This document shows positions 1 through 64,000 of a DNA stretch of 64,000 nucleotides, piece after piece. This stretch comes from a gamma proteobacterium HIMB30. GTDB lineage: Bacteria; Pseudomonadota; Gammaproteobacteria; Pseudomonadales; Litorivicinaceae. The DNA lies in the NCBI GenBank assembly GCA_000227525.2, contig AGIG01000027.1, positions 1 to 64,000 of the forward strand, written 5' to 3'. The notes under the pieces are model-generated. The model did no database searches. It saw only the letters and a program-made list of their open reading frames with translations, and had not been told where the DNA came from. Position 1 is the first letter of the stretch, and each line of letters starts with the position of its first letter. Made by a program: the position numbers and the translations under genes.

Positions 1-474
1 CTCACGTTGATCTCGAAGCGTTTGATTGACCTTGTGATCCAGGTCACAGCATTTACGGTCGCGCATTCTGCGACACTTGCGCTTGGTCTGTATGGTGTTC
101 TTGAACTTCCCGCGTCGATTGTCGAGCCCTTGATCGCTGCATCGATTATCTACATCGCTGTTGAAAATATATGGCATCACAAAGTGAATCGATCTCGAGC
201 TTTGGTGGTGTTTGCCTTTGGTTTGCTGCATGGATTGGGATTTGCCGAGGTGCTGACCGAACTCGGGCTGCCGGAGCGCGATTTTGTAGTTGGTCTTTTG
301 TCATTCAATGTCGGTGTTGAGCTTGGGCAATTGGCAATTATCCTGGGAGCCTATCTGTCGATCGGTATTTGGATTATGCACTATTCATGGTATCGAGCGA
401 GGTTCGCTATCCCTATGTCTTTGTTAATTGGCCTTGTTGGCTGTTATTGGTTTATCGAAAGAGTGATGAGTTAA
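1..474 (+). CDS. HupE/UreJ-family membrane protein, 5' end outside window
   Basis: C-terminal part of a small polytopic membrane protein; the frame is open to the window edge, so the true start lies upstream. The visible part has a histidine-containing helix (FTVAHSATLALG), a VEPLIAASIIY helix and the FGLLHGLGFAEVL segment typical of the HupE/UreJ family, whose members are thought to carry nickel or another transition metal. About four to five hydrophobic helices are visible. The stop overlaps the start of the downstream metal exporter by one base (TAATG), so the two are probably translationally coupled. Substrate specificity cannot be read from this fragment. Confidence 0.8.
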   Translation, partial: LTLISKRLIDLVIQVTAFTVAHSATLALGLYGVLELPASIVEPLIAASIIYIAVENIWHHKVNRSRALVVFAFGLLHGLGFAEVLTELGLPERDFVVGLLSFNVGVELGQLAIILGAYLSIGIWIMHYSWYRARFAIPMSLLIGLVGCYWFIERVMS

Positions 475-1592
475 TGGCGACTAATGCGCGAACAAACGCA
501 CAAGTGATGACGCGCGTTACCCTTATCGGGGCGATACTCGACGGACTATTGGGAGTCTTCAAGATCGCAATCGGTTGGATCAGTCAAAGTCATGCGCTCA
601 TCGCAGACGGCGTGCATTCACTATCGGATCTGGGTACCGATGTTTTGGTTATTTTGGCTGCAAGATGGAGTAATGAGGAGCCTGATGCGAATCACCCATA
701 TGGTCACGCTCGAATCGAAACGATAGCGACCCTTGTCCTGGGGAGCATTTTACTGGCCGTTGCTGGCGGTATTTTATATGACAGTTTGCAACGTATGATC
801 GACCCCAGTATTGCGATTGATCTCGGTGTGGCCGCATTTGCGATCACGATTACATCAATCGTGTCCAAAGAGGGGATTTATCGATACACCATCCACTATG
901 CGAAGAAGTTAAAATCGAAGCTGTTGATGGCCAATGCATGGCATTCCCGAACAGATGCTTTGTCATCGATTGCGGTCTTAGTCGGCTTAGTGGGGGTTTC
1001 TTTTGATGCGTTGTGGCTCGATGCTGTGGCTGCTCTGGTGGTCGCGTTACTGGTTGCGAAAATCGCTTTGGGCCTGCTGTGGGATTCAATGCAGGAGTTA
1101 ATCGATACGGCTTTACCAGAAGATCAGATGATGGCGATCCGAACAACTGCGATGAATGTACCTGGACTTCGAGACGTTCATCAGATACGAACTCGAACCA
1201 TGGCCGGAAAGGTCCTAGTTGACCTTCATCTTCAGGTGGACCCTCGAGTGTCGGTATCCGAGGGGCATGAGATTGGCTGTTGGGTCGCATCAAGCATTCG
1301 GAATGAGTTTCCCGATGTGTCGGATATCACTTTTCACATTGATCCTGAAGACGATGCCAACATCGATCGACAGGCGCCAACCACGTTGAGACCCTTGCGA
1401 GCCGAAGTTAGGCACGCGCTAGAGCAGGATTGGGGCAGCTTATGCGATATTCAGGAACTTCGTTTGCACTATCTTCGGGGTAGGATCGATGTTGAGGTGT
1501 TGACATCGACGCAAGTGACTTCTGCCGAGCTGCAATCAGCCTCCCGAAGACCGTGGCTGGGGCAAATTTCGGTACTCAATTCAAACCTCTAG
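474..1592 (+). CDS. Cation diffusion facilitator (CDF) family metal exporter
   Basis: Inner-membrane divalent cation/proton antiporter of the CDF family, 372 residues. The first metal site is seen in HALIADGVHSLSD (residues 40-52, with D45, H48 and D52) and the second in NAWHSRTDALSS (H157, D161). HPYGH (residues 74-78) follows helix 2 as in FieF and MamB relatives. The C-terminal third is a soluble dimerisation domain with DVHQIRTRTMAGKVLVDLHL. I chose the ATG at 474 because it overlaps the preceding stop and begins just before the first membrane helix; longer in-frame extensions lie inside the upstream gene. Likely substrates are iron, zinc or manganese, but motif reading does not decide among them. 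Confidence 0.9.
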   Translation: MATNARTNAQVMTRVTLIGAILDGLLGVFKIAIGWISQSHALIADGVHSLSDLGTDVLVILAARWSNEEPDANHPYGHARIETIATLVLGSILLAVAGGILYDSLQRMIDPSIAIDLGVAAFAITITSIVSKEGIYRYTIHYAKKLKSKLLMANAWHSRTDALSSIAVLVGLVGVSFDALWLDAVAALVVALLVAKIALGLLWDSMQELIDTALPEDQMMAIRTTAMNVPGLRDVHQIRTRTMAGKVLVDLHLQVDPRVSVSEGHEIGCWVASSIRNEFPDVSDITFHIDPEDDANIDRQAPTTLRPLRAEVRHALEQDWGSLCDIQELRLHYLRGRIDVEVLTSTQVTSAELQSASRRPWLGQISVLNSNL

Positions 1593-1666
1593 TGCAAAAA
1601 ATTGCATAACCTTATTATAAAAAGTAATAATATAGCCTGCGTTGAGGATTTGAGAGCATTTTGCAA

Positions 1667-1858
1667 ATGAAAATTTGGATGCAAGCGATTTGGAGTGTGA
1701 TGGCTTCTTTCTTAGGAGTTCAGTCGAACGCGAATCGCGAACGCGATTTTGAACACGGACGGTTTTCGGTTTTTGTCGTTGCCGGTCTGCTGATGACGTT
1801 CGCCTTTTTGATAAGCGTTTTTGGGCTTGTTCAACTGGTCATGATGTATGTAAAATAA
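1667..1858 (+). CDS. DUF2970 small membrane protein
   Basis: A 63-residue protein with an amphipathic N-terminus, the conserved segment FLGVQSNANRERDFEHG (about residues 16-32) and one membrane helix at the C-terminus. This pattern matches DUF2970 proteins, which often sit directly before coxB in gammaproteobacterial cytochrome oxidase clusters, as here. The function is unknown; a minor role in oxidase assembly is inferred only from its position. The ATG at 1667 is preferred to the in-frame TTG at 1661. Upstream there is an AT-rich dyad at 1612-1630 (TTATTA and TAATAA arms). Confidence 0.75.
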   Translation: MKIWMQAIWSVMASFLGVQSNANRERDFEHGRFSVFVVAGLLMTFAFLISVFGLVQLVMMYVK

Positions 1859-1993
1859 TGACGCCGTAAAGGCTCGGGATCTGGATGAATTCTGACCTCG
1901 AAGCGCGCTGGAGTGTGCGCCAATAATCATAAACAATTAATTTTTAATGAAGTTTCGTTAACCCCCGTATTCACAAACATAGGAGGTGTGCGA

Positions 1994-3088
1994 ATGAGCA
2001 AAGCACTTACTTTGGCTCTATCGCTGTTGTCAACGCCAGCATTGGCAGATTGGCAGGTCAATATGAATAAAGGTGTCACAGCCTTGTCGCGTGAGATCTT
2101 TGATCTGCACATGCTGATCTTCTGGATCTGCGTGGTGATTGGGGTCGCTGTCTTCGGCGTCATGTTCTACTCGATTTTTAAGCATCGGAAATCCAAGGGT
2201 GCCGTCGCAGAACATTGGCATGAGAACACCACGGTTGAAGTGGTTTGGACCGTGATTCCATCAATCATTCTGATTGCGATGGCCGTGCCAGCGACTGCGA
2301 CCTTGATGGATATGTACGATACGTCAGAAGCCGATGTTGATATTCAGATCACTGGCTATCAGTGGAAGTGGAGATATCAGTATCTGGATGAGGATATCGA
2401 CTTCTTCTCCAACCTATCGACTCCGCGTGAAGAGATCGTCAACGAGTCGGCAAAGAATCCGAATTATCTGCTCGAAGTGGATAATGCGCTTGTGATTCCG
2501 GCGAACAAAAAAGTTCGGTTCCTAATTACCGCCAATGATGTGATTCACTCGTGGTGGGTGCCGCACTTTGCTGTTAAGAAAGATGCGATCCCAGGATTTA
2601 TCAACGAAGCATGGGTCAAGGTCGAAGAGCCAGGCGTTTATCGTGGGCAGTGTACTGAGCTCTGTGGTAAGGATCACGGCTTCATGCCGGTGGTCGTCGA
2701 AGTGAAGTCGGAAGCCGACTACGCGCAATGGGTTGCTGATCAAAAGGCGATGAAATTGGCGATGGCTGGCGAAGCGTCAAAAGAATTCTCAATGGATGAG
2801 TTGATTGCAAAAGGTGAAGGTGTTTATCAGGCTGCATGCGCAGGTTGTCACCAGCCAAACGGTCAAGGGATCCCAGGGGCATTCCCTGCGATCACAGGAA
2901 GTGCGATAGCCACGGGCGCGATTGATGCGCACATTGACATCATTGTGAATGGTAAAACAGGCACCGCGATGCAGGCTTTCAAAGAGCAATTATCGGCAGT
3001 CGATATCGCTGCTGTTGTAACTTATCAACGGAACGCGTTGGGCAATACCGTGGGCGATATGGTCCAGCCAAGCGCCATCCAAAAATAA
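1994..3088 (+). CDS. coxB: Cytochrome c oxidase subunit II with fused cytochrome c domain
   Basis: Electron-entry subunit of an aa3-type cytochrome c oxidase, 364 residues. Order: signal-like N-terminus (cleavage near ALA-DW), two membrane helices (about residues 40-62 and 82-104), then the periplasmic CuA cupredoxin domain with GYQWKW and the copper ligands C220, C224, H228 and M231. A C-terminal class I cytochrome c domain follows, with CAGCH at 282-286 and a distal methionine in GTAMQAF. Fusion of a heme c domain makes this a caa3-like subunit II. A strong ribosome site (AGGAGGTG, 1981-1988) fixes the ATG at 1994; the frame extends further upstream but without a plausible start. It heads the oxidase operon. 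Confidence 0.97.
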   Translation: MSKALTLALSLLSTPALADWQVNMNKGVTALSREIFDLHMLIFWICVVIGVAVFGVMFYSIFKHRKSKGAVAEHWHENTTVEVVWTVIPSIILIAMAVPATATLMDMYDTSEADVDIQITGYQWKWRYQYLDEDIDFFSNLSTPREEIVNESAKNPNYLLEVDNALVIPANKKVRFLITANDVIHSWWVPHFAVKKDAIPGFINEAWVKVEEPGVYRGQCTELCGKDHGFMPVVVEVKSEADYAQWVADQKAMKLAMAGEASKEFSMDELIAKGEGVYQAACAGCHQPNGQGIPGAFPAITGSAIATGAIDAHIDIIVNGKTGTAMQAFKEQLSAVDIAAVVTYQRNALGNTVGDMVQPSAIQK

Positions 3089-3100
3089 GAGGAAATCATT

Positions 3101-4699
3101 ATGGCTACAGTTGATGTCGATCTACCGCACGTAAAAGACGAAGATCCCCACCACCACGGTCCTGCGAAAGGTCTTGGTCGCTGGTTGTATACAACGAACC
3201 ACAAAGATATTGGTTCGATGTATCTGATCTTTAGTTTGACCATGTTTATGATTGGCGGAATCATGGCGCTGATTATTCGTGCCGAATTATTCCAGCCAGG
3301 TTTGCAACTTGTTGAACCAAACTTCTTTAACCAAATGACCACAATGCACGGTCTGATCATGGTCTTTGGGGCCGTGATGCCTGCGTTTGTCGGCCTCGCA
3401 AACTGGATGATTCCAATGCAAATTGGTGCTCCAGATATGGCGTTGCCTCGAATGAACAACTGGAGTTTCTGGATTCTGCCTTTTGCGTTCTTGATTCTCT
3501 TGTCGTCGTTATTCATGCCAGGTGGCGCGCCAAACTTTGGTTGGACGTTCTACGCTCCACTGTCGACGACCTACGCACCGGAATCGGTCACGTTCTTCAT
3601 TTTCGGCGTCCACATCATGGGTGCATCGTCAATCATGGGCGCGATTAATATCATTGCGACTATCTTGAACATGCGCGCGCCTGGAATGACGTTGATGAAA
3701 ATGCCACTGTTTGTGTGGACGTGGTTGATTACCGCATTCCTTTTGATCGCTGTCATGCCAGTTCTCGCCGGTGTGGTCACAATGATGTTGATGGATATCC
3801 ACTTCGGAACTTCGTTCTTCAACGCGGCGGGCGGTGGTGACCCAGTCCTGTTCCAGCACGTATTCTGGTTCTTCGGACACCCAGAGGTTTACATCATGAT
3901 CCTACCTGCATTCGGCATTATCAGTGAGATCATCCCAACGTTCGCCAGAAAGCGTCTGTTCGGCTACTCATCGATGGTGTACGCGGTGGCTTCGATTGCG
4001 TTGTTATCGTTTGTGGTGTGGGCACACCACATGTTTACCGTCGGGATGCCTTTGGTCGGTGAAGTATTCTTCATGTTTGCGACCATGTTGATCGCGGTCC
4101 CAACAGGTGTGAAAGTATTCAACTGGACAGCGACCATGTTCCGTGGGTCGATGACGTTTGAAACGCCAATGCTATTTGCAATCGCGTTTGTGGTTCTGTT
4201 CACCATCGGTGGCTTCTCAGGACTGATGCTCGCAATTGCGCCGGCTGACTTCCAATACCACGACACGTACTTCGTTGTTGCTCACTTCCACTATGTATTG
4301 GTGCCTGGAGCGATCTTCTCGATCATGGCTGCAACCTATTATTGGTTGCCGAAGTGGACTGGACATCAATTGAACGAAACCATGGGCAAATTGCATTTCT
4401 GGTTGTCGTTTGTTGGTGTGAATGTCACGTTCTTCCCGATGCATTTTGTCGGATTGGCGGGCATGCCGCGTCGGATTCCCGACTACGCATTGCAGTTCGC
4501 TGACTTCAACAGCATGGCATCCGTTGGGGCGTTTATCTTCGGATTTTCACAGCTTGTATTTATCTACAACGTGATCCAAAACGTTCGCGCTGGAGAGAAA
4601 GCAACAGCACAGGTTTGGGAAGGTGCACAGGGTCTTGAGTGGACGGTACCGTCACCAGCGCCTTACCACACATTCTCAACACCACCAAAGGTTGACTAA
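3101..4699 (+). CDS. coxA: Cytochrome c oxidase subunit I
   Basis: Catalytic heme a / a3-CuB subunit, 532 residues, 12 expected membrane helices. Heme and copper ligands are visible: H83 (heme a), H260 with the cross-linked Y264 in GHPEVYI, H309-H310 (CuB), then H395 (heme a3) and H397 (heme a) in AHFHYVL. E262 in the HPEVY motif marks the A1 subfamily, whose D-channel ends at this glutamate. AGGAAA lies a few bases before the ATG. It follows coxB by 12 bases and is read with the same operon. Confidence 0.98.
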   Translation: MATVDVDLPHVKDEDPHHHGPAKGLGRWLYTTNHKDIGSMYLIFSLTMFMIGGIMALIIRAELFQPGLQLVEPNFFNQMTTMHGLIMVFGAVMPAFVGLANWMIPMQIGAPDMALPRMNNWSFWILPFAFLILLSSLFMPGGAPNFGWTFYAPLSTTYAPESVTFFIFGVHIMGASSIMGAINIIATILNMRAPGMTLMKMPLFVWTWLITAFLLIAVMPVLAGVVTMMLMDIHFGTSFFNAAGGGDPVLFQHVFWFFGHPEVYIMILPAFGIISEIIPTFARKRLFGYSSMVYAVASIALLSFVVWAHHMFTVGMPLVGEVFFMFATMLIAVPTGVKVFNWTATMFRGSMTFETPMLFAIAFVVLFTIGGFSGLMLAIAPADFQYHDTYFVVAHFHYVLVPGAIFSIMAATYYWLPKWTGHQLNETMGKLHFWLSFVGVNVTFFPMHFVGLAGMPRRIPDYALQFADFNSMASVGAFIFGFSQLVFIYNVIQNVRAGEKATAQVWEGAQGLEWTVPSPAPYHTFSTPPKVD

Positions 4700-4703
4700 A
4701 CCG

Positions 4704-5285
4704 ATGGCTGAGCAGAACGAAACAAAAACCAATCGACTGGTGGTGCGGCTGGCGACAGCCGCCATCGCAATGTTTGGTTTCGGCTTCGCTTTGGTCCCGT
4801 TATACGATGTTTTTTGTGATATCACAGGACTCAATGGCAAAAACTTTAGCCAAGGTCCTGCGGAAGTCACGTCGGTGGATCGGTCGAGGACTGTGAAGGT
4901 CCAGTTTGTTACCGTTAATCCGGCAGACATGCCTTGGGATTTCAAACCAACTGTTCGCTCAATGCGAGTCCACCCTGGCGAAGATAAACACACTACGTTT
5001 TACGCGAAGAATTCGACCGCGGAATGGATGGTTGCGCAAGCCGTTCCATCTGTAACGCCATCGGAAGCCGCGCCCTATCTTCACAAGGTGAATTGCTTCT
5101 GTTTTGATCGGCAACCGCTGGACGCGGGTACCGATACCGAAATGCCTCTGCTGTTCGTGGTCGACCCAGAGCTACCAGAGCACATTTCAACAATCACGTT
5201 ATCTTACGCATTGTATGATCTGACTGATGATCAGAAGGTGACGCAGGTAACACTCGATAATGACAAAGGACGGGCATCTTTATGA
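4704..5285 (+). CDS. ctaG: Cytochrome c oxidase assembly protein CtaG (Cox11)
   Basis: Copper chaperone that delivers copper to the CuB site of subunit I. The protein has 193 residues: one N-terminal membrane anchor (about 15-37), the YDVFCDITG segment just after it, and the copper-binding NCFCF motif at residues 130-134 in a periplasmic immunoglobulin-like domain. The ATG at 4704 lies five bases after the coxA stop; a longer frame reaching back into coxA is rejected because it would add sequence with no family counterpart. Its stop overlaps the coxC start by four bases (ATGA). Confidence 0.95.
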   Translation: MAEQNETKTNRLVVRLATAAIAMFGFGFALVPLYDVFCDITGLNGKNFSQGPAEVTSVDRSRTVKVQFVTVNPADMPWDFKPTVRSMRVHPGEDKHTTFYAKNSTAEWMVAQAVPSVTPSEAAPYLHKVNCFCFDRQPLDAGTDTEMPLLFVVDPELPEHISTITLSYALYDLTDDQKVTQVTLDNDKGRASL

Positions 5286-6163
5286 GTGGTTCGACATATT
5301 ACGTTCCAGAACAAAGTAAGTGGCCAATTTTGGCTTCGGTTTCGCTTGGGCTTCTCGCCTATGGCGCGGCTATGACCATGACAGCAATGACTGCTGATCG
5401 TGATTCTTTTGGCCCTTGGGTTCTCGGTGGCGGATTCCTGGTGCTTTTCTACGTGATTTTCGGTTGGTTTAAAGACCAGATTCGCGAGGAAGCTGAGGGA
5501 CTTCACAGCGATCAGCTCGATCGATCGTATCGCCAGGGTATGTTGTGGTTCATTTTTTCTGAAGTGATGTTCTTCTGTGCATTCTTCGGAGCACTGTTTT
5601 ATGTTCGGGTGTTCTCGGTGCCTTGGATTGGTGGTGAGGGCGACAAGGGCGTAACCAACATGTTGTGGGAAGGCTTCACAGCCACTTGGCCGTTGTTACA
5701 AACGCCAGATATGAAGCAATTTCCGGGTGCGACAGCGGTCATTGACCCTTGGCATTTGCCTTTGGTGAATACGGTGTTGCTGATTACGTCGAGCGTGACC
5801 GTGACGTTTGCGCATCACGCGTTGAAGGAAAATAAGCGCCGCGCTCTCGAGGCTTGGTTAGCGGCAACGATCATCCTTGCTGTGATCTTCTTGTACTTCC
5901 AAGCGGTGGAGTACCACGAAGCTTACACTGAACTGGGTCTTACACTTAATTCAGGGATTTATGGGGCGACGTTTTTCATGTTGACTGGGTTCCATGGTTT
6001 CCACGTGATGCTGGGTACAACCATGTTATTTGTCATGCTCCTGCGCTGCTTTGATGGCGCTTTTTCACCAGAAAAGCACTTTGCGTTTGAGGCAGTCGCT
6101 TGGTATTGGCACTTTGTCGATGTGGTTTGGGTGGGACTGTTTATTTTCGTCTACATCCTCTAA
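5282..6163 (+). CDS. coxC: Cytochrome c oxidase subunit III
   Basis: Structural subunit III, 293 residues, seven expected membrane helices. Family landmarks: SEVMFFCAFFGALFY (third helix, with the conserved glutamate), WPLLQTPDMKQFPG loop, HHALKENKR, EAYTELGLTLNSGIYGATFF and the C-terminal WYWHFVDVVWVGLF. It overlaps ctaG by four bases, indicating translational coupling. Its stop overlaps the stop of the convergent DUF2909 gene by four bases (CTAA), so no terminator fits between them. Confidence 0.97.
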   Translation: MSGSTYYVPEQSKWPILASVSLGLLAYGAAMTMTAMTADRDSFGPWVLGGGFLVLFYVIFGWFKDQIREEAEGLHSDQLDRSYRQGMLWFIFSEVMFFCAFFGALFYVRVFSVPWIGGEGDKGVTNMLWEGFTATWPLLQTPDMKQFPGATAVIDPWHLPLVNTVLLITSSVTVTFAHHALKENKRRALEAWLAATIILAVIFLYFQAVEYHEAYTELGLTLNSGIYGATFFMLTGFHGFHVMLGTTMLFVMLLRCFDGAFSPEKHFAFEAVAWYWHFVDVVWVGLFIFVYIL

Positions 6164-6366
6164 CCACCGATTCCGTGGGGTTCGAGTAAGCCGGTGGCAA
6201 TTCCGATTGCCACCAGAGCGATGAGCCCCGCAGCCAGCCCAACGCGCCACGCCAGCGCATTCACGACACGCTTCTTGTCGGACGGGTCCTTCATCAGGAA
6301 GTAAAGGCCCGAAAATAAAACGCCAACGACGGCCAAAAACAAAATCACGATTAAAATTTTGAACAT
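6160..6366 (-). CDS. DUF2909 (twin membrane helix) small protein
   Basis: A 68-residue protein made almost entirely of two membrane helices joined by the loop MKDPSDKKRVVNALAWRVG. This is the DUF2909 pattern; such genes sit between coxC and SURF1 on the opposite strand in Pseudomonas-type cox clusters, as here. The ATG at 6366 places the first hydrophobic helix at the N-terminus; an upstream extension would run into the SURF1 leader. Function unknown; a role in oxidase assembly is suggested only by conserved position. Confidence 0.8.
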   Translation of the reverse strand: MFKILIVILFLAVVGVLFSGLYFLMKDPSDKKRVVNALAWRVGLAAGLIALVAIGIATGLLEPHGIGG

Positions 6367-6404
6367 AGTATTTCTCACTGACTGGAAGGGTGCAGGAAAC
6401 CACA

Positions 6405-7091
6405 ATGTGGCTAACAAAGAAATGGTGGTTTTTAATTGTTGTGATTCCAATCGTCGGTTTGTGCATCAAAGCGGGCTTTTGGCAACTCGATCGTGCGCAT
6501 CAAAAAGAGGAGTTAATCCGCGTTTTGACCGTCGGCGAATCGCTGTTAACAAGCGGTTCTGACATGCTGAGCCAACAAGTGGAAAGCGGCACACATCAAG
6601 TCCAACTGACAGTCTACCGGGATACTGCCACGCCGCTTCGGTTTTTAGATAATCGGATCCAAGACCGTGTTGCGGGTTATGAAGTGTTTACAGAGGCAAC
6701 GAGCTCTGACGGCTCAGTCCGGGTGTTAGTCAACCTCGGTTGGGTTCCTGGTCCCAAAAGACGAGATGAACTACCGACGATCGAAATTCCAACCGTCTTT
6801 GAGCTGAAAGGATTATGGGTTCCGATCACAGACAGCTATTTGATGAGTGAGTCGGATACCGAGACTCTCGGTGACGCACAACGGGTGCAGTCACTGACGG
6901 ATATGATCAAGACCAATTTGTTATCTGGCATGGTGTTAGCTGAGGGGCTATTACCTCGCAATGCCAACGGTCCGAAGCCGAGACTCGGTCCAGAAACTCA
7001 TTATGGATATGCGATTCAATGGTTTTTGTTGGCCTTGGTGCTCTGCGGGATGACGGCCGTGATATTAAGGAAGGGGGTACTACGTGGGTAA
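6405..7091 (+). CDS. SURF1-family oxidase assembly protein
   Basis: SURF1-family protein, 228 residues, which helps insert heme a into subunit I. It has the family shape: one N-terminal membrane helix (about residues 7-24), a periplasmic domain and a second C-terminal helix (about 203-222). Recognisable motifs are GFWQLDRA after the first helix, VLVNLGWVPGPKRRDELP in the middle, and HYGYAIQWFLLA at the start of the last helix. ATG at 6405 is chosen over GTG at 6390 because AGGAAA at 6394-6399 lies at the right distance. It overlaps the next gene by eight bases. Confidence 0.92.
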   Translation: MWLTKKWWFLIVVIPIVGLCIKAGFWQLDRAHQKEELIRVLTVGESLLTSGSDMLSQQVESGTHQVQLTVYRDTATPLRFLDNRIQDRVAGYEVFTEATSSDGSVRVLVNLGWVPGPKRRDELPTIEIPTVFELKGLWVPITDSYLMSESDTETLGDAQRVQSLTDMIKTNLLSGMVLAEGLLPRNANGPKPRLGPETHYGYAIQWFLLALVLCGMTAVILRKGVLRG

Positions 7092-7533
7092 TCGCACAAC
7101 TTTTTGGTTGATTTGGGCCATTGCTTTGGTCCCCATGATCGCGGCATTTGTCATGTATTTTGGGCAAATTGGTTTACCAGAAGGGCGAACACATCATGGC
7201 CAGCTCGTGGAGTCAGGTACGCAGCATTCTGACATCGGGTTGCCGCATCCGGGCGAACCTGCGAAGTGGCAGGTTGTTCTCGCTTCCAATGCGTCGTGTG
7301 CTCCTTGTCAAACGTTTGGAGAGGGTATGGAGAATTTCCATACGGCGCTTGGTCGAGAGCGTAATCGTGTCGTCGTGTCTGAGGTCCAAACGACGACATT
7401 GACCGTCAGCGAGCCGTCGATTTGGGTGATCGATCCCCTTGGGAATGTCGTTTTAAAGTTCGAGCCTGGAATTAATCCAACGTTGATTCTCCAGGATTTG
7501 AAAAAGTTATTGAAGGTATCGAAGGTGGGCTAA
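7084..7533 (+). CDS. Membrane-anchored thioredoxin-like oxidase cluster protein
   Basis: A 149-residue protein with one N-terminal membrane helix (about 8-28) and a soluble domain carrying a CxxC pair (C72 and C75 in ASCAPCQTF). The later segment PSIWVIDPLGNVVLKF resembles the strand-rich end of thioredoxin and SCO folds. It occupies the slot of the uncharacterised gene between SURF1 and ctaA in Pseudomonas-type cox clusters. GTG at 7084 lies inside the SURF1 stop region, and the stop overlaps ctaA by one base, so all three are coupled. A disulfide or copper-handling role in oxidase assembly is an inference from the CxxC and context. Confidence 0.7.
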   Translation: MGNRTTFWLIWAIALVPMIAAFVMYFGQIGLPEGRTHHGQLVESGTQHSDIGLPHPGEPAKWQVVLASNASCAPCQTFGEGMENFHTALGRERNRVVVSEVQTTTLTVSEPSIWVIDPLGNVVLKFEPGINPTLILQDLKKLLKVSKVG

Positions 7534-8558
7534 TGGCAAACAATCTTCCATTAAAGCTAGCGACTATCGCACTGTTTTTAGCTGTTGAAGTGGTGCTGAT
7601 GGGTGGTTTTACACGGATCACTGATTCTGGCCTTGGTTGTCCTGATTGGCCGGGTTGTTTCGGCAAGATGGTGATGACCACGGATACCGAGACGATTGCG
7701 CATCTTCAAGAGCGCTATCCAGAAATCCATGTCGCGGTTCATAAAGGCTGGATCGAAATGATTCATCGCTATATTGCGGGAGGTCTTGGACTGTTGATCA
7801 TGGGGATCGCATACCTTGGTTATCGCGAAAAAGATAAAACACCTAACTACCCCTATTTGGTGTCTCTCGCACTGCTCGGATTGGTCATCATTCAAGGAGC
7901 ATTCGGGGCATTTACAGTGACGCTTAAGTTGTTGCCGAATATCGTTACACTGCATTTAATGGGTGGACTGATCATCGTTTCGACCCTGATGTATTTGCGT
8001 CATCGACTCAAACGGCTGGCTAATGGTGATACGAAAGCCATTTCCATGCGAATGTCAGTCCTTGTTGGGATTGGCTTATTGTTTGCTCAAATCATCCTGG
8101 GAGGTTGGGTGTCGACTAACTACGCGGGTTGGGCATGCCCAGGGGTGCTCAGTTGTGCAGGCGGCGGTGAGGTGCAATACGATTTCCAGAGTGGATTCAA
8201 TTTGTTCCCAAAAGTTGGGCCAAATTATGAAGGTGGACAGCTTGAACACGGTGCGCGAGCGGCCATCCAAGTGGTACATCGGGCCGGTGCCTTCGTGGTC
8301 CTCGCCTACTGGCTCGTACTATTGGCGGTCTATCTCAAACGTGGCGTACTCACGTCTCGTAAAGCGTCTCATTTTATTGGGTTAACTGTTGTACAAATCG
8401 TGTTCGGCTATGCAAACGTTGTTTACGCAGTTCCCGATAGTCTCGCATTTATCCACCATGCCTTGGGTGTTTTGCTATTATTAGCGGCGTGGTCGATTGC
8501 ATATGAGACGGCCACTGAACAGGAGGATGCTGTTTATGGCAATGTTAGACACGCTTAA
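7533..8558 (+). CDS. ctaA: Heme A synthase
   Basis: Converts heme O to heme A by oxidising its C8 methyl group, 341 residues, eight membrane helices in two four-helix halves. Seen motifs: GGFTRITDSGLGCPDWPGCFG near residue 25, which carries the paired periplasmic cysteines, IHRYIAGGLG (first-half histidine), LHLMGGL, and in the second half GGWVSTNYAGWACPG, VVHRAGAFV and HHALGVLLLL. It shares one base with the preceding stop (TAATG) and overlaps the heme O synthase downstream, matching their sequential reactions. Confidence 0.96.
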   Translation: MANNLPLKLATIALFLAVEVVLMGGFTRITDSGLGCPDWPGCFGKMVMTTDTETIAHLQERYPEIHVAVHKGWIEMIHRYIAGGLGLLIMGIAYLGYREKDKTPNYPYLVSLALLGLVIIQGAFGAFTVTLKLLPNIVTLHLMGGLIIVSTLMYLRHRLKRLANGDTKAISMRMSVLVGIGLLFAQIILGGWVSTNYAGWACPGVLSCAGGGEVQYDFQSGFNLFPKVGPNYEGGQLEHGARAAIQVVHRAGAFVVLAYWLVLLAVYLKRGVLTSRKASHFIGLTVVQIVFGYANVVYAVPDSLAFIHHALGVLLLLAAWSIAYETATEQEDAVYGNVRHA

Positions 8559-9435
8559 CGCTGGGCCGACGAATCCAACTTGGAAGGATTATTTAACGCT
8601 CACCAAACCACGAGTTGTTGCGGTCCTTGTGTTGACCTCGATGGTTGGGATGCTTCTCGCACGGCCAGTACTGCCTCCACTTGAGCTATTCATCCTCGCA
8701 AACCTTGGTATTGGACTGGCTGCATCAGCTGCGGCTGCAGTGAACCACGTCGTCGATCGGCGTCTCGATGCAATGATGAGTCGGACCAAACATCGACCGG
8801 TCTCTGAGGGTAAAGTGTCGCCAACCAATGCATTGGTTTTTGCATTCGCGCTGGGTTTAACTGGCCTCGCGATCTTGGTCATGGTGGCAAACGTACTCAC
8901 TGCGGTTTTGACATTTGCGTCAATCATCGGTTACGCGGTGGTGTACACCTTGTATCTGAAGCGAGCGACACCGCAAAACATCGTCATCGGAGGTATCGCT
9001 GGTGCTGCTCCGCCATTACTTGGTTGGGTGGCTGTGACCGGGTCAGTCGATCCGAATGCATTGCTGCTTGTTGCGATTATTTTTGCTTGGACGCCACCAC
9101 ACTTCTGGGCCCTATGTATCGCAAAGAAAGAGGATTACGCAAACGCGGATATTCCGATGTTACCTGTGACTCATGGTGAAGATTACACGCGGTTACAGAT
9201 GCTGCTGTATACCATTTTGATGGTCATCGTCACGGTCCTGCCATACCTCAGTGGAATGAGTGGAGTCTTGTATCTGATCGGGATTTCCATCATCAATGCA
9301 CGGTTTTTGATGTTATTGAAGCGATATACCGACTCGAAGGATGCGCAGGATGCGATGACCCTTTTCTGGTATTCGATTCGGTATATCATGTGGTTATTCC
9401 TCTTCTTATTGGTCGATCACTTTGTCTTGCTTTGA
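8536..9435 (+). CDS. ctaB: Heme O synthase (protoheme IX farnesyltransferase)
   Basis: UbiA-family prenyltransferase that adds a farnesyl group to heme b, 299 residues, about eight to nine membrane helices. The family aspartate motifs are present: NHVVDRRLDAMMSRTKHRP and AKKEDYANADIPMLPV, with TWTPPHFWAL-type sequence (AWTPPHFWALCIAKKEDYA) between them. AGGAGG at 8521-8526 supports the ATG at 8536, 23 bases inside ctaA. No SCO/SenC gene follows, unlike the Pseudomonas cluster. Confidence 0.96.
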   Translation: MAMLDTLNAGPTNPTWKDYLTLTKPRVVAVLVLTSMVGMLLARPVLPPLELFILANLGIGLAASAAAAVNHVVDRRLDAMMSRTKHRPVSEGKVSPTNALVFAFALGLTGLAILVMVANVLTAVLTFASIIGYAVVYTLYLKRATPQNIVIGGIAGAAPPLLGWVAVTGSVDPNALLLVAIIFAWTPPHFWALCIAKKEDYANADIPMLPVTHGEDYTRLQMLLYTILMVIVTVLPYLSGMSGVLYLIGISIINARFLMLLKRYTDSKDAQDAMTLFWYSIRYIMWLFLFLLVDHFVLL

Positions 9436-9517
9436 CTCGTAAAGGTTGAGGCGATATCGGCACAGCTGAGTTGACGGCGCCCTTTGCAATCGTAACAATC
9501 AACGAATAGTTCACAGT

Positions 9518-9552
9518 GAGGGTGAGGCCCTCCCATCGAAAGTCCAGGGAGG
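9518..9552 (+). promoter_or_regulatory. Possible alternative-pairing leader of the Yip1 gene
   Basis: The CCCTCCC segment at 9528-9534 can pair either with GAGGG upstream (9518-9522) or with GGGAGG downstream (9547-9552). GGGAGG is also the likely ribosome site for the next gene. The two pairings are mutually exclusive, so this may be a simple on/off RNA switch. It is short and could be chance. Confidence 0.25.
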
Positions 9553-9561
9553 ACTCGACAT

Positions 9562-10167
9562 ATGATGTACTTTGGCCACATCGCTGGCATATTAAAGGAT
9601 CCGAAAAACGAGTGGGCTCTGATCGAGCAGGAGCGTTACTCAGCCAAGACAATTTTTTTGACTCAGATTTCAATCTTGGCTGCGATTCCAGCGATTGCTT
9701 TGTATGTTGGTGTGACACAAGTCGGTTGGTCGGTCGCAGGTGAAGAGCCTGTTCGGCTTGCGGAATCAAGCGCACTGGGGTCGGCACTCCTCTTTTACTT
9801 TGCGATGTGGGCTGCCGTTGCATTTATCGCAGTTTGTATGCACTGGATGGAAAAGACCTATGGAGGCGAGGTATCGCTTGATGAGTGTCTTGTCCTAACC
9901 ACGGTGACAGCGACGCCACTATTTCTCTCTGGTATTTCATTCTTGTTACCGGTGCTTTGGTTAAACGTCGCTGTCGCGGGCGCTGCCTTAGCCTATTCGG
10001 TGTATCTTCTTTACAGCGGTACGTCGCGAATTATGAAAATTGATGAAGACCGTGCATTCATGTTTGCGTCATCAATTTTAACAGTCGCATTATGCACCTT
10101 GGTGGGTATGTTGGCGGCAAGTGTTATCGCCTGGAGTTACTTGGTTCCTCTCGTATATCTTCCTTAA
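9562..10167 (+). CDS. Yip1-domain membrane protein
   Basis: A 201-residue integral membrane protein with about five helices after a short polar N-terminus (GILKDPKNEWALIEQERYS). The N-terminal pattern of a tryptophan-containing DP..EW..I segment followed by ILAAIPAIALYVGVTQVGWS matches bacterial Yip1-domain proteins, whose function is unknown. A GGGAGG ribosome site precedes two adjacent ATG codons (9562 and 9565). It is not part of the oxidase operon by any motif, although it follows ctaB at 126 bases. Its stop overlaps the convergent azlD stop by four bases (TTAA). Confidence 0.75.
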   Translation: MMYFGHIAGILKDPKNEWALIEQERYSAKTIFLTQISILAAIPAIALYVGVTQVGWSVAGEEPVRLAESSALGSALLFYFAMWAAVAFIAVCMHWMEKTYGGEVSLDECLVLTTVTATPLFLSGISFLLPVLWLNVAVAGAALAYSVYLLYSGTSRIMKIDEDRAFMFASSILTVALCTLVGMLAASVIAWSYLVPLVYLP

Positions 10168-10502
10168 AACTGTAGCCAGTAGACGGCATACAACGAGACC
10201 ATTCCGATGATGAGTGTGGGAATGGTCTTTTTTGTGGCGAAAAAAGTGATTGCGGCAATGCAGGCAGCAATTGGCTTTGGATCGACTCCCACCGAGCCGA
10301 AGGCGCTCACGAGCCCGACATCACCTTGGAATATTCCAGGGATAACTAATGCGCAAAGGACTGCTGGGGGAACGAACTCCAGTGACTCCGTAAACCACGG
10401 TGGCAGCTTGAAGTATTGCTGACCTTCAATAAACGCGCATTTCAGCGCGAGCGTCACAAGGCCAGCAAGAGCCACCACAATTAAGAAACTATCTGTCATC
10501 AT
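10164..10502 (-). CDS. azlD: AzlD-family branched-chain amino acid export subunit
   Basis: Small partner of the AzlC/AzlD (LIV-E type) exporter, 112 residues with four hydrophobic helices. ALKCAFIEGQQYFKLPPWFTESLEFVPPAVL is the conserved central part of AzlD proteins. It overlaps the azlC stop by four bases, so the two subunits are coupled. Known relatives export branched-chain amino acids and some analogues; the substrate here is not determined. Two consecutive ATG codons (10502 and 10499) are possible starts. Confidence 0.88.
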   Translation of the reverse strand: MMTDSFLIVVALAGLVTLALKCAFIEGQQYFKLPPWFTESLEFVPPAVLCALVIPGIFQGDVGLVSAFGSVGVDPKPIAACIAAITFFATKKTIPTLIIGMVSLYAVYWLQF

Positions 10503-11203
10503 CCACTGAATCGCTTATACAAAACGCCGGCGAGGATTCCGAGTAAGCCACCAAACATTAATCCGAAATTATACGGAAGCTCAAGCCCGAGAAAGGAAAC
10601 AACAGAAGCGGTGAGCGCTGTGACTCGATGAGCGTTTGTCTTCAGGGTATTGAGAGCAAGCGCTAGGAACGTTAGTGGAATCATAAATTCGAGTGACCAA
10701 AACACAGGGATCACTTGTCCGATTAGGGCGCCTGCTAAGGTGCATAGTTGCCACAGGAGCCATAGAACAAGCGTGCCGCCTCCGTAGTAGGCGAGTCGCT
10801 CATTGAGATTCCAGTCATGCGTTGGGTAGTCGCGTTGACAGACTGCATAGATTTGATCCGTAAGTCCGTATCCTGCGAGCAGTCGAGAAGTCCGATTGGC
10901 ATGCGTGAGATAGGGCGCGATTGATGCGCTGTAGAGCACGTAGCGCAGGTTGATTGCTGCAACAGTCATGAGAATCACCCACAGTGAGGCGCCTTCGTCC
11001 ATCAATTGATATGCGGCAAGTTGTGATGCGCCGGCAAACATCAGAAGTGATCCCATAATCGAATCGATCCATGTATATCGGAACGAGACCGGTGTGAATC
11101 CAGCGATGAGGCCAAACGGAACGATTCCAGGTAGGAGCGGTAACATCGCGTACATCCCTTGTTGTGCGCGAGATTGAAGATTTCTTGGTGAGGTTCGATG
11201 CAT
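10499..11203 (-). CDS. azlC: AzlC-family branched-chain amino acid export permease
   Basis: Large permease subunit of the AzlCD exporter, 234 residues. Seen: LPGIVPFGLIAG in the first helix, SLLMFAGASQLAAYQLM, then AAINLRYVLYSASIAPYL, all diagnostic of AzlC. A polar block GLTDQIYAVCQRDYPTHDWN lies in the middle and further helices follow. The ATG at 11203 is preferred because the longer frame to 11281 adds an unrelated cysteine-rich leader. Transcribed with azlD towards the Yip1 gene. Confidence 0.9.
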   Translation of the reverse strand: MHRTSPRNLQSRAQQGMYAMLPLLPGIVPFGLIAGFTPVSFRYTWIDSIMGSLLMFAGASQLAAYQLMDEGASLWVILMTVAAINLRYVLYSASIAPYLTHANRTSRLLAGYGLTDQIYAVCQRDYPTHDWNLNERLAYYGGGTLVLWLLWQLCTLAGALIGQVIPVFWSLEFMIPLTFLALALNTLKTNAHRVTALTASVVSFLGLELPYNFGLMFGGLLGILAGVLYKRFSG

Positions 11204-11531
11204 GGATGGACCATACCGGAAGTGAAAAAAAAACGCAGAAATTTTGTGATGGCATTGACAAATTGGATACCCACAAAGCATGTGGATAACTATGGGGATT
11301 GATTTTATTGGAGTGCTGAAAACGCCTAATTTAGCGGGGTTCTTGCTCAGTGTTTAAAATTTAAACAACGAGGACGCTTTAAAATAAACACTGAAAAAAC
11401 AATATTTTAGGCAAATTTTTTTTGCAACAAGCTGTTTTTATTGCAGTTTTTGAAAAGAAGATTTCGTGCGTTAGGATGTTTCAGAAAGTAACGCATCATT
11501 GTGGATAGCACGCACGATGATGGTGCAATAG
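11204..11531. other. AT-rich gene-free stretch with a DnaA box and nested inverted repeats
   Basis: No gene is seen here. The stretch holds a perfect DnaA box (TGTGGATAA, 11281-11289), a one-mismatch copy (TGTGGATAG, 11510-11518), a 10-bp inverted repeat (TCAGTGTTTA at 11347-11356 with TAAACACTGA at 11385-11394), a 7-bp dyad inside it (GTTTAAA and TTTAAAC, 11352-11366), and TGCGTTA/TAACGCA arms (11467-11473, 11489-11495). The middle (11395-11460) is very AT-rich. It probably contains the azlC promoter. Confidence 0.5.
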
Positions 11532-11708
11532 TTATCGATTCGGAGTGGTGTTGGGTGCTGGAGTACAGAGATAGCGGTTGACTGAGTCGGTTGAAGTCAG
11601 TGCTTCCTTTGCGATTTCGCAGGCAGCTTTTGATTCAAAGATTTGCTCTGTCGAAATCGGTGTCACGATTCCAGGAATCAGCATCATCAGAATATGAGCG
11701 GTTAGCAT
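11532..11708 (-). CDS. Small 58-residue protein downstream of nhaD
   Basis: A short gene with no named family that I recognise. It encodes 58 residues: a hydrophobic N-terminus (MLTAHILMMLIPGIVTPIS) that looks like a signal or short anchor, then a polar part with two cysteines (CEIAKEAL and YLCTPAP) about 17 residues apart, and a proline/asparagine tail. It follows nhaD on the same strand after a 49-base gap. Codon choice resembles its neighbours. If exported, the two cysteines could form a disulfide. It is just below common gene-calling length limits, so it may be missed in annotations. Confidence 0.5.
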   Translation of the reverse strand: MLTAHILMMLIPGIVTPISTEQIFESKAACEIAKEALTSTDSVNRYLCTPAPNTTPNR

Positions 11709-11757
11709 GTGTCAGCTCCCTTACGTGAGCACCGATGGGTACTCGTCGACTGTTTCG

Positions 11758-13227
11758 TCAATGGCCCGTTGTGATACGCGCGGTTTCAACTGTCAGTTGG
11801 AACAGGTCCGCGTTGATCCACATGTGCGTAAGGATACTTGCTGCATAGCCGAGCGCAATTGCCCAAGACCATTTGAGATGTCCAAAAAATGTATATTTAC
11901 CCTTTGCCTGTCCCATTAGAGCCACGCCTGCCGCTGATCCGATCGACAACAATGAGCCGCCGACCCCGGCTGTCAGTGTGACTAGAAGCCACTGCCCGTG
12001 CGACATATCGGGCATCATCGCCAAGACAGCAAACATCACAGGAATGTTATCGACGATCGCCGATAAAACACCGACGGCGATATTTGCGACAGTTGGTCCG
12101 AAATCTCCATAAAGAAGCTCGGAGGCATGTGATAGGTATCCCATGAATCCGAGTCCGCCTACGCAGAGTACGACGCCGTAGAAAAATAACAGAGTGTCCC
12201 ATTCAGCTCGTGCGACGCGCGAAAATACGTTGAATGGTACGACTTCACCGAGTCGTTGGATCGCCTCCACATCACCGCGCTGCTCATAAATTCGACGTTT
12301 CCGATCCAGCGATTGGGGTAATGTTTTAATAAGGTAGTATCCAAACATGTTGAGATACCCAAGGCCCAGCATCATGCCGATGACTGGAGGTAAGTGAAGG
12401 AAGCTATGGAATGAGACCGCTGTCGCGATGGTCGCAAGGAATAGCCAGACGATGCGCCACGTTCCTCGCTTCAATTCAACTGCTTGCCCGGTCGCTTGAG
12501 GTCGTTCGTTTGGAAGACCCGGTGACATGATTGCTGCTGGGATAAGGAAATTGATAGCGGACGGGATAAATAAGGTGAAGAACTCGGTGAAGCCTAACAC
12601 ACCTTTTTGCCAGACCATGAGGGTCGTAATGTCTCCAAATGGGCTGAATGCGCCACCGGCATTTGCAGCAACTACGATGTTGATACAGGCTGGGCCGATG
12701 AACCGTGGATTATTCCCACCGACGGCCATCACAACGGCGCACATCAACAGCGCTGTTGTTAAGTTATCGGCGATCGGTGAAATGAAAAAGGCCAAGATTC
12801 CAGTCAACCAAAACAGTGATCGGAGACCCAAACCTGAGGCGATTAATTTTTCGCGTAGCCATTCAAACAGGCGGCGTTCTTCCATCGCATTGATGTAGGT
12901 CATCGCCACCAATAAGAACAACATTAGCTCGGCAAACTCGAGTAGATTGTGCCGCACTGCCTCTTCAGCAAGATGTTCGTAGCCTGTCCCTTGATAAGTG
13001 ATCGCGATAATCAGCCAGATTAATCCTGCAGCAATCAAGACCGGTTTCGATTTTGGCAGATGAATCGATTCCTCGGCCATGACAAGCGCGTATGCAACGA
13101 CAAAAACAAGGATTGCTAGGAAGCCAGCTGTATGGTCAGTCAGATCTATGGTGTTGCCAAGATTATCTGAGGCGAAGGTCAGCCCAGGGATTAGTGCGAA
13201 TATCAGCACGCGGGCGATGGATAACAT
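11758..13227 (-). CDS. nhaD: Na+/H+ antiporter NhaD
   Basis: Inner-membrane sodium/proton antiporter of the NhaD (ion transporter superfamily) type, 489 residues and about 12-13 helices after a signal-like N-terminus (residues 1-19). Landmarks: VMAEESIHLPKSKPVLIAAG, FFISPIADNLTTALLM, ANAGGAFSPFGDITTLMVW in the first half; and SAIVDNIPVMFAVL with GGSLLSIGSAAGVALMG in the second half, the two inverted ion-binding hairpins. NhaD is typical of marine and halophilic bacteria and exports Na+ or Li+. It lies in a minus-strand run: DUF2788 gene, nhaD, then the small cysteine protein. Confidence 0.95.
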   Translation of the reverse strand: MLSIARVLIFALIPGLTFASDNLGNTIDLTDHTAGFLAILVFVVAYALVMAEESIHLPKSKPVLIAAGLIWLIIAITYQGTGYEHLAEEAVRHNLLEFAELMLFLLVAMTYINAMEERRLFEWLREKLIASGLGLRSLFWLTGILAFFISPIADNLTTALLMCAVVMAVGGNNPRFIGPACINIVVAANAGGAFSPFGDITTLMVWQKGVLGFTEFFTLFIPSAINFLIPAAIMSPGLPNERPQATGQAVELKRGTWRIVWLFLATIATAVSFHSFLHLPPVIGMMLGLGYLNMFGYYLIKTLPQSLDRKRRIYEQRGDVEAIQRLGEVVPFNVFSRVARAEWDTLLFFYGVVLCVGGLGFMGYLSHASELLYGDFGPTVANIAVGVLSAIVDNIPVMFAVLAMMPDMSHGQWLLVTLTAGVGGSLLSIGSAAGVALMGQAKGKYTFFGHLKWSWAIALGYAASILTHMWINADLFQLTVETARITTGH

Positions 13228-13247
13228 GTTGGGTTACATCCTCTCGT

Positions 13248-13448
13248 CTATAGATCGATGAGGAGCACCGCCAATTCCTTTAAAATAAAAACAGCAGGCG
13301 CCAGCATCAAAACGCCCAGGAGGATATACATTCCTAACTTGCCGGCTCCGGATCGCTTAGCGAGATCGACAACAATGAAGCCCATGTAGCCGACGAGGCC
13401 TGTGACACAGACCAGCATAATGATCTCTTCTATTTCGGCGGTGGTCAC
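13248..13448 (-). CDS. DUF2788 small membrane protein
   Basis: A 66-residue protein with two hydrophobic helices (about residues 8-28 and 38-62) around the loop VVDLAKRSGAGKLGMYI. The pattern fits DUF2788. It lies 20 bases before nhaD on the same strand, so the two are probably co-transcribed. Its function is unknown; an accessory role for the antiporter is only suggested by this arrangement. Confidence 0.7.
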   Translation of the reverse strand: MTTAEIEEIIMLVCVTGLVGYMGFIVVDLAKRSGAGKLGMYILLGVLMLAPAVFILKELAVLLIDL

Positions 13449-13511
13449 AAAGAATCCCTCCCAGACCGCGACCGGAATTTTAGCGGTTGCAACATAAAAA
13501 TCTAGCCCGCT

Positions 13512-14546
13512 TTAGTCTGATTGACTTGATAGAGGCCTTTCTGGGCCCAAAAGAATTGCTAGCCAGCGATATTTTGGCGATTCTTCAAATGCAAGTTTTG
13601 CGGTCATCGTTAACGGAATGGCTAATAAGATGCCAACAATTCCTAATAACCAACCCCAAAATACTAACGACAAGAAAACTACCATAGGCGATAGGCCTAG
13701 CCCCTGTCCCTGTAGGCGTGGCTCGATAATCTGACCTAATGATACGTTGACACCGAGATACACCAGCGTTGTGAGACCGGCAGAGCCAAGGCCAAATTCG
13801 AGAAATGCAAGGATGACAGCGGGGACACCTGCCAAGATCGAGCCAAGTGTTGGGATGTAGTTCAGTAAGAAGGCCAATAAACCCAAAACAAAGGGAAAAT
13901 CGATTCCTTCAGCTAGCATAAAGATGGTAACGGCAACCCCTGTGATGACGCCGATTAAGGTTTTGATCGCTAGGTATTGATTTAAATGTTTCATGAATTG
14001 CGTGAACGCAACAAAAGGCTCGTGCTCGCCGCGCCCAAACGCAACGCGAATCTTTTGCGGCATCGAAGCAGCTTCCATGAGAATAAACAGCACGATCAAA
14101 AGAATTAAAAAGCCGTTGGTAAGGAGAGCGCCGAGTGCAGTGAGTAAGTTGGATAACAGGGTAAAGACACCTGACGTATCAAAGGACTCGCGTAACTGAT
14201 TCGCATCAATCGGTATATCGTAACTGGCGGCCAGCATCCAGAGCGAGTCGAGCTGCTCGTTGAGTCGTGCCTCATAGATCGGGGCAGCTTCTCTGAATGC
14301 GTTGACTGATCCACCGACCACCGCGCTGAGACCGGCGATGATTGATAACAACAACACCAAGACGATAAGCACGGATAAGACATTCGGGACTCCCCTCCGT
14401 TGGAGACCAGTGGAGAGTGGAGCCGAAATCAGGGCGACGAACAACGCAACCAGTAATGTGACGATGATTGGACTTGCCGTTTTAATGCCTGCCAAAACGA
14501 CGACAAAAGCGGCGAGATTAAAAAGCCAACGTTCTCCGGTATTCAC
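13512..14546 (-). CDS. AI-2E / PerM family transporter
   Basis: A 344-residue protein of the AI-2E transporter (PerM) superfamily, with about seven to eight helices. Motifs: an N-terminal paired-helix region, a central soluble stretch (EAAPIYEARLNEQLDSLW), then LNQYLAIKTLIGVITG, FVLGLLAFLLNYIPTLGSI and VYLGVNVSLGQIIEPRLQGQGLGLSPMVV, which are the conserved features. Members export autoinducer-2, or act as Na+(Li+)/H+ antiporters; position before nhaD makes the ion role worth noting. The GTG at 14546, with GAGG five bases before it, is preferred over a longer frame to 14702 that adds a cysteine-rich segment. Confidence 0.88.
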   Translation of the reverse strand: MNTGERWLFNLAAFVVVLAGIKTASPIIVTLLVALFVALISAPLSTGLQRRGVPNVLSVLIVLVLLLSIIAGLSAVVGGSVNAFREAAPIYEARLNEQLDSLWMLAASYDIPIDANQLRESFDTSGVFTLLSNLLTALGALLTNGFLILLIVLFILMEAASMPQKIRVAFGRGEHEPFVAFTQFMKHLNQYLAIKTLIGVITGVAVTIFMLAEGIDFPFVLGLLAFLLNYIPTLGSILAGVPAVILAFLEFGLGSAGLTTLVYLGVNVSLGQIIEPRLQGQGLGLSPMVVFLSLVFWGWLLGIVGILLAIPLTMTAKLAFEESPKYRWLAILLGPERPLSSQSD

Positions 14547-14817
14547 TCGAGCCTCACATGATGGGATCCACAGCCGTGATGTTAGCAAAAGAGCGATGAT
14601 TTGCCTGCCTGTAATTTCAGGAAGCGGTGTTTTATCGGATACCACGATAGGAGCGCACTTTCGATTTCGCTCGTTTAGGTTGCATGACTTCACGCGAATC
14701 ACGAAACTGATCGATCATCGGGCCACATTGTTTTTAACTGGATTCAGCATGAACTGGCCGATGGGTTATGGAAATTAAATGGAGTTAGTTGTGATCATTC
14801 ATGTGAGTGCTTGGACG

Positions 14818-15498
14818 TCACCATCCAAGGTAAATTCCGAGAATGCCGTATGCCCCGCCAATGCATAGTGAAAAAAGAATAAACCCGCGGAGTAACAGGA
14901 GCTTCGAAAAGGGATTTGGCTGGCCGATGGACTGTCCAAAACCGGGTTTCAATCCATGAAACATCCCCTGTATGAGCGGTTCTTTCATGACGAACTGATG
15001 CCAAAAGACTGCTGATACGTGTGCAATGACAATGATTAGAACCAGTTTACTGAGTATTGGGTGCGCTTGGTTGGCAAGATCGACGAGTGCTGACGAGAGA
15101 AACGGTTCAAGTGGGCCTGTGAACAGAATATCATCGGATGAAGCCATTCCTGACAACGCGGTCAGGCCGATGAGTATGAGCATTAGATAAACCGCGAGGC
15201 CTCCAACTGCTGTATGGCCAGGTGTCTGTTCGGTCTGTTTCGTAAAAACACGTTGCAGGCTATGCATCACTTGTTTGGGTGACGTCAGTGGAAAACTCGA
15301 GAAGCGCGCATACTTGGGTCCGATGAATCCCCACACCAAACGAAAAATAACCCATCCGCTGAGTAATATGCCAACGGTGGCATGCGCATCGATGAGTTCG
15401 AGCTCATTGCCAGAGATCTGCTGAAATATGACTCCCAGTGCAATTAGCCAATGACCAAAACGGACCCAAAAGTCCCAAACCGGCTGTGATGACGACAT
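14818..15498 (-). CDS. Cytochrome b561-type di-heme membrane protein
   Basis: A 226-residue four-helix cytochrome b561 domain protein. Candidate heme ligands lie in VRFGHWLIALG (helix 1), IDAHATVGILLSGWVIFRLVWGFIG (helix 2) and LVLIIVIAHVSAVFWHQFVMK (helix 4). It probably passes electrons between the quinone pool and a soluble or periplasmic partner that is not encoded nearby. The ATG at 15498 has GGAG upstream at good spacing. A further helix lies near the C-terminus. The 271 bases between it and the PerM-type gene hold no recognisable feature. Confidence 0.85.
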   Translation of the reverse strand: MSSSQPVWDFWVRFGHWLIALGVIFQQISGNELELIDAHATVGILLSGWVIFRLVWGFIGPKYARFSSFPLTSPKQVMHSLQRVFTKQTEQTPGHTAVGGLAVYLMLILIGLTALSGMASSDDILFTGPLEPFLSSALVDLANQAHPILSKLVLIIVIAHVSAVFWHQFVMKEPLIQGMFHGLKPGFGQSIGQPNPFSKLLLLRGFILFSLCIGGAYGILGIYLGW

Positions 15499-15825
15499 CA
15501 GATTTCTCCATAGTTTGCGAGAGTTTGGTGATCTGGTGATACGTGTCGGCACGCACTATAGTGATCGGGTCGTTCGATTTGGTCCAGTCGCAAACACTGC
15601 TTTTTTTTGTGTGACTCGAGACACACGAGGCGACTTGAATGATTGGCTTGTGTAATTTCCTTACAAAATATTGTCGGACAAAGCGTATTGCTATTTATAG
15701 CTACGATGATTTCATTTATGCGTTTCTGTGGCATTCTGGTTGACGTGAGCTGTTCGAGACGTTTCTGGATGTGGATTCGGTAGAACGTTTCATGGATGAA
15801 AGTTTTCAACGGATTGAGGTGGACT
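15499..15825. other. Gene-free divergent region before csrA
   Basis: Divergent region between the b561 gene and csrA. No gene is seen. It holds a T-run (around 15599-15607) next to an imperfect GTGTG/CACAC dyad around CTCGAG, and a weak promoter-like TTGTCG at 15671-15676 with an AT-rich stretch 17 bases on. The long leader before csrA is typical of this autoregulated gene, but no site is certain. Confidence 0.35.
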
Positions 15826-16020
15826 ATGCTTGTATTGACCCGTCGCGTGGATGAATCGATCCGTATCGGCGACGACATTCGGATTACCGTGGTGAAAATC
15901 AAGGGAACCCAGCAAATCTGCGTTGGTGTGGACGCGCCCCGTGACGTGCCTGTGTTGCGCGAAGAGCTGCTGATTGATCGGTCTGAAGTATCTGACGAAG
16001 TCGAATCTTCAAACTCGTAA
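15826..16020 (+). CDS. csrA: Carbon storage regulator CsrA/RsmA
   Basis: Dimeric RNA-binding protein of 64 residues that binds GGA motifs in mRNA leaders, usually blocking ribosomes. It begins [18 protein letters not shown] and continues [19 protein letters not shown] and VLREEL, the complete family core, with a short variable tail. A GAGGT ribosome site precedes the ATG at 15826; the frame continues upstream but family length favours this start. It is 62 bases before alkB. In gammaproteobacteria its activity is set by GGA-rich RNAs; one candidate lies at 42485-42660 in this window. Confidence 0.96.
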
Positions 16021-16082
16021 CCCTTTTATTTAATCCCCAAAGTTCGCGTATCATTGAAAGGTGATGACATGCGGGCGCCTCA

Positions 16083-16694
16083 TTGACCTCAAAACCAATC
16101 ATATTTGTCCGACCGGGCCTCTCGGTCTGCTTTATCCCAGGGTGGCTTTCAGCCGGTGACAGCAAACAACTATTGCATCGCCTTCGAACCGATGTGGAAT
16201 GGATTCAGGGAGAAATACGCCTTTTCGGGCGCAGCATTGACGAGCCGCGCTTGACAGCTTGGTCGGGTGATGTCCCCTATACTTACTCGAAACGGACACT
16301 TGAAGCGAGATCCTGGCATCCACAGCTGGTCGAACTGCGGAGGAGTCTTGACGTCTTACTGACAACTCGCGGGATATCGACTCCGCAGGGTTTGAATCAT
16401 TGCCTTCTCAATTATTATCGATCTGGTCAAGATTCCATGGGTTGGCATCGTGACAATGAATCTGAACTGGGTCGGCAACCTGTGATTGTTTCCTTGTCGT
16501 TAGGTGAACCCCGACGGTTCCGATTACGACAAAAATACGACGGTACGAATGCTCCGCTGACATTTGAACTTGGCGATGGAGATCTGTTAATCATGTATGG
16601 ACCGACGCAGACCTATTGGGAGCATGCTTTGCTGAAGAGTCGAAGAGATCTGGGGCCTCGTATGAATCTGACATTCCGCTCAGTGGTTGTCTAA
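16083..16694 (+). CDS. alkB: AlkB-family Fe(II)/2-oxoglutarate DNA repair dioxygenase
   Basis: Removes methyl lesions such as 1-methyladenine and 3-methylcytosine by oxidative demethylation. The 203-residue protein has the iron ligands H122 and D124 (WHRDNE) and H181 (WEHALLKS), and the 2-oxoglutarate-binding arginines in RMNLTFR at the C-terminus; NYYRSGQDSMGWH is typical. The sequence resembles the short AlkB homologues of the ALKBH2/3 kind more than E. coli AlkB. The start is probably the TTG at 16083, since an in-frame stop lies 18 bases upstream and no ATG or GTG intervenes; the ribosome site is weak. It is followed without a gap by the amidotransferase gene. Confidence 0.9.
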   Translation: MTSKPIIFVRPGLSVCFIPGWLSAGDSKQLLHRLRTDVEWIQGEIRLFGRSIDEPRLTAWSGDVPYTYSKRTLEARSWHPQLVELRRSLDVLLTTRGISTPQGLNHCLLNYYRSGQDSMGWHRDNESELGRQPVIVSLSLGEPRRFRLRQKYDGTNAPLTFELGDGDLLIMYGPTQTYWEHALLKSRRDLGPRMNLTFRSVVV

Positions 16695-17408
16695 ATGAGT
16701 CGGAGAATTTTGTGCGTGCTGCATCAAGCACATTCAACGACAGGTCAGGTCGGAATCGCGCTTCGGCAGCTTGGGCATCAAGTGCACATCATTCGCCCCT
16801 TGGTTGGTCAGCGCATTCCAAGACAGGTTGATCGCTTTGACGGCTTGATCGTGTTTGGTGGGCCGATGAGCGCAAATGATGATCATCTTCAAGGTATCCG
16901 GACAGAGCTTAAGTTAATTGAACGTTGGATGCATCGGGATCGCCCGATTTGGGGGATTTGTCTCGGCGCACAACTGATGACCCGTGTTTTGGGAGGAGTG
17001 GTTTACACGCATCCGAGTGAACAAGTTGAGGTCGGTTGGTATCCAATTGATCCAGTGGGTCCCGGTAAACGGATCTTCACGCCTCTGACCCACGTTTACC
17101 AATGGCATCGTGAAGGTTTCGAGCTCCCAAGTGGGGCAAGCCGTTTGGCGTCTGGGGTCGTCGGTGGTCTCTTCCGAGAGCAAGCATATCTCGTGGGCCA
17201 AAACGCATTGGCCACTCAGTTTCATCCCGAGATGCAACCAAAAATGATGAACCGCTGGCTGATGCGGGCAGGCCACATGCTCGACCTGTCCGGTGCGATG
17301 AATATCGATAATCATCGGTGCGGAATCGCCCAATATTATCCGAAGCAATCACGCTGGCTCAGGCGGACACTTGATCGATGGATTTCGTTTAAGCTTGCGG
17401 CTACGTGA
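16695..17408 (+). CDS. Class I glutamine amidotransferase (GMP synthase-like)
   Basis: Free-standing class I glutamine amidotransferase domain, 237 residues. The triad is intact: nucleophile C89 in GICLGAQL, and H177 with E179 in QFHPEM; FGGPMSAND is the oxyanion-side loop. Such proteins hydrolyse glutamine or gamma-glutamyl compounds, but no synthase partner is encoded here, so the acceptor is unknown. Its ATG follows the alkB stop directly and its stop overlaps the next start (GTGA), so three genes are probably translated together. The C-terminus (about 30 basic residues after NHRCGIAQYY) extends beyond the usual domain. Confidence 0.85.
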   Translation: MSRRILCVLHQAHSTTGQVGIALRQLGHQVHIIRPLVGQRIPRQVDRFDGLIVFGGPMSANDDHLQGIRTELKLIERWMHRDRPIWGICLGAQLMTRVLGGVVYTHPSEQVEVGWYPIDPVGPGKRIFTPLTHVYQWHREGFELPSGASRLASGVVGGLFREQAYLVGQNALATQFHPEMQPKMMNRWLMRAGHMLDLSGAMNIDNHRCGIAQYYPKQSRWLRRTLDRWISFKLAAT

Positions 17409-18118
17409 TCAAAGATTTGCAGTCAACTGTCGATACCTATACAACTCAACACAGTTACTCAGATAGGTTGTGCAATTACATGCATGGATTATTGTTAGTC
17501 ACCGCTTTATTGACCCTCGCTTTTCTGATCTACGGACTTTACCAACTCAATCAGCGAGTGATGCGGCTTGAAGAAAAAAAGCGCCAAATTGCTGCTGAAA
17601 AAGCCTCGAAAAACCGAGCAGACCAAGCGAAAGATCCGTCAAAAAGTGACCATATTTTTCATGATCTTGAAGGTGAAGCGTTATTTTATGCGATGGTCGG
17701 CGAATACCATCAAGAACTTGAGTTCTCGGAAGATGCGAGAAAGCGATTTGAACTTGTCGTTCGCAAACATATCCTCGAAATCCTAGAGCGTGCCAAAGAA
17801 GGCGAGCGTGCACTCGATTCGGAGACCACGATCCGCACATTGAGGGGTCCAGTCCGATCATGGTTACCGCAGGATGTGGTGGGTTCGCTATTGATTCAAG
17901 GCAACATTCTGGCAACTGATCCAAAAGATGAGAAAGCAGTTCAATCCATTCAGGGGACGATCGATCGTCTCTACATGCAGCTTGGCTATCAATCACCGAA
18001 TGATCTGCTTGGGCTGAATGATGATCAAGCGCCAGCGCCAGCGCCAGAGGCGGACGGTCAGATGACAGAACACAACGACGAGCCGAAACGCCCCCCTGGC
18101 GCTGACGGATTTATGTAA
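17405..18118 (+). CDS. Unknown single-pass membrane protein
   Basis: I do not recognise this 237-residue protein. It has a polar N-terminus, one membrane helix (about residues 27-46, GLLLVTALLTLAFLIYGLYQ), a strongly charged, probably coiled stretch (LNQRVMRLEEKKRQIAAEKA, then Lys/Asp-rich), a folded-looking central region (about 88-200) and a low-complexity tail with APAPAPEADG. The central region has alternating helices (KRFELVVRKHILEILERAKEG; VGSLLIQGNILA). GTG at 17405 overlaps the amidotransferase stop. An envelope or scaffold role is possible; nothing shows a catalytic site. Confidence 0.7.
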   Translation: MIKDLQSTVDTYTTQHSYSDRLCNYMHGLLLVTALLTLAFLIYGLYQLNQRVMRLEEKKRQIAAEKASKNRADQAKDPSKSDHIFHDLEGEALFYAMVGEYHQELEFSEDARKRFELVVRKHILEILERAKEGERALDSETTIRTLRGPVRSWLPQDVVGSLLIQGNILATDPKDEKAVQSIQGTIDRLYMQLGYQSPNDLLGLNDDQAPAPAPEADGQMTEHNDEPKRPPGADGFM

Positions 18119-18195
18119 CACAATCTTCATTTGTTTTTTGTTGGTCACCTCTATATTTTGATATTTATTGAAACGTTGAATGGACATTGGTTGAG

Positions 18196-18528
18196 ATGGA
18201 TACGGTCACCGCAGTCCGCTGCTTTCAGGCGATAGGACAAACGCATCGGTTAGAGATGTTTCGACAACTCGCACAAGCGGGTGACGCTGGTATCACGGCA
18301 GGCTTGATTGCTGAAGCTCTCGATCTAGCGCCATCGCAGGTCAGTTTCCATTTGAAAGAACTTGAAGCGTCGGGTCTTTGTTTTGGGGAACGAGAAGGGC
18401 GTTTTATTCGATATCGAATCGCACCCTCGGCGGTTCGCGCATTATTGGAATTTCTATTGGCGGACTGTTGTCAGGGGCGAAACGATTTATGTTCGCCGGC
18501 GTTGTCCAAAATCACCACCGGGCATTAA
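18196..18528 (+). CDS. arsR: ArsR-family arsenic-responsive repressor
   Basis: Winged-helix repressor of 110 residues. HRLEMFRQL and the recognition region LDLAPSQVSFHLKELEASGL are clear, followed by the wing GEREGRFIRYRI. A cysteine cluster near the C-terminus (C91, C92 and C99 in DCCQGRNDLC) is the probable arsenite-binding site, a type found in arsR genes next to gap and arsJ. It precedes the gap gene by 14 bases, and both probably share one promoter in the AT-rich 18119-18195 interval. The ATG at 18196 is chosen over the TTG at 18187. Confidence 0.92.
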   Translation: MDTVTAVRCFQAIGQTHRLEMFRQLAQAGDAGITAGLIAEALDLAPSQVSFHLKELEASGLCFGEREGRFIRYRIAPSAVRALLEFLLADCCQGRNDLCSPALSKITTGH

Positions 18529-18542
18529 GGAGGAAGTGATCA

Positions 18543-19547
18543 ATGCGTGTTGGAATTAATGGCCTTGGTCGTATTGGTCGATTGGCGATTCGAGCCTTAC
18601 AAAACCATCCGACACTCGAATTGGTTCATGTGAATGATGTGGCTGGTGATGCTGCCACCCATGCACATTTGTTGGTGTTTGACTCGGTTCATGGGGTGTG
18701 GGATGTCCCGGTTGTAGTCGATGGGTCTGATCTTGTGATCAAACAAAAATCGATTCGAGTCACAACTGCAAGAACGCTTGAGGATGCTGATTTTGGCGAT
18801 TGTGATTTAGTGCTTGAGTGTACAGGTCAATTTAAAACGGTTGATGCGTTGGCACCGTATCTTGACGCAGGCATTTCTCAGGTGGTGGTTTCGGCACCGA
18901 TCAAAGTACCGGAGGTGCTCAATGTTGTGATGGGTGTGAACCAAACACTATTCTCTGCTGAAAAGCATCCAATCGTCACCGCAGCCAGTTGCACGACAAA
19001 TTGCATTGCGCCTGCCATTCAGGTGATTCACCAGACGTTTGGCATCAGACATGGGTCGATTACGACTGTTCATGACATTACGAACACACAAACCATTTTG
19101 GATGCTCCTCATAAAGATTTACGTCGAGCGCGAGCGTGTGGGATCTCTCTAATTCCCACCACCACAGGAAGTGCAACTGCCATCGCAGAAATCTTTCCCG
19201 AACTTCGTGGTCGTCTGAATGGACACGCAATACGGGTTCCACTGGCGAACGCATCGATTACAGATTGTGTGTTCGAGCTTGAACGCAAGGTGACGATTGA
19301 AGAGGTCAACACGGCTTTGAAACAGGCAGCACAAACCTCGTTATTGGGCATCCTAGGCTACGAAGAGCGTCCTCTGGTCTCGGTTGATTACAAGACTGAT
19401 CCTCGCTCGAGCATTGTTGATGCTCTCTCAACGATGGTCGTGAACGACACGCAGTTAAAGCTGTATCTCTGGTATGACAACGAGTGGGGATATGCCAACC
19501 GTTTGGTTGAGTTAGCAGCCTTCACTGGGACAGAGCGTGGACTCTAA
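18543..19547 (+). CDS. gap: Glyceraldehyde-3-phosphate dehydrogenase of the ars operon
   Basis: NAD-dependent dehydrogenase, 334 residues. The Rossmann motif ([16 protein letters not shown]) and the catalytic Cys150 in ASCTTNC are present. In arsJ operons this enzyme uses arsenate in place of phosphate to form 1-arseno-3-phosphoglycerate, which ArsJ then exports. It lies between arsR and arsJ, and its end overlaps the arsJ start by 11 bases. It differs clearly in sequence from the second copy at 22155-23180, which is the likely glycolytic enzyme. Confidence 0.94.
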
Positions 19548-20739
19548 GCTGCATGACTATGCTGTAATTACCGGCAATTACTGGGCGTTCACCTTAACTG
19601 ATGGCGCCCTGCGCATGCTGGTTGTCTTGCACTTTCACAGCTTGGGCTTTACGCCGCTTGAAATCGCATCTCTGTTTTTGTTTTACGAATTTTTTGGGAT
19701 TGTGACCAATGCGGTTGGTGGCTGGTTGGGTGCACGAATTGGTCTCAATCGTACGATGCAAATGGGTCTTTTGTTGCAGATTGGCGCGTTATCGATGCTA
19801 CTGGTACCAGAGCACATGCTCAGTGTGACCTGGGTGATGATCGCACAGGCGCTGTCCGGTATTGCGAAAGATTTGAACAAAATGAGTGCTAAAAGCTCCA
19901 TGAAGTCGATCGCAAGTGATCAAAACGATGGGCTATATCGAATTGTTGCGTTCTTGACAGGCTCCAAAAATGCATTGAAAGGTGCCGGCTTTTTTGGAGG
20001 GGCTCTTTTATTGTCGCTTTTTGATTTTCAGGGAGCGATCATCGCGATGGTGGTCATGCTGACTATCGTGTGGGTGTTCAGTCTTTTATTGTTACGCCAA
20101 GAACTTGGTGTGATGAAGCAAAAGCCGGCATTCAATCAGATTTTCTCAAAGTCGAGCGCAGTCAATTGGTTATCGCTTGCGAGATTCTTTCTATTTGGTG
20201 CTCGCGATGTTTGGTTTGTTGTGGCCTTACCTGTCTTTCTGCACACCACGCTTCAGTGGGATTTTTGGCAAGTTGGAGGCTATCTGGCGTCTTGGATCAT
20301 CATCTATGGATTCATTCAAGCAGTTGCGCCACGGTTAACTGGGAAAAATCAGTCACCGCGTGCGGTACGCATACAACTGGTGATATTTGGTGGTTTGCTC
20401 GCGCTGGTCCCAGCAGGAATCGCGAGATCACTGACTGATGATGCTTCGGTTGTCTATGTGGTGACCATTGGCTTACTGGTCTTTGCGCTTCTGTTCGCAA
20501 TGAACTCTGCACTCCATAGCTATCTGATTGTACGATTCGCACGAACCGACGGAGCGAGTCTTGATATTGGCTTTTATTATATGGCCAACGCTGGTGGACG
20601 TCTGGCTGGCACCATTGCTTCGGGCGCCTTCTATCAACTCTTCGGTTTGCAGGCTTGCCTGTGGGTCGCAACGGTGTTGATCACGCTCGCTTCAGCCACA
20701 GCACTGCTTTTACCACAAGAGCAGGAAGGCACTGCCTAG
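19537..20739 (+). CDS. arsJ: ArsJ organoarsenical (1-arseno-3-phosphoglycerate) exporter
   Basis: Major facilitator superfamily efflux protein, 400 residues, about 11-12 helices. Family features: [22 protein letters not shown] at the N-terminus, [25 protein letters not shown], and [14 protein letters not shown]. The C-terminal half has [32 protein letters not shown]. It exports the unstable arseno-phosphoglycerate made by the co-encoded Gap, which then releases arsenate outside. The start is a GTG at 19537 inside the gap gene; no closer ATG is in frame. Convergent with amt 16 bases away. Confidence 0.93.
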
Positions 20740-20755
20740 CAGTGCCTACTCGCTT

Positions 20756-21976
20756 TTAGACTTCAGGGTTCGCTTTAATACGGTGGATCGCCAAGTCAGC
20801 CCCATCAAACTCATCTTCCTCAGAGAGACGTAAGCCGAGGGTTTGACGAATGATGCCGTAAATTACAAAACCGCCGGCAAGGGCAATCCCGACTCCGATG
20901 ACAGTGCCGATCAGTTGCGCCATGAATGACACTCCTCCAAGGCCACCGAAGGCTGTCGTTCCGAAGATTCCGCAGGCAAGCCCGCCCCAAGCACCGCAGA
21001 CGCCATGGAGTGCCCACACGCCAAGGACATCATCCAGTTGCTTTTGTTTGGAGCACCAAACAAATAACCAGACGAATAAACCACCGGCGACTAGCCCTGT
21101 CGCGAGTGCTCCAAGTGGATGAAACACATCAGAACCAGCACATACGGCAACAAGGCCGGCGAGTGGTCCATTATGGATGAAGCCTGGATCGTTCTTTCCG
21201 ATGATGAGTGCAGCGATTGTTCCACCGACCATCGCCATTAAGGAGTTCACAGCAACAAGACCACTAATACCCTCGACGGCTTGGGCACTCATGACGTTAA
21301 AGCCGAACCAGCCAACGGTCAGAATCCAAGCTCCGAGCGCTAGAAATGGGATGGAGCTTGGTGCAAACGAGATAATCCGTCCATCCCGCACGCGGCCTTT
21401 CCTTGAGCCAAGCAGGAGGACCGCTGCAAGCGCGAGCCAACCACCCATACCATGCACGACGATAGATCCTGCAAAGTCATGGAAGCCTGTTCCGGTCAGA
21501 TCCTCGATCCATTGTTGGAAACCAAAATTACCGTTCCAAACCATGCCTTCGAAGAACGGATAAATGAGTGCAACAATCAACACGTTCGCGAGCATCATTG
21601 GCCAGAATTTCGCTCGCTCTGCAATTCCGCCTGATATGATCGCTGGAATCGCGGCGGCAAAAGTGACCAGGAAGAAAAACTTCACAAGCGCGAAGCCATT
21701 GCCGTCCATCATTTGGTCAGCGCCCATCAAAAATCCTGTCGCGTAGGCAACTTGATACCCGATGAAAAAGTAAGCCAATGTCGATGCACCAAAATCAGTC
21801 AAAATTTTTACAAGCGCGTTGACTTGGTTTTTGTGACGAACGGTTCCCACTTCTAAAAATGCAAAGCCTGCGTGCATGAACAGTACCAAGATCGCTCCCA
21901 GTAAAAGGAAGAAGGTGTCTGTTCCAGCTACGATGACGTCAATCCGTTCAGCAAGGCCAGTCAGAGTCGGCTCCAT
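20756..21976 (-). CDS. amt: Ammonium transporter
   Basis: Amt-family ammonium channel, 406 residues, about 11 helices. The family signature DFAGSIVVHGMGG carries the first pore histidine and ALHGVCGAWGGLACG the second. The N-terminus has GFAFLEVGTVRHKNQVN. AERAKFWPMM and the proline-rich loop around it also match the family. No glnK/glnB gene is beside it, although Amt is normally controlled by that partner. A GGAGAG site precedes the ATG, and two NtrC-like palindromes lie further upstream. Confidence 0.96.
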   Translation of the reverse strand: MEPTLTGLAERIDVIVAGTDTFFLLLGAILVLFMHAGFAFLEVGTVRHKNQVNALVKILTDFGASTLAYFFIGYQVAYATGFLMGADQMMDGNGFALVKFFFLVTFAAAIPAIISGGIAERAKFWPMMLANVLIVALIYPFFEGMVWNGNFGFQQWIEDLTGTGFHDFAGSIVVHGMGGWLALAAVLLLGSRKGRVRDGRIISFAPSSIPFLALGAWILTVGWFGFNVMSAQAVEGISGLVAVNSLMAMVGGTIAALIIGKNDPGFIHNGPLAGLVAVCAGSDVFHPLGALATGLVAGGLFVWLFVWCSKQKQLDDVLGVWALHGVCGAWGGLACGIFGTTAFGGLGGVSFMAQLIGTVIGVGIALAGGFVIYGIIRQTLGLRLSEEDEFDGADLAIHRIKANPEV

Positions 21977-21993
21977 AAAGTCTCTCCGTGATA

Positions 21994-22010
21994 CGCACCA
22001 TGATGGTGCA
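21994..22010 (-). promoter_or_regulatory. amt: NtrC-like palindrome before amt (proximal)
   Basis: CGCACCATGATGGTGCA differs from the NtrC consensus (TGCACC-N5-GGTGCA) by one base. It lies 18-34 bases before the amt start codon, so it would overlap or sit just downstream of the promoter rather than act as a distant enhancer. A matching sigma-54 promoter was not found. Confidence 0.5.
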
Positions 22011-22054
22011 ATTTAAGTTAAACCAATCCTTTCGCGCACAACCTTGGTTCAATA

Positions 22055-22071
22055 TGCGCGAATTTGGTGCG
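22055..22071 (-). promoter_or_regulatory. amt: Second NtrC-like site before amt (distal)
   Basis: TGCGCGAATTTGGTGCG is a weaker copy of the proximal NtrC-like palindrome: the GGTGC arm is intact and the other arm is degenerate. The two centres are 61 bases apart. Confidence 0.3.
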
Positions 22072-22110
22072 AAAAAAAGTTTGTAGTGGGAAGAGAGCGA
22101 AATGTATGCC

Positions 22111-22134
22111 AAAAAAAGGCGGGATAGACCCGCC
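22111..22134 (-). terminator. Intrinsic terminator of the second gap gene
   Basis: On the minus strand, GGCGGG and CCCGCC form a six-pair stem with a five-base loop, followed by seven T. It lies 20 bases after the gap stop codon, and so ends gap transcription before the amt upstream region. Confidence 0.85.
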
Positions 22135-22154
22135 GAAAGATCGCAACCGTTTGT

Positions 22155-23180
22155 CTATGCAGCTGATTGTCTTGCTGTACTGTGCGCCATCCACGATAGG
22201 GTGGTGTCGAGCATTCGATTGGAAAAGCCCCATTCGTTGTCATACCAAGAGAGAACTTTTGTTAATCCACCGAGGACCTTGGTGTGATTTAAATCGACGA
22301 TTGAACTCGCTGGATTGTGATTAAAATCCTGACTCACCAGTGGCAGCGTATTCACAGCAAATATTCCGTTTGGACTGTCAAGTGCTGCCTTCTGAAGCGT
22401 TTGGTTAATCTCATCTGTTGATACTTGGGTCTTGAGTCGACACGTCAGATCCACTAACGATACATTGATGGTTGGTACCCGCACCGCCATGCCATCAAGC
22501 CGTCCGTTGAGATGCGGTAGCACCAACCCCACCGCTGCCGCTGCACCAGTTTGCGTTGGAATCATTGAATGTCCTGCGGCTCGAGCTCGGTAGGGATCAG
22601 AGTGATAGACATCAGTCAGTTTTTGATCATTTGTAAACGCGTGGACAGTGGTGATTTGTCCATCGACGAGGCCAAAGGCATCATCGAGCGCCTTAGCAAG
22701 TGGTGCAAGGCAGTTGGTTGTGCAACTGGCATTACTAATCACCTGCATGTCATCGGTGAGGACGGTATCGTTCACGCCATAGACAACGGTTGCATCGACA
22801 CCCTTGGCGGGCGCACTAATGATGACTTTCTTGGCACCAGCCTTGATGTGGGCAAGGCCTGCATCCTTTGATGTGAATAGCCCGGTGCATTCGTACACAA
22901 TGTCAACATCAAGCCGATCCCAGGGTAAGTCTGCTGGATCCCGCACAGCGAGTGTTTCAATACATTGACCGTCGATTGTCAGTCCATTGTCGATGTGCTC
23001 GACATGAAACCCAAAACGCCCGTGTGTCGAGTCAAATTGTAAAAGATGTGCATTGATCTCTGGACTGCCGAGATCATTGATTGCGACAACTTGGATCTTT
23101 GTTTGTAGATTTCTTTCATATAGCGCACGGAGGATATTGCGTCCGATCCGTCCAAATCCATTAATTGCTACTCTAATCAT
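22155..23180 (-). CDS. gap: Glyceraldehyde-3-phosphate dehydrogenase (central carbon)
   Basis: NAD-dependent glycolytic enzyme, 341 residues. [18 protein letters not shown] is the nucleotide-binding start, ASCTTNC carries catalytic Cys153, and [15 protein letters not shown] near the end is the conserved core. It sits divergent from hexR with a shared upstream region containing two palindromes, the usual arrangement for a HexR target. It handles the glyceraldehyde 3-phosphate made by Eda and from glycerol. A terminator follows directly. Confidence 0.96.
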
Positions 23181-23224
23181 GTCATCCTACCCATGTTTGT
23201 GCGTGCATTGCGCGACGGTTTTTT

Positions 23225-23245
23225 GTAATATTACGTAAATTTACG
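23225..23245. promoter_or_regulatory. Candidate HexR operator between gap and hexR
   Basis: Two perfect palindromes lie back to back: GTAATATTAC (23225-23234) and CGTAAATTTACG (23234-23245), sharing one base. The TGTAA/TTAC arms resemble known HexR sites (TGTAATTAAATTACA in Shewanella; TTGT-N7/8-ACAA in Pseudomonas). They lie between divergent gap and hexR start codons, where one operator can control both. Confidence 0.55.
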
Positions 23246-23277
23246 GAAAAAGAGATCGATCTGCAAGGGGGATTTTG

Positions 23278-24114
23278 GTGTTAGCCCAAATTGAGTCATC
23301 GCTGGACCAATTGAGCCGTTCGGAGCGCAAAGTGGCAGCATTTGTTCTCGGCGACGCGTCACGCGTCTTGTCGATGTCGATTGCTCGGCTTGCGCAGGAG
23401 GCTGATGTATCTGAGCCAACCGTGAATCGTTTTTGTCGCACGTTTTCAGCAACCGGATTTCCCGACTTCAAGCTGAAACTGGCGCAAAGCCTCGCAAGTG
23501 GGCCGATGTTGACGACCGCGATGGTCGCTGACACCGACGCAATCCCTGAGATCTTCGCGAAGCTGACTGACAAAGCGATTCGCTCAGTCCAAGATCTGAA
23601 GTCATCAATCGATGTGCTCACCCTTGAGCGTGCGGTCGATTTGTTTTGCCAAGCAAGGCAAGTTGCATTCTTTGGGATGGGGGCAAGTGGCTCTGTCGCC
23701 CGTGACGCGCAGCACAAATTCTTTCGATTCAATGTGCCGGTTGTTGCGTATGAAGATGGTTTAATGCAACGCATGCATGCGGCGGCAATGAAAACTGGGG
23801 ATTTGGCTGTTGTTATTTCGCATACCGGTCGGACCCGCGCAATGGTTGAGGCAGCGACTTTTGCGCGTGAAGCTGGCGCAAGTGTGTTGGCGATCACGCG
23901 CTCTGATACTCCACTTTCACGGGCTGCAACACTCACTGTTTCGGTTGATGTGGATGAAAATACTGAGCTGTATATCCCAATGATGTCGAGGCTGATGCAG
24001 TTATTGGTGTTGGATGTTTTGGTGACCGGGGTTGCACAAAAGCGGGGAACAGATTTTCAGCCGCATCTTGCGCGGATCAAACAGGCGCTGGATGGAACAA
24101 GGCTGTCTGACTGA
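23278..24114 (+). CDS. hexR: HexR-type RpiR-family regulator
   Basis: Transcriptional regulator of 278 residues. The N-terminal RpiR helix-turn-helix (IARLAQEADVSEPTVNRFCR, about 41-60) is followed by a SIS sugar-phosphate domain with FFGMGASGSVARDAQHKFFR and VISHTGRTRAMVEAATFA. Position directly before pyk-zwf-pgl-edd-eda and divergent from gap identifies it as HexR, which represses these genes until 2-keto-3-deoxy-6-phosphogluconate binds the SIS domain. The GTG at 23278 follows an AAGGGGG site at seven bases. Confidence 0.93.
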   Translation: MLAQIESSLDQLSRSERKVAAFVLGDASRVLSMSIARLAQEADVSEPTVNRFCRTFSATGFPDFKLKLAQSLASGPMLTTAMVADTDAIPEIFAKLTDKAIRSVQDLKSSIDVLTLERAVDLFCQARQVAFFGMGASGSVARDAQHKFFRFNVPVVAYEDGLMQRMHAAAMKTGDLAVVISHTGRTRAMVEAATFAREAGASVLAITRSDTPLSRAATLTVSVDVDENTELYIPMMSRLMQLLVLDVLVTGVAQKRGTDFQPHLARIKQALDGTRLSD

Positions 24115-24125
24115 GATGTCTTTCG

Positions 24126-24155
24126 ATTGTCACAATATCTTGTTAAATTACTACA
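24126..24155 (+). promoter_or_regulatory. Candidate HexR operator before pyk
   Basis: ATTGT-C-ACAAT (24126-24136) is a five-pair palindrome, and TGTTAAATTACTACA (24141-24155) is a looser dyad with TGT/ACA ends like known HexR boxes. They lie 37-66 bases before the pyk start, the expected operator position for the Entner-Doudoroff operon. Confidence 0.45.
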
Positions 24156-24191
24156 AAGGACTGAAATGATCATCAGGGTAGATTCTTGAGT

Positions 24192-25655
24192 ATGCGTCGA
24201 ACAAAGATTGTAGCCACACTGGGACCGGCGTCAGACCGCCCCGGGGTCTTGAAAGCGCTTTTAGAAGCCGGTGTCGACGTCTGTCGGCTGAATTTTTCTC
24301 ATGGTAACGCTGACGACCATCGTCGGCGATCGAGAGAGGTGCGGCAAATTGCAAAAGATATCGGACGAACCGTTGCGATTCTTGCCGATCTTCAAGGACC
24401 GAAGATTCGGATTGCCCGATTTAAAGAGCAGTCGGTGATATTGGATGTCGGCGCGCAATTTGTATTGAATGCCGATTTGAATCCGGATGACGGAGACGAC
24501 ACGCAAGTCGGGCTGGATTATCGAGAGCTTCCGAACGATTGTCGTCCCGACGATGTGCTCTTACTAGATGACGGACGGGTGATTCTGCGCGTTGTCGAAG
24601 TTACCGGATCTCAGGTTGTCACGGAAGTTCTCACTGGTGGAAATCTGTCAAATAACAAAGGAATCAATAAGCAAGGTGGTGGGCTATCAGCCGCCGCCTT
24701 GACCGATAAGGACTACAGGGACATGGATGTGGTCGCAGAAATTGATGCCGACTTCGTTGCCATTTCCTTCCCGCGGGATGCAGAGGATATGCATCTGGCA
24801 CGCGCAGCGCTGAGTCAACGTGGCTCTCAAGCTGATTTAGTGGCCAAAGTGGAGCGTGCTGAAGCGGTTGCTTCCGACGCTGTACTTGATGCATTGATCT
24901 CTGCAAGTGATGCCGTGATGGTCGCGCGCGGTGATTTAGGAGTTGAGATCGGTGATGATCGACTGATCGGCGTGCAGAAGAAGATCATTACTCGCGCACG
25001 GGCACTGGATCGTCCAGTGATTACAGCAACGCAGATGATGGAATCCATGATTTCCAGCTCAATGCCAACACGTGCTGAAGTGTTTGATGTGGCGAACGCC
25101 GTGTTGGATGGAACAGATGCGGTGATGTTGTCGGCGGAGACGGCTGCTGGCGATTACCCGGTAGAAACAGTCTTATCGATGGCCAAAACAGCAGCTGGTG
25201 CAGAGCAAACTGAGCAAGCACAGGCCCTCGGTGCCCGAGTCGAAGCCCAATACGGTCGTCGTGACGAGGCAATCGCACTGGGTGCGATGTACATCGCAAA
25301 CCATTTGAAAAAATTAGCGGCGATTGTGTGTATCACAGAAAGTGGGTCCACGCCCTTGTGGATGAGTCGCTCAGGAGCGAGTCTTCCAATTGTTGCGCTT
25401 TCGGTGCAACCAAAGACCCTGGCCCGCATGTCACTATTCCGGGGAGTCATGCCTTTGGCTTTCGACCAACCCACTGATGAGTCGATGAGCTTCGTCGATC
25501 AGGTTGTCGTTAGGCAGGTTGCCGACTTTCTGGGTCTCCCCGTCGATAGTCAGGTCCTCCTCACCCGAGGTGATCGTTTGAATACGCCGGGCGGCACCAG
25601 TACCTTAAAAATTGTATCTGTCGAAGAGGCGAAGCGAATCACAGATGGTGATTGA
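24192..25655 (+). CDS. pyk: Pyruvate kinase
   Basis: Transfers phosphate from phosphoenolpyruvate to ADP, 487 residues. Seen in order: RRTKIVATLGPAS at the N-terminus, NFSHGNADDH, ADLQGPKIRIA, the cation-site region KVERAEAV, MVARGDLGVEIG, and TATQMMESM followed by the C-terminal regulatory domain. It is the first gene of the pathway operon, and its end overlaps the zwf start by 11 bases. The ATG at 24192 is chosen; an in-frame TTG lies two codons earlier. Confidence 0.96.
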   Translation: MRRTKIVATLGPASDRPGVLKALLEAGVDVCRLNFSHGNADDHRRRSREVRQIAKDIGRTVAILADLQGPKIRIARFKEQSVILDVGAQFVLNADLNPDDGDDTQVGLDYRELPNDCRPDDVLLLDDGRVILRVVEVTGSQVVTEVLTGGNLSNNKGINKQGGGLSAAALTDKDYRDMDVVAEIDADFVAISFPRDAEDMHLARAALSQRGSQADLVAKVERAEAVASDAVLDALISASDAVMVARGDLGVEIGDDRLIGVQKKIITRARALDRPVITATQMMESMISSSMPTRAEVFDVANAVLDGTDAVMLSAETAAGDYPVETVLSMAKTAAGAEQTEQAQALGARVEAQYGRRDEAIALGAMYIANHLKKLAAIVCITESGSTPLWMSRSGASLPIVALSVQPKTLARMSLFRGVMPLAFDQPTDESMSFVDQVVVRQVADFLGLPVDSQVLLTRGDRLNTPGGTSTLKIVSVEEAKRITDGD

Positions 25656-27138
25656 GTCAAAAATCCCGAAAGAAGCGGAAATCCCTTCCACTGATTTTGT
25701 CATCGTTGGTGGTACTGGAGATCTCGCACTCCGAAAAATTTTTCCTGCATTATTCCATCGATTTTTGGATGGTCAGATCCCAGAGAGTTGTGCTCTGATT
25801 GCAGCAGCACGTCATACGTTGCCCAAAAAAGATTTCTTGGATCAGTTGAGACCGTTTTGTGACGAAGTGATCACATCCGATAACGAAGCTGATTGGTTGG
25901 CTTTTGGTGATCGGGTCCAGATTATTGGATTCGACGTTCAAACGGGTGAAGGCGCAGAGGATATCGAAGCCGCTTGCATTGCCACAGCAGCCGTGCCACG
26001 TGTTTTTTACTTTGCAATCTCACCGACGTTATTTGCAGACGCGTGCCAGACCCTCGAGCGAACCGGTCTTAAAACCGAGCAAACCCGATTGGTGGTCGAA
26101 AAACCAATGGGTCATGATTTACAGAGTGCGGAAGCCCTTGATGACTCAATTTTAGCGGTCTTTGAAGAGCGTCAGATTTACCGAATTGATCATTATCTCG
26201 GTAAGGAAACGGTTCAAAACCTGATGGCACTGCGGTTCGCCAACTCGATCTTTGAATCGCTGTGGTCGAATGCACACATTGATCACGTGCAGATCTCTGT
26301 CGCTGAAGAGGTCGGCGTTGGTTCTCGCGCGTCGTACTATGATGATTTTGGTGCGCTTCGGGATATGGTGCAAAACCATTTGTTGCAACTGCTGTGTCTT
26401 GTTGCAATGGAGCCTCCATCAAAATTTGTCGCTGATCAGGTGCGTGATGAGAAGCTTCGAGTTCTCCGGGCGCTCAAACCAATCACAGGAGAGAACTTCG
26501 ATCACTGCGTCAAATTGGGCCAGTACACCAAAGGGTTGGTCGAAGCGACTCCGGTGGACTCCTACACCACCGAAGTTGGACATGGAAGTGACACTGAAAC
26601 CTTTGCGGCGTTGCGCTGTGAGATTTCCAATTGGCGTTGGTCAGGCGTTCCCTTTTATTTGCGGACTGGGAAACGGCTTGCAGGACGTGCGAGTGAAATC
26701 GTGATTACGTTCAAGCGACCTCCACACAATATTTTTGAAGATGGCCCGCGCAGTTCTGAGGTGATGGAACCAAATCGTCTCGTGATTCGGTTACAACCCA
26801 ACGAAGGATTGAAACTCAGTATGACCAGTAAGGAGCCAGGACCCGGTGGCATGCGATTGTTCCCTGCAAGTCTCAACCTGTCCTTTAATGAAACCTTTAA
26901 GACTCGCTTACCCGAGGCGTATGAGCGTTTATTGATGGATGTTGCTCGCGGTAACCAAACCCTCTTTATGCGATCGGATGAGGTTGAAGCCGCCTGGGCG
27001 TTCATTGATCCGATCGTTGATGAAGCGAAGCGTCGTCAGCCAGAAAAATATACTGCTGGTACCTGGGGCCCTGTCTCCTCGTTTGAGTTAATGACTGAAT
27101 ACGGACATCGTTGGATTGAGCCTGAGGTGGATGGATGA
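25645..27138 (+). CDS. zwf: Glucose-6-phosphate 1-dehydrogenase
   Basis: First enzyme of the Entner-Doudoroff branch: oxidises glucose 6-phosphate to 6-phosphogluconolactone with NADP+ or NAD+. The protein has 497 residues, with a nucleotide-binding GGTGDLALRKIFPAL near the N-terminus and the substrate-site motif RIDHYLGKETVQNLMALRFAN in the middle. DMVQNHLLQLLCLVAMEPP is also conserved. It starts inside pyk (ATG 25645) and overlaps pgl by four bases. Confidence 0.96.
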   Translation: MVIESKIPKEAEIPSTDFVIVGGTGDLALRKIFPALFHRFLDGQIPESCALIAAARHTLPKKDFLDQLRPFCDEVITSDNEADWLAFGDRVQIIGFDVQTGEGAEDIEAACIATAAVPRVFYFAISPTLFADACQTLERTGLKTEQTRLVVEKPMGHDLQSAEALDDSILAVFEERQIYRIDHYLGKETVQNLMALRFANSIFESLWSNAHIDHVQISVAEEVGVGSRASYYDDFGALRDMVQNHLLQLLCLVAMEPPSKFVADQVRDEKLRVLRALKPITGENFDHCVKLGQYTKGLVEATPVDSYTTEVGHGSDTETFAALRCEISNWRWSGVPFYLRTGKRLAGRASEIVITFKRPPHNIFEDGPRSSEVMEPNRLVIRLQPNEGLKLSMTSKEPGPGGMRLFPASLNLSFNETFKTRLPEAYERLLMDVARGNQTLFMRSDEVEAAWAFIDPIVDEAKRRQPEKYTAGTWGPVSSFELMTEYGHRWIEPEVDG

Positions 27139-27806
27139 GTCTGACTCAGGCCATTACTCGTATGCTCAGTGAAACCATTGCTCGAAAAGGTATTGCGCGT
27201 ATTGCGTTTCCCGGTGGACGAAGTGCCATCGATCTGATGTCCGAACTATCGACAGCGTCGATTGATTGGTCATCTGTTCGCGTGACGCTCGTTGACGAGC
27301 GCGCAGTTGATGAATCATCAGACGCGTCAAATGCCAGACTGGTGAAGTCGACACTGTGCATCAATCGTGCAAGCGATGCGACCTTTGAGCCTATGTTGAT
27401 TGGCGATGATGCCGCGTCGTCTGCCGATCAACTGAATCAAAGGCAATGCTCTCTTGATATTGCGATCCTTGGTATGGGAGAGGATGGACACTTTGCCAGT
27501 CTTTTCCCAAGTGAAATCGCTGTTCCGGGGTTGAACGATGGACAAGCAGGATTTGTCGCAACATCTGCTATTGGGTCACCGGCTGTGCCACGAATTTCGA
27601 TGACACTAAAGCACATCTTATCCGCTCAGTTGGTGGTTTTATTGGTCAGCTCAGAGGCAAAAGAAGCCAAAGTGATGGCTGGTTTACGATCAATTGACGC
27701 GATGAACCCTATCAGTTACCTGCTTGCCTCGGATGATCCAATCATTGTTGAGTGGCCAGATCGAACATTAACAACGATCCAGCGAGGCGCGATTCATGAA
27801 TCGTAA
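27135..27806 (+). CDS. pgl: 6-Phosphogluconolactonase
   Basis: Hydrolyses 6-phosphogluconolactone to 6-phosphogluconate. The 223-residue protein is of the NagB-like (DevB/SOL) type: FPGGRSAIDLM phosphate loop, VTLVDERAVDESSDASNARLVKS, and ILGMGEDGHFASLFP, in which the GEDGH motif carries the catalytic histidine. It overlaps zwf (ATGA) and edd (11 bases), which agrees with tightly coupled expression of sequential enzymes. Confidence 0.93.
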   Translation: MSLTQAITRMLSETIARKGIARIAFPGGRSAIDLMSELSTASIDWSSVRVTLVDERAVDESSDASNARLVKSTLCINRASDATFEPMLIGDDAASSADQLNQRQCSLDIAILGMGEDGHFASLFPSEIAVPGLNDGQAGFVATSAIGSPAVPRISMTLKHILSAQLVVLLVSSEAKEAKVMAGLRSIDAMNPISYLLASDDPIIVEWPDRTLTTIQRGAIHES

Positions 27807-29631
27807 AGACGCTGTGCAATCAGTTCTTCAGGCCATCGAGGCTCGCAGTCAGAAGTGGCGGGCATCCTATCTTGATGGAATTCGGGAGATGGCTGATGCA
27901 TCGGATTCAGATCGTGGCCAGGTGAGTTGTTCCAATCTTGCACATGCGGCTGCGGGTGCACTGGAGGATCAGACGACGCTGTTAACCGTGGACAGCACGC
28001 GTGCGAAAAATCTGGCGATTGTGACTGCGTATAATGACATGCTGTCTGCGCATCAGCCGTATGAGAACTATCCCGATCGAATTAAACAGACAGCGAGATC
28101 CCTCGGGGCGATGGCGCAGGTTGCTGGCGGTGTACCTGCAATGTGCGATGGTGTCACGCAAGGGCGTCCTGGGATGGAGTTATCATTGTTGTCGCGAGAT
28201 GTGATCGCGATGTCGACGGCCGTCGCTCTAAGTCATAATGTGTACGATGCCACTGTGGCTCTCGGCATTTGTGACAAGATCGTGCCTGGACTCTTGATGG
28301 GTGCTTTGTCATTTGGTCATTTACCGACGGTGTTTATTCCGGCTGGACCGATGCAAACGGGCATCAGTAATGACGCCAAAGCTCAGGTACGGAAAGCCTT
28401 TGCTAAAGGTGAGGTTGGTCGTCAGGAGTTGCTTGTCTCAGAGGCTTCTGCCTATCACAGTCCCGGTACTTGTACGTTTTATGGGACGGCTAATTCCAAC
28501 CAGATGTTGCTTGAGATGATGGGGGTGCAACTTCCAGGATCGAGCTTTATCAATCCAGGTGACGAAATTCGAGGCGCACTGACTGATGCAGCTGTTGAGG
28601 CTGCTCTCAATGCATCACGTGGGAGTGATCACTATTTACCGATTGGCCTTGTGATCGATGCACGAGCCATTGTGAATGCAATTCTTGGATTGCATGCAAC
28701 GGGCGGATCCACCAATCACACCATGCACTTGATTGCGATCGCCCAAGCTGCGGGCTTGACAGTCACTTGGAATGATTTTGCTGCTTTGTCGAAAGTGACC
28801 CCGCTGATTGCTCGCGTCTACCCCAACGGATCGGCTGATGTGAATCATTTCCATGCAGCAGGAGGGATGGGCTTTGTCATGCAAGAACTATTGGATGCGG
28901 GTTTACTCATCGGTGATGCATTATCGATGACTGGTCGAACCATTGCTGAGAGCATCTCGGAGCCAACGATGTCTGAGGGTCGATTGCAATGGGTCGCTGT
29001 ACAGCAAGCATCACTTGATCCGTCAATTTTGAAGCCAGTTGATTCGCCATTTCAGGAGACCGGTGGGCTTGTGCATTTGAACGGTAATCTCGGTGAGGCG
29101 GTGATCAAGACATCGGCAGTCGATGCTAAGCGGCACGTGATCGAAGCCCCATGTGTTGTGTTTGATAAGGAAGAGCATGTGAAGACAGCCTTTCAAGCGG
29201 GCGAGCTCAATCGAGACGTGGTCGTTGTTGTGCGCGGTCAGGGCCCGAAAGCAAACGGTATGCCCGAACTGCATGGATTAACGCCATCCCTATCCGTGTT
29301 ACAAGACGAGGGGTATCAAGTTGCGCTGGTCACCGATGGCCGAATGAGTGGTGCGAGTGGCAAAGTCCCTGCTGCTATCCATGTGTCACCTGAGGCAAAG
29401 GATGGCGGACCGCTCAGTCGTATCCGCACTGGTGATGTGATTCGATTGGACGCATTGACAGGTCAATTGTCGGTGTTGGTTGATCAGGCCACCTTCAATG
29501 CGCGTCAAACAGTCCATGTGCCTGAGCCTCAGCATCCCTCTCCCTGGGGTCGTTCACTCTTTTCAACACTCCGGCATCAGGCCGGCCCAGCAACCTTAGG
29601 TGGTGGGTTACAGTTACTTCCGGAGGCTTGA
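27796..29631 (+). CDS. edd: 6-Phosphogluconate dehydratase
   Basis: Converts 6-phosphogluconate to 2-keto-3-deoxy-6-phosphogluconate. The 611-residue protein belongs to the IlvD/Edd iron-sulfur dehydratases: [34 protein letters not shown] (cluster-ligand cysteine), [20 protein letters not shown] (second cysteine) and [15 protein letters not shown] are clear. It is fourth of five genes in the operon and overlaps eda by four bases. Confidence 0.97.
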
Positions 29632-30257
29632 TGCATCCTATTTTACATGAGGCGCTATCGCGCAGTCCGGTGATGCCCGTATTAGTCATCCCAGAAATAT
29701 CGATGGCAGCACCCTTGGCTGAGGCGCTGGCTTCAGGCGGTCTAACCGTGTTTGAAATTACGCTTCGAACAGACTGTGCGTTGGAGGCGATGAGTGCGAT
29801 GAAAGATGCCGTACCTGAGGCCTTAATCGGTGCGGGCACAGTGACCAACTCTGACCGAATTCGACAAGCGAAAGATTATGGTGCTGACTTTGTTGTGAGT
29901 CCCGGAACCACCGGTACGTTGTGGAACGCCAGCATCGAACATCAACTACCGATCCTTCCAGGATTTTCAAGTGCATCTGAAGCCATGGCATTGATGGAGT
30001 TGGGAAGTCGATGTGGAAAATTTTTCCCCGCAGAGGCATCGGGTGGTGTGAATTATTTAAAGTCACTCGCGGGTCCACTGCCTGATTTTATGATTTGTCC
30101 AACAGGTGGAATCAAAGCGGAGACCGCAGCCCATTATCTTGGCTGCCCCAACGTCGTCTGTGTTGGTGGCAGTTGGATTGCACCGATTGATGTATTGACC
30201 GAAGGCAATTACGCAGAGATTGAGGCGCGTGCCCGATTTGCTGGATCGTTGTCTTAG
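29628..30257 (+). CDS. eda: 2-Keto-3-deoxy-6-phosphogluconate aldolase
   Basis: Cleaves KDPG to pyruvate and glyceraldehyde 3-phosphate, 209 residues. Motifs: FEITLRTDCALEAM (catalytic glutamate region), GAGTVTNSDR, and GKFFPAEASGGVNYLKSL, whose lysine forms the Schiff base. PTGGIKAETAAHYLG closes the barrel. It ends the operon. Its stop overlaps the stop of the convergent glpD by four bases (TTAG). Confidence 0.96.
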   Translation: MMHPILHEALSRSPVMPVLVIPEISMAAPLAEALASGGLTVFEITLRTDCALEAMSAMKDAVPEALIGAGTVTNSDRIRQAKDYGADFVVSPGTTGTLWNASIEHQLPILPGFSSASEAMALMELGSRCGKFFPAEASGGVNYLKSLAGPLPDFMICPTGGIKAETAAHYLGCPNVVCVGGSWIAPIDVLTEGNYAEIEARARFAGSLS

Positions 30258-31780
30258 CCAGCTTTTGCTTTGTACTCGAGCCCTTGGGTCTGCATCCATT
30301 GATTGAGCGACGCGATCTCATCCTCATTGAGTCGTAACCCAAGCTTTGTGCGACGCCAGATAATATCTTCCGCCGTCCGGGCGTACTCATGAGACATGAG
30401 CCAATGAACTTCACATTCATACAGATCCCAACCAAAGTGACGGCCGAGATCGTGTTCTGATTTTGCGTCACCGAGCACTGTGTATGCATCGGTGCCATAG
30501 GCCTTGACCAAGCGGACGATCAATCGATCAGACACAAACGGATACACGGCTCCGAGCTCAAGTGCTAATTGACCAGCACCATCCACTGGGAAGTTGCCGC
30601 CAGGGAGAGGTTGGGTGCTTGTCCATGATTTTCCGAGTGATGGAAAATACCCTTTCATTTCGGTCAGTGCGGCTTCGGCTAACTTTCTGTAGGTGGTGAT
30701 TTTACCGCCAAAGACGTTAAGAAGCGGGGCTTTGCCATTTTTATCACGTCTCTTTAGTACATAATCTCGAGTGGCTTCGGTTGCTGATGATGCGTTGTCA
30801 TCGAACAACGGCCGTACGCCTGAGAATGTCCAGACCACATCGTCAGCCGTGACTGGCGTTTCAAAATACTCAGAGGCCGCCGAGGTGAGATATTCAGTTT
30901 CCTCTGGGGTGCAGACAGCATCCTTTGGGTCGCCTGTATGATCAACATCGGTGGTGCCGATTAATGTGTAGTCATCCTCATAGGGGATGGCAAAAATAAT
31001 TCGGCCATCAGATTGCTGAAAAATGTATGACTTATCATGATCAAAGAGTTTGTTGGTCACAATATGGCTACCCCGAACCAATCGGACCCCATCTTTGGAA
31101 TGCTCGTGAATTCGATCATGTAGAATTTCGCTAACCCACGGTCCGCCGCAGTTGATTATTGCTCTTGCCTGAATTTTGTGAGTATCACCAGACCAGGTGT
31201 CCTTGAGATCAACGGTCCATAAGTCATTATCCCGTCGCGCGCCCTCGACCCGTGTTCGGGTTTTGATGGTTGCACCTCTGGCTTCGGCATCACGTGCATT
31301 CAAGACCACCAGTCGAGAATCTTCGACCCAGCAATCGGAATACTCAAACCCCTTGGTATACAAGCTCTTCAGCGGTCGGCCGGTTTCGTGTGTTCTGAGG
31401 TTCAACGCGTTTGTTGGTGGCAGGATCTTTCGGCCACCCAAATGGTCGTATAGGAACAGACCAAGGCGCAGTAACCAACTTGGCCGCAAGCCGCTGTGAT
31501 GCGGTAGGACGAAACGCATCGGCCAGGAAATATGTGGCATTGCGCGTAGCAGCACCTCACGTTCAATCAACGCTTCACGGACAAGCCGAAACTCGTAGTA
31601 TTCGAGGTAGCGAAGGCCACCGTGGAACAGTTTGGTTGATGCAGACGATGTTGCCTGTGCAAGGTCATCTTTTTCACATAGAAGCACAGACAGTCCGCGA
31701 CCCGCGGCGTCTCGTGCAATACCGCAGCCGTTTACGCCACCACCGATAATCAGGACATCGTAGGGGGATTGGGTACTCAT
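30254..31780 (-). CDS. glpD: Aerobic glycerol-3-phosphate dehydrogenase
   Basis: FAD-dependent membrane-associated enzyme that oxidises glycerol 3-phosphate to dihydroxyacetone phosphate and reduces ubiquinone, 508 residues. The FAD-binding start is DVLIIGGGVNGCGIARDAAGRG, followed by ASTKLFHGGLRYLEYYEFRLV; the C-terminal domain matches family length. It is coupled to glpR (four-base overlap) on the minus strand. Its substrate comes from GlpK, encoded 7 kb away on the other strand. Confidence 0.96.
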   Translation of the reverse strand: MSTQSPYDVLIIGGGVNGCGIARDAAGRGLSVLLCEKDDLAQATSSASTKLFHGGLRYLEYYEFRLVREALIEREVLLRAMPHISWPMRFVLPHHSGLRPSWLLRLGLFLYDHLGGRKILPPTNALNLRTHETGRPLKSLYTKGFEYSDCWVEDSRLVVLNARDAEARGATIKTRTRVEGARRDNDLWTVDLKDTWSGDTHKIQARAIINCGGPWVSEILHDRIHEHSKDGVRLVRGSHIVTNKLFDHDKSYIFQQSDGRIIFAIPYEDDYTLIGTTDVDHTGDPKDAVCTPEETEYLTSAASEYFETPVTADDVVWTFSGVRPLFDDNASSATEATRDYVLKRRDKNGKAPLLNVFGGKITTYRKLAEAALTEMKGYFPSLGKSWTSTQPLPGGNFPVDGAGQLALELGAVYPFVSDRLIVRLVKAYGTDAYTVLGDAKSEHDLGRHFGWDLYECEVHWLMSHEYARTAEDIIWRRTKLGLRLNEDEIASLNQWMQTQGLEYKAKAG

Positions 31781-32568
31781 ATATCAACTAATTCCAAAAA
31801 ATTGGCATCATTCAATGTGACGATGCGTGTCCCTCTCAATTCCGCGGCTTTCTGAAACGACTCGGGTGGTTCGTGGTCGGTGACGAAATAATCAATCTCT
31901 CCAATGTCGCAAATTCTGACCGGAGCGCTTCGTTCAAATTTCAGGCTGTCAGACACCAGAATTTTTGTTCGGGCGTTTTTTAATATCGCTCGAGCAACTG
32001 AGACTTCGCGGGCGTCAAAGTCGAGAACAGCACCATCTTCATCAATTGCGCTGGCCCCGATGCACGCAAAATCCGCTTTATATCGAGAGATGAATTCGAC
32101 GGCGTCCTCACCAACAATGGCGCCATCACTTTGACGGACTGTTCCGCCAACCAGTACTAGATCTTTTTGTGGTGAGCCAGTTAACGTTGAAATAACGTTC
32201 ACGTTGTTTGTGATGACAACCAGGCTTTTGTGCTCGTAAAGAGCTCTCGCGACCTGTTCGATCGTGGTCCCAATGTTCAGGATGACCGAACAATGATTGG
32301 GTATCAGTTGCGCAGCGATGCGGCCGATCGATTCTTTTTCGTCTGATGCAAGCTGCCTGCGCTGTTGGTAGTCAACATTCGAGACAGAGACAGCAGGCAC
32401 AGCTCCACCATGGATTCGCGCGGCAAGACCCCGCGTACACAATTCGTTGAGATCGCGGCGGATCGTCTGCGTTGTGACAGTGTAATCGACAGCCAATTGA
32501 TCGACATCGACACGACCGTCGCTGTTGATTTTCGACAAGATGTCTATTTGACGATCAGATAATTCCAC
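31777..32568 (-). CDS. glpR: GlpR-type DeoR-family repressor
   Basis: Repressor of glycerol genes, 263 residues. N-terminal DeoR helix-turn-helix (VDQLAVDYTVTTQTIRRDLNEL) followed by a sugar-phosphate sensing domain with ILNIGTTIEQVARAL and VITNNVNVISTL. I chose the GTG at 32568: GAGG lies six bases before it, its length matches E. coli GlpR, and a candidate GlpR operator lies at 32583-32596, inside any longer version. ATG 32589 or TTG 32607 are alternatives. It is read with glpD, divergent from the glycerol importer. Confidence 0.9.
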   Translation of the reverse strand: MELSDRQIDILSKINSDGRVDVDQLAVDYTVTTQTIRRDLNELCTRGLAARIHGGAVPAVSVSNVDYQQRRQLASDEKESIGRIAAQLIPNHCSVILNIGTTIEQVARALYEHKSLVVITNNVNVISTLTGSPQKDLVLVGGTVRQSDGAIVGEDAVEFISRYKADFACIGASAIDEDGAVLDFDAREVSVARAILKNARTKILVSDSLKFERSAPVRICDIGEIDYFVTDHEPPESFQKAAELRGTRIVTLNDANFLELVDI

Positions 32569-32582
32569 CGAAACCTCAGATA

Positions 32583-32596
32583 TGTTCATTCGAACG
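32583..32596. promoter_or_regulatory. Candidate GlpR operator 1
   Basis: TGTTC-ATTC-GAACG, an inverted repeat with four-base spacer, just upstream of the glpR start. It resembles the E. coli GlpR site (TGTTCG...CGAACA) with a shorter spacer. Confidence 0.5.
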
Positions 32597-32652
32597 TTGT
32601 TTTTCAAATTAAGCTAGCATGAAGGTGAAAAAAAACACAAATATTTTTTCGC

Positions 32653-32680
32653 TTGACTTTCACTTTTGTTCAGATGAACA
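32653..32680 (+). promoter_or_regulatory. Glycerol importer promoter with candidate GlpR operator 2
   Basis: A -35-like TTGACT (32653-32658) is followed by the perfect palindrome TGTTCA-GA-TGAACA (32667-32680). The palindrome shares the TGTTC-N4-GAAC pattern of operator 1 and would cover the expected -10 region. The -10 hexamer itself is poor. Confidence 0.5.
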
Positions 32681-32748
32681 TCAAGATCAGCCTTAGGCAA
32701 AACGTCTTTGGCCACAATAAACATAAGATCCGATATTGGAGGACGATC

Positions 32749-34482
32749 ATGCGAAAGCATCTTGCAACAGCTGTGGCAGCTGTGTCGCTCGCGATGGCTG
32801 GCCAAGCCGTTTACGCCGACATGAATGCAGCGAAGAAATGGATTGATAATGAATTCCAGCCTTCTGCGCTCAGCAAAAGTGACCAAGCAAAAGAAATGGA
32901 ATGGTTCATTAAGGCCGCTGAACCGTTTCGTGGGATGGAAGTCAACGTACTGTCTGAAACAATCCCAACACACACTTACGAATCAGAAGTTTTGACCAAG
33001 GCTTTTGAAGAGATCACTGGGATTAAAGTGAACCATCAGCTTCTCGGTGAAGGTGAGGTGGTTCAGGCAGTTCAGACCCAGATGCAGACAAAGCGTAATT
33101 TATACGATGCCTACATCAACGATTCTGACTTAATCGGAACGCACTCTCGTCTGCAGTTGGCCCGTAACCTCACCGATTGGATGGCAGGACCAGCGAAAGA
33201 TGTGACTAACCCGGGTCTTGATCTCGATGATTTCATCGGAAAGAGCTTCACCACGGGTCCTGATGGCGATTTGTATCAGCTCCCAGACCAGCAATTCGCA
33301 AACCTCTACTGGTTCCGAAAGGATTGGTTTGATCGTGAAGATCTGCAGAAAAAGTTTAAGGCGAAGTACGGCTACGACCTGGGCGTCCCAGTGAACTGGT
33401 CAGCCTATGAAGATATTGCTGACTTCTTCACCAATGATGTGAAAGACATCGATGGTGTCCGTGTCTACGGTCACATGGATTATGGTAAGCGTGCTCCAGA
33501 CCTCGGATGGCGGATGACTGATGCGTGGCTTTCAATGGCTGGAGCTGGTTCGAAGGGATATCCGAACGGTGTACCAATCGATGAGTGGGGTATTCGCATG
33601 GAGCAGGGTTCATGTAATCCAGCTGGTGCGTCGGTCACGCGTGGTGGTGGAGCCAACGGTCCAGCCGCTGTCTATGCGATCCGCAAGTGGGATGAGTGGT
33701 TACGTCAGTATGCACCTCCAGGTGCTGCGTCATATGACTTCTATCAGTCACTACCTGCACTGTCTCAAGGTAACGTTGCGCAGCAGATCTTCTGGTACAC
33801 GGCGTTTACTGCGTCGATGGTTGCTCCAAAATCAGAAGGAAATAACACAGTTGACGATAGCGGTACTCCATTATGGAGAATGGCTCCGAGTCCACACGGA
33901 CCGTATTGGGAAGAGGGACAAAAGCTGGGTTATCAGGACGCTGGTTCATGGACAATCATGAAATCAACTCCAGAAGACCGCGCGAAGGCCGCATGGCTCT
34001 ATGCGCAGTTTGTGACATCAAAGACAGTGGATGCGAAAAAATCACACGTCGGCTTGACCTTTATTCGTGAGTCAACTGTGAACCATGAGTCATTCACTGA
34101 GCGCGCGCCAAAGCTTGGTGGTCTGGTTGAGTTCTATCGCTCACCTGATCGTGTGATGTGGTCACCAACTGGTGTGAACGTTCCTGACTATCCGAAACTC
34201 GCGCAAATTTGGTGGCAGCAGATCGGTGACGTCAACTCTGGCGCATTTACAGCGCAAGAAGCGATGGATCGACTTGCGGGTGAGATGGATCTCGTGATGT
34301 CTCGGATGGAAGCGGCGGATAAAGCAGCCAATGTCTATGGCGGCTGTGGTCCACGTTTGAACGAGGAAAAGGATGCGTCTGAATGGCTTGGCAAAGGTGG
34401 AGCGAAAGCGAAGCTTGCGAACGAAAAGCCACAAGGCAAAACCGTCAATTACGACGAGCTAGTCAAGCGCTGGACGAACTAA
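32749..34482 (+). CDS. glpV: Glycerol ABC transporter substrate-binding protein
   Basis: Periplasmic glycerol-binding protein of 577 residues. A signal peptide (residues 1-24, ending near VYA-DM) precedes a long type I extracellular solute-binding fold; the length and neighbours match GlpV of the Rhizobium leguminosarum glpSTPQUV importer rather than the usual 430-residue sugar binders. GGAGG at 32738-32742 fixes the ATG; a longer frame upstream would cross the promoter. It is the first gene of the importer operon, followed by a strong hairpin before glpS. Confidence 0.9.
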   Translation: MRKHLATAVAAVSLAMAGQAVYADMNAAKKWIDNEFQPSALSKSDQAKEMEWFIKAAEPFRGMEVNVLSETIPTHTYESEVLTKAFEEITGIKVNHQLLGEGEVVQAVQTQMQTKRNLYDAYINDSDLIGTHSRLQLARNLTDWMAGPAKDVTNPGLDLDDFIGKSFTTGPDGDLYQLPDQQFANLYWFRKDWFDREDLQKKFKAKYGYDLGVPVNWSAYEDIADFFTNDVKDIDGVRVYGHMDYGKRAPDLGWRMTDAWLSMAGAGSKGYPNGVPIDEWGIRMEQGSCNPAGASVTRGGGANGPAAVYAIRKWDEWLRQYAPPGAASYDFYQSLPALSQGNVAQQIFWYTAFTASMVAPKSEGNNTVDDSGTPLWRMAPSPHGPYWEEGQKLGYQDAGSWTIMKSTPEDRAKAAWLYAQFVTSKTVDAKKSHVGLTFIRESTVNHESFTERAPKLGGLVEFYRSPDRVMWSPTGVNVPDYPKLAQIWWQQIGDVNSGAFTAQEAMDRLAGEMDLVMSRMEAADKAANVYGGCGPRLNEEKDASEWLGKGGAKAKLANEKPQGKTVNYDELVKRWTN

Positions 34483-34498
34483 TCCAGTGCCTACCCTC

Positions 34499-34526
34499 GA
34501 AGGGCTCGGTTTACCGAGCCCTTCTT
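34499..34526 (+). terminator. Stem-loop between the binding protein gene and glpS
   Basis: A perfect 12-pair stem (34499-34510 with 34513-34524) with a TT loop follows the binding-protein gene by 17 bases. No long T-run follows, so it may act as a partial terminator or protect the upstream mRNA, giving excess binding protein over membrane parts. Confidence 0.65.
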
Positions 34527-34557
34527 CAATCACAGCTTATAAATTAGAGATAATTTG

Positions 34558-35619
34558 ATGACGCTTGAAATACAGGATGTGACGAAGCGCGTTGGTGCTG
34601 AGATTCATATCCACGAGACATCGTTACGATTTTTGCCGGGACATTTTAATGTGTTGTTAGGCGAAACCAACGCCGGTAAAACCACACTGATGAAGTTGAT
34701 GGCGGGGCTCGATCAACCAACCTCTGGACAGGTCTTGATCGATGGAGTCGAGGTGACCAAACAATCGACCCAAGACCGTCAAATTAGCTTTGTTCATCAA
34801 TTTTTCGTGAATTATCCGCACCTTAGTGTGTATGAAAATATTGCGTCACCATTGCGATTGGCCAGGATCTCTTCGAGTGATATTGATCGTCGAGTCCGAG
34901 AAGCGGCCGACCTGATGAAATTAACACCAATGCTCGAGCGACGCCCTCAGGAATTATCCGGTGGACAACAGCAGCGAACGGCATTGGCACGAGCCATCGT
35001 CAAAGATTCCAAGGTGGTGTTTCTCGATGAACCACTTGCCAATCTGGACTATAAATTGCGTGAGGAGTTGCGTTCTGAGCTACCCCAATTATTTGCAGAT
35101 AGAGGGGCAGTGGTGATTTACGCGACAAGTGAGCCGGCTGAAGCACTCATGCTTGGCGGATGCACGGCAACGCTGCATGAAGGGCGCGTCTCACAGTTCG
35201 ATGAGACCTCGGATGTGTATCGCAATCCGGTTAACCTAACGACTGCGCAAGTCTTCTCTGACCCGCCTTTGAATACAGCGGTTGTCACAAAGGCAGGCGG
35301 TCGATGTACGCTCAATACAGAAGTATCTTGGGAATTAAGTGGACCGCAATCGCAATTAGCCGATGGTGAATACATGATTGGTGTCAGGCCACACCACGTG
35401 CTGCCGACAGCGATTTCCGAGGGTGTTGCCATTGCCGGGTCTGTTCAGGTCACAGAGCTGTCAGGTTCGGAGAGTGTGGCTCATTTTCGGGTCGGAGAGG
35501 GGTCATGGGTATCGCAATCGGAAGGGATCCATCCATATCAGGTGGGCGAATCTCATACATTTTTTATGGATGTCAGTAAGTGCTTTTTCTTCGCCGCTGA
35601 CGGACGTCTGGTCGCATAG
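34558..35619 (+). CDS. glpS: Glycerol ABC transporter ATPase GlpS
   Basis: First of two ATPases of the importer, 353 residues. Walker A GETNAGKT (35-42), Q-loop in SFVHQFF, signature LSGGQQQRTALARA (from 133), Walker B VVFLDEP with E158. The switch histidine is replaced: the expected THDQ is TSEPAE (S191), so this subunit lacks the usual H-loop. A TOBE-like domain follows. It pairs with GlpT, whose own signature is degenerate, giving one good and one poor ATP site. Confidence 0.92.
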   Translation: MTLEIQDVTKRVGAEIHIHETSLRFLPGHFNVLLGETNAGKTTLMKLMAGLDQPTSGQVLIDGVEVTKQSTQDRQISFVHQFFVNYPHLSVYENIASPLRLARISSSDIDRRVREAADLMKLTPMLERRPQELSGGQQQRTALARAIVKDSKVVFLDEPLANLDYKLREELRSELPQLFADRGAVVIYATSEPAEALMLGGCTATLHEGRVSQFDETSDVYRNPVNLTTAQVFSDPPLNTAVVTKAGGRCTLNTEVSWELSGPQSQLADGEYMIGVRPHHVLPTAISEGVAIAGSVQVTELSGSESVAHFRVGEGSWVSQSEGIHPYQVGESHTFFMDVSKCFFFAADGRLVA

Positions 35620-35628
35620 AGGTCAACC

Positions 35629-36711
35629 GTGGCACGAATTACTTTAAACAACATACGACACAGTTATTTGCCGAATCCGAAATCAGACGATGACTATGCC
35701 TTGCAGCGTGTTCACCTGGATTGGGATGACGGTGGTGCCTACGCACTTCTAGGTCCATCGGGTTGTGGGAAGACAACACTACTGAACATTATTTCTGGTC
35801 TATTGACACCCAGTGAGGGTCAACTGTTATTCGACGATCAAGAGATGACCTCGCTCGAGCCTGATGCCCGCAATATTGCGCAAGTGTTTCAGTTCCCAGT
35901 GATCTACGACACCATGACCGTCAGGGAGAATTTGTCATTTCCACTCAGAAATCGGGGTGTCGATGAGGCAGCAATCGCCACCCGCGTTGCGGAGATTGCA
36001 ACGATGCTCGAGCTCGATTCGATGCTCGACAAAAAAGCAGCAGGCTTGACTCCAGACAATAAGCAAAAGATTTCATTGGGCCGAGGTCTGGTCAGGGATG
36101 ACGTCAACGTCATCATGTTCGATGAGCCATTGACTGTGATCGATCCGCATCTCAAGTGGAAGTTACGGTCGAAGTTGAAAGAGCTGCATCAAAAGGTCAA
36201 GCGGACAATGATTTATGTGACACACGATCAGACTGAGGCACTGACGTTTGCCGATCAGGTGGTTGTGATGAATTTTGGCCAGGTCCTTCAGGTTGGCACG
36301 CCGATTGAGCTTTTTGAACGTCCGGCACATACCTTTGTCGGTCATTTTATTGGATCGCCAGGAATGAATGTGGTTCCAGCCTCAGTGGTGGATGGTCAGG
36401 TTCAGGTGGCTGGGCAGGTGATTGATACCGCAAGCGATCTGACAAATCTTCGGCAAGGTTCGGTGGAAGTCGGCGTTCGACCTGAGTTCGTGCGTTTCGC
36501 CGATGCCGGAATTGCTGGCACTGTGGAGACAGTCATGGATGTTGGCCGACACACGGTCGTGAAGGTCAGACTTGAAGGGATTGAGCAGATTATCAACGCC
36601 ATCGTTGATGAGGGTGACTCGATACCTGATGGTCCGGTTCATTTGCAATTTGATGCGGCGCAAACCCGCCTCTATGAGGACGGTTGGGTTGTTGCAGAGA
36701 CACAGGGATAA
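35629..36711 (+). CDS. glpT: Glycerol ABC transporter ATPase GlpT
   Basis: Second ATPase, 360 residues. Walker A GPSGCGKT (42-49), Q-loop QVFQFP, Walker B VIMFDEP with E166, and the switch histidine H199 in YVTHDQTEA are intact. The LSGGQ signature is replaced by LTPDNKQKISLGRG (from L140), and the D-loop reads TVID. The same altered signature is known in this subfamily, so it is probably a family trait. GTG start at 35629 with AGAGGTC upstream. TOBE domain at the C-terminus. Confidence 0.93.
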   Translation: MARITLNNIRHSYLPNPKSDDDYALQRVHLDWDDGGAYALLGPSGCGKTTLLNIISGLLTPSEGQLLFDDQEMTSLEPDARNIAQVFQFPVIYDTMTVRENLSFPLRNRGVDEAAIATRVAEIATMLELDSMLDKKAAGLTPDNKQKISLGRGLVRDDVNVIMFDEPLTVIDPHLKWKLRSKLKELHQKVKRTMIYVTHDQTEALTFADQVVVMNFGQVLQVGTPIELFERPAHTFVGHFIGSPGMNVVPASVVDGQVQVAGQVIDTASDLTNLRQGSVEVGVRPEFVRFADAGIAGTVETVMDVGRHTVVKVRLEGIEQIINAIVDEGDSIPDGPVHLQFDAAQTRLYEDGWVVAETQG

Positions 36712-36723
36712 GGAAAACAATCG

Positions 36724-37587
36724 ATGAAAACGTCAAACCCTCGCGCCTGGTTTCTTGTTCTCCCAGTCATCTTGCTGGTGGCCTTTAACGCGCTGATCCC
36801 GTTGATGACTGTTGTGAATTACTCAGTTCAAGAAACCTTCGGTGACAATTTATTTTTCTGGCATGGCATTGGATGGTTCCAGGATGTTCTGGGCTCTGAA
36901 CGATTCCATGCAGCACTTGGCCGTCAGTTCCTGTTTACCGGGATTATTCTGGCAATTGAGGTGCCATTAGGTGTCGCGATTGCACTCTCTATGCCGCGAT
37001 CCGGCCCTTGGGTCCCGATCTGCCTAATCTTGATGGCGATGCCATTGTTGATCCCTTGGAATGTGGTGGGTGCAATGTGGAACATTTTCACACTCCCTGA
37101 TATCGGATTATTGGGATATACCCTCAATAGCATCCTCGGAATTGAATACAACATGACTCAATCGCCTTTGGCAGCATGGATCACGATTGTCGCGATGGAT
37201 GTCTGGCACTGGACCTCGTTGGTGGTGTTACTCGCGTATGCGGGCTTGGTATCAATCCCGGACGCTTATTATCAGGCAGCGAAAATTGATGGCGCATCCA
37301 AATTTGCTGTGTTCCGGCACATCCAGCTACCGAAAATGAAAAAGGTGCTCACCATCGCAATCCTATTGCGATTCATGGATTCTTTCATGATTTACACAGA
37401 GCCGTTTGTTCTCACAGGTGGTGGTCCAGGTAACTCAACCACTTTGCTGTCGATTGATTTGGTAAAGGTCGCTCTTGGTCAGTTTGATCTGGGTCCGGCA
37501 GCAGCCATGTCATTAATTTATTTTGCGATTACGTTACTCGTCTCGTGGGCCTTCTATACCGCGATGACGAAAGATGACCAGAACTGA
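36724..37587 (+). CDS. glpP: Glycerol ABC transporter permease GlpP
   Basis: Inner-membrane permease of 287 residues, six helices. The coupling-loop motif is YYQAAKIDGASKFAVFRHIQLPKMK (EAA loop, about residues 180-204), which contacts the ATPases. The N-terminal helix LVLPVILLVAFNALIPLM and the substrate-path region match MalF/UgpA-type permeases. It follows glpT by 12 bases. Confidence 0.92.
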   Translation: MKTSNPRAWFLVLPVILLVAFNALIPLMTVVNYSVQETFGDNLFFWHGIGWFQDVLGSERFHAALGRQFLFTGIILAIEVPLGVAIALSMPRSGPWVPICLILMAMPLLIPWNVVGAMWNIFTLPDIGLLGYTLNSILGIEYNMTQSPLAAWITIVAMDVWHWTSLVVLLAYAGLVSIPDAYYQAAKIDGASKFAVFRHIQLPKMKKVLTIAILLRFMDSFMIYTEPFVLTGGGPGNSTTLLSIDLVKVALGQFDLGPAAAMSLIYFAITLLVSWAFYTAMTKDDQN

Positions 37588-37595
37588 GGTTGATC

Positions 37596-38393
37596 ATGAA
37601 ATTACGCTCACTGGCACCGATCTTATACATTCTATTTTTGATGCTGCCGATCTATTGGCTCGTTTCGATGAGCTTTAAAACGACCAATGAAATCTTGGCA
37701 GGCTTCAGCTTATTTCCGCAAGAGTTTACGCTCGAGAACTATGCGGCGATCTTCACCGATCCGTCGTGGTATTGGGGTTATATCAACTCAACGATTTACG
37801 TGACCATTAACACCATTATTTCGGTCAGTGTCGCGCTTCCTGCAGCCTATGCATTTTCCAGATATCGGTTCATGGGTGATAAGCACTTATTCTTTTGGTT
37901 GCTGACCAACCGCATGGCGCCACCTGCGGTATTTGCCTTGCCATTTTTCCAACTGTATTCCGCTGTCGGTTTGTTTGATACACACATCGCGGTGGCCCTT
38001 GCACACTGCCTATTCAACATTCCACTGGCGGTATGGATCCTGGAGGGCTTTATGTCAGGAGTACCAAAAGAGTTGGATGAGACAGCCTACGTGGATGGCT
38101 ATTCGTTCCGACGGTTTTTCTTCAGAATTTTCATGCCAAACATCAAAGCGGGTATCGGAGTTGCAGCCTTTTTCTGTTTTATGTTCTCGTGGGTTGAATT
38201 GTTACTTGCAAAAACACTGACAGCAGTCGATGCGAAACCAATTGCAGCGACAATGACAAAGACAGCGTCCAGTGCGGGCTACGAGCTTGGACTGTTGGCC
38301 GCTGCCGGATGTTTAACAATTATTCCAGGTGCGATTGTGATTTATTTCGTGCGGAACCACATTGCGAAGGGCTTCGCCCTGGGGAGGGTGTGA
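37596..38393 (+). CDS. glpQ: Glycerol ABC transporter permease GlpQ
   Basis: Second permease, 265 residues, six helices, MalG-like. The EAA loop reads ELDETAYVDGYSFRRFFFRIFMPNIK. GAGG precedes the ATG at 37596. The stop overlaps the next small gene by one base (TGATG). Despite the symbol this is a permease, not the E. coli phosphodiesterase of the same name. Confidence 0.92.
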   Translation: MKLRSLAPILYILFLMLPIYWLVSMSFKTTNEILAGFSLFPQEFTLENYAAIFTDPSWYWGYINSTIYVTINTIISVSVALPAAYAFSRYRFMGDKHLFFWLLTNRMAPPAVFALPFFQLYSAVGLFDTHIAVALAHCLFNIPLAVWILEGFMSGVPKELDETAYVDGYSFRRFFFRIFMPNIKAGIGVAAFFCFMFSWVELLLAKTLTAVDAKPIAATMTKTASSAGYELGLLAAAGCLTIIPGAIVIYFVRNHIAKGFALGRV

Positions 38394-38671
38394 TGCTGGA
38401 CTGGATGGCTTGGACGATTCCGACAGCGTTAGTCTTTGTGTTTGTCTTCGGATGCATTGGATTACTGGCTTTTCTCGAGGTGAGAACGCCAGGTGGTGAT
38501 CCCCGACATGGCATTTTAGGAATTGAAACGACGCGTGGTGATCGGTTGTTTATCTCCATTCTCGGTACAGTATTCATTATGCTGGCGTGGTTAGGTCTGT
38601 ATGGAACGCCCTTATGGGGTGGTTTGGGTATTGCGATCGTGTGGTGGGTCTTTGTTTGGAAGAAGGTGTGA
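38393..38671 (+). CDS. DUF2160 small membrane protein of the glycerol operon
   Basis: A 92-residue protein with about three helices. The loop [24 protein letters not shown] between helices 1 and 2 and the tryptophan-rich end (WWVFVWKKV) match DUF2160. It corresponds in position to the small membrane gene (glpU) of rhizobial glycerol importers. It overlaps glpQ and glpK by one base at each end, so it is expressed with them. Its role in transport is not known. Confidence 0.8.
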
Positions 38672-40188
38672 TGAGCCAGTTTATTCTTGCGATTGATCAG
38701 GGAACGACATCGAGTCGGGCGATCATTTTCGATCAGAATTTGAAGCCTGTTGCGACAGGCCAGCAGGAATTTCGGCAAATATTTCCGGAATCCGGTTGGG
38801 TCGAACACGATCCCGAGGAGATCTGGGCTTCAACTGCAGCCGTGTGTCGCCAAGCAATGGAGCATGCCAAACTATCGGCTGAGCAGATTGCGTCGATCGG
38901 TATTACAAACCAACGTGAGACAACAGTGGTTTGGGATAAGGCAACCGGTGAGTCAATTTACAATGCGATTGTTTGGCAGGATCGGCGGACTGCTGATTTG
39001 TGTCAAAAGCTCCGCGCCGAATCGCATGAGCCTGTCATTGCTGAGAAGACAGGACTGTTATTAGACCCGTATTTTTCAGGCACTAAACTGGCTTGGATTC
39101 TCGATCATGTGGAGGGCGCTCGGGAATGTGCAGAACGCGGTGAACTTCTTTTCGGGACCATTGATACCTTTTTAATTTGGCGCCTGACCAATGGTGCTGT
39201 ACATGCCACCGACGCGACGAATGCATCAAGGACACTGTTATTTAACATTCGCACCGGCGAGTGGGATGATGAGTTGCTCCAATTGTTGAATGTTCCTCGC
39301 TCGGTCCTTCCTGAGGTCAAAGATTGTGCTTCGGATTATGGGACAACCCGCGCTGATTTGTTCGGCGCTCCGATCCCGATCAATGGTGTTGCGGGCGACC
39401 AGCAGGCGGCAGCGATCGGGCAATCCTGCTTTACTCCAGGCATGTTAAAAGCGACATATGGGACGGGTTGTTTTGCGCTATTGAATACAGGAACGACTTG
39501 CGTCAAAAGTCAGCATCGGTTGCTTTCAACTGTTGCTTATCAGCTCGATGGAAAAATGACTTATGCGCTTGAGGGCTCGATTTTTGTGGCTGGTGCAGTG
39601 GTGCAATGGCTGCGTGATGGGCTCAAAGTGATTCGTCATGCATCTGAGACAGAAGCACTTGCGAATCAGGCGAAATCGGAAACACGTGTGTACCTTGTTC
39701 CTGCGTTTACCGGACTTGGTGCTCCGTATTGGGACAGTGAGTGTCGTGGCGCGTTATTTGGACTGACCAGAGACACGGGGTTTGCTGAGGTGGCTCGAGC
39801 GGCACTGCGCTCGGTTGCTTACCAGGCCCGCGATTTGTATGAAGCCATGCGTTCCGATTGGGAAGAGGCATCAGGCGATCGCTCAAGCGATGCGGTACTT
39901 CGCGTCGATGGTGGAATGGTCGCGAATGATTGGATGGTGCAGTCGTTGTCCGATATTTTGCAAGCACCCGTGGATCGACCCGAAGTGATTGAGACCACAG
40001 CGCTCGGTGCTGCATGGCTTGCTGGGATGCATGTCGGTTTGTATCCAGATCGAGACGGCTTTGCCAAAACCTGGGCCTTGGACCGTCATTTTGAAGCGGA
40101 GATGAGTCAGGCGGCAGCTGATGATCGTTATGCAGGATGGCGAGACGCGGTCAGCCGTGTTCTGTCAGATCGAGCGGATCGCAATTGA
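38671..40188 (+). CDS. glpK: Glycerol kinase
   Basis: FGGY-family kinase, 505 residues, forms glycerol 3-phosphate and so traps imported glycerol. The N-terminal ATP-grasp-like loop is [43 protein letters not shown] and [16 protein letters not shown] are characteristic of GlpK. Coupled to the DUF2160 gene by a TGATG overlap. It ends the glp operon one base short of the convergent acetyltransferase stop. Confidence 0.97.
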
Positions 40189-40189
40189 T

Positions 40190-40645
40190 CTAAGGCTCGG
40201 TGATCGGTTTCTCAAACACTTGATAGTGACCGGTCGTGAATCCTTGGTTCAGATAGGTTGAGTGCGCGCGTCGATTTGTCGTCTCTGCGTAGAGCCTGAG
40301 TTCGACCACTGAGTGGTCTCGCGCTTCATGGGTGACGTGATCTAAAAGTGCTTTGAATACGCCCTGGCGGCGAGCATCCGGCGATACGTAAACACTTTGA
40401 ATCCACCACATTTGGCCATTGCGCCAGTCAGACCATTCATAGGTCACCAAGATCTGACCAATAACCTGGTCTTGACGTGTTGCGACCCAATACATTCCTT
40501 TGGTGTCGTCTTCGAGGAGTGCAGAAACTCCATCGCTGAGCGTTGCTTCTGATAGCTCGATACCCTCGGTTTCTCTTGCGATGGCGCGGTTGCCGTGAAC
40601 CAGGAATTTAAGGTCTTCAATCGTCGCTCGTCGGCATTTGATCAT
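40190..40645 (-). CDS. GNAT-family N-acetyltransferase
   Basis: A 151-residue acetyl-CoA-dependent acetyltransferase domain. The acetyl-CoA loop is VSPDARRQGVFKALLDHV, preceded by the central strand WWIQSVYV, and followed by ELRLYAETTNRRAHSTYLNQGF, the C-terminal half of the fold. The acceptor cannot be predicted. The ATG at 40645 is preferred over a longer frame that would overlap the divergent hydrolase promoter. Confidence 0.85.
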   Translation of the reverse strand: MIKCRRATIEDLKFLVHGNRAIARETEGIELSEATLSDGVSALLEDDTKGMYWVATRQDQVIGQILVTYEWSDWRNGQMWWIQSVYVSPDARRQGVFKALLDHVTHEARDHSVVELRLYAETTNRRAHSTYLNQGFTTGHYQVFEKPITEP

Positions 40646-40691
40646 GTTGCAGTTGCTCAAAAGTTGTACACTACGGAAAACGGAGACCAGT

Positions 40692-41516
40692 ATGGCCAAG
40701 AACGAGCATACCCTCAAACTCGAACATCATGTGTTTGAGCCGCAACGCCACTCAGGTCTTCCAGATATTGTCATGCTGCATGGGATTTGCGCTGGAGCGT
40801 GGGTATTTCCTAAAGCCTTTCTCGAGCCGTTATTGGATCAGGGTTATCGGGTTCATACGCTCTCTTACCGAGGGCACGGTGAGAGTGAAGGGCGCGGGCG
40901 TATCCATGATTGGCGTTTGAGCGATTATGTCAGTGATGTTGTTTCGATTCTCAATGCGTTGTCAGAACCAGCAATTGTGGTTGGGCATTCCTTGGGTTCG
41001 GCAATTGCTCAGGTATTGATCCGTGATGCGTGTCCATTGGCTGCAGTTGTGCTTTTAAGCCCAGTCCCCCCCAAAGGCTTGTCGACAATCGCGTTACGGA
41101 TGCTCTGGTCTGATCCCATCGCGTATCAACAGCTCGCGATTGCATTCACGGTTGGCGTGCATCAGGTGTCAGACCGCGTAGCAGCACGGCTTTTATTTTC
41201 GAAAACTGACGTGACCGATGATGTGCGACAATTCATGAGTCAGTGTTGTGATGAGTCTCCTTGGCTTGCCCTTGATTTACAGGGATTTCCCCGAATTGCC
41301 CCCCTGAAGTACGATCCTCGCCGGATGCCACCGGTGCTGATTGTGAGCGGTGACGATGATCGGTTGATTCGTCCAAGCGATGCCACTGAGTCTGCACAGC
41401 TGTATCAGACTGACGTGCATTGGGTCGGTGGTGGTTCACATATGTTGATGTACGACCAGGGAGCCAACAGTGTTTCTCAGTGGATCGGACATCAGTTAAA
41501 GCAGGTCCTTCAATGA
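40692..41516 (+). CDS. Alpha/beta hydrolase
   Basis: A 274-residue serine hydrolase fold. The oxyanion region is VMLHGICAGAWVF, the nucleophile lies in VGHSLGS, the acid in VSGDDDRLI and the histidine in GGGSHMLM. RGHGESEG after strand 4 is typical of esterase and lipase-like members. No signal peptide, so cytosolic. The substrate is unknown. GGAG lies before the ATG at 40692. Confidence 0.88.
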   Translation: MAKNEHTLKLEHHVFEPQRHSGLPDIVMLHGICAGAWVFPKAFLEPLLDQGYRVHTLSYRGHGESEGRGRIHDWRLSDYVSDVVSILNALSEPAIVVGHSLGSAIAQVLIRDACPLAAVVLLSPVPPKGLSTIALRMLWSDPIAYQQLAIAFTVGVHQVSDRVAARLLFSKTDVTDDVRQFMSQCCDESPWLALDLQGFPRIAPLKYDPRRMPPVLIVSGDDDRLIRPSDATESAQLYQTDVHWVGGGSHMLMYDQGANSVSQWIGHQLKQVLQ

Positions 41517-41603
41517 CATGCTAGAACAGATGGTTTGGTCAGCTCGCGTTTTATATAACTAAATAATCTTTTCATAGTGATTTTTGTTATATATACTGCG
41601 TAG

Positions 41604-41757
41604 AGTGAATTGGTTGTGCTGAGGCACGTTTGTTGTTGGGGACTGATTCACGGTGTGCATTTGAAGCTGTCGTTCTAGGGATTGCCGATGGTTTCAGGGT
41701 CACCATGCCCTGTCCAGTTCTCTTGGACTTTTAGGCGGCCTTCGGGTCGCCTTTTCT
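41604..41757 (+). ncRNA. Candidate small RNA ending at a UUCG terminator
   Basis: The interval between the hydrolase and the convergent VOC gene has a promoter-like pair (TTTTCA 41569-41574, 17-base gap, TATACT 41592-41597) and ends at a strong intrinsic terminator. In between are small hairpins such as CAGGG/CCCTG and GTCCA/TGGAC. No reading frame longer than about 25 codons is convincing. It could also be only the far 3' end of the hydrolase mRNA. I do not recognise a known family. Confidence 0.3.
41733..41757 (+). terminator. Intrinsic terminator with TTCG tetraloop
   Basis: AGGCGGCC and GGTCGCCT pair as an eight-pair stem (one G-T) around a TTCG loop, followed by TTTCTTTTT. It ends plus-strand transcription from the hydrolase or from the candidate small RNA just before the VOC gene stop. 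Confidence 0.88.
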
Positions 41758-41761
41758 TTTT

Positions 41762-42139
41762 CTAATTCCGTTCAACGAATTCCCAGGTATTTCCAACAAG
41801 GTCTTTAACGAGAACGCAACGGCCAAACGACTCAGTCCTTGGGCCATCGACGATTTCAACTTGGTTTTCCGCGAAACGTATTAAGTCAGTTTCCAGATTT
41901 TCGGTATCGATAAAGACAAAGACTCGCTGACCTGCCTGTCGGCCGACAAGGGCCTCATCGCCTGGTTTGGGTGTGGTAAGATTGAGCGATACACCTTCTT
42001 TGGACGAAGCCACCCGCACGATTCGTTTGCTTTGAGAGATCTCGGTATCTTCGACGAGGGTGAGGCCAAATGCATCGGTGTAGAACATGATGGCGCGGTC
42101 GAGGTCATCGACGAGCAAAGTGATTCGATTCGCTTGCAT
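41762..42139 (-). CDS. VOC-family (glyoxalase/bleomycin resistance-like) protein
   Basis: A 125-residue vicinal-oxygen-chelate fold made of two beta-alpha-beta-beta-beta units: RITLLVDDLDRAIMFYTDAFG in the first and FVFIDTENLETDLIRF with LVKDLVGNTWEFVER in the second. Members bind a metal and act on small electrophiles, or simply sequester drugs. The substrate cannot be predicted. Confidence 0.85.
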   Translation of the reverse strand: MQANRITLLVDDLDRAIMFYTDAFGLTLVEDTEISQSKRIVRVASSKEGVSLNLTTPKPGDEALVGRQAGQRVFVFIDTENLETDLIRFAENQVEIVDGPRTESFGRCVLVKDLVGNTWEFVERN

Positions 42140-42484
42140 ACATCTCTCTGTGTGAGCTTGGGATCAGTTATTCGGACTGAATTAGAGAGAATTTCAGCGT
42201 GGGTTGCAACTGGTGCAATGAAGAGTTGAATGTCGACTGACTAGTCAATGCCTATGACTCGAGTGGTGACAGATCACTGGTATCGAGGACACTGAGGATT
42301 CATCAGCTGAGATCTAAAAGCATCAAAACCGGGATTGACCACAACACAATCCGCGATCGCATCCTCTTTCATAGAACAAAATAATCACAATTATTTTTAT
42401 GATAGTAAATTAATATGAAAAACCACCTTATTTTTTCTGAAACGGTCTTTTTGTCCAAAAAATTATCGTGATATAATTCAGAAA

Positions 42485-42660
42485 TAGGACAAACGCCGGT
42501 CTCCGGTATCCCGAAGGATTGGGAACTTTAGGAAGGATTCGGGCATCGACAGGGATGTCGAATTTATGCTCGAGGACTTTCGTCAACATGCCGTCTCAGG
42601 CGATTTCAGAGTTCTGAGTGAATTACTCTCAAATGACAGCAACCAGTGCGATTGTGGTTA
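42485..42660 (+). ncRNA. Candidate CsrA-binding regulatory RNA (CsrB/RsmY-like)
   Basis: Seven GGA motifs fall within 90 bases (at 42487, 42516, 42522, 42531, 42535, 42553 and 42574). At least two would sit in hairpin loops: CGACA-GGGA-TGTCG (42548-42560), enclosed by CGGGCAT/ATGCTCG arms, and TCCC-GAAGGATT-GGGA (42509-42524). A TATAAT box lies eight bases upstream. This is the pattern of RNAs that titrate CsrA, and csrA is in this window. The 3' end is unclear; a weak AACCA/TGGTT hairpin with a T4 run lies at 42641-42666. Alternatively it is the leader of the small frame at 42566. Confidence 0.45.
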
Positions 42661-42661
42661 A
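42566..42661 (+). CDS. Doubtful 31-residue reading frame
   Basis: An ATG at 42566 opens a frame of 31 codons (MLEDFRQHAVSG to NQCDCG, then TAA). AGGGA lies 11 bases upstream but inside a hairpin loop. The frame stays open further upstream but there contains three AGG arginine codons, unlike the neighbouring genes. It may be a CsrA-controlled small peptide or chance. Confidence 0.2.
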   Translation: MLEDFRQHAVSGDFRVLSELLSNDSNQCDCG

Positions 42662-42726
42662 TCGTTTTAACTGCATTCTGAAGGCTCCTGCGCTGCGTTC
42701 TCTCAGTAACGATTTTTCGTCACTAC

Positions 42727-43338
42727 TCAATCTGTTTTAATCACAAGATCCGCTGGTAAGGCGTGTTGCAAAATCCGGTGTGCATTAGGTAAGTCATTAA
42801 CGCTGATTTTTGCGTGAGCGGCTTCTTGGCTGTAGCCATGAAATAACCATCGATCCATCAATCGGCGTACAATGGTCGCGAGATCTGTTTCAAGAAAAAT
42901 TGTGTAATCCCAATAGTGACTCAGTTCTCGCCAGTCAGGCTCATCGAGGAGCAGGTAGTTGCCTTCCAACACAATAATCTCTGTGGTCGCAGGGATGAGA
43001 GATGCACAGTTGATTGTTTTTTCAGATGAGCGATCGAATACAGGAATGTAAACATCGTTTGGCTCTTTGAGTCTCCTCACTAGAGATCGAAACCCCTCAA
43101 TGTCGAAGGTTTCCGGTGAACCCTTCCGATTCGACAGATTCATGGCGTCGAGGATTGGATTATCCAGATGAAAGCCATCCATCGACAAACATGCGCAATT
43201 GGCGATGTTGTCAGTTAACGCATGTGCGAGCGTTGTCTTACCAGAGCCCGGTGTGCCGGCAATCGCAACCAGTTTTCGTGGTGCGTCGGATGCCTTTAAA
43301 CACACCAGTCGTTGAATAATTTGTTTGGTTGTCTCCAT
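42727..43338 (-). CDS. P-loop kinase of the uridine kinase/phosphoribulokinase-like family
   Basis: A 203-residue kinase with Walker A GTPGSGKT (28-35), a catalytic-side segment CLSMDGFHLDN, and VLEGNYLLLDEPDWRELSHYWDYTIFLE. The lid region has RRLMDRWLFHGYS. This set matches the YggC/FrcK-type branch, some members of which phosphorylate fructose or other sugars. It lies beside, and divergent from, the sorbitol/mannitol operon, which makes a sugar or polyol acceptor plausible. The exact substrate cannot be read. Confidence 0.8.
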   Translation of the reverse strand: METTKQIIQRLVCLKASDAPRKLVAIAGTPGSGKTTLAHALTDNIANCACLSMDGFHLDNPILDAMNLSNRKGSPETFDIEGFRSLVRRLKEPNDVYIPVFDRSSEKTINCASLIPATTEIIVLEGNYLLLDEPDWRELSHYWDYTIFLETDLATIVRRLMDRWLFHGYSQEAAHAKISVNDLPNAHRILQHALPADLVIKTD

Positions 43339-43457
43339 GGCATCAAAGCTTAATGCTTTCGATACTCCGAGATCTAGAGAGCGACCGTTATCGCGCTGTT
43401 ATGCGGTGGCAAGATAGAGGTCCAATTGGAAAGTTTTTTACATATTGGTAGGTATGA

Positions 43458-43520
43458 ATCAATACTTTTTTTACGAAAACTATAAATTATTGCGTCGCAA
43501 CATGCAAAAAAGTATCAATA
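43458..43520. promoter_or_regulatory. Repeat pair before the sorbitol/mannitol operon
   Basis: ATCAATA occurs at 43458-43464 and 43514-43520, and the flanking runs form an inverted pair (AATACTTTTTT and AAAAAAGTAT). A TATAAA box lies between them (43481-43486). Spaced repeats of this kind are typical for AraC-family activators such as the one encoded at 48503; the link is inferred. The rest of 43339-43612 holds nothing clear. Confidence 0.35.
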
Positions 43521-43612
43521 AGAGGGGAAAAAAGTCTACTCTGTTGTTCGCGTGCTCGATTTAATTCGACTATCCACGGGGTGGATCGAGAAACATAACA
43601 AGGAGTCTACAG

Positions 43613-44941
43613 ATGATTCGTAAAACGTCTTTGGGTGTTGCAGTTGCATTATCACTCGCTACGTCAACGGCAGCTCTAGCTGAAACAATCACCATCGCCA
43701 CAGTCAATAACGGCGATATGATCCGCATGCAGGGCTATACAGATCAATTCACACAACAAACGGGCATCAATGTCGAATGGGTAACGCTTGAAGAAAACGT
43801 TCTTCGCCAGCGTGTGACAACCGATATCACGACCAAAGGCGGTGCGTTCGATATCATGACAATCGGCATGTATGAAACACCAATTTGGGGCGCCAATGGT
43901 TGGTTGGTGCCGCTACACAAAAATGTCAATTTCAATACCAACAATCTGTCAGATGCATATGATGTTGATGATATTTTGCCAGCGATGCGTGGTGGTCTGA
44001 GCCACGATGGAACGCTGTATGCAGCTCCCTTCTACGGTGAGAGCTCTATGATCATGTATCGGACTGATCTGATGGCAAAAGCAGGTCTCAAGATGCCAGA
44101 TGCCCCAACTTGGGACTTTATCGCCAAAGCGGCAAAGGCAATGACTGATCGCTCGAACGACATCAACGGGATTTGTCTACGTGGTAAGGCCGGTTGGGGT
44201 GAGGGCGGTGCATTCATCACAGCAATGTCCAACTCATTTGGTGCTCGCTGGTTCGACATGGACTGGAATGCAACCTTTGATCAGAAGCCTTGGGCTGATA
44301 CCTTGAATTTCTTCGTCGGCATGATGAATGAGTCAGGTCCAAAAGGTTATGCAACCAATGGATTTAATGAAAACTTGTCACTGTTCCAGCAAGGCAAGTG
44401 CGGAATGTGGATTGACGCGACCGTTGCAGCGTCTTTCGTAACCAATCCTAAAGACTCAACAGTGGCAGACAAAGTCGGTTTTGCATTGGCTCCTGATACA
44501 GGCCTTGGCAAGCGTTCAAACTGGCTTTGGGCATGGGCACTTGCGATTCCTGCTGGTACTCAGAAGGAAAAAGCCGCGCTTCAGTTTATCGAGTGGGCGA
44601 CTTCGAAAGAGTACATCGAGTTGGTTGCTGCAAAAGAAGGTTGGGCGAACGTTCCTCCTGGAGCCCGTACCTCACTGTATGAAAATCCAAACTATACAAA
44701 GGTACCGTTTGCTCAAATGACTCTGGATTCGATCCTGTCAGCTGATCCAAATAACTCAACTGTTGAACCGAGCCCTTATGTGGGTATTCAGTTTGCAGCG
44801 ATTCCTGAGTTTGCTGGTATTGCGACTCAAGTCAGTCAGGAGTTCTCAGCTGTCTACGCTGGACAACAATCAGTCGAGGAAGCACTTGCGAAGGCGCAAG
44901 ACATCACCAATGAGGCGATGGAAGCAGCGGGCTACCGTTAA
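43613..44941 (+). CDS. smoE: Sorbitol/mannitol ABC transporter substrate-binding protein
   Basis: Periplasmic polyol-binding protein, 442 residues. Signal peptide 1-23 (ALA-ET), then a type I solute-binding fold: TGINVEWVTLEENVLRQRVTTDI, FDIMTIGMYETPIWGANGWL, and GESSMIMYRTDL. These segments match SmoE/MtlE proteins. AAGGAG lies before the ATG at 43613. A strong hairpin follows the gene, and the membrane parts come next. Confidence 0.93.
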   Translation: MIRKTSLGVAVALSLATSTAALAETITIATVNNGDMIRMQGYTDQFTQQTGINVEWVTLEENVLRQRVTTDITTKGGAFDIMTIGMYETPIWGANGWLVPLHKNVNFNTNNLSDAYDVDDILPAMRGGLSHDGTLYAAPFYGESSMIMYRTDLMAKAGLKMPDAPTWDFIAKAAKAMTDRSNDINGICLRGKAGWGEGGAFITAMSNSFGARWFDMDWNATFDQKPWADTLNFFVGMMNESGPKGYATNGFNENLSLFQQGKCGMWIDATVAASFVTNPKDSTVADKVGFALAPDTGLGKRSNWLWAWALAIPAGTQKEKAALQFIEWATSKEYIELVAAKEGWANVPPGARTSLYENPNYTKVPFAQMTLDSILSADPNNSTVEPSPYVGIQFAAIPEFAGIATQVSQEFSAVYAGQQSVEEALAKAQDITNEAMEAAGYR

Positions 44942-44957
44942 TCCCAAGACCTGCTGA

Positions 44958-44984
44958 AGAGGGGCGTTTTGCGCCCCTCTTTCC
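44958..44984 (+). terminator. Stem-loop between smoE and smoF
   Basis: AGAGGGGCG and CGCCCCTCT form a perfect nine-pair stem around TTTTG, followed by TTTCCCT. It lies 16 bases after the smoE stop. As in the glycerol operon, it probably limits transcription into the permease genes or stabilises the smoE message. Confidence 0.7.
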
Positions 44985-45012
44985 CTCAAATAACAACCTG
45001 AAAGGGATTTTT

Positions 45013-45879
45013 TTGGCGACTCAACACTCACGCTCCGCAGCTCGATTCATGATGGCGCCTGCTGTCATGCTGCTGCTCGGTTGGATGCTTGTTCCACTGA
45101 TCATGACCCTTTATTTTTCGTTTAAGAAATATCTGCCCCTGCGTGGAGGGGATCTTGGCTGGGTTGGTTTTGACAACTACGTTCGTTTTGTCTCATCCAG
45201 TTCATTTTGGCCAAGCGTATCGACCACACTGATTATTGTCGGAGGCGTTCTAGCGATCACTTTGATCCTTGGAACGCTCTTGGCGCTGCTTCTTGACCAG
45301 CCTATGTGGGGCCAAGGTATGGTTCGGATTCTCGTAATCGCTCCCTTTTTTGTGATGCCGACGGTATCAGCTTTGGTTTGGAAGAATATGTTCATGGACG
45401 CCAACTATGGACTTTTATCCTATTTATGGGAGTTTTTTGGGGCAGAGCCTGTGCAATGGATGTCGCAGGCGTCGCTGATTTCCATCATCACGATCGTGAG
45501 CTGGCAGTGGTTACCATTTGCCACTCTGATCTTACTGACAGCGATCCAATCGCTTGACCATGAGCAACTTGAAGCGTCAGAGATGGACGGTGCGACAACA
45601 CTGAAACGATTCTGGTACATCATCCTGCCGCATCTCAGTCGCGCAATCACGGTTGTATTACTGATTCAAACAATCTTTCTGTTGTCGATTTTCGCGGAAA
45701 TTTTTGTGACCACGGCTGGTGCCTTTGGTTCCAAAACGCTGACCTATCTGATCTTCCAAAGGGTACTCGAAAGTCAAAATGTGGGCTTAGGCTCCGCCGG
45801 TGGTGTGTACGCCATCATCCTTGCAAACATCGTCGCGATCTTCCTAATGCGGATCGTCGGCCAAAATCTCGATAAATAG
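45013..45879 (+). CDS. smoF: Sorbitol/mannitol ABC transporter permease SmoF
   Basis: MalF-like permease of 288 residues with six helices. The EAA loop is EQLEASEMDGATTLKRFWYIILPHL. The N-terminus (FMMAPAVMLLLGWMLVPLIMTLYFSFKKY) is typical. The start is a TTG at 45013 with AAGGGA at a proper distance (45002-45007); the alternative is an ATG within FMMAP, which lacks a ribosome site. Confidence 0.92.
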   Translation: MATQHSRSAARFMMAPAVMLLLGWMLVPLIMTLYFSFKKYLPLRGGDLGWVGFDNYVRFVSSSSFWPSVSTTLIIVGGVLAITLILGTLLALLLDQPMWGQGMVRILVIAPFFVMPTVSALVWKNMFMDANYGLLSYLWEFFGAEPVQWMSQASLISIITIVSWQWLPFATLILLTAIQSLDHEQLEASEMDGATTLKRFWYIILPHLSRAITVVLLIQTIFLLSIFAEIFVTTAGAFGSKTLTYLIFQRVLESQNVGLGSAGGVYAIILANIVAIFLMRIVGQNLDK

Positions 45880-45888
45880 GGGCTTGTG

Positions 45889-46719
45889 ATGGCGCGAGCA
45901 GTGACTTTTAATCGAAAGACGGGGAACACGATCCTCGCATGGTCGATTGGTCTTCTCATTTTTTTTCCAATTCTATGGACTATCCTCACAAGCTTTAAGA
46001 CTGAGGGTCAGGCAATCGCGGACCCACCCTTATTTTTAATGTTTGATTGGACGCTTGAGAACTATGCGATTGTTCAGGAACGATCCGATTACCTGCGTTT
46101 CTTGACGAATTCAATCATCATTGCAGGTGGGTCGACGCTGCTAGGGATTGTCGTGGCAGTCCCCGCAGCCTGGTCTATGGCCTTTGTTCCCTCGAAACGG
46201 ACCAAAGATATTTTGCTTTGGATGCTGTCGACAAAAATGTTGCCGGCTGTTGGTGTTCTCTATCCGATCTACCTGATCTTTATCGAACTTGGATTACTCG
46301 ACACCAAAATCGGACTCGTTGTAGTTCTGATGCTCATTAATCTGCCAATCATTGTATGGATGCTGTACACCTATTTCCGGGAAATCCCTTCTGAGATTTT
46401 AGAGGCAGCTCGTATGGATGGAGCCTCATTGCGCTCGGAGATACTCTATGTGCTGACACCGATGGCGATTCCCGGAATCGCCTCAACGATTTTGTTGAAT
46501 TTCATTCTGGCCTGGAATGAGGCTTTTTGGACCCTCAACCTGACAGCGGCAAAAGCTGCGCCGTTGACTGCATTCATTGCAAGTTACTCAAGTCCAGAAG
46601 GCCTCTTTTACGCAAAATTAAGTGCCGCATCGACCATGGCTATTGCTCCTATTTTGATTCTTGGATGGTTTAGTCAGAAACAGCTGGTGCGCGGTCTCAC
46701 CTTCGGCGCAGTGAAATAG
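45889..46719 (+). CDS. smoG: Sorbitol/mannitol ABC transporter permease SmoG
   Basis: MalG-like permease, 276 residues, six helices. The EAA loop reads EILEAARMDGASLRSEILYVLTPMAIPG. LSTKMLPAVGVLYPIYLIF and the WNEAFWTLNLT segment are conserved in polyol importers. AGGGG lies seven bases before the ATG at 45889; a GTG one codon earlier is possible. Confidence 0.93.
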   Translation: MARAVTFNRKTGNTILAWSIGLLIFFPILWTILTSFKTEGQAIADPPLFLMFDWTLENYAIVQERSDYLRFLTNSIIIAGGSTLLGIVVAVPAAWSMAFVPSKRTKDILLWMLSTKMLPAVGVLYPIYLIFIELGLLDTKIGLVVVLMLINLPIIVWMLYTYFREIPSEILEAARMDGASLRSEILYVLTPMAIPGIASTILLNFILAWNEAFWTLNLTAAKAAPLTAFIASYSSPEGLFYAKLSAASTMAIAPILILGWFSQKQLVRGLTFGAVK

Positions 46720-46728
46720 GGAACACTC

Positions 46729-47730
46729 ATGGGACGTATCGTATTAGACAAAGTCACCAAAAAATTTGGACATGTCGAAGTCATTCAGCCGCTCGACTTA
46801 ACCATTGAAGAGGGCGAGTTTGTCGTCTTTGTTGGACCGTCTGGATGCGGTAAATCGACTCTGCTTAGACTGATTGCTGGACTCGAAGATGTCACCAGCG
46901 GTGAGATTTACATCGATGAGAGTAAGGCAACCGAGTTGCCACCGGCGCAACGAAAGTTGGCAATGGTATTTCAGTCATACGCGCTTTATCCGCATATGTC
47001 GGTTCGGAAGAATATCGCCTTCCCTCTCAAGATGGCCAAAATGAGTCAAGTGGAGATCGATCGTCGAGTCAATGCAGCGGCTGACGTGTTGAGTTTGACC
47101 GACTATCTCGATCGACGACCAGCACAACTTTCAGGGGGTCAGCGTCAGCGTGTTGCGATTGGCCGTGCCATTGTTCGCGAGCCGTCTGCATTTCTGTTTG
47201 ATGAACCTTTATCAAACCTTGATGCAGCATTACGAGTTGGTATGCGGTTGGAAATCAGTGAACTGCATGCGCGACTGAAGACCACCATGATTTATGTTAC
47301 GCATGACCAAGTCGAAGCAATGACAATGGCTGACAAGATCGTTGTCTTACAAGGGGGAGTGATCGAACAAGTCGGAAGTCCACTTGAGCTGTATCGCAAC
47401 CCCTGTAATCGCTTTGTCGCAGGTTTCATTGGCTCGCCGAAAATGAATTTTATTGAAGGCGATGAAGCGGCCAACTATGGCGCACATACGATCGGTATCC
47501 GCCCTGAGCACATTGTTGTGTCTGAATCCAACGGCGATTGGACAGGTGTTATCAGTGTGTCAGAGCATTTGGGCTCAGATACATTTTTCCATGTTCACGG
47601 CACTGGTCTCGCAGAAACCATTACGGTTCGAGCGGATGGTGAGGTTGCCTTTAAGCATGGCGACACCATCCATCTCTCTCCGCGTGTCGAGATGATCCAT
47701 AAATTTGACGCAAAAGGTCTCCGTGTGTGA
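46729..47730 (+). CDS. smoK: Sorbitol/mannitol ABC transporter ATPase SmoK
   Basis: MalK-like ATPase, 333 residues. All motifs are canonical: Walker A GPSGCGKS (36-43), Q-loop [11 protein letters not shown], signature [14 protein letters not shown], Walker [12 protein letters not shown], switch histidine in [16 protein letters not shown] domain with [10 protein letters not shown] follows. It works as a homodimer, in contrast to the split GlpS/GlpT pair. Its stop overlaps the dehydrogenase start (GTGA). Confidence 0.95.
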
Positions 47731-48500
47731 ACGATGTGAGCGGAAAAAATGTATTAATCACCGGAGCCGCTCGCGGTATCGGTTATGCATTTGCGCGTGC
47801 TTTTATCAAGAACGGTGCAACCGTGATGATCGCTGATTGTGATATCGACCGCGCCGAGCAATCAGCCATTGAACTTGGTAAACACTGCTTTGCCACGCAT
47901 GTGGATGTTGCTGAGCAAGTGAGTATTGATCAGGCGATTAAACATACGATCGACACTATGGGACATATTGATGTCCTGATCAACAATGCGGCTGTGTTTA
48001 CAGCTGCGCCAATTATCGAGATCGATCGAGCGGACTATGACCGCTGTTTTGCGATCAATGTCGCGGGCACCTTATTTATGTTGCAGGCAGTCGCGAAACA
48101 CATGATTGACCGCGGGTGTGGTGGAAAAATAATCAACATGGCTAGCCAGGCTGGTCGCAGAGGCGAGTCGTTGGTTGGTGTCTACTGTGCGTCAAAAGCA
48201 TCTGTGATCAGCCTGACGCAGTCTGCTGGGCTTAACTTGATCAAACATGGCATCCATGTGAATGCGATTGCGCCGGGCGTGGTCGATGGTGAGCACTGGG
48301 ATGGTGTCGATGCATTGTTCGCCAAATATGAATATAAGCCGCTCGGACAGAAAAAAAGAGAAGTGGGAGAAGCAGTCCCGTACGGACGCATGGGTACTGC
48401 TGAGGATTTAGTAGGGATGGCACTGTTTCTGGCATCAAAAGCATCAGATTACGTTGTTGCACAAACCTACAACGTTGATGGTGGGAATTGGATGAGCTAA
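47727..48500 (+). CDS. smoS: Sorbitol dehydrogenase (short-chain type)
   Basis: NAD-dependent short-chain dehydrogenase, 257 residues, converts D-glucitol to fructose (SmoS type, also acts on related polyols). Cofactor motif [19 protein letters not shown] at the fourth strand, catalytic serine in NMASQAG and Y153/K157 in YCASK. GTG start overlaps smoK. The operon context, not the fold, gives the substrate. Confidence 0.9.
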
Positions 48501-48502
48501 CG

Positions 48503-49414
48503 ATGTCGATTGCAGCGGTTCCACAGTTTGAAGTTGTCCCTCCAGAGCTTGGTAGTATCCGCTATCTTGAGCATGGATGGCCTTGCGACTTGATTCGCTG
48601 GCATGCGCATGATGAGTATGAGTTGCATCTAATGGTCGCGACCACGGGAAAAGTTTTCGTGGGTGACTACATTGGTCGGTTCCAGCCTGGCCAGTTTGTG
48701 TTAACTGGTCCGCGATTACCTCATAATTGGGTGACTGAGACAGGTGCGCATGAGGCAGTATCGCTCCGCGATATGGTCATTCAGTTTCGGGATGAATCGT
48801 TGAAACAGCTCGCCGAAGCGTTCCCTGAATTTAAGAATGTTCTGCCGACACTGGAGCTTGCGAAGTCAGGTGTTGAGTTTGTCGGATTTGATCAGAGCGA
48901 AGCGCAAGCGTTATTGGCTTCGGTACGAGACACCCATGGTATCGCTCGAGTTCTCGCATTTCTGAGGGTGTTACAAAAACTTCATGAGTGGCCGAAGAAG
49001 CGTGCCCTAAGCTCCGCAAAAATTCATTCAACCTTGACGGGTGTGGTCGAGTCGAGAATTAACGACGCGGTCGATTATGTTGTCGAGAATTTTGCGCACG
49101 AGATTTCACTCGAACGGATGGCTGCAATGTCAGATATGAGTGCAAGTGCATTTTCTCGCCATTTTCAAAAATCCACGGGGAATAAGTTCGTTGATTTTGT
49201 GAACCAAGTACGTATCGGTAAAGCCTGTGTTTTGTTGACCGAAACCAATGATCAGGTTTCATCAATTTGCTACGCAGTGGGTTTTAATAATATCGCAAAC
49301 TTCAATCGCCACTTTGCGAAGATCAAGGGCGTGACGCCATCTGAGTTTCGGCGAGTCGTTAGAGCAAATCTGAGTCCAGGAACCGCTGGTCATATCGCTC
49401 CAGAGGGCTCATAG
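48503..49414 (+). CDS. AraC-family regulator of the polyol operon
   Basis: A 303-residue activator. N-terminal cupin-like sensor with HAHDEYELHLMVATTGKVFVGDY and PGQFVLTGPRLPHNW, then a C-terminal AraC double helix-turn-helix (about 190-290): LERMAAMSDMSASAFSRHFQKSTG and ICYAVGFNNIANFNRHFAKIKGVTPSEFRR. It lies within the operon, two bases after smoS, and probably activates it in response to a polyol. Confidence 0.9.
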   Translation: MSIAAVPQFEVVPPELGSIRYLEHGWPCDLIRWHAHDEYELHLMVATTGKVFVGDYIGRFQPGQFVLTGPRLPHNWVTETGAHEAVSLRDMVIQFRDESLKQLAEAFPEFKNVLPTLELAKSGVEFVGFDQSEAQALLASVRDTHGIARVLAFLRVLQKLHEWPKKRALSSAKIHSTLTGVVESRINDAVDYVVENFAHEISLERMAAMSDMSASAFSRHFQKSTGNKFVDFVNQVRIGKACVLLTETNDQVSSICYAVGFNNIANFNRHFAKIKGVTPSEFRRVVRANLSPGTAGHIAPEGS

Positions 49415-50848
49415 ATGTTTTTAGGGATCGATCTGGGTACATCCTCACTCAAGGCCGTAGTTATTGATTCGCAACATCAAGTTCGGGCAACAGCGGAAGC
49501 CAACTTAACCATCAGTACTCCCAGGGCCAATTGGTCTGAGCAAGATCCGGTCCATTGGGAAAACGCGTTGGCGTCAGTCTGCGCAGATTTGAGTAGCCAA
49601 ATTCAGTTACAGCAAGTCGAGCGCATCGGGCTGACTGGACAAATGCACGGTGCAACCTGTCTTGATGCCAAAGGTCGTGTCTTGAGGCCTTGTATTCTTT
49701 GGAACGATGGTCGGTCGAGCGATGAATGTAACAAGCTCAATCGCTTGGGTGACGATTTCACGAGGAATTCTGGCAATCTTGCAATGCCCGGGTTCACTGC
49801 GCCAAAGCTGATGTGGCTCAAACAACATGAAGCTGAGATTTATCAACAGATTCGGCATGTGTTGCTGCCAAAGGACTATCTACGATTTGTACTGACTAAC
49901 GAACTATCGACAGATCCTTCTGATGCATCGGGCACCTTGTGGATGAATCCGCGAACCAGGCAATGGGACGACGCATTGATTGAACTCACGACTGTGAATC
50001 GCGCGTGGTTACCCGACGTGATTGAAGGTCCAGAAGAGACTGGAATGGTGACTTTGGAAGCAAGTCGGAAATTTGGCCTTCCACGCGTACCTGTGGTTGC
50101 AGGGGGTGGTGATAACGCGTGTGGTGCGTTGGCGCTTGGGATTTCAAATCCAGGGCAAACATTTATTAGCTTAGGAACATCGGGTGTTTTCTTCACAGTG
50201 AGCGATAGCCATCAGGCGTGTCCGGAAAAAACCGTCCATGCCTTCGCGCATGCGCTGCCAAACACTTGGCATCAAATGACTGTGACATTGAGTGCCGCAT
50301 ATTCATTGAACTGGTTATCGCGTATTACAGGACAGTCGGTAGCGGATATGGTGAATCGAGTCTCTGTCTCAAAACAGACCGAAACAGAGGTGCAATTTCT
50401 CCCATACCTTAATGGTGAGCGGTCACCTCATAATGATCCGGATGCACGTGGCGTATTTCTGAACCTGTCGTCTGCGACCACGGTGGATGATCTTTGTTTA
50501 GCAGTAATGGAAGGAGTCACCTTCTCGTTTTGTGATGGGTTGGCAGCACTCAGAGACGCTGGTTCATCCATTCGTTCGAGCCTGTCCATTGGCGGTGGAA
50601 CGCGCTCGAAATATTGGCTTCAGATGATGGCTAATGCACTTGAGATCACTGTTGAAACATCGGACAGCTCGATAATCGGTCCTTGTTTAGGTGCTGCCCG
50701 TCTCGCGATGACCGATCAAAATACAGCCTATCCAGATGAGCAAATCACTGACCGACTGCAGCCAATGGCAGCTCGCACGGATTACTTTCAGTCAAAATTA
50801 GCGAATTACAGACAATCGTATCTGGCGTTACGACAGATACGGGGATAA
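49415..50848 (+). CDS. xylB: Xylulokinase
   Basis: FGGY-family sugar kinase, 477 residues, phosphorylates D-xylulose to xylulose 5-phosphate. FLGIDLGTSSLKAVVID at the N-terminus, GLTGQMHGATCLD and CILWNDGRSSDECNKL are characteristic of XylB, and PVVAGGGDNACGALALG lies in the second domain. In this operon it would handle xylulose made from D-arabitol by the long-chain dehydrogenase. It starts directly after the araC-type stop. Confidence 0.92.
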   Translation: MFLGIDLGTSSLKAVVIDSQHQVRATAEANLTISTPRANWSEQDPVHWENALASVCADLSSQIQLQQVERIGLTGQMHGATCLDAKGRVLRPCILWNDGRSSDECNKLNRLGDDFTRNSGNLAMPGFTAPKLMWLKQHEAEIYQQIRHVLLPKDYLRFVLTNELSTDPSDASGTLWMNPRTRQWDDALIELTTVNRAWLPDVIEGPEETGMVTLEASRKFGLPRVPVVAGGGDNACGALALGISNPGQTFISLGTSGVFFTVSDSHQACPEKTVHAFAHALPNTWHQMTVTLSAAYSLNWLSRITGQSVADMVNRVSVSKQTETEVQFLPYLNGERSPHNDPDARGVFLNLSSATTVDDLCLAVMEGVTFSFCDGLAALRDAGSSIRSSLSIGGGTRSKYWLQMMANALEITVETSDSSIIGPCLGAARLAMTDQNTAYPDEQITDRLQPMAARTDYFQSKLANYRQSYLALRQIRG

Positions 50849-50862
50849 TAAGGACTCAAACG

Positions 50863-52287
50863 ATGGCAACAGAGAATTTGGAACGGATTCCCTACGAAAG
50901 AAGTCAGATTACAGCAGGAATTATGCATGTTGGCGTGGGTGCGTTTCATCGAGCGCATCAGGCGGTCTACATTGACCGTCTATTAAAGGAACATCCGCAA
51001 TGGGGAATCTGTGGTGTGAATTTGCGTACTGAAGATCGTCCGTTATTTGAGGCCCTGAATGCACAAGATGGGGTCTATGTCCTCAAAACTATTTCTCCTA
51101 ACGGCGAGATGGCGTTTCGTGAGGTCGGTTCAATCATCGAGTTGATTGACGCTTCTTCTGCGTATCATGTTGCGGTCCAACGCGCGTCAGATGACGCAAT
51201 CCGCGTTGTCTCAATGACGGTCACTGAGAGCGGATACAACCTAGATGATGACAATGTGTTGGATTTGACTGCTCAGCCAATCGTTGATGGTTTAGCCACT
51301 GGAGTTGGGTCATCGATTTACACATTTCTCCACGCAGTAATTCGTGCACGCTCAAGTGAGGGATCAGGTCCAGTCACTTTTTTGTGTTGTGACAATTTGC
51401 GTGACAACGGAGGCAAACTGAAAGCAGGCCTCATGCAGTATCTGGAGGCTTCGGACGATCAAGAGGCGATGACATGGGCGCATGATCACGTCACTTTCCC
51501 TTGTTGCATGGTTGATCGGATTACACCACGCATCGATCCACGTCACAGCGATGATGTTGTCAAACGTTTTGGTGTCTCTGATGCGGTGACTGTAATGGGA
51601 GAATCGTACATTCAGTGGGTTCTGGAGGATCACTTTGCAAATGGCCGTCCTCCACTTGAAATGGTTGGCGTAGAGATCGTCGATGATGTTGAACCTTATG
51701 AAGACGCAAAGATTCGTGTCTTAAATGGTGGTCACACGATTTTGACTTATCTTGCGGCTTTAAAAGGGCATCATACATACGATGCTGGAATTCTTGATCC
51801 CGAGTTACGCGAGTTTTTTAGGGCGTATGAGACCGAAGAGGTGATTCCTGCGATTGGTGATTCTCCAATCGATTTAGCAGCATATCGAGATATTATTGAG
51901 TCTCGATTTTCGAATCAGCATATTGGTGACACAGTCGAACGGATTTGTATGGACGGCGTCAGCAAATTTCCAATTTTTGTGTTGCCGACCATGAAAGGCA
52001 CGGTCGATCGAGGACAGGTTCCTATTCATTCAATTCACGGGATCGCATCATGGTATGTTTTCATGCGACATGCAGGCGCTGGGATGATTCCGTTTCGGTA
52101 CGTTGAGCCAAAGTGGGATTGGATCTCACCAATGCTCGCGAGAGGACAAGAAGAGAGATTCGCTAGAGAGCCTGACTTGTGGGGTGACATTCCTGATCGT
52201 TGTCCCGAATTTGTCACACGCCTCGTTGCTGAAATTGCGCAACTCGATCGTGTGTTCTCAGATCAAGCAGAAGGAGTCACTGGGTGA
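50863..52287 (+). CDS. mtlK: Mannitol 2-dehydrogenase (polyol long-chain dehydrogenase)
   Basis: Zinc-independent long-chain polyol dehydrogenase, 474 residues; oxidises D-mannitol to fructose, and often D-arabitol to xylulose. HVGVGAFHRAHQAVYIDRLL is the N-terminal signature. The catalytic lysine lies in KIRVLNGGHTILTYLA and the active-site asparagine/histidine in the same segment (NGGH). It overlaps the fructokinase gene by four bases. Confidence 0.93.
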   Translation: MATENLERIPYERSQITAGIMHVGVGAFHRAHQAVYIDRLLKEHPQWGICGVNLRTEDRPLFEALNAQDGVYVLKTISPNGEMAFREVGSIIELIDASSAYHVAVQRASDDAIRVVSMTVTESGYNLDDDNVLDLTAQPIVDGLATGVGSSIYTFLHAVIRARSSEGSGPVTFLCCDNLRDNGGKLKAGLMQYLEASDDQEAMTWAHDHVTFPCCMVDRITPRIDPRHSDDVVKRFGVSDAVTVMGESYIQWVLEDHFANGRPPLEMVGVEIVDDVEPYEDAKIRVLNGGHTILTYLAALKGHHTYDAGILDPELREFFRAYETEEVIPAIGDSPIDLAAYRDIIESRFSNQHIGDTVERICMDGVSKFPIFVLPTMKGTVDRGQVPIHSIHGIASWYVFMRHAGAGMIPFRYVEPKWDWISPMLARGQEERFAREPDLWGDIPDRCPEFVTRLVAEIAQLDRVFSDQAEGVTG

Positions 52288-53219
52288 TTGTGATTGGTGG
52301 TGATGCCCTCGTTGATTTGATTGACTGTGGACAGCGTCTGTTTGAGGCGTGTCCGGGGGGCTCAACACTGAACTGTGCGTTAGCTGCCGGTCAGTTGGGA
52401 TCCCAGGTGTTGTATGTGTCGACACTCAGCACAGATTCCTATGGTGACTTACTTGCGAACCGGTTGACAGAGTGTCATGTGAGTTTGCGAACTGATGCGC
52501 GTTCCTCGGCGAATACCTCGCTAGCCGTTGTCTCCTTAGATGAAACCAATCAACCAAGTTATGCCTTTTATCGCGAGGGGACGGCTGACCGAGATGTTCC
52601 TGTCGCTGATATCGTCGCTTCGTTCCCTGAAACGATGTCGATCTTTCATGTGGGATCTTGTGCGTTGATTCCTACCGAGGATCAGGATGCGTGGCTTCAG
52701 GTGGTGATGGCAGCTAAAGATCGCGGTGCACTGATCTCCATCGATCCGAACTGTCGTCCGTCGATGACTAAAGATCCGATTGCGTACCGAGAGGGAATTG
52801 CACGCTTCCTTCACGTGGCAGATCTCATCAAATGTAGTGATGAAGACCTCGAGTACCTTCACCCTGAATGGACTGATCGCGCACTTGAGAAGTTGATCGA
52901 GACTTATTCTCCGCAATTGTATGTATACACTGAGGGTGCAGAGGGACTTCGAGCCTTCACAAAGTTAGGCGCCTCAGCGCAGGTGTCTGCATCGCTACCA
53001 GGGCCTCCGTCCGATACGGTAGGTGCAGGGGATTCAGTGCATGGGACATTACTTTCAGAAATCGATCGCCTGGATTTGGTTGGACAACAACTCTCTGAAC
53101 TCAACGAGTCACAATTAACAGAGATGCTGCTTTTAGCGTCACGTGTCGCCGGTGTGAACTGTACACGCGCAGGCTGCCAACCACCGACGAGGGAAGAGGT
53201 GGCGGAGATTTTTGGCTAG
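52284..53219 (+). CDS. frk: Fructokinase (PfkB family)
   Basis: Phosphorylates fructose from the two dehydrogenases to fructose 6-phosphate. The 311-residue PfkB protein has the substrate-binding GGSTLNCALAAGQLG and the catalytic DTVGAGDS (D250). Starts with GTG overlapping mtlK. It ends the operon, and its stop overlaps the convergent transaldolase stop by four bases (CTAG). Fructose 6-phosphate would enter the Entner-Doudoroff route after isomerisation by an enzyme not in this window. Confidence 0.92.
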   Translation: MIVIGGDALVDLIDCGQRLFEACPGGSTLNCALAAGQLGSQVLYVSTLSTDSYGDLLANRLTECHVSLRTDARSSANTSLAVVSLDETNQPSYAFYREGTADRDVPVADIVASFPETMSIFHVGSCALIPTEDQDAWLQVVMAAKDRGALISIDPNCRPSMTKDPIAYREGIARFLHVADLIKCSDEDLEYLHPEWTDRALEKLIETYSPQLYVYTEGAEGLRAFTKLGASAQVSASLPGPPSDTVGAGDSVHGTLLSEIDRLDLVGQQLSELNESQLTEMLLLASRVAGVNCTRAGCQPPTREEVAEIFG

Positions 53220-53842
53220 CTTCTGGCTGCCTCTTCAAAATCGACAATTGCTTTATCAGCGAGTGTCGATTCAAAGAAGGTTCTAGCAATTGGTTCTGGA
53301 AGTGCGAAGCTTGAAAAACCGCGTGCTGCCAGATCGAGGAACTGCTCATTCGATCGCAGGCTCGCAACCAAGAGTTCGGTTTCAAACGCAATATCCTGCA
53401 TCCGATCAAATAGCGCATCTGCATTGTCGATCGCTTCTTTGAGTCTTGCGTAATAGGGTGCCGTGTAGGCAACTTGAAGCGCTTCAGCCGCGATAACTTG
53501 GCCGTCTGAATAGACTGCTGTCAGTGTTGTCCGATCAGGAAGGCTCAGCTCCGAGACCACTTCAAAGCCCTTCTTATTTGCTGGGATTTTGATAAATACC
53601 TCTGGCCCAATGGGCGCAATTGACCGCGCACATTGGAGCCAATCCGCACCAAATACCTGAAACTGAATACATGGAAAGCCAAGCTTCATCGCTCGCTCAT
53701 AGAGGGCTTGGTATGTCTCAGTCGATGTCTTCAGACCTGCGCGTTGAATCAATAGCGGATTGGTGGTGATTCCAGAAAAGAGCCCGGTGCCTGAGAGGTC
53801 TGTCCAGCAGTCAGTATTTGCTGTGTCGAGGAATAGATTCAT
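53216..53842 (-). CDS. Transaldolase / fructose-6-phosphate aldolase-like protein
   Basis: A 208-residue protein of the small transaldolase (TalC/MipB) subfamily. It begins MNLFLDTANTD, has FSGITTNPLLIQRAG, and the Schiff-base lysine K85 in VFIKIPANKKG; the rest of the barrel follows. Members either move dihydroxyacetone units (transaldolase) or split fructose 6-phosphate. Residue-level reading does not decide which. The ATG at 53842 gives usual family length. Confidence 0.88.
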   Translation of the reverse strand: MNLFLDTANTDCWTDLSGTGLFSGITTNPLLIQRAGLKTSTETYQALYERAMKLGFPCIQFQVFGADWLQCARSIAPIGPEVFIKIPANKKGFEVVSELSLPDRTTLTAVYSDGQVIAAEALQVAYTAPYYARLKEAIDNADALFDRMQDIAFETELLVASLRSNEQFLDLAARGFSSFALPEPIARTFFESTLADKAIVDFEEAARS

Positions 53843-53950
53843 GATGGTGAGTATAACTTTCAATCCTCGAAGATACAGAAAAATCGCGACAAGCAAGTCT
53901 GTTTGATTTGGCTACAGTCTCCCAAAGAGCAATCATTTTGAGGTAATCCA

Positions 53951-54310
53951 ATGGATTATTTGTCTGGGATTTTGCATACTGTCGTGGAGTTACCTGAATT
54001 TATAAAACGGTCTGAAAATTTTTTGTCCGAGAATGCACGGATGGATCTTATTGAATACCTTGTGGCTTATCCAACAGCGGGTGTTTTGATTCGGGGTGCC
54101 GGTGGATTAAGAAAACTCAGGTGGGCGTCGAAAGGAAAAGGTAAGCGAGGTGGACTTCGGGTGCTGTATTACTACTGTGATCGTGAGATGCCACTGTTTC
54201 TGCTCACAGTATTTGAGAAGGCTAATCAACCTGACTTATCGCAGAAAGAATGTAAAGAGCTAGCAGAACTAACGACTTTGTTAAGACAGCAATATAGGGG
54301 TGACCGATGA
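53951..54310 (+). CDS. RelE/HigB-type toxin
   Basis: A 119-residue RelE-superfamily protein of the type II toxin class that cleaves mRNA on the ribosome. GAGGLRKLRWASKGKGKRGGLRVLYYYCDRE is the basic core with the central beta strands, and LFLLTVFEKANQPDLSQKECKEL is typical. AGGTAATCC lies before the ATG. Its stop overlaps the antitoxin start (ATGA). The toxin-first order is typical of HigBA-like pairs. Confidence 0.88.
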   Translation: MDYLSGILHTVVELPEFIKRSENFLSENARMDLIEYLVAYPTAGVLIRGAGGLRKLRWASKGKGKRGGLRVLYYYCDREMPLFLLTVFEKANQPDLSQKECKELAELTTLLRQQYRGDR

Positions 54311-54594
54311 GCGACATCTTTGAAAGTGTTCGGCAAGGGCTGACTGAAGCGATTGCGCTGAAAAATAGTCATTGTTCACAAGCGGTTATTCATCAGTATT
54401 CGTCGCTAGATGTGAAGTCAATACGCTGGAAAGTCGGAATGACACAACAAGAATTTGCGGACGCATTTGGGATTAGTGTGAGTACATTACGACATTGGGA
54501 GCGCGGTGATCGACGTCCAAGAGGCCCGGCTTTAGTTCTGTTGAATGTGGTTGATAGAGATCCTGAGGCTGTTTTGAGAGCGCTTCGTTCATAA
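54307..54594 (+). CDS. HigA/NadS-type antitoxin with helix-turn-helix
   Basis: A 95-residue protein with a C-terminal Xre-type helix-turn-helix (about 44-80): RWKVGMTQQEFADAFGISVSTLRHWERGDRRPRGPA. The N-terminal part (1-40) would wrap the toxin. It neutralises the upstream toxin and probably represses the pair. Its TAA falls inside the T-run of the nrdB terminator read on the other strand. Confidence 0.88.
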   Translation: MSDIFESVRQGLTEAIALKNSHCSQAVIHQYSSLDVKSIRWKVGMTQQEFADAFGISVSTLRHWERGDRRPRGPALVLLNVVDRDPEAVLRALRS

Positions 54595-54619
54595 AAAAGC
54601 CCAGACCGAAGTCTGGGCT
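54593..54619 (-). terminator. Intrinsic terminator of nrdA-nrdB
   Basis: On the minus strand, AGCCCAGAC and GTCTGGGCT form a nine-pair stem with a TTCG loop, followed by six T. It lies 21 bases after the nrdB stop. The same hairpin may also stop plus-strand transcription from the toxin-antitoxin pair, but without a T-run there. Confidence 0.9.
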
Positions 54620-54640
54620 GAAATCAGCCTCGGTTGAGAT

Positions 54641-55891
54641 TTAGTCCCAGGACAGCGCGCCGCCAACCTGATACTCAGTGACCCGGGTTTCGAAGAAGTT
54701 CTTCTCTTTCCGAAGGTCCATGATTTCACTCATCCACGGGAATGGGTTATCCACTCCAGGGAACTGTTCTGACAAACCGATCTGCGTAAGACGACGGTTG
54801 GTGATGAATTTCAAATACTCTTCCATCATTTGCGCGTTCATACCCAGTACACCGCGAGGCATGGTGTCACGCGCGTACTCGATTTCAAGCGCCAATCCTT
54901 CGAGGATCATCTGCGTCATCTTCGCCTGGAATTCGGGAGTCCAGAGATGTGGGTTTTCGTTTTTGATCTGGTTGATCACATCGACACCGAAGTTCACATG
55001 CATCGACTCATCGCGCAGGATGTATTGGAACTGCTCGGCAACACCGGTCATCTTATTGCGACGACCCATCGACAGGATCTGTGAGAAACCGCAATAGAAG
55101 AACAGACCCTCAAGGACACAGTAAAACGCGATCAAGTTCTGCAGAAGTTCCTGATCATTTTCAGTAGTTCCTGTCTGGAACTGTGGGTTACCGATGGCTT
55201 GGGTGTACTTCAGTGCCCAGGCTGCTTTCTTTGCAACTGCAGGGATCTCTCGGTACATGTTGAAGATCTCGCCTTCATCCATCCCGAGTGACTCAATACA
55301 GTATTGGTATGCGTGCGTGTGGATTGCTTCTTCAAACGCCTGACGCAGGAGGTACTGACGACACTCAGGGTTTGTGACCAACCGATAAATCGAGAGCACC
55401 AGGTTATTGGCGACTAATGAATCTGCGGTTGAGAAGAATCCGAGGTTCCGCATGACGATCTTCCGCTCATCGGCAGATAAACCATCATTTGAACGCCATA
55501 ACGCAATATCCTGCGTCATATTGATTTCTTGCGGCATCCAGTGGTTTGCACAACCATCCAAATATTTGGTCCACGCCCACTCATACTTAAATGGTACCAG
55601 CTGGTTTAAGTCGGCACGGCAATTGATCATCCGTTTTTGGTCGACCTGCACACGCTCTGCACCCATTTCGAGTTCTTCAAGACCGGGTGCAACATCCAAA
55701 CTTTCAAGGGCCTTTTGTGCCGCTTCATACGCAGCAGACCCTGTTGGTTCATAGCGTGTTGTATCCGACGCTTCCACAACAGGCGCTGGTTCGATCGCCA
55801 GCTGCTGCTGAGGTTCATCATGTTTCGCCTTAACCGGTGGGGGTGGGGCGACTTGCTCTTCTGGTTCGTTAAACGCGTCCCAATTCAGCAT
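54641..55891 (-). CDS. nrdB: Ribonucleotide reductase class Ia, beta subunit
   Basis: Diiron-tyrosyl radical subunit, 416 residues. Iron ligands and radical are seen in [10 protein letters not shown] (E188, H191, Y195), [10 protein letters not shown], and [11 protein letters not shown] proline- and glutamine-rich N-terminal segment (residues 7-45) precedes the fold, and the C-terminal tail ([16 protein letters not shown]) docks into NrdA. GGAG precedes the ATG; it follows nrdA by 29 bases. Confidence 0.96.
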
Positions 55892-55920
55892 TGTTGTTTT
55901 TCTCCTTCAAATCGTCTTGA

Positions 55921-58794
55921 TCACTGGCAGGCTTCACAGTCTGGATCGTCCAAGCTGCATGCCTTGGGTACAGCAGCAGGTTCGGCCGCCTGCGTAGCCT
56001 GAGTTGCGGAGACCGCATTCAGGTTCGATTTGTTGATGGTTGATTTTTCTGCCTGCGTCGCGCCGAGAGCACGCAGGTAGTACGTTGTTTTCAATCCACT
56101 GAACCAAGCCATTCGGTAAGTGACATCCAGTTTCTTACCGTTCGCATTTGCGATATAGATGTTCAAGCTTTGTGCTTGATCAATCCATTTTTGACGGCGC
56201 GCTGCCGCCTCGACAATCCAACGCGTCTCCAACTCGAACGAAGTCGCATAGAGCGCCTTGAGATCATCCGGAATCCGAGCAACTTGTTGCACAGATCCGT
56301 CATAGTATTTGAGGTCATTGACCATCACGTTATCCCACAATCCACGCTCCTTTAAGTCACGAACCAGGTAGGGGTTCACAACTGTAAATTCACCGGATAA
56401 GTTCGATTTTACGTAGAGATTTTGGTATGTGGGTTCAATCGATTGCGACACGCCAGTGATGTTTGCGATCGTGGCTGTTGGTGCGATGGCCATGACGTTT
56501 GAGTTCCGCATGCCATCTTTGGCTTTTTCTCGGAGTTCCGTCCAGTCGAGCTGTGCGGAGGTGTCCACGTTAAGATAGTTGGCTCCACGTTCTTCCCTCA
56601 ATTTTTCAATTGAATCAATTGGCAGGACGCCCTGTGACCAGAGGCTGCCATCAAAACTCGAATAGGCACCACGCTCGCGCGCTAAATCAGCAGACGCGTC
56701 AATCGCGTAGTACGAAATCACTTCCATGGATTCATCAGCGAATTGCACCGCTTCATCCGAACCATAAGGAATTCCCAATTCATACAGCGCATCTTGGAAG
56801 CCCATGATGCCGAGACCGACTGGGCGATGCTTCATGTTTGAGTTTTCAGCTTGTGGCACCGCGTAGTAGTTAATGTCGATCACATTATCGAGCATTCGTA
56901 CCGCTGTTTTGACGGTCTTCGCGAGCTTCTCACGATCCAGCCCGCCGTCTTTGGTGACGTGCTGACGGAGGTTCACTGAGCCCAGGTTACAGACTGCGAT
57001 TTCATCAACCGAGGTATTGAGAGTGATCTCAGTACAGAGGTTTGATGAGTGCACAACACCTGCGTGCTGTTGTGGACTACGGAGGTTGCATGCGTCCTTA
57101 AATGTAATCCAAGGATGACCTGTCTCGAATAGCATCGAGAGCATCTTCCGCCACAGATCTTTGGCTTGGACACGCTTAAAGTGTTTAATTTCACCAGTCT
57201 GCGTCATCGCTTCGTATTCTTTGTAGCGATTCTCAAAGGCGAGACCAAAGAGGTCGTGCAGATCTGGGCAGGTCGATGGTGAGAAGAGTGTCCATTCGGC
57301 ATCCTCGAACACTCGCTTCATAAACAAATCTGGAACCCAGTTCGCTGAATTCATGTCGTGAGTTCGACGACGGTCATCACCGGTATTTTTCCTCAACTCG
57401 AGAAATTCTTCGATGTCCATGTGCCACGTCTCAAGATACGCGCACACCGCTCCCTTCCGCTTACCGCCTTGGTTCACGGCGACCGCCGTGTCATTGACCA
57501 CCTTCAGGAATGGCACAACACCCTGGCTCTTGCCGTTAGTCCCCTTGATATACGAACCGAGTGCTCGGACTGGGGTCCAGTCATTGCCAAGGCCGCCGGC
57601 CCATTTCGACAGCATCGCGTTATCACGGATTGCTCCATAAATCCCGTCGAGGTTGTCTGGCACGGTTGTAAGGTAGCAGCTTGAGAGCTGGCTTCTCAGT
57701 GTTCCTGAGTTAAAGAGTGTTGGTGTTGATGCCATGTAATCGAAGCTTGACAGCAACTGATAAAACTCGATTGCGCGCTCTTCACGGTTCTCTTCACGAA
57801 GTGCCAAGCCCATCGCGATTCGCATAAAGAACACCTGTGGCAACTCAATGCGGACGTCATCTTTGTGGATGAAATAGCGGTCATACAGTGTCTGAAGGCC
57901 TAGATAGGTAAACTGGTTATCGCGCTCGGCGATGAGTGCCCCTGCCATTCGGTCCAGGTCGTACTCCAACAAATCTTTTGAAACAAGCTCACTTTCAACA
58001 GCCAATTCTAAAAACGCTTTCAGAGCCATTGGATAGAGTGATTCCATCTCAAATTGCGTTGCCTTTTCAGCAACGTTCAAACGTGTCAGTGCTTTGGCGC
58101 GGATGTCATCCAGTAGCAGCCGTGCGGTGACGTAGGTGTAGTTTGGCTCTTTCTCGACCATGGTTCGTGCGCTCATGATGAGCGCGGTACTCACGTCGTG
58201 TTGTGTCACACCGTCATACAGATTTTTCAGCGTTTCCTGCAGAACAGTCTCGCCGTCGACATCAGTGAGTCCGTCGCACGCCTCCGCGATAACGGTTTTC
58301 AATCGACCGACATCCAACGGCTCTTTAGAGCCGTCCTCTTTAACGATTCGGATTTCTGGATGCTCCTCGCGTGGTGCTTCCACTTTCTCAGATCGCATGC
58401 GTTTCCGTTCTTCGCGATAGAGCACATAATCACGAGCGACACGATGTTCGCCATTTCGCATCAGGCACAATTCGACCTGATCCTGAATATCTTCGATATG
58501 AACGATGCCACCTGACGGCATCCGACGGCGGAAGGTATCGACCACTTGGGCGGTCAGTCGTTCGACGGTTTCATGGATCCGATTACTGGCTGCAGCCGTG
58601 TTTCCTTCGACCGCCAAAAACGCTTTACTCATCGCAACTACGATTTTTGTCGCATCAAAACCGACAACGGCACCGTTGCGCTTCATGACTCGGATTTCAC
58701 CCGGAGTCGGTGTCGCATCAGGTGCTACAGGGGCTGCCTTTGGTGCCACTGTTTGTTCGTCTTGTTGTCCGCTGACACGGCTTGATTGATACAT
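55921..58794 (-). CDS. nrdA: Ribonucleotide reductase class Ia, alpha subunit
   Basis: Catalytic and allosteric subunit, 957 residues, reduces ribonucleoside diphosphates. Two ATP-cone domains are visible at the N-terminus (from VMKRNGAVVGFDATKIVVAM and from IRIVKEDGSKEPLDVGRLKTV), as in Pseudomonas NrdA. Then PTLFNSGTLRSQLSSCYL, NLCTEITLNTS and the C-terminal cysteine region (CSLDDPDCEACQ) used for re-reduction. GGAGG fixes the ATG at 58794; a longer frame to 58872 would contain the NrdR boxes and is rejected. Confidence 0.96.
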   Translation of the reverse strand: MYQSSRVSGQQDEQTVAPKAAPVAPDATPTPGEIRVMKRNGAVVGFDATKIVVAMSKAFLAVEGNTAAASNRIHETVERLTAQVVDTFRRRMPSGGIVHIEDIQDQVELCLMRNGEHRVARDYVLYREERKRMRSEKVEAPREEHPEIRIVKEDGSKEPLDVGRLKTVIAEACDGLTDVDGETVLQETLKNLYDGVTQHDVSTALIMSARTMVEKEPNYTYVTARLLLDDIRAKALTRLNVAEKATQFEMESLYPMALKAFLELAVESELVSKDLLEYDLDRMAGALIAERDNQFTYLGLQTLYDRYFIHKDDVRIELPQVFFMRIAMGLALREENREERAIEFYQLLSSFDYMASTPTLFNSGTLRSQLSSCYLTTVPDNLDGIYGAIRDNAMLSKWAGGLGNDWTPVRALGSYIKGTNGKSQGVVPFLKVVNDTAVAVNQGGKRKGAVCAYLETWHMDIEEFLELRKNTGDDRRRTHDMNSANWVPDLFMKRVFEDAEWTLFSPSTCPDLHDLFGLAFENRYKEYEAMTQTGEIKHFKRVQAKDLWRKMLSMLFETGHPWITFKDACNLRSPQQHAGVVHSSNLCTEITLNTSVDEIAVCNLGSVNLRQHVTKDGGLDREKLAKTVKTAVRMLDNVIDINYYAVPQAENSNMKHRPVGLGIMGFQDALYELGIPYGSDEAVQFADESMEVISYYAIDASADLARERGAYSSFDGSLWSQGVLPIDSIEKLREERGANYLNVDTSAQLDWTELREKAKDGMRNSNVMAIAPTATIANITGVSQSIEPTYQNLYVKSNLSGEFTVVNPYLVRDLKERGLWDNVMVNDLKYYDGSVQQVARIPDDLKALYATSFELETRWIVEAAARRQKWIDQAQSLNIYIANANGKKLDVTYRMAWFSGLKTTYYLRALGATQAEKSTINKSNLNAVSATQATQAAEPAAVPKACSLDDPDCEACQ

Positions 58795-58836
58795 ACGGCC
58801 TCCACCAAGTCCCTGGTTATTCTTTTGGGTCTCACC

Positions 58837-58898
58837 CCAAGATGTTGGGGTGTCTTTGAATCTCAGATACAAGATACTGTGGTTGGGCCGTAAGTCAA
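58837..58898 (-). promoter_or_regulatory. nrdA: nrdAB promoter with paired NrdR boxes
   Basis: Read on the minus strand, CCACAGTATCTTGT (58869-58882) matches the NrdR consensus ACACWATATCTWGT at 12 of 14 bases, and CCCCAACATCTTGG (58837-58850) at 10 of 14. They are 32 bases apart, the normal helical spacing for NrdR. The first overlaps a -10-like TATCTT (58871-58876), 16 bases after a -35 TTGACT (58893-58898). Confidence 0.75.
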
Positions 58899-58909
58899 TG
58901 TCAAATTTT

Positions 58910-58918
58910 TGTGGATAA
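58910..58918. promoter_or_regulatory. DnaA box upstream of the nrdA promoter
   Basis: TGTGGATAA is a perfect DnaA box (TTATCCACA on the other strand), 11 bases upstream of the -35. DnaA is known to bind the E. coli nrdAB promoter. Confidence 0.6.
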
Positions 58919-58947
58919 ATTGGGGAGAACTTGGCTCTAAAAACATC

Positions 58948-58970
58948 AAAGCCAGAGAGACTCTGGCTTT
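58948..58970 (-). terminator. Hairpin between valS and nrdA
   Basis: AAAGCCAGAG and CTCTGGCTTT pair as a perfect ten-pair stem around three bases. On the minus strand it is followed by GATGTTTTTA, so it probably ends pepA-holC-valS transcription about 95 bases after the valS stop. Confidence 0.7.
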
Positions 58971-58984
58971 GGCTTTTATTGGGC

Positions 58985-58993
58985 TGTGGATAA
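58985..58993. promoter_or_regulatory. Second DnaA box upstream of nrdA
   Basis: Another perfect TGTGGATAA in the same orientation, 75 bases from the first; the valS hairpin lies between the two. Confidence 0.5.
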
Positions 58994-59064
58994 ATCGATG
59001 ATCAACTCTTTTGATAGAATTTTTTCATTGAACAAAGGGTTTCGATTTTCTTTTTTGTCCGTTT

Positions 59065-61839
59065 TTATCGCTGTCTCAGCTCAGAAATGGTGACAGTAAT
59101 CTTCGTATGCTGGGCTTCTGCCTCAGCGAGCCGGCCTCGTTCGCGCTCGACCACATCAGCTGGCGCTTTGTCGATGAACCCTGGGTTATTGAGTTTGCCA
59201 CTTAACCCTTTGATCCCACCTTCTAGCTTCTTCAGCTGTTTTTCAAGTCGTGCGACTTCGGCTTCGACATCAATCAGTCCAGCCATTGGTACATGCACTT
59301 CCAACTGCCCAATCAGTTGCGTTGATGAGGCTGGTATCGGATCAGTTGCGCCCAAGAATTCAACGCCTGAGAGTTTGGCAAGCGGCACAATCAGCGACTC
59401 GAGTCGAGCGAGACGATCGCGATCATCGCCACTGCCACCGGCGAGTATCATTGGGATCTCTTTACCTGGTGACAGATTCATTTCACCACGGATGGTTCGA
59501 ACAGCGACGATCACTGATTTCATCCAGTCGACATCGCTTTCCGCCTCAGCATCTTGTTTGGATGCATCACTCACCGGATAAGGTGCTTTTGAGATGGTAT
59601 CCCCGCCACGACCAATGAGCGGTGCGACTTGTTGCCATAGCTCTTCGGTGATGTACGGCATCAACGGATGCGCGAGACGCAGGATTGTTTCCAGTACCCC
59701 AACCAATGTCCGTCGTGTTGCAGCCTGTATTTCAGCACTTGCCCCGTCTTCGGCCAAGATGGGCTTTGTCAGCTCCAAATACCAGTCACAGTACTCGTTC
59801 CAGACGAATTCATAGATCGCTTGGCTTGCCAAATCGAGTCGATAACTGTCGATCGCTTGCGCGACTTTGGCCTCGGTTGCTTGCAGGCTCGACCGGATCC
59901 AACGGTCAAACACAGTCATGTGTGCGACCTCGAGACCGCCTAAGGTGTGGCCGTCGATTTTCATCATCACAAACCGTGTTGCGTTCCACAGCTTGTTACA
60001 GAAGTTTCTGTAGCCCTCGATCCGACCAACATCGAAATTAATATCTCGGCCCGTCGATGCGAGCGAGCAAAACGTGTAGCGGAGTGCGTCGGTTCCGTAG
60101 CTTTGCAATCCATCCGGGAATTGCCGTTTGGTTGCCTTAGCGATGGTCTCACGCATCTGCGGTTGCATCAGTGAGCCTGTCCGCTTCTCTAGCAGGTCAT
60201 CCAGTGAAATCCCATCAATCAGGTCGATTGGGTCCAAGACGTTGCCCTTGGACTTCGACATTTTCTGGCCTTCGGCGTCACGCACCAGGCCATGCACATA
60301 GACTGTCTTAAACGGAACCTCACCGGTGAACTTCAGCGTCATCATGATCATTCGGGCAACCCAGAAGAAAATGATGTCAAAGCCTGTGACCAGAACACTG
60401 GTCGGGTGATAGCGCTTTAAAGCCTCGGTATCGTCTGGCCACCCAAGTGTTGAAAACGTCCACAGCGCCGATGAGAACCAGGTATCCAGGACATCGTCGT
60501 CTTGTGTGAGTTGCACATCAGAGCTGAGATTGTATTTAGCACGGGCGGCTGCCTCATCTTCAGCCACGTAAATCGTACCCGCATCATCATAAAATGCAGG
60601 GATACGGTGACCCCACCACAGTTGTCGTGAGATACACCAGTCCTTCAAATCACGCATCCACGCAAAGTAGGTGTTTTCCCATTGCTTGGGTACAAACTGA
60701 ATCGAACCATTTTCGACCGCTTCGATCGCGGGCTTTGCCAGTGTTTCGACGGCCACGAACCACTGATCGGTCAATAGTGGCTCGACAATCACACCCGAAC
60801 GATCACCTCGTGGCACTTTCAGTGTGTGCGGGTCGATTTTTTCCACAAGTCCAAGCGCATCCAGATCAGCAACAATCTGATTACGCGCCTCAAAGCGATC
60901 CATCCCGCAGTAGACATCCGGAACGGCATCATTCAATGTGGCATTCTTGGTCAGGATATTAATCATCGGTAACTGATGACGCTCACCCATCGCATAGTCG
61001 TTAAAGTCATGCGCCGGGGTAATCTTGACGCAACCGGTTCCGAATTCTGGATCGACGTAATCATCGGCGATCACTGGGATTTCTCGATCAGTGAGTGGTA
61101 ATGCGACGGTTTTGCCGATCAAGTGGCTGTAGCGCTCATCCTCTGGATGCACTGCGACCGCTGTATCGCCAAGCATGGTTTCTGGTCGCGTGGTGGCAAC
61201 CACTAACTGCCCAGAACCATCCGCCAATGGATATCTGAAGTGCCAGAGTGAGCCTTGCTCTTCCTCACTGACGACTTCTAAATCAGAAATCGCGGTGTGG
61301 AGCACCGGGTCCCAGTTGACCAAGCGCTGACCACGATAGATCAAACCTTCATCAAACAGCCGGATGAACACTTCTTGCACAGCACGCGAACAACCATCAT
61401 CCATGGTGAAGCGTTCGCGGGACCAATCAACAGAGGCACCCATCCGGCGTAACTGTTTGGTGATCATTCCGCCTGAGGTGTGTTTCCACTCCCACACCTT
61501 TTCGAGAAATTTTTCGCGGCCTAACTCATGACGTGAAATATCCGAGGCCAATAGCTGACGTTCGACCAACATTTGCGTTGCAATCCCCGCGTGATCTGTT
61601 CCGACTTGCCACAGTGTGTCGTGACCAAGCATCCGGTGATACCGGATCAATGCATCCATGATGGTGTCTTGGAATGCATGGCCCATATGCAATGAGCCCG
61701 TGACATTCGGGGGTGGAATCATGATGGAGTAAGGTGTGCCTTCCCCCGATGGTTCGAAGTGGCCGTTCCTTTCCCAGAACTCGTACCAACGCGTTTCGAT
61801 GGTCGAAGGATCGTATATTTTGTTTAAAGTGTTAGTCAT
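59065..61839 (-). CDS. valS: Valyl-tRNA synthetase
   Basis: Class I aminoacyl-tRNA synthetase, 924 residues. The HIGH motif is HMGH (51-54) and KMSKS is at 526-530. The editing domain lies between, with [19 protein letters not shown]; the anticodon-binding domain and a C-terminal coiled-coil arm ([18 protein letters not shown]) follow. It overlaps holC by four bases, part of the conserved pepA-holC-valS order. Confidence 0.98.
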
Positions 61840-62258
61840 GAACGCAGATCGTGTTGTGTGATCGGATACCCGTCAAATTTCAATTGTTTCCAGTTGGCGC
61901 GTGTGCTCTCAAGCACCGCTGATTGTTGCACAACAATTTCCACTAAGTGGTCAAAGTGCGAGAACCATGACGGTAGCGAGCCACCCAAATTCACCAAAAC
62001 CCCGTGTCGATCGGGCGGGTCCTGCCATCCGATACCAACGGGAGCTGTCGGTGAGTTGCCTTGATCGATTTCATGCGGAATAAAACTCTCGTCATCGTCC
62101 CACAGAAGCTGATCCAAAGCCTGCGCCTCAGGTTCGGAGGACACGTGACAGTGCACATCCAAACCTTTCCGGAACGATTGTCGCACAAACTTCACCGCAA
62201 AGCGTGCTCTCGCCTCAAGTGAATCCTCACCGAGAATATAATAGGAAACCTTGGTCAC
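61836..62258 (-). CDS. holC: DNA polymerase III subunit chi
   Basis: Clamp-loader accessory subunit that contacts single-stranded-DNA binding protein, 140 residues. [39 protein letters not shown] and [12 protein letters not shown] follow the HolC family pattern. It overlaps pepA and valS by four bases each, so all three are coupled. Confidence 0.94.
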
Positions 62259-63709
62259 GCCCTGATCCAGTTCACCAACAGTGGGACCGGCCGCCCAGAT
62301 GCACCTTTAGCCTTGCCGCCACTGAACCACGCGGTACCAGCGATATCCAAGTGCGCCCATCGGTACTTGTCAGTAAATCGTGATAAGAAACAAGCCGCGG
62401 TAATGGTTCCTGCGTCACGACCACCGATATTGGCCATGTCTGCAAAGTTCGAGTCCAACAATTTTTGATAGGGCGCTTCGATTGGCAATCTCCAGCACGG
62501 ATCACCAGTCTCACGACCGATGCGGTAGAGCTCATCTGCTAATTGGTCATCGGTACTTAAAAGTCCCGTATTGTGACGACCCAGTGCGATCAAACAGGCA
62601 CCGGTCAGGGTTGCGATGTCGACCACAGCCTCTGGGTTGAATCGTTCAACATAGGTCAAGGCATCACACAACACCAGCCGACCTTCAGCATCGGTGTTGA
62701 GGATCTCGACTGTTTTACCAGCAAGCGTTTTGACCACGTCGCCAGGCTTCGTTGCACGACCCGACGGCATATTTTCAACGGCCGCAATCACGCCGATCAC
62801 GTTGGCTTCGAGGCCCATTTCACAAATGCTTTGCATACAACCCATCACGGTTGCTGCGCCACACATATCGAATTTCATTTCATCCATGGCGGCGCTTGGC
62901 TTCAGACTGATACCACCGGTGTCGAAGGTGACGCCTTTACCGACCAAAACTTTGGGTTTAGCATCTGCGTCCTTCGCGCCTTGGTAATTCAGAACAATAA
63001 AGCGTGCAGGCTCATCGCTACCGTGAGACACAGACAGCATGCAATGCATCCCGATCTCCTCAAGTGCGTCTTCGTCGAACACTTCACAGGAGAGTTTGCT
63101 GAACCGGTCAGCTAACTGCACCGCCTGATCTGCGAGATAGCGGGGCGTACAGGTATTACCAGGAAGATTGCCGAGTTCACGAGTGACATTTGCGCCTTGA
63201 CCGATCGTCATCCCGGTGGTGACGTGTGTTTGATCGCTGTCTGAGCCGATGAGTGTCAGCGCTCCCAACACTTTTGCGTCATCGTCGGTGGGTTTCGGTT
63301 TGGTTGTGGTGTATTCATAGGATGCCCAAATAAGACCATAGCCTAACCGCTCCTGCGCACCTTGATCACCTCGCGTCAGCGATGCGAGATCAAGCGTCGC
63401 CTCTGTAATCGGAAGGCCTTTGAGCGTTTTGCCGAGTCCAACAAAAGCATCGTTCTGTGCAAGCGCATCGAAGGAGTCTGCTTTGCCAACACCGAGAAGT
63501 ACCAGCCGCTTGGCACTCAGACCTTGCGGGTTTCGCAACGTCATTTGTGATCCAGATCTTGCTTTAAAGTCGCCAGAATCGATTAAATCTGAGATCAGCG
63601 TGTCGAGTTCCGCGCTGGTTCCCTCTACACTGTCACCTTCAGGGACACCGACGACCAAACATTCGGTTTTGACATCAGTGAGAGAAGTTGAAGTCAGGCT
63701 AATCTCCAT
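62255..63709 (-). CDS. pepA: Leucyl aminopeptidase PepA
   Basis: Hexameric M17-family zinc/manganese aminopeptidase, 484 residues. Metal and active-site motifs are VGKGVTFDTGGISLKPS and ILNTDAEGRLVLCDAL, with RATKPGDVVKTLAGKT between. In E. coli PepA also binds DNA in recombination and transcription control. GGAG lies before the ATG, and the gene diverges from lptF across 44 bases. Confidence 0.97.
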   Translation of the reverse strand: MEISLTSTSLTDVKTECLVVGVPEGDSVEGTSAELDTLISDLIDSGDFKARSGSQMTLRNPQGLSAKRLVLLGVGKADSFDALAQNDAFVGLGKTLKGLPITEATLDLASLTRGDQGAQERLGYGLIWASYEYTTTKPKPTDDDAKVLGALTLIGSDSDQTHVTTGMTIGQGANVTRELGNLPGNTCTPRYLADQAVQLADRFSKLSCEVFDEDALEEIGMHCMLSVSHGSDEPARFIVLNYQGAKDADAKPKVLVGKGVTFDTGGISLKPSAAMDEMKFDMCGAATVMGCMQSICEMGLEANVIGVIAAVENMPSGRATKPGDVVKTLAGKTVEILNTDAEGRLVLCDALTYVERFNPEAVVDIATLTGACLIALGRHNTGLLSTDDQLADELYRIGRETGDPCWRLPIEAPYQKLLDSNFADMANIGGRDAGTITAACFLSRFTDKYRWAHLDIAGTAWFSGGKAKGASGRPVPLLVNWIRA

Positions 63710-63753
63710 GGGTGGCTCCTTTAATTTTCGTTAAGCATGGAAGTGTAGGGCAT

Positions 63754-64000
63754 TTGATCATTCTGAGGTACTTCAGTCGCGAGATTCTGGAAACCACCGC
63801 GGGTGTTTCCCTCATTCTTCTATTAGTAGTGTTGAGTGGTCGATTTATCCAGTTTTTAGAGAAAGCGGCCAACGGAGAACTCTCTGTTGAACTGATGCTC
63901 ACGATGATTCTTTGGCGCATTCCGTCATCATTGGAGCTGATTCTGCCGCTCGCACTCACGCTCTCAGTGCTTTTGGTCATGGGACGGATGAACCAAGAAT
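63754..64000 (+). CDS. lptF: LptF lipopolysaccharide export permease, 3' end outside window
   Basis: N-terminal 82 residues of an LptF/LptG-family permease, cut by the window edge. It begins LIILRYFSREILETTAG, the amphipathic entry helix and first membrane helix, then IQFLEKAANGELS and a second helix (IPSSLELILPLALTLSVLLVMG). Position divergent from pepA identifies it as LptF of the LptBFGC complex. The start is probably the TTG at 63754, with AGGG three to four bases before it. Confidence 0.88.
   Translation, partial: MIILRYFSREILETTAGVSLILLLVVLSGRFIQFLEKAANGELSVELMLTMILWRIPSSLELILPLALTLSVLLVMGRMNQE

Follow-up and report, generated by a model that had tools for sequence, protein, structure and literature searches.

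A conserved GGA-bearing intergenic RNA of the marine genus Litoricola, a likely Csr/Rsm-type sponge for CsrA

Within the 64,000-nucleotide stretch of gammaproteobacterial DNA analysed here (the window), a GGA-rich intergenic segment almost certainly specifies a conserved non-coding RNA, its transcription being judged from the sequence, that is so far known only from the marine genus Litoricola. The RNA is predicted to display GGA sites of the type bound by CsrA, and it is therefore most likely a CsrA decoy. We consider it likely that it represents a lineage-specific sponge of the Csr/Rsm type whose main role is the titration of CsrA. In the proposed mechanism a stand-alone small RNA (42484 to ∼42593) would be transcribed from an extended -10 promoter, and its conserved hairpins and single strands would offer approximately five GGA sites, including two in hairpin loops, to CsrA-family proteins. 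CsrA dimers would thus be titrated and the CsrA repression of mRNAs relieved, as with CsrB or RsmY/Z. The relevant features are collected in Table 1.

Table 1. Positions of the predicted RNA, its parts and its candidate partner in the window
Feature	Position	Strand	Basis or remark
Promoter: TCTTTTTGTCC (42446-42456) and extended -10 box TGATATAAT	42446-42477	+	Alignment of members
Predicted non-coding RNA, ∼105-110 nt	42484-42593	+	Covariance model R1, 38-121 bits; start placed from the -10 box
5' AGGACA, first GGA site	42486-42491	+	Unpaired in consensus; kept in 12/12 members reaching it
Hairpin 1, GCCGG-TCT-CCGGT, no GGA	42495-42507	+	Pairs kept in all; GC to AU compensatory in L092
Hairpin 2, TCCCGA-AGGA-TTGGGA, GGA in loop	42509-42524	+	Loop GGA invariant in 13/13; CG to GC compensatory in L003
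Hairpin 3, outer stem GGAAG/CTTTC, internal loop GA/GA	42531-42584	+	
Hairpin 3, middle stem TTCGGGCA/TGCTCGAG, apical hairpin TCGACAGGGATGTCGA	within 42531-42584	+	
ACAGGGATGT, SELEX-type putative CsrA site	42549-42558	+	AGGGAT hexaloop closed by AC/GT
csrA2, second CsrA paralogue, candidate partner	15826-16017	+	PF02599, 71.5 bits

Conservation, promoter and predicted fold

A first-pass annotation of the window had drawn attention to seven GGA motifs in 90 bases behind a TATAAT box. Both elements were confirmed: GGA occurs at 42487, 42516, 42522, 42531, 42535, 42553 and 42574 (42487-42576 in all), and the hexamer, at 42472-42477, lies within the extended -10 box TGATATAAT. By count alone this enrichment is marginal, near chance, and constitutes weak evidence. 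The plus strand of the window averages 1.56 GGA per 110 bases, seven GGA per 110 bases are reached at four of its places, and the observed count recurs in 4.25% of shuffles of the intergenic region and in 6.6% of shuffles of the segment itself. The count was thus rejected as proof, and the case is decided by comparison with relatives.

When 58 related genomes were searched at the DNA level, positions 42440-42601 were found at 79-97% identity in 12 of them, each belonging to this genus. In the more distant of these relatives the intergenic DNA on either side was much less similar or not similar at all. Scanning an exact pattern from the RNA core against 84,980 bacterial and archaeal species returned 12 records, every one in the Litoricola lineage (several named Litoricola, one the isolate LSUCC0096 and others gammaproteobacterial assemblies). 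A covariance model (R1) built from 12 members detected the RNA in 13 of the 22 genomes of the genus and in none of three sister-genus genomes, and in 295 genomes of the order the matches outside the genus were at chance level (E ∼0.01-0.08 per genome). The recurring unit consists of the promoter and ∼105 nt of RNA (42446-42593). The extent originally given, 42472-42663, therefore covers a real stretch but ends ∼70 bases too far, since the conserved RNA ends near 42593. The GGA-rich stretch is real because it is conserved in relatives; against the 4% of shuffled intergenic regions that reach its GGA count stand the sequence, structure and promoter kept in 13 genomes, which leave chance GGA-rich intergenic DNA with a negligible probability.

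Seven of the nine RNA-less genomes of the genus also lack nrdB and the glyoxalase gene that adjoins the RNA elsewhere, indicating that those assemblies do not cover this chromosomal region. In another, G002, the contig stops ∼255 bases past the glyoxalase start, and G014 is the only genome of the genus with an intact locus but no RNA. In the sister genus the glyoxalase gene adjoins prs, and the absence of the RNA there is consequently uninformative about ancestry.

TGn and the -10 hexamer are retained in all 12 members whose promoter lies on the contig, and a TGTCC or TGTCT element is located 15 bases ahead of the hexamer. The distance from the -10 box would place the transcription start near 42484. 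In nearly all members a TGTCC/GGACA inverted repeat surrounds the -10 box (42452-42491); this repeat is possibly an operator, or else the first GGA site and a -35-like element may form it by chance. No canonical terminator was found for the RNA, the only candidate being the apical part of hairpin 3, whose T run is poor; the short pyrimidine run past hairpin 3 is kept in kind, not in sequence. Near the RNA there is no GacA box (TGTAAGN6CTTACA) within three mismatches, the best match across 12 loci having four.

Folding the window sequence by minimum free energy (MFE) and deriving an RNAalifold consensus from 12 members led to the same three hairpin units, the third being a long interrupted stem; the MFE z-scores are -2.3 (137 nt) and -3.0 (110 nt). 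In a model-based alignment of 13 members (12 distinct) 94% of the cells were paired, a figure that leans toward the model to which this alignment was fitted, and four pairs carried compensatory changes. An independent MAFFT alignment resulted in 95% pairing and three compensatory pairs. In every slid control of the model-based alignment pairing reached at most 48%, and most of these controls had no compensatory pairs. Within hairpin 3 six distinct members have a compensatory AU to GC change and one member a GU to CG change, and GGAAGGATTCG and CGACANGGA are invariant.

GGA sites and candidate CsrA binding

Five GGAs are invariant among the members whose sequence extends to them, namely those in the 5' AGGACA, in the hairpin 2 loop, in GGAAGGA (two) and in the hairpin 3 loop, and conservation at 42522 and 42574 is incomplete. 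Two of the five are in hairpin loops, in keeping with the first-pass annotation, which had placed two GGAs in small hairpin loops (42516 and 42553, in predicted hairpins) and had held that a lack of conserved GGA loops in relatives would count against the proposed RNA; in the alignment of relatives the loop GGAs of hairpins 2 and 3 were both kept. The GGAAGGA pair straddles the outer stem of hairpin 3, which is weak, and the adjoining GA/GA internal loop; being partly within that stem, these two of the five conserved sites would require it to open.

The hairpin 3 loop of the window, ACAGGGATGT, corresponds to the core of the SELEX consensus RUACARGGAUGU and is the only match to ACARGGAYGT in the window. 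Most SELEX-derived CsrA ligands have a six-base loop closed by AC/GU (PMC7652899). CANGGAYG is found at this loop in all members except L008. Of six RNA-holding genomes, five contain the 14-base hairpin pattern CGACANGGANGTCG once and the sixth contains it twice; it does not occur in G014, which has no RNA. From these features it is highly probable that the RNA binds CsrA.

Such binding would also be displayed by a structured small RNA that acts mainly through mRNA base pairing or another protein, and whose GGAs only recruit CsrA as a stabilizer or cofactor. The base-pairing RNAs McaS and Spot42 are known to bind CsrA (PMC11882849), there are only about five GGA sites, and GGAAGGA, which like the CCGG hairpin is strictly conserved, could pair with pyrimidine-rich mRNA. 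However, conservation is highest in the GGA cores of CsrA-type hairpins and the RNA is linked to csrA2 (see below), and we regard a role of this kind as unlikely compared with that of a sponge.

A further alternative, raised by the first-pass annotation, is a CsrA-regulated leader of a 31-codon frame at 42566-42661. This frame does exist, but its product has no family match, and its ATG pairs with the CAT of the hairpin 3 middle stem and so forms the 3' side of that stem. In relatives the middle stem becomes CGGGCGT/ACGCCCG and the ATG is replaced by ACG (GCG in L012) across L008-L012, with frames that differ in length and sequence. Being one side of a stem and lost in relatives, the start codon does not support a leader of this frame, and the reading fails. 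The coding reading of 42566 was rejected for the same lack of a conserved start codon and frame. L007 and L008 do not retain an alternative ATG located in the apical hairpin, and the downstream frames of the members have no sequence in common. A leader of the downstream gene would suit L081, L082, L089, L091 and L093, which have a PfkB gene downstream in the same orientation, but the downstream genes are convergent in the window and in G001, G003, G007, G009, G015 and G020. With neighbours that vary and are often convergent, a leader of the downstream operon was likewise rejected. A CsrA-regulated leader, whether of the 31-codon frame or of a downstream gene, is very improbable.

A fixed upstream and a changing downstream neighbour

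In every member whose contig extends far enough, the gene upstream of the RNA is a divergent one with a glyoxalase fold (41762-42139 in the window). The downstream neighbour is a kinase gene with the polyol operon in the window, nrdB in G003, G007 and G020, a PfkB kinase in G005, G008, G017, G018 and G021, and a ROK gene in G001, G009 and G015. This combination of a fixed upstream and a changing downstream neighbour indicates that the RNA forms an independent gene bordering a site where the sugar genes vary, rather than belonging to one operon. The placement in a 'carbon island' proposed earlier is not general: the polyol operon lies downstream in the window, and relatives have nrdB, PfkB or ROK genes instead.

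Between the RNA and nrdB (42600-54600 in the window) lies a sugar-gene hot spot, which in a given genome may hold the polyol operon, PfkB, a ROK regulator or nothing at all. Remnants of the 3' end of a ROK gene apparently lie beside the RNA in L003-L005. A search for a phage origin of the stretch gave no match.

CsrA paralogues, GacA and known Csr/Rsm RNAs

csrA genes are present in 24 of 25 family genomes, two or more in nearly all of them, and at least one in all 13 RNA-holding genomes. The window does encode a CsrA, as the first-pass annotation had stated, but this is the second paralogue, csrA2; the copy closest to the family profile is on another contig (C35 of G000). G000 has three csrA genes, the third of which (C9:177961-178107) is ∼72% identical to csrA2.

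Seven genomes (G000, G001, G003, G005, G018, G019 and G020) have csrA2 and the RNA on one contig, and in each of them the two share a strand, the RNA being 5-27 kb downstream. G014 keeps the surrounding gene order at both sites but has neither csrA2 nor the RNA; this joint absence, a single event in an 87%-complete genome, is only suggestive of a link between them. Perhaps the sponge serves csrA2 among the CsrA paralogues. That the two would constitute a GacA-independent unit, in which a lineage-specific CsrA has a sponge dedicated to it, with both kept on one strand at this distance, lost together and separate from the other CsrA, is a tentative proposal that we rate as rather doubtful.

The csrA2 leader (15745-15828) contains GTTTCATGGATGAAA, in which CANGGAYG lies between TTTCA/TGAAA arms, as well as several further GGAs. 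Conservation of GTTTCATGGATGAAA in most relatives suggests that csrA2 may itself be under CsrA control (autoregulation). In the MFE fold of the window's csrA2 leader GTTTCATGGATGAAA is not formed as an isolated hairpin.

No protein in the genomes examined scored as a GacA orthologue above the NF007018 cut-off, which was set on UvrY-type proteins and below which a divergent GacA could fall. Weaker LuxR-type regulators occurred in part of the genomes, the rest lacking them or having broken copies, and this distribution was unrelated to the presence of the RNA. A UvrY/GacA-related LuxR-type response regulator is interrupted by stops in G021:C48, G018:C27 and G004:C45 and apparently absent from other relatives.

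The computed properties of the RNA are those of the sponge class: conserved GGAs in loops or single strands, its own promoter with no conserved frame, and csrA in the genome. The CsrB/RsmY-type design attributed to it at first reading is borne out by the conserved structure, GGA loops, SELEX-type hairpin and conserved promoter. The Rfam covariance search proposed at the same time turned out differently, with no match at gathering or relaxed thresholds, the CsrB, CsrC and RsmX/Y/Z families included. The RsmZ model (RF00166) found nothing above its cut-off in 25 genomes, and none of its weak sub-cut-off matches was at the RNA locus. The RNA would accordingly work like CsrB or RsmY without being one of them.

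Like RsmX, RsmY and RsmZ of Pseudomonas it is ∼105-125 nt long and intergenic, with its own promoter, GGAs in loops and single strands, and CsrA-family genes in the genome. In contrast to these RNAs it has no covariance match, GacA box or clear terminator hairpin, and its sequence is unrelated. RsmV of P. aeruginosa has CANGGAYG as its repeated site (PMC9308961), in stem-loops resembling the apical part of hairpin 3, and RsmW has seven GGAs, as does the Litoricola RNA. Expression of RsmW is enhanced, not lost, in a gacA mutant (PMC9308961). RsmV and RsmW differ in their length (192 and 224 nt), in the derivation of RsmW from a 3' UTR, and in having no sequence relation to the Litoricola RNA. 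With CsrB and CsrC of Enterobacterales the RNA shares the presumed titration of CsrA; these are longer, have far more GGA sites (22 and 14; PMC11882849), and their Rfam models did not match the RNA. Five GGA sites are few compared with E. coli CsrB and similar to the short Rsm RNAs, RsmV having four such sites (PMC9308961). Among open-access papers none was found on Litoricola together with CsrA or a small RNA, subscription papers falling mostly outside that search. With no Rfam match either, the RNA is likely a new one of a known functional kind, the Csr/Rsm type.

If this reading is correct, the RNA would supply the missing RNA arm of the Csr system in an abundant marine lineage with small genomes, and a covariance model is now available to find it. 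The lineage would provide natural tests of whether CsrA paralogues own separate sponges and of a Csr system running without GacA input. Sponge RNAs would then turn over between genera, with the CsrA-binding hairpin retained.
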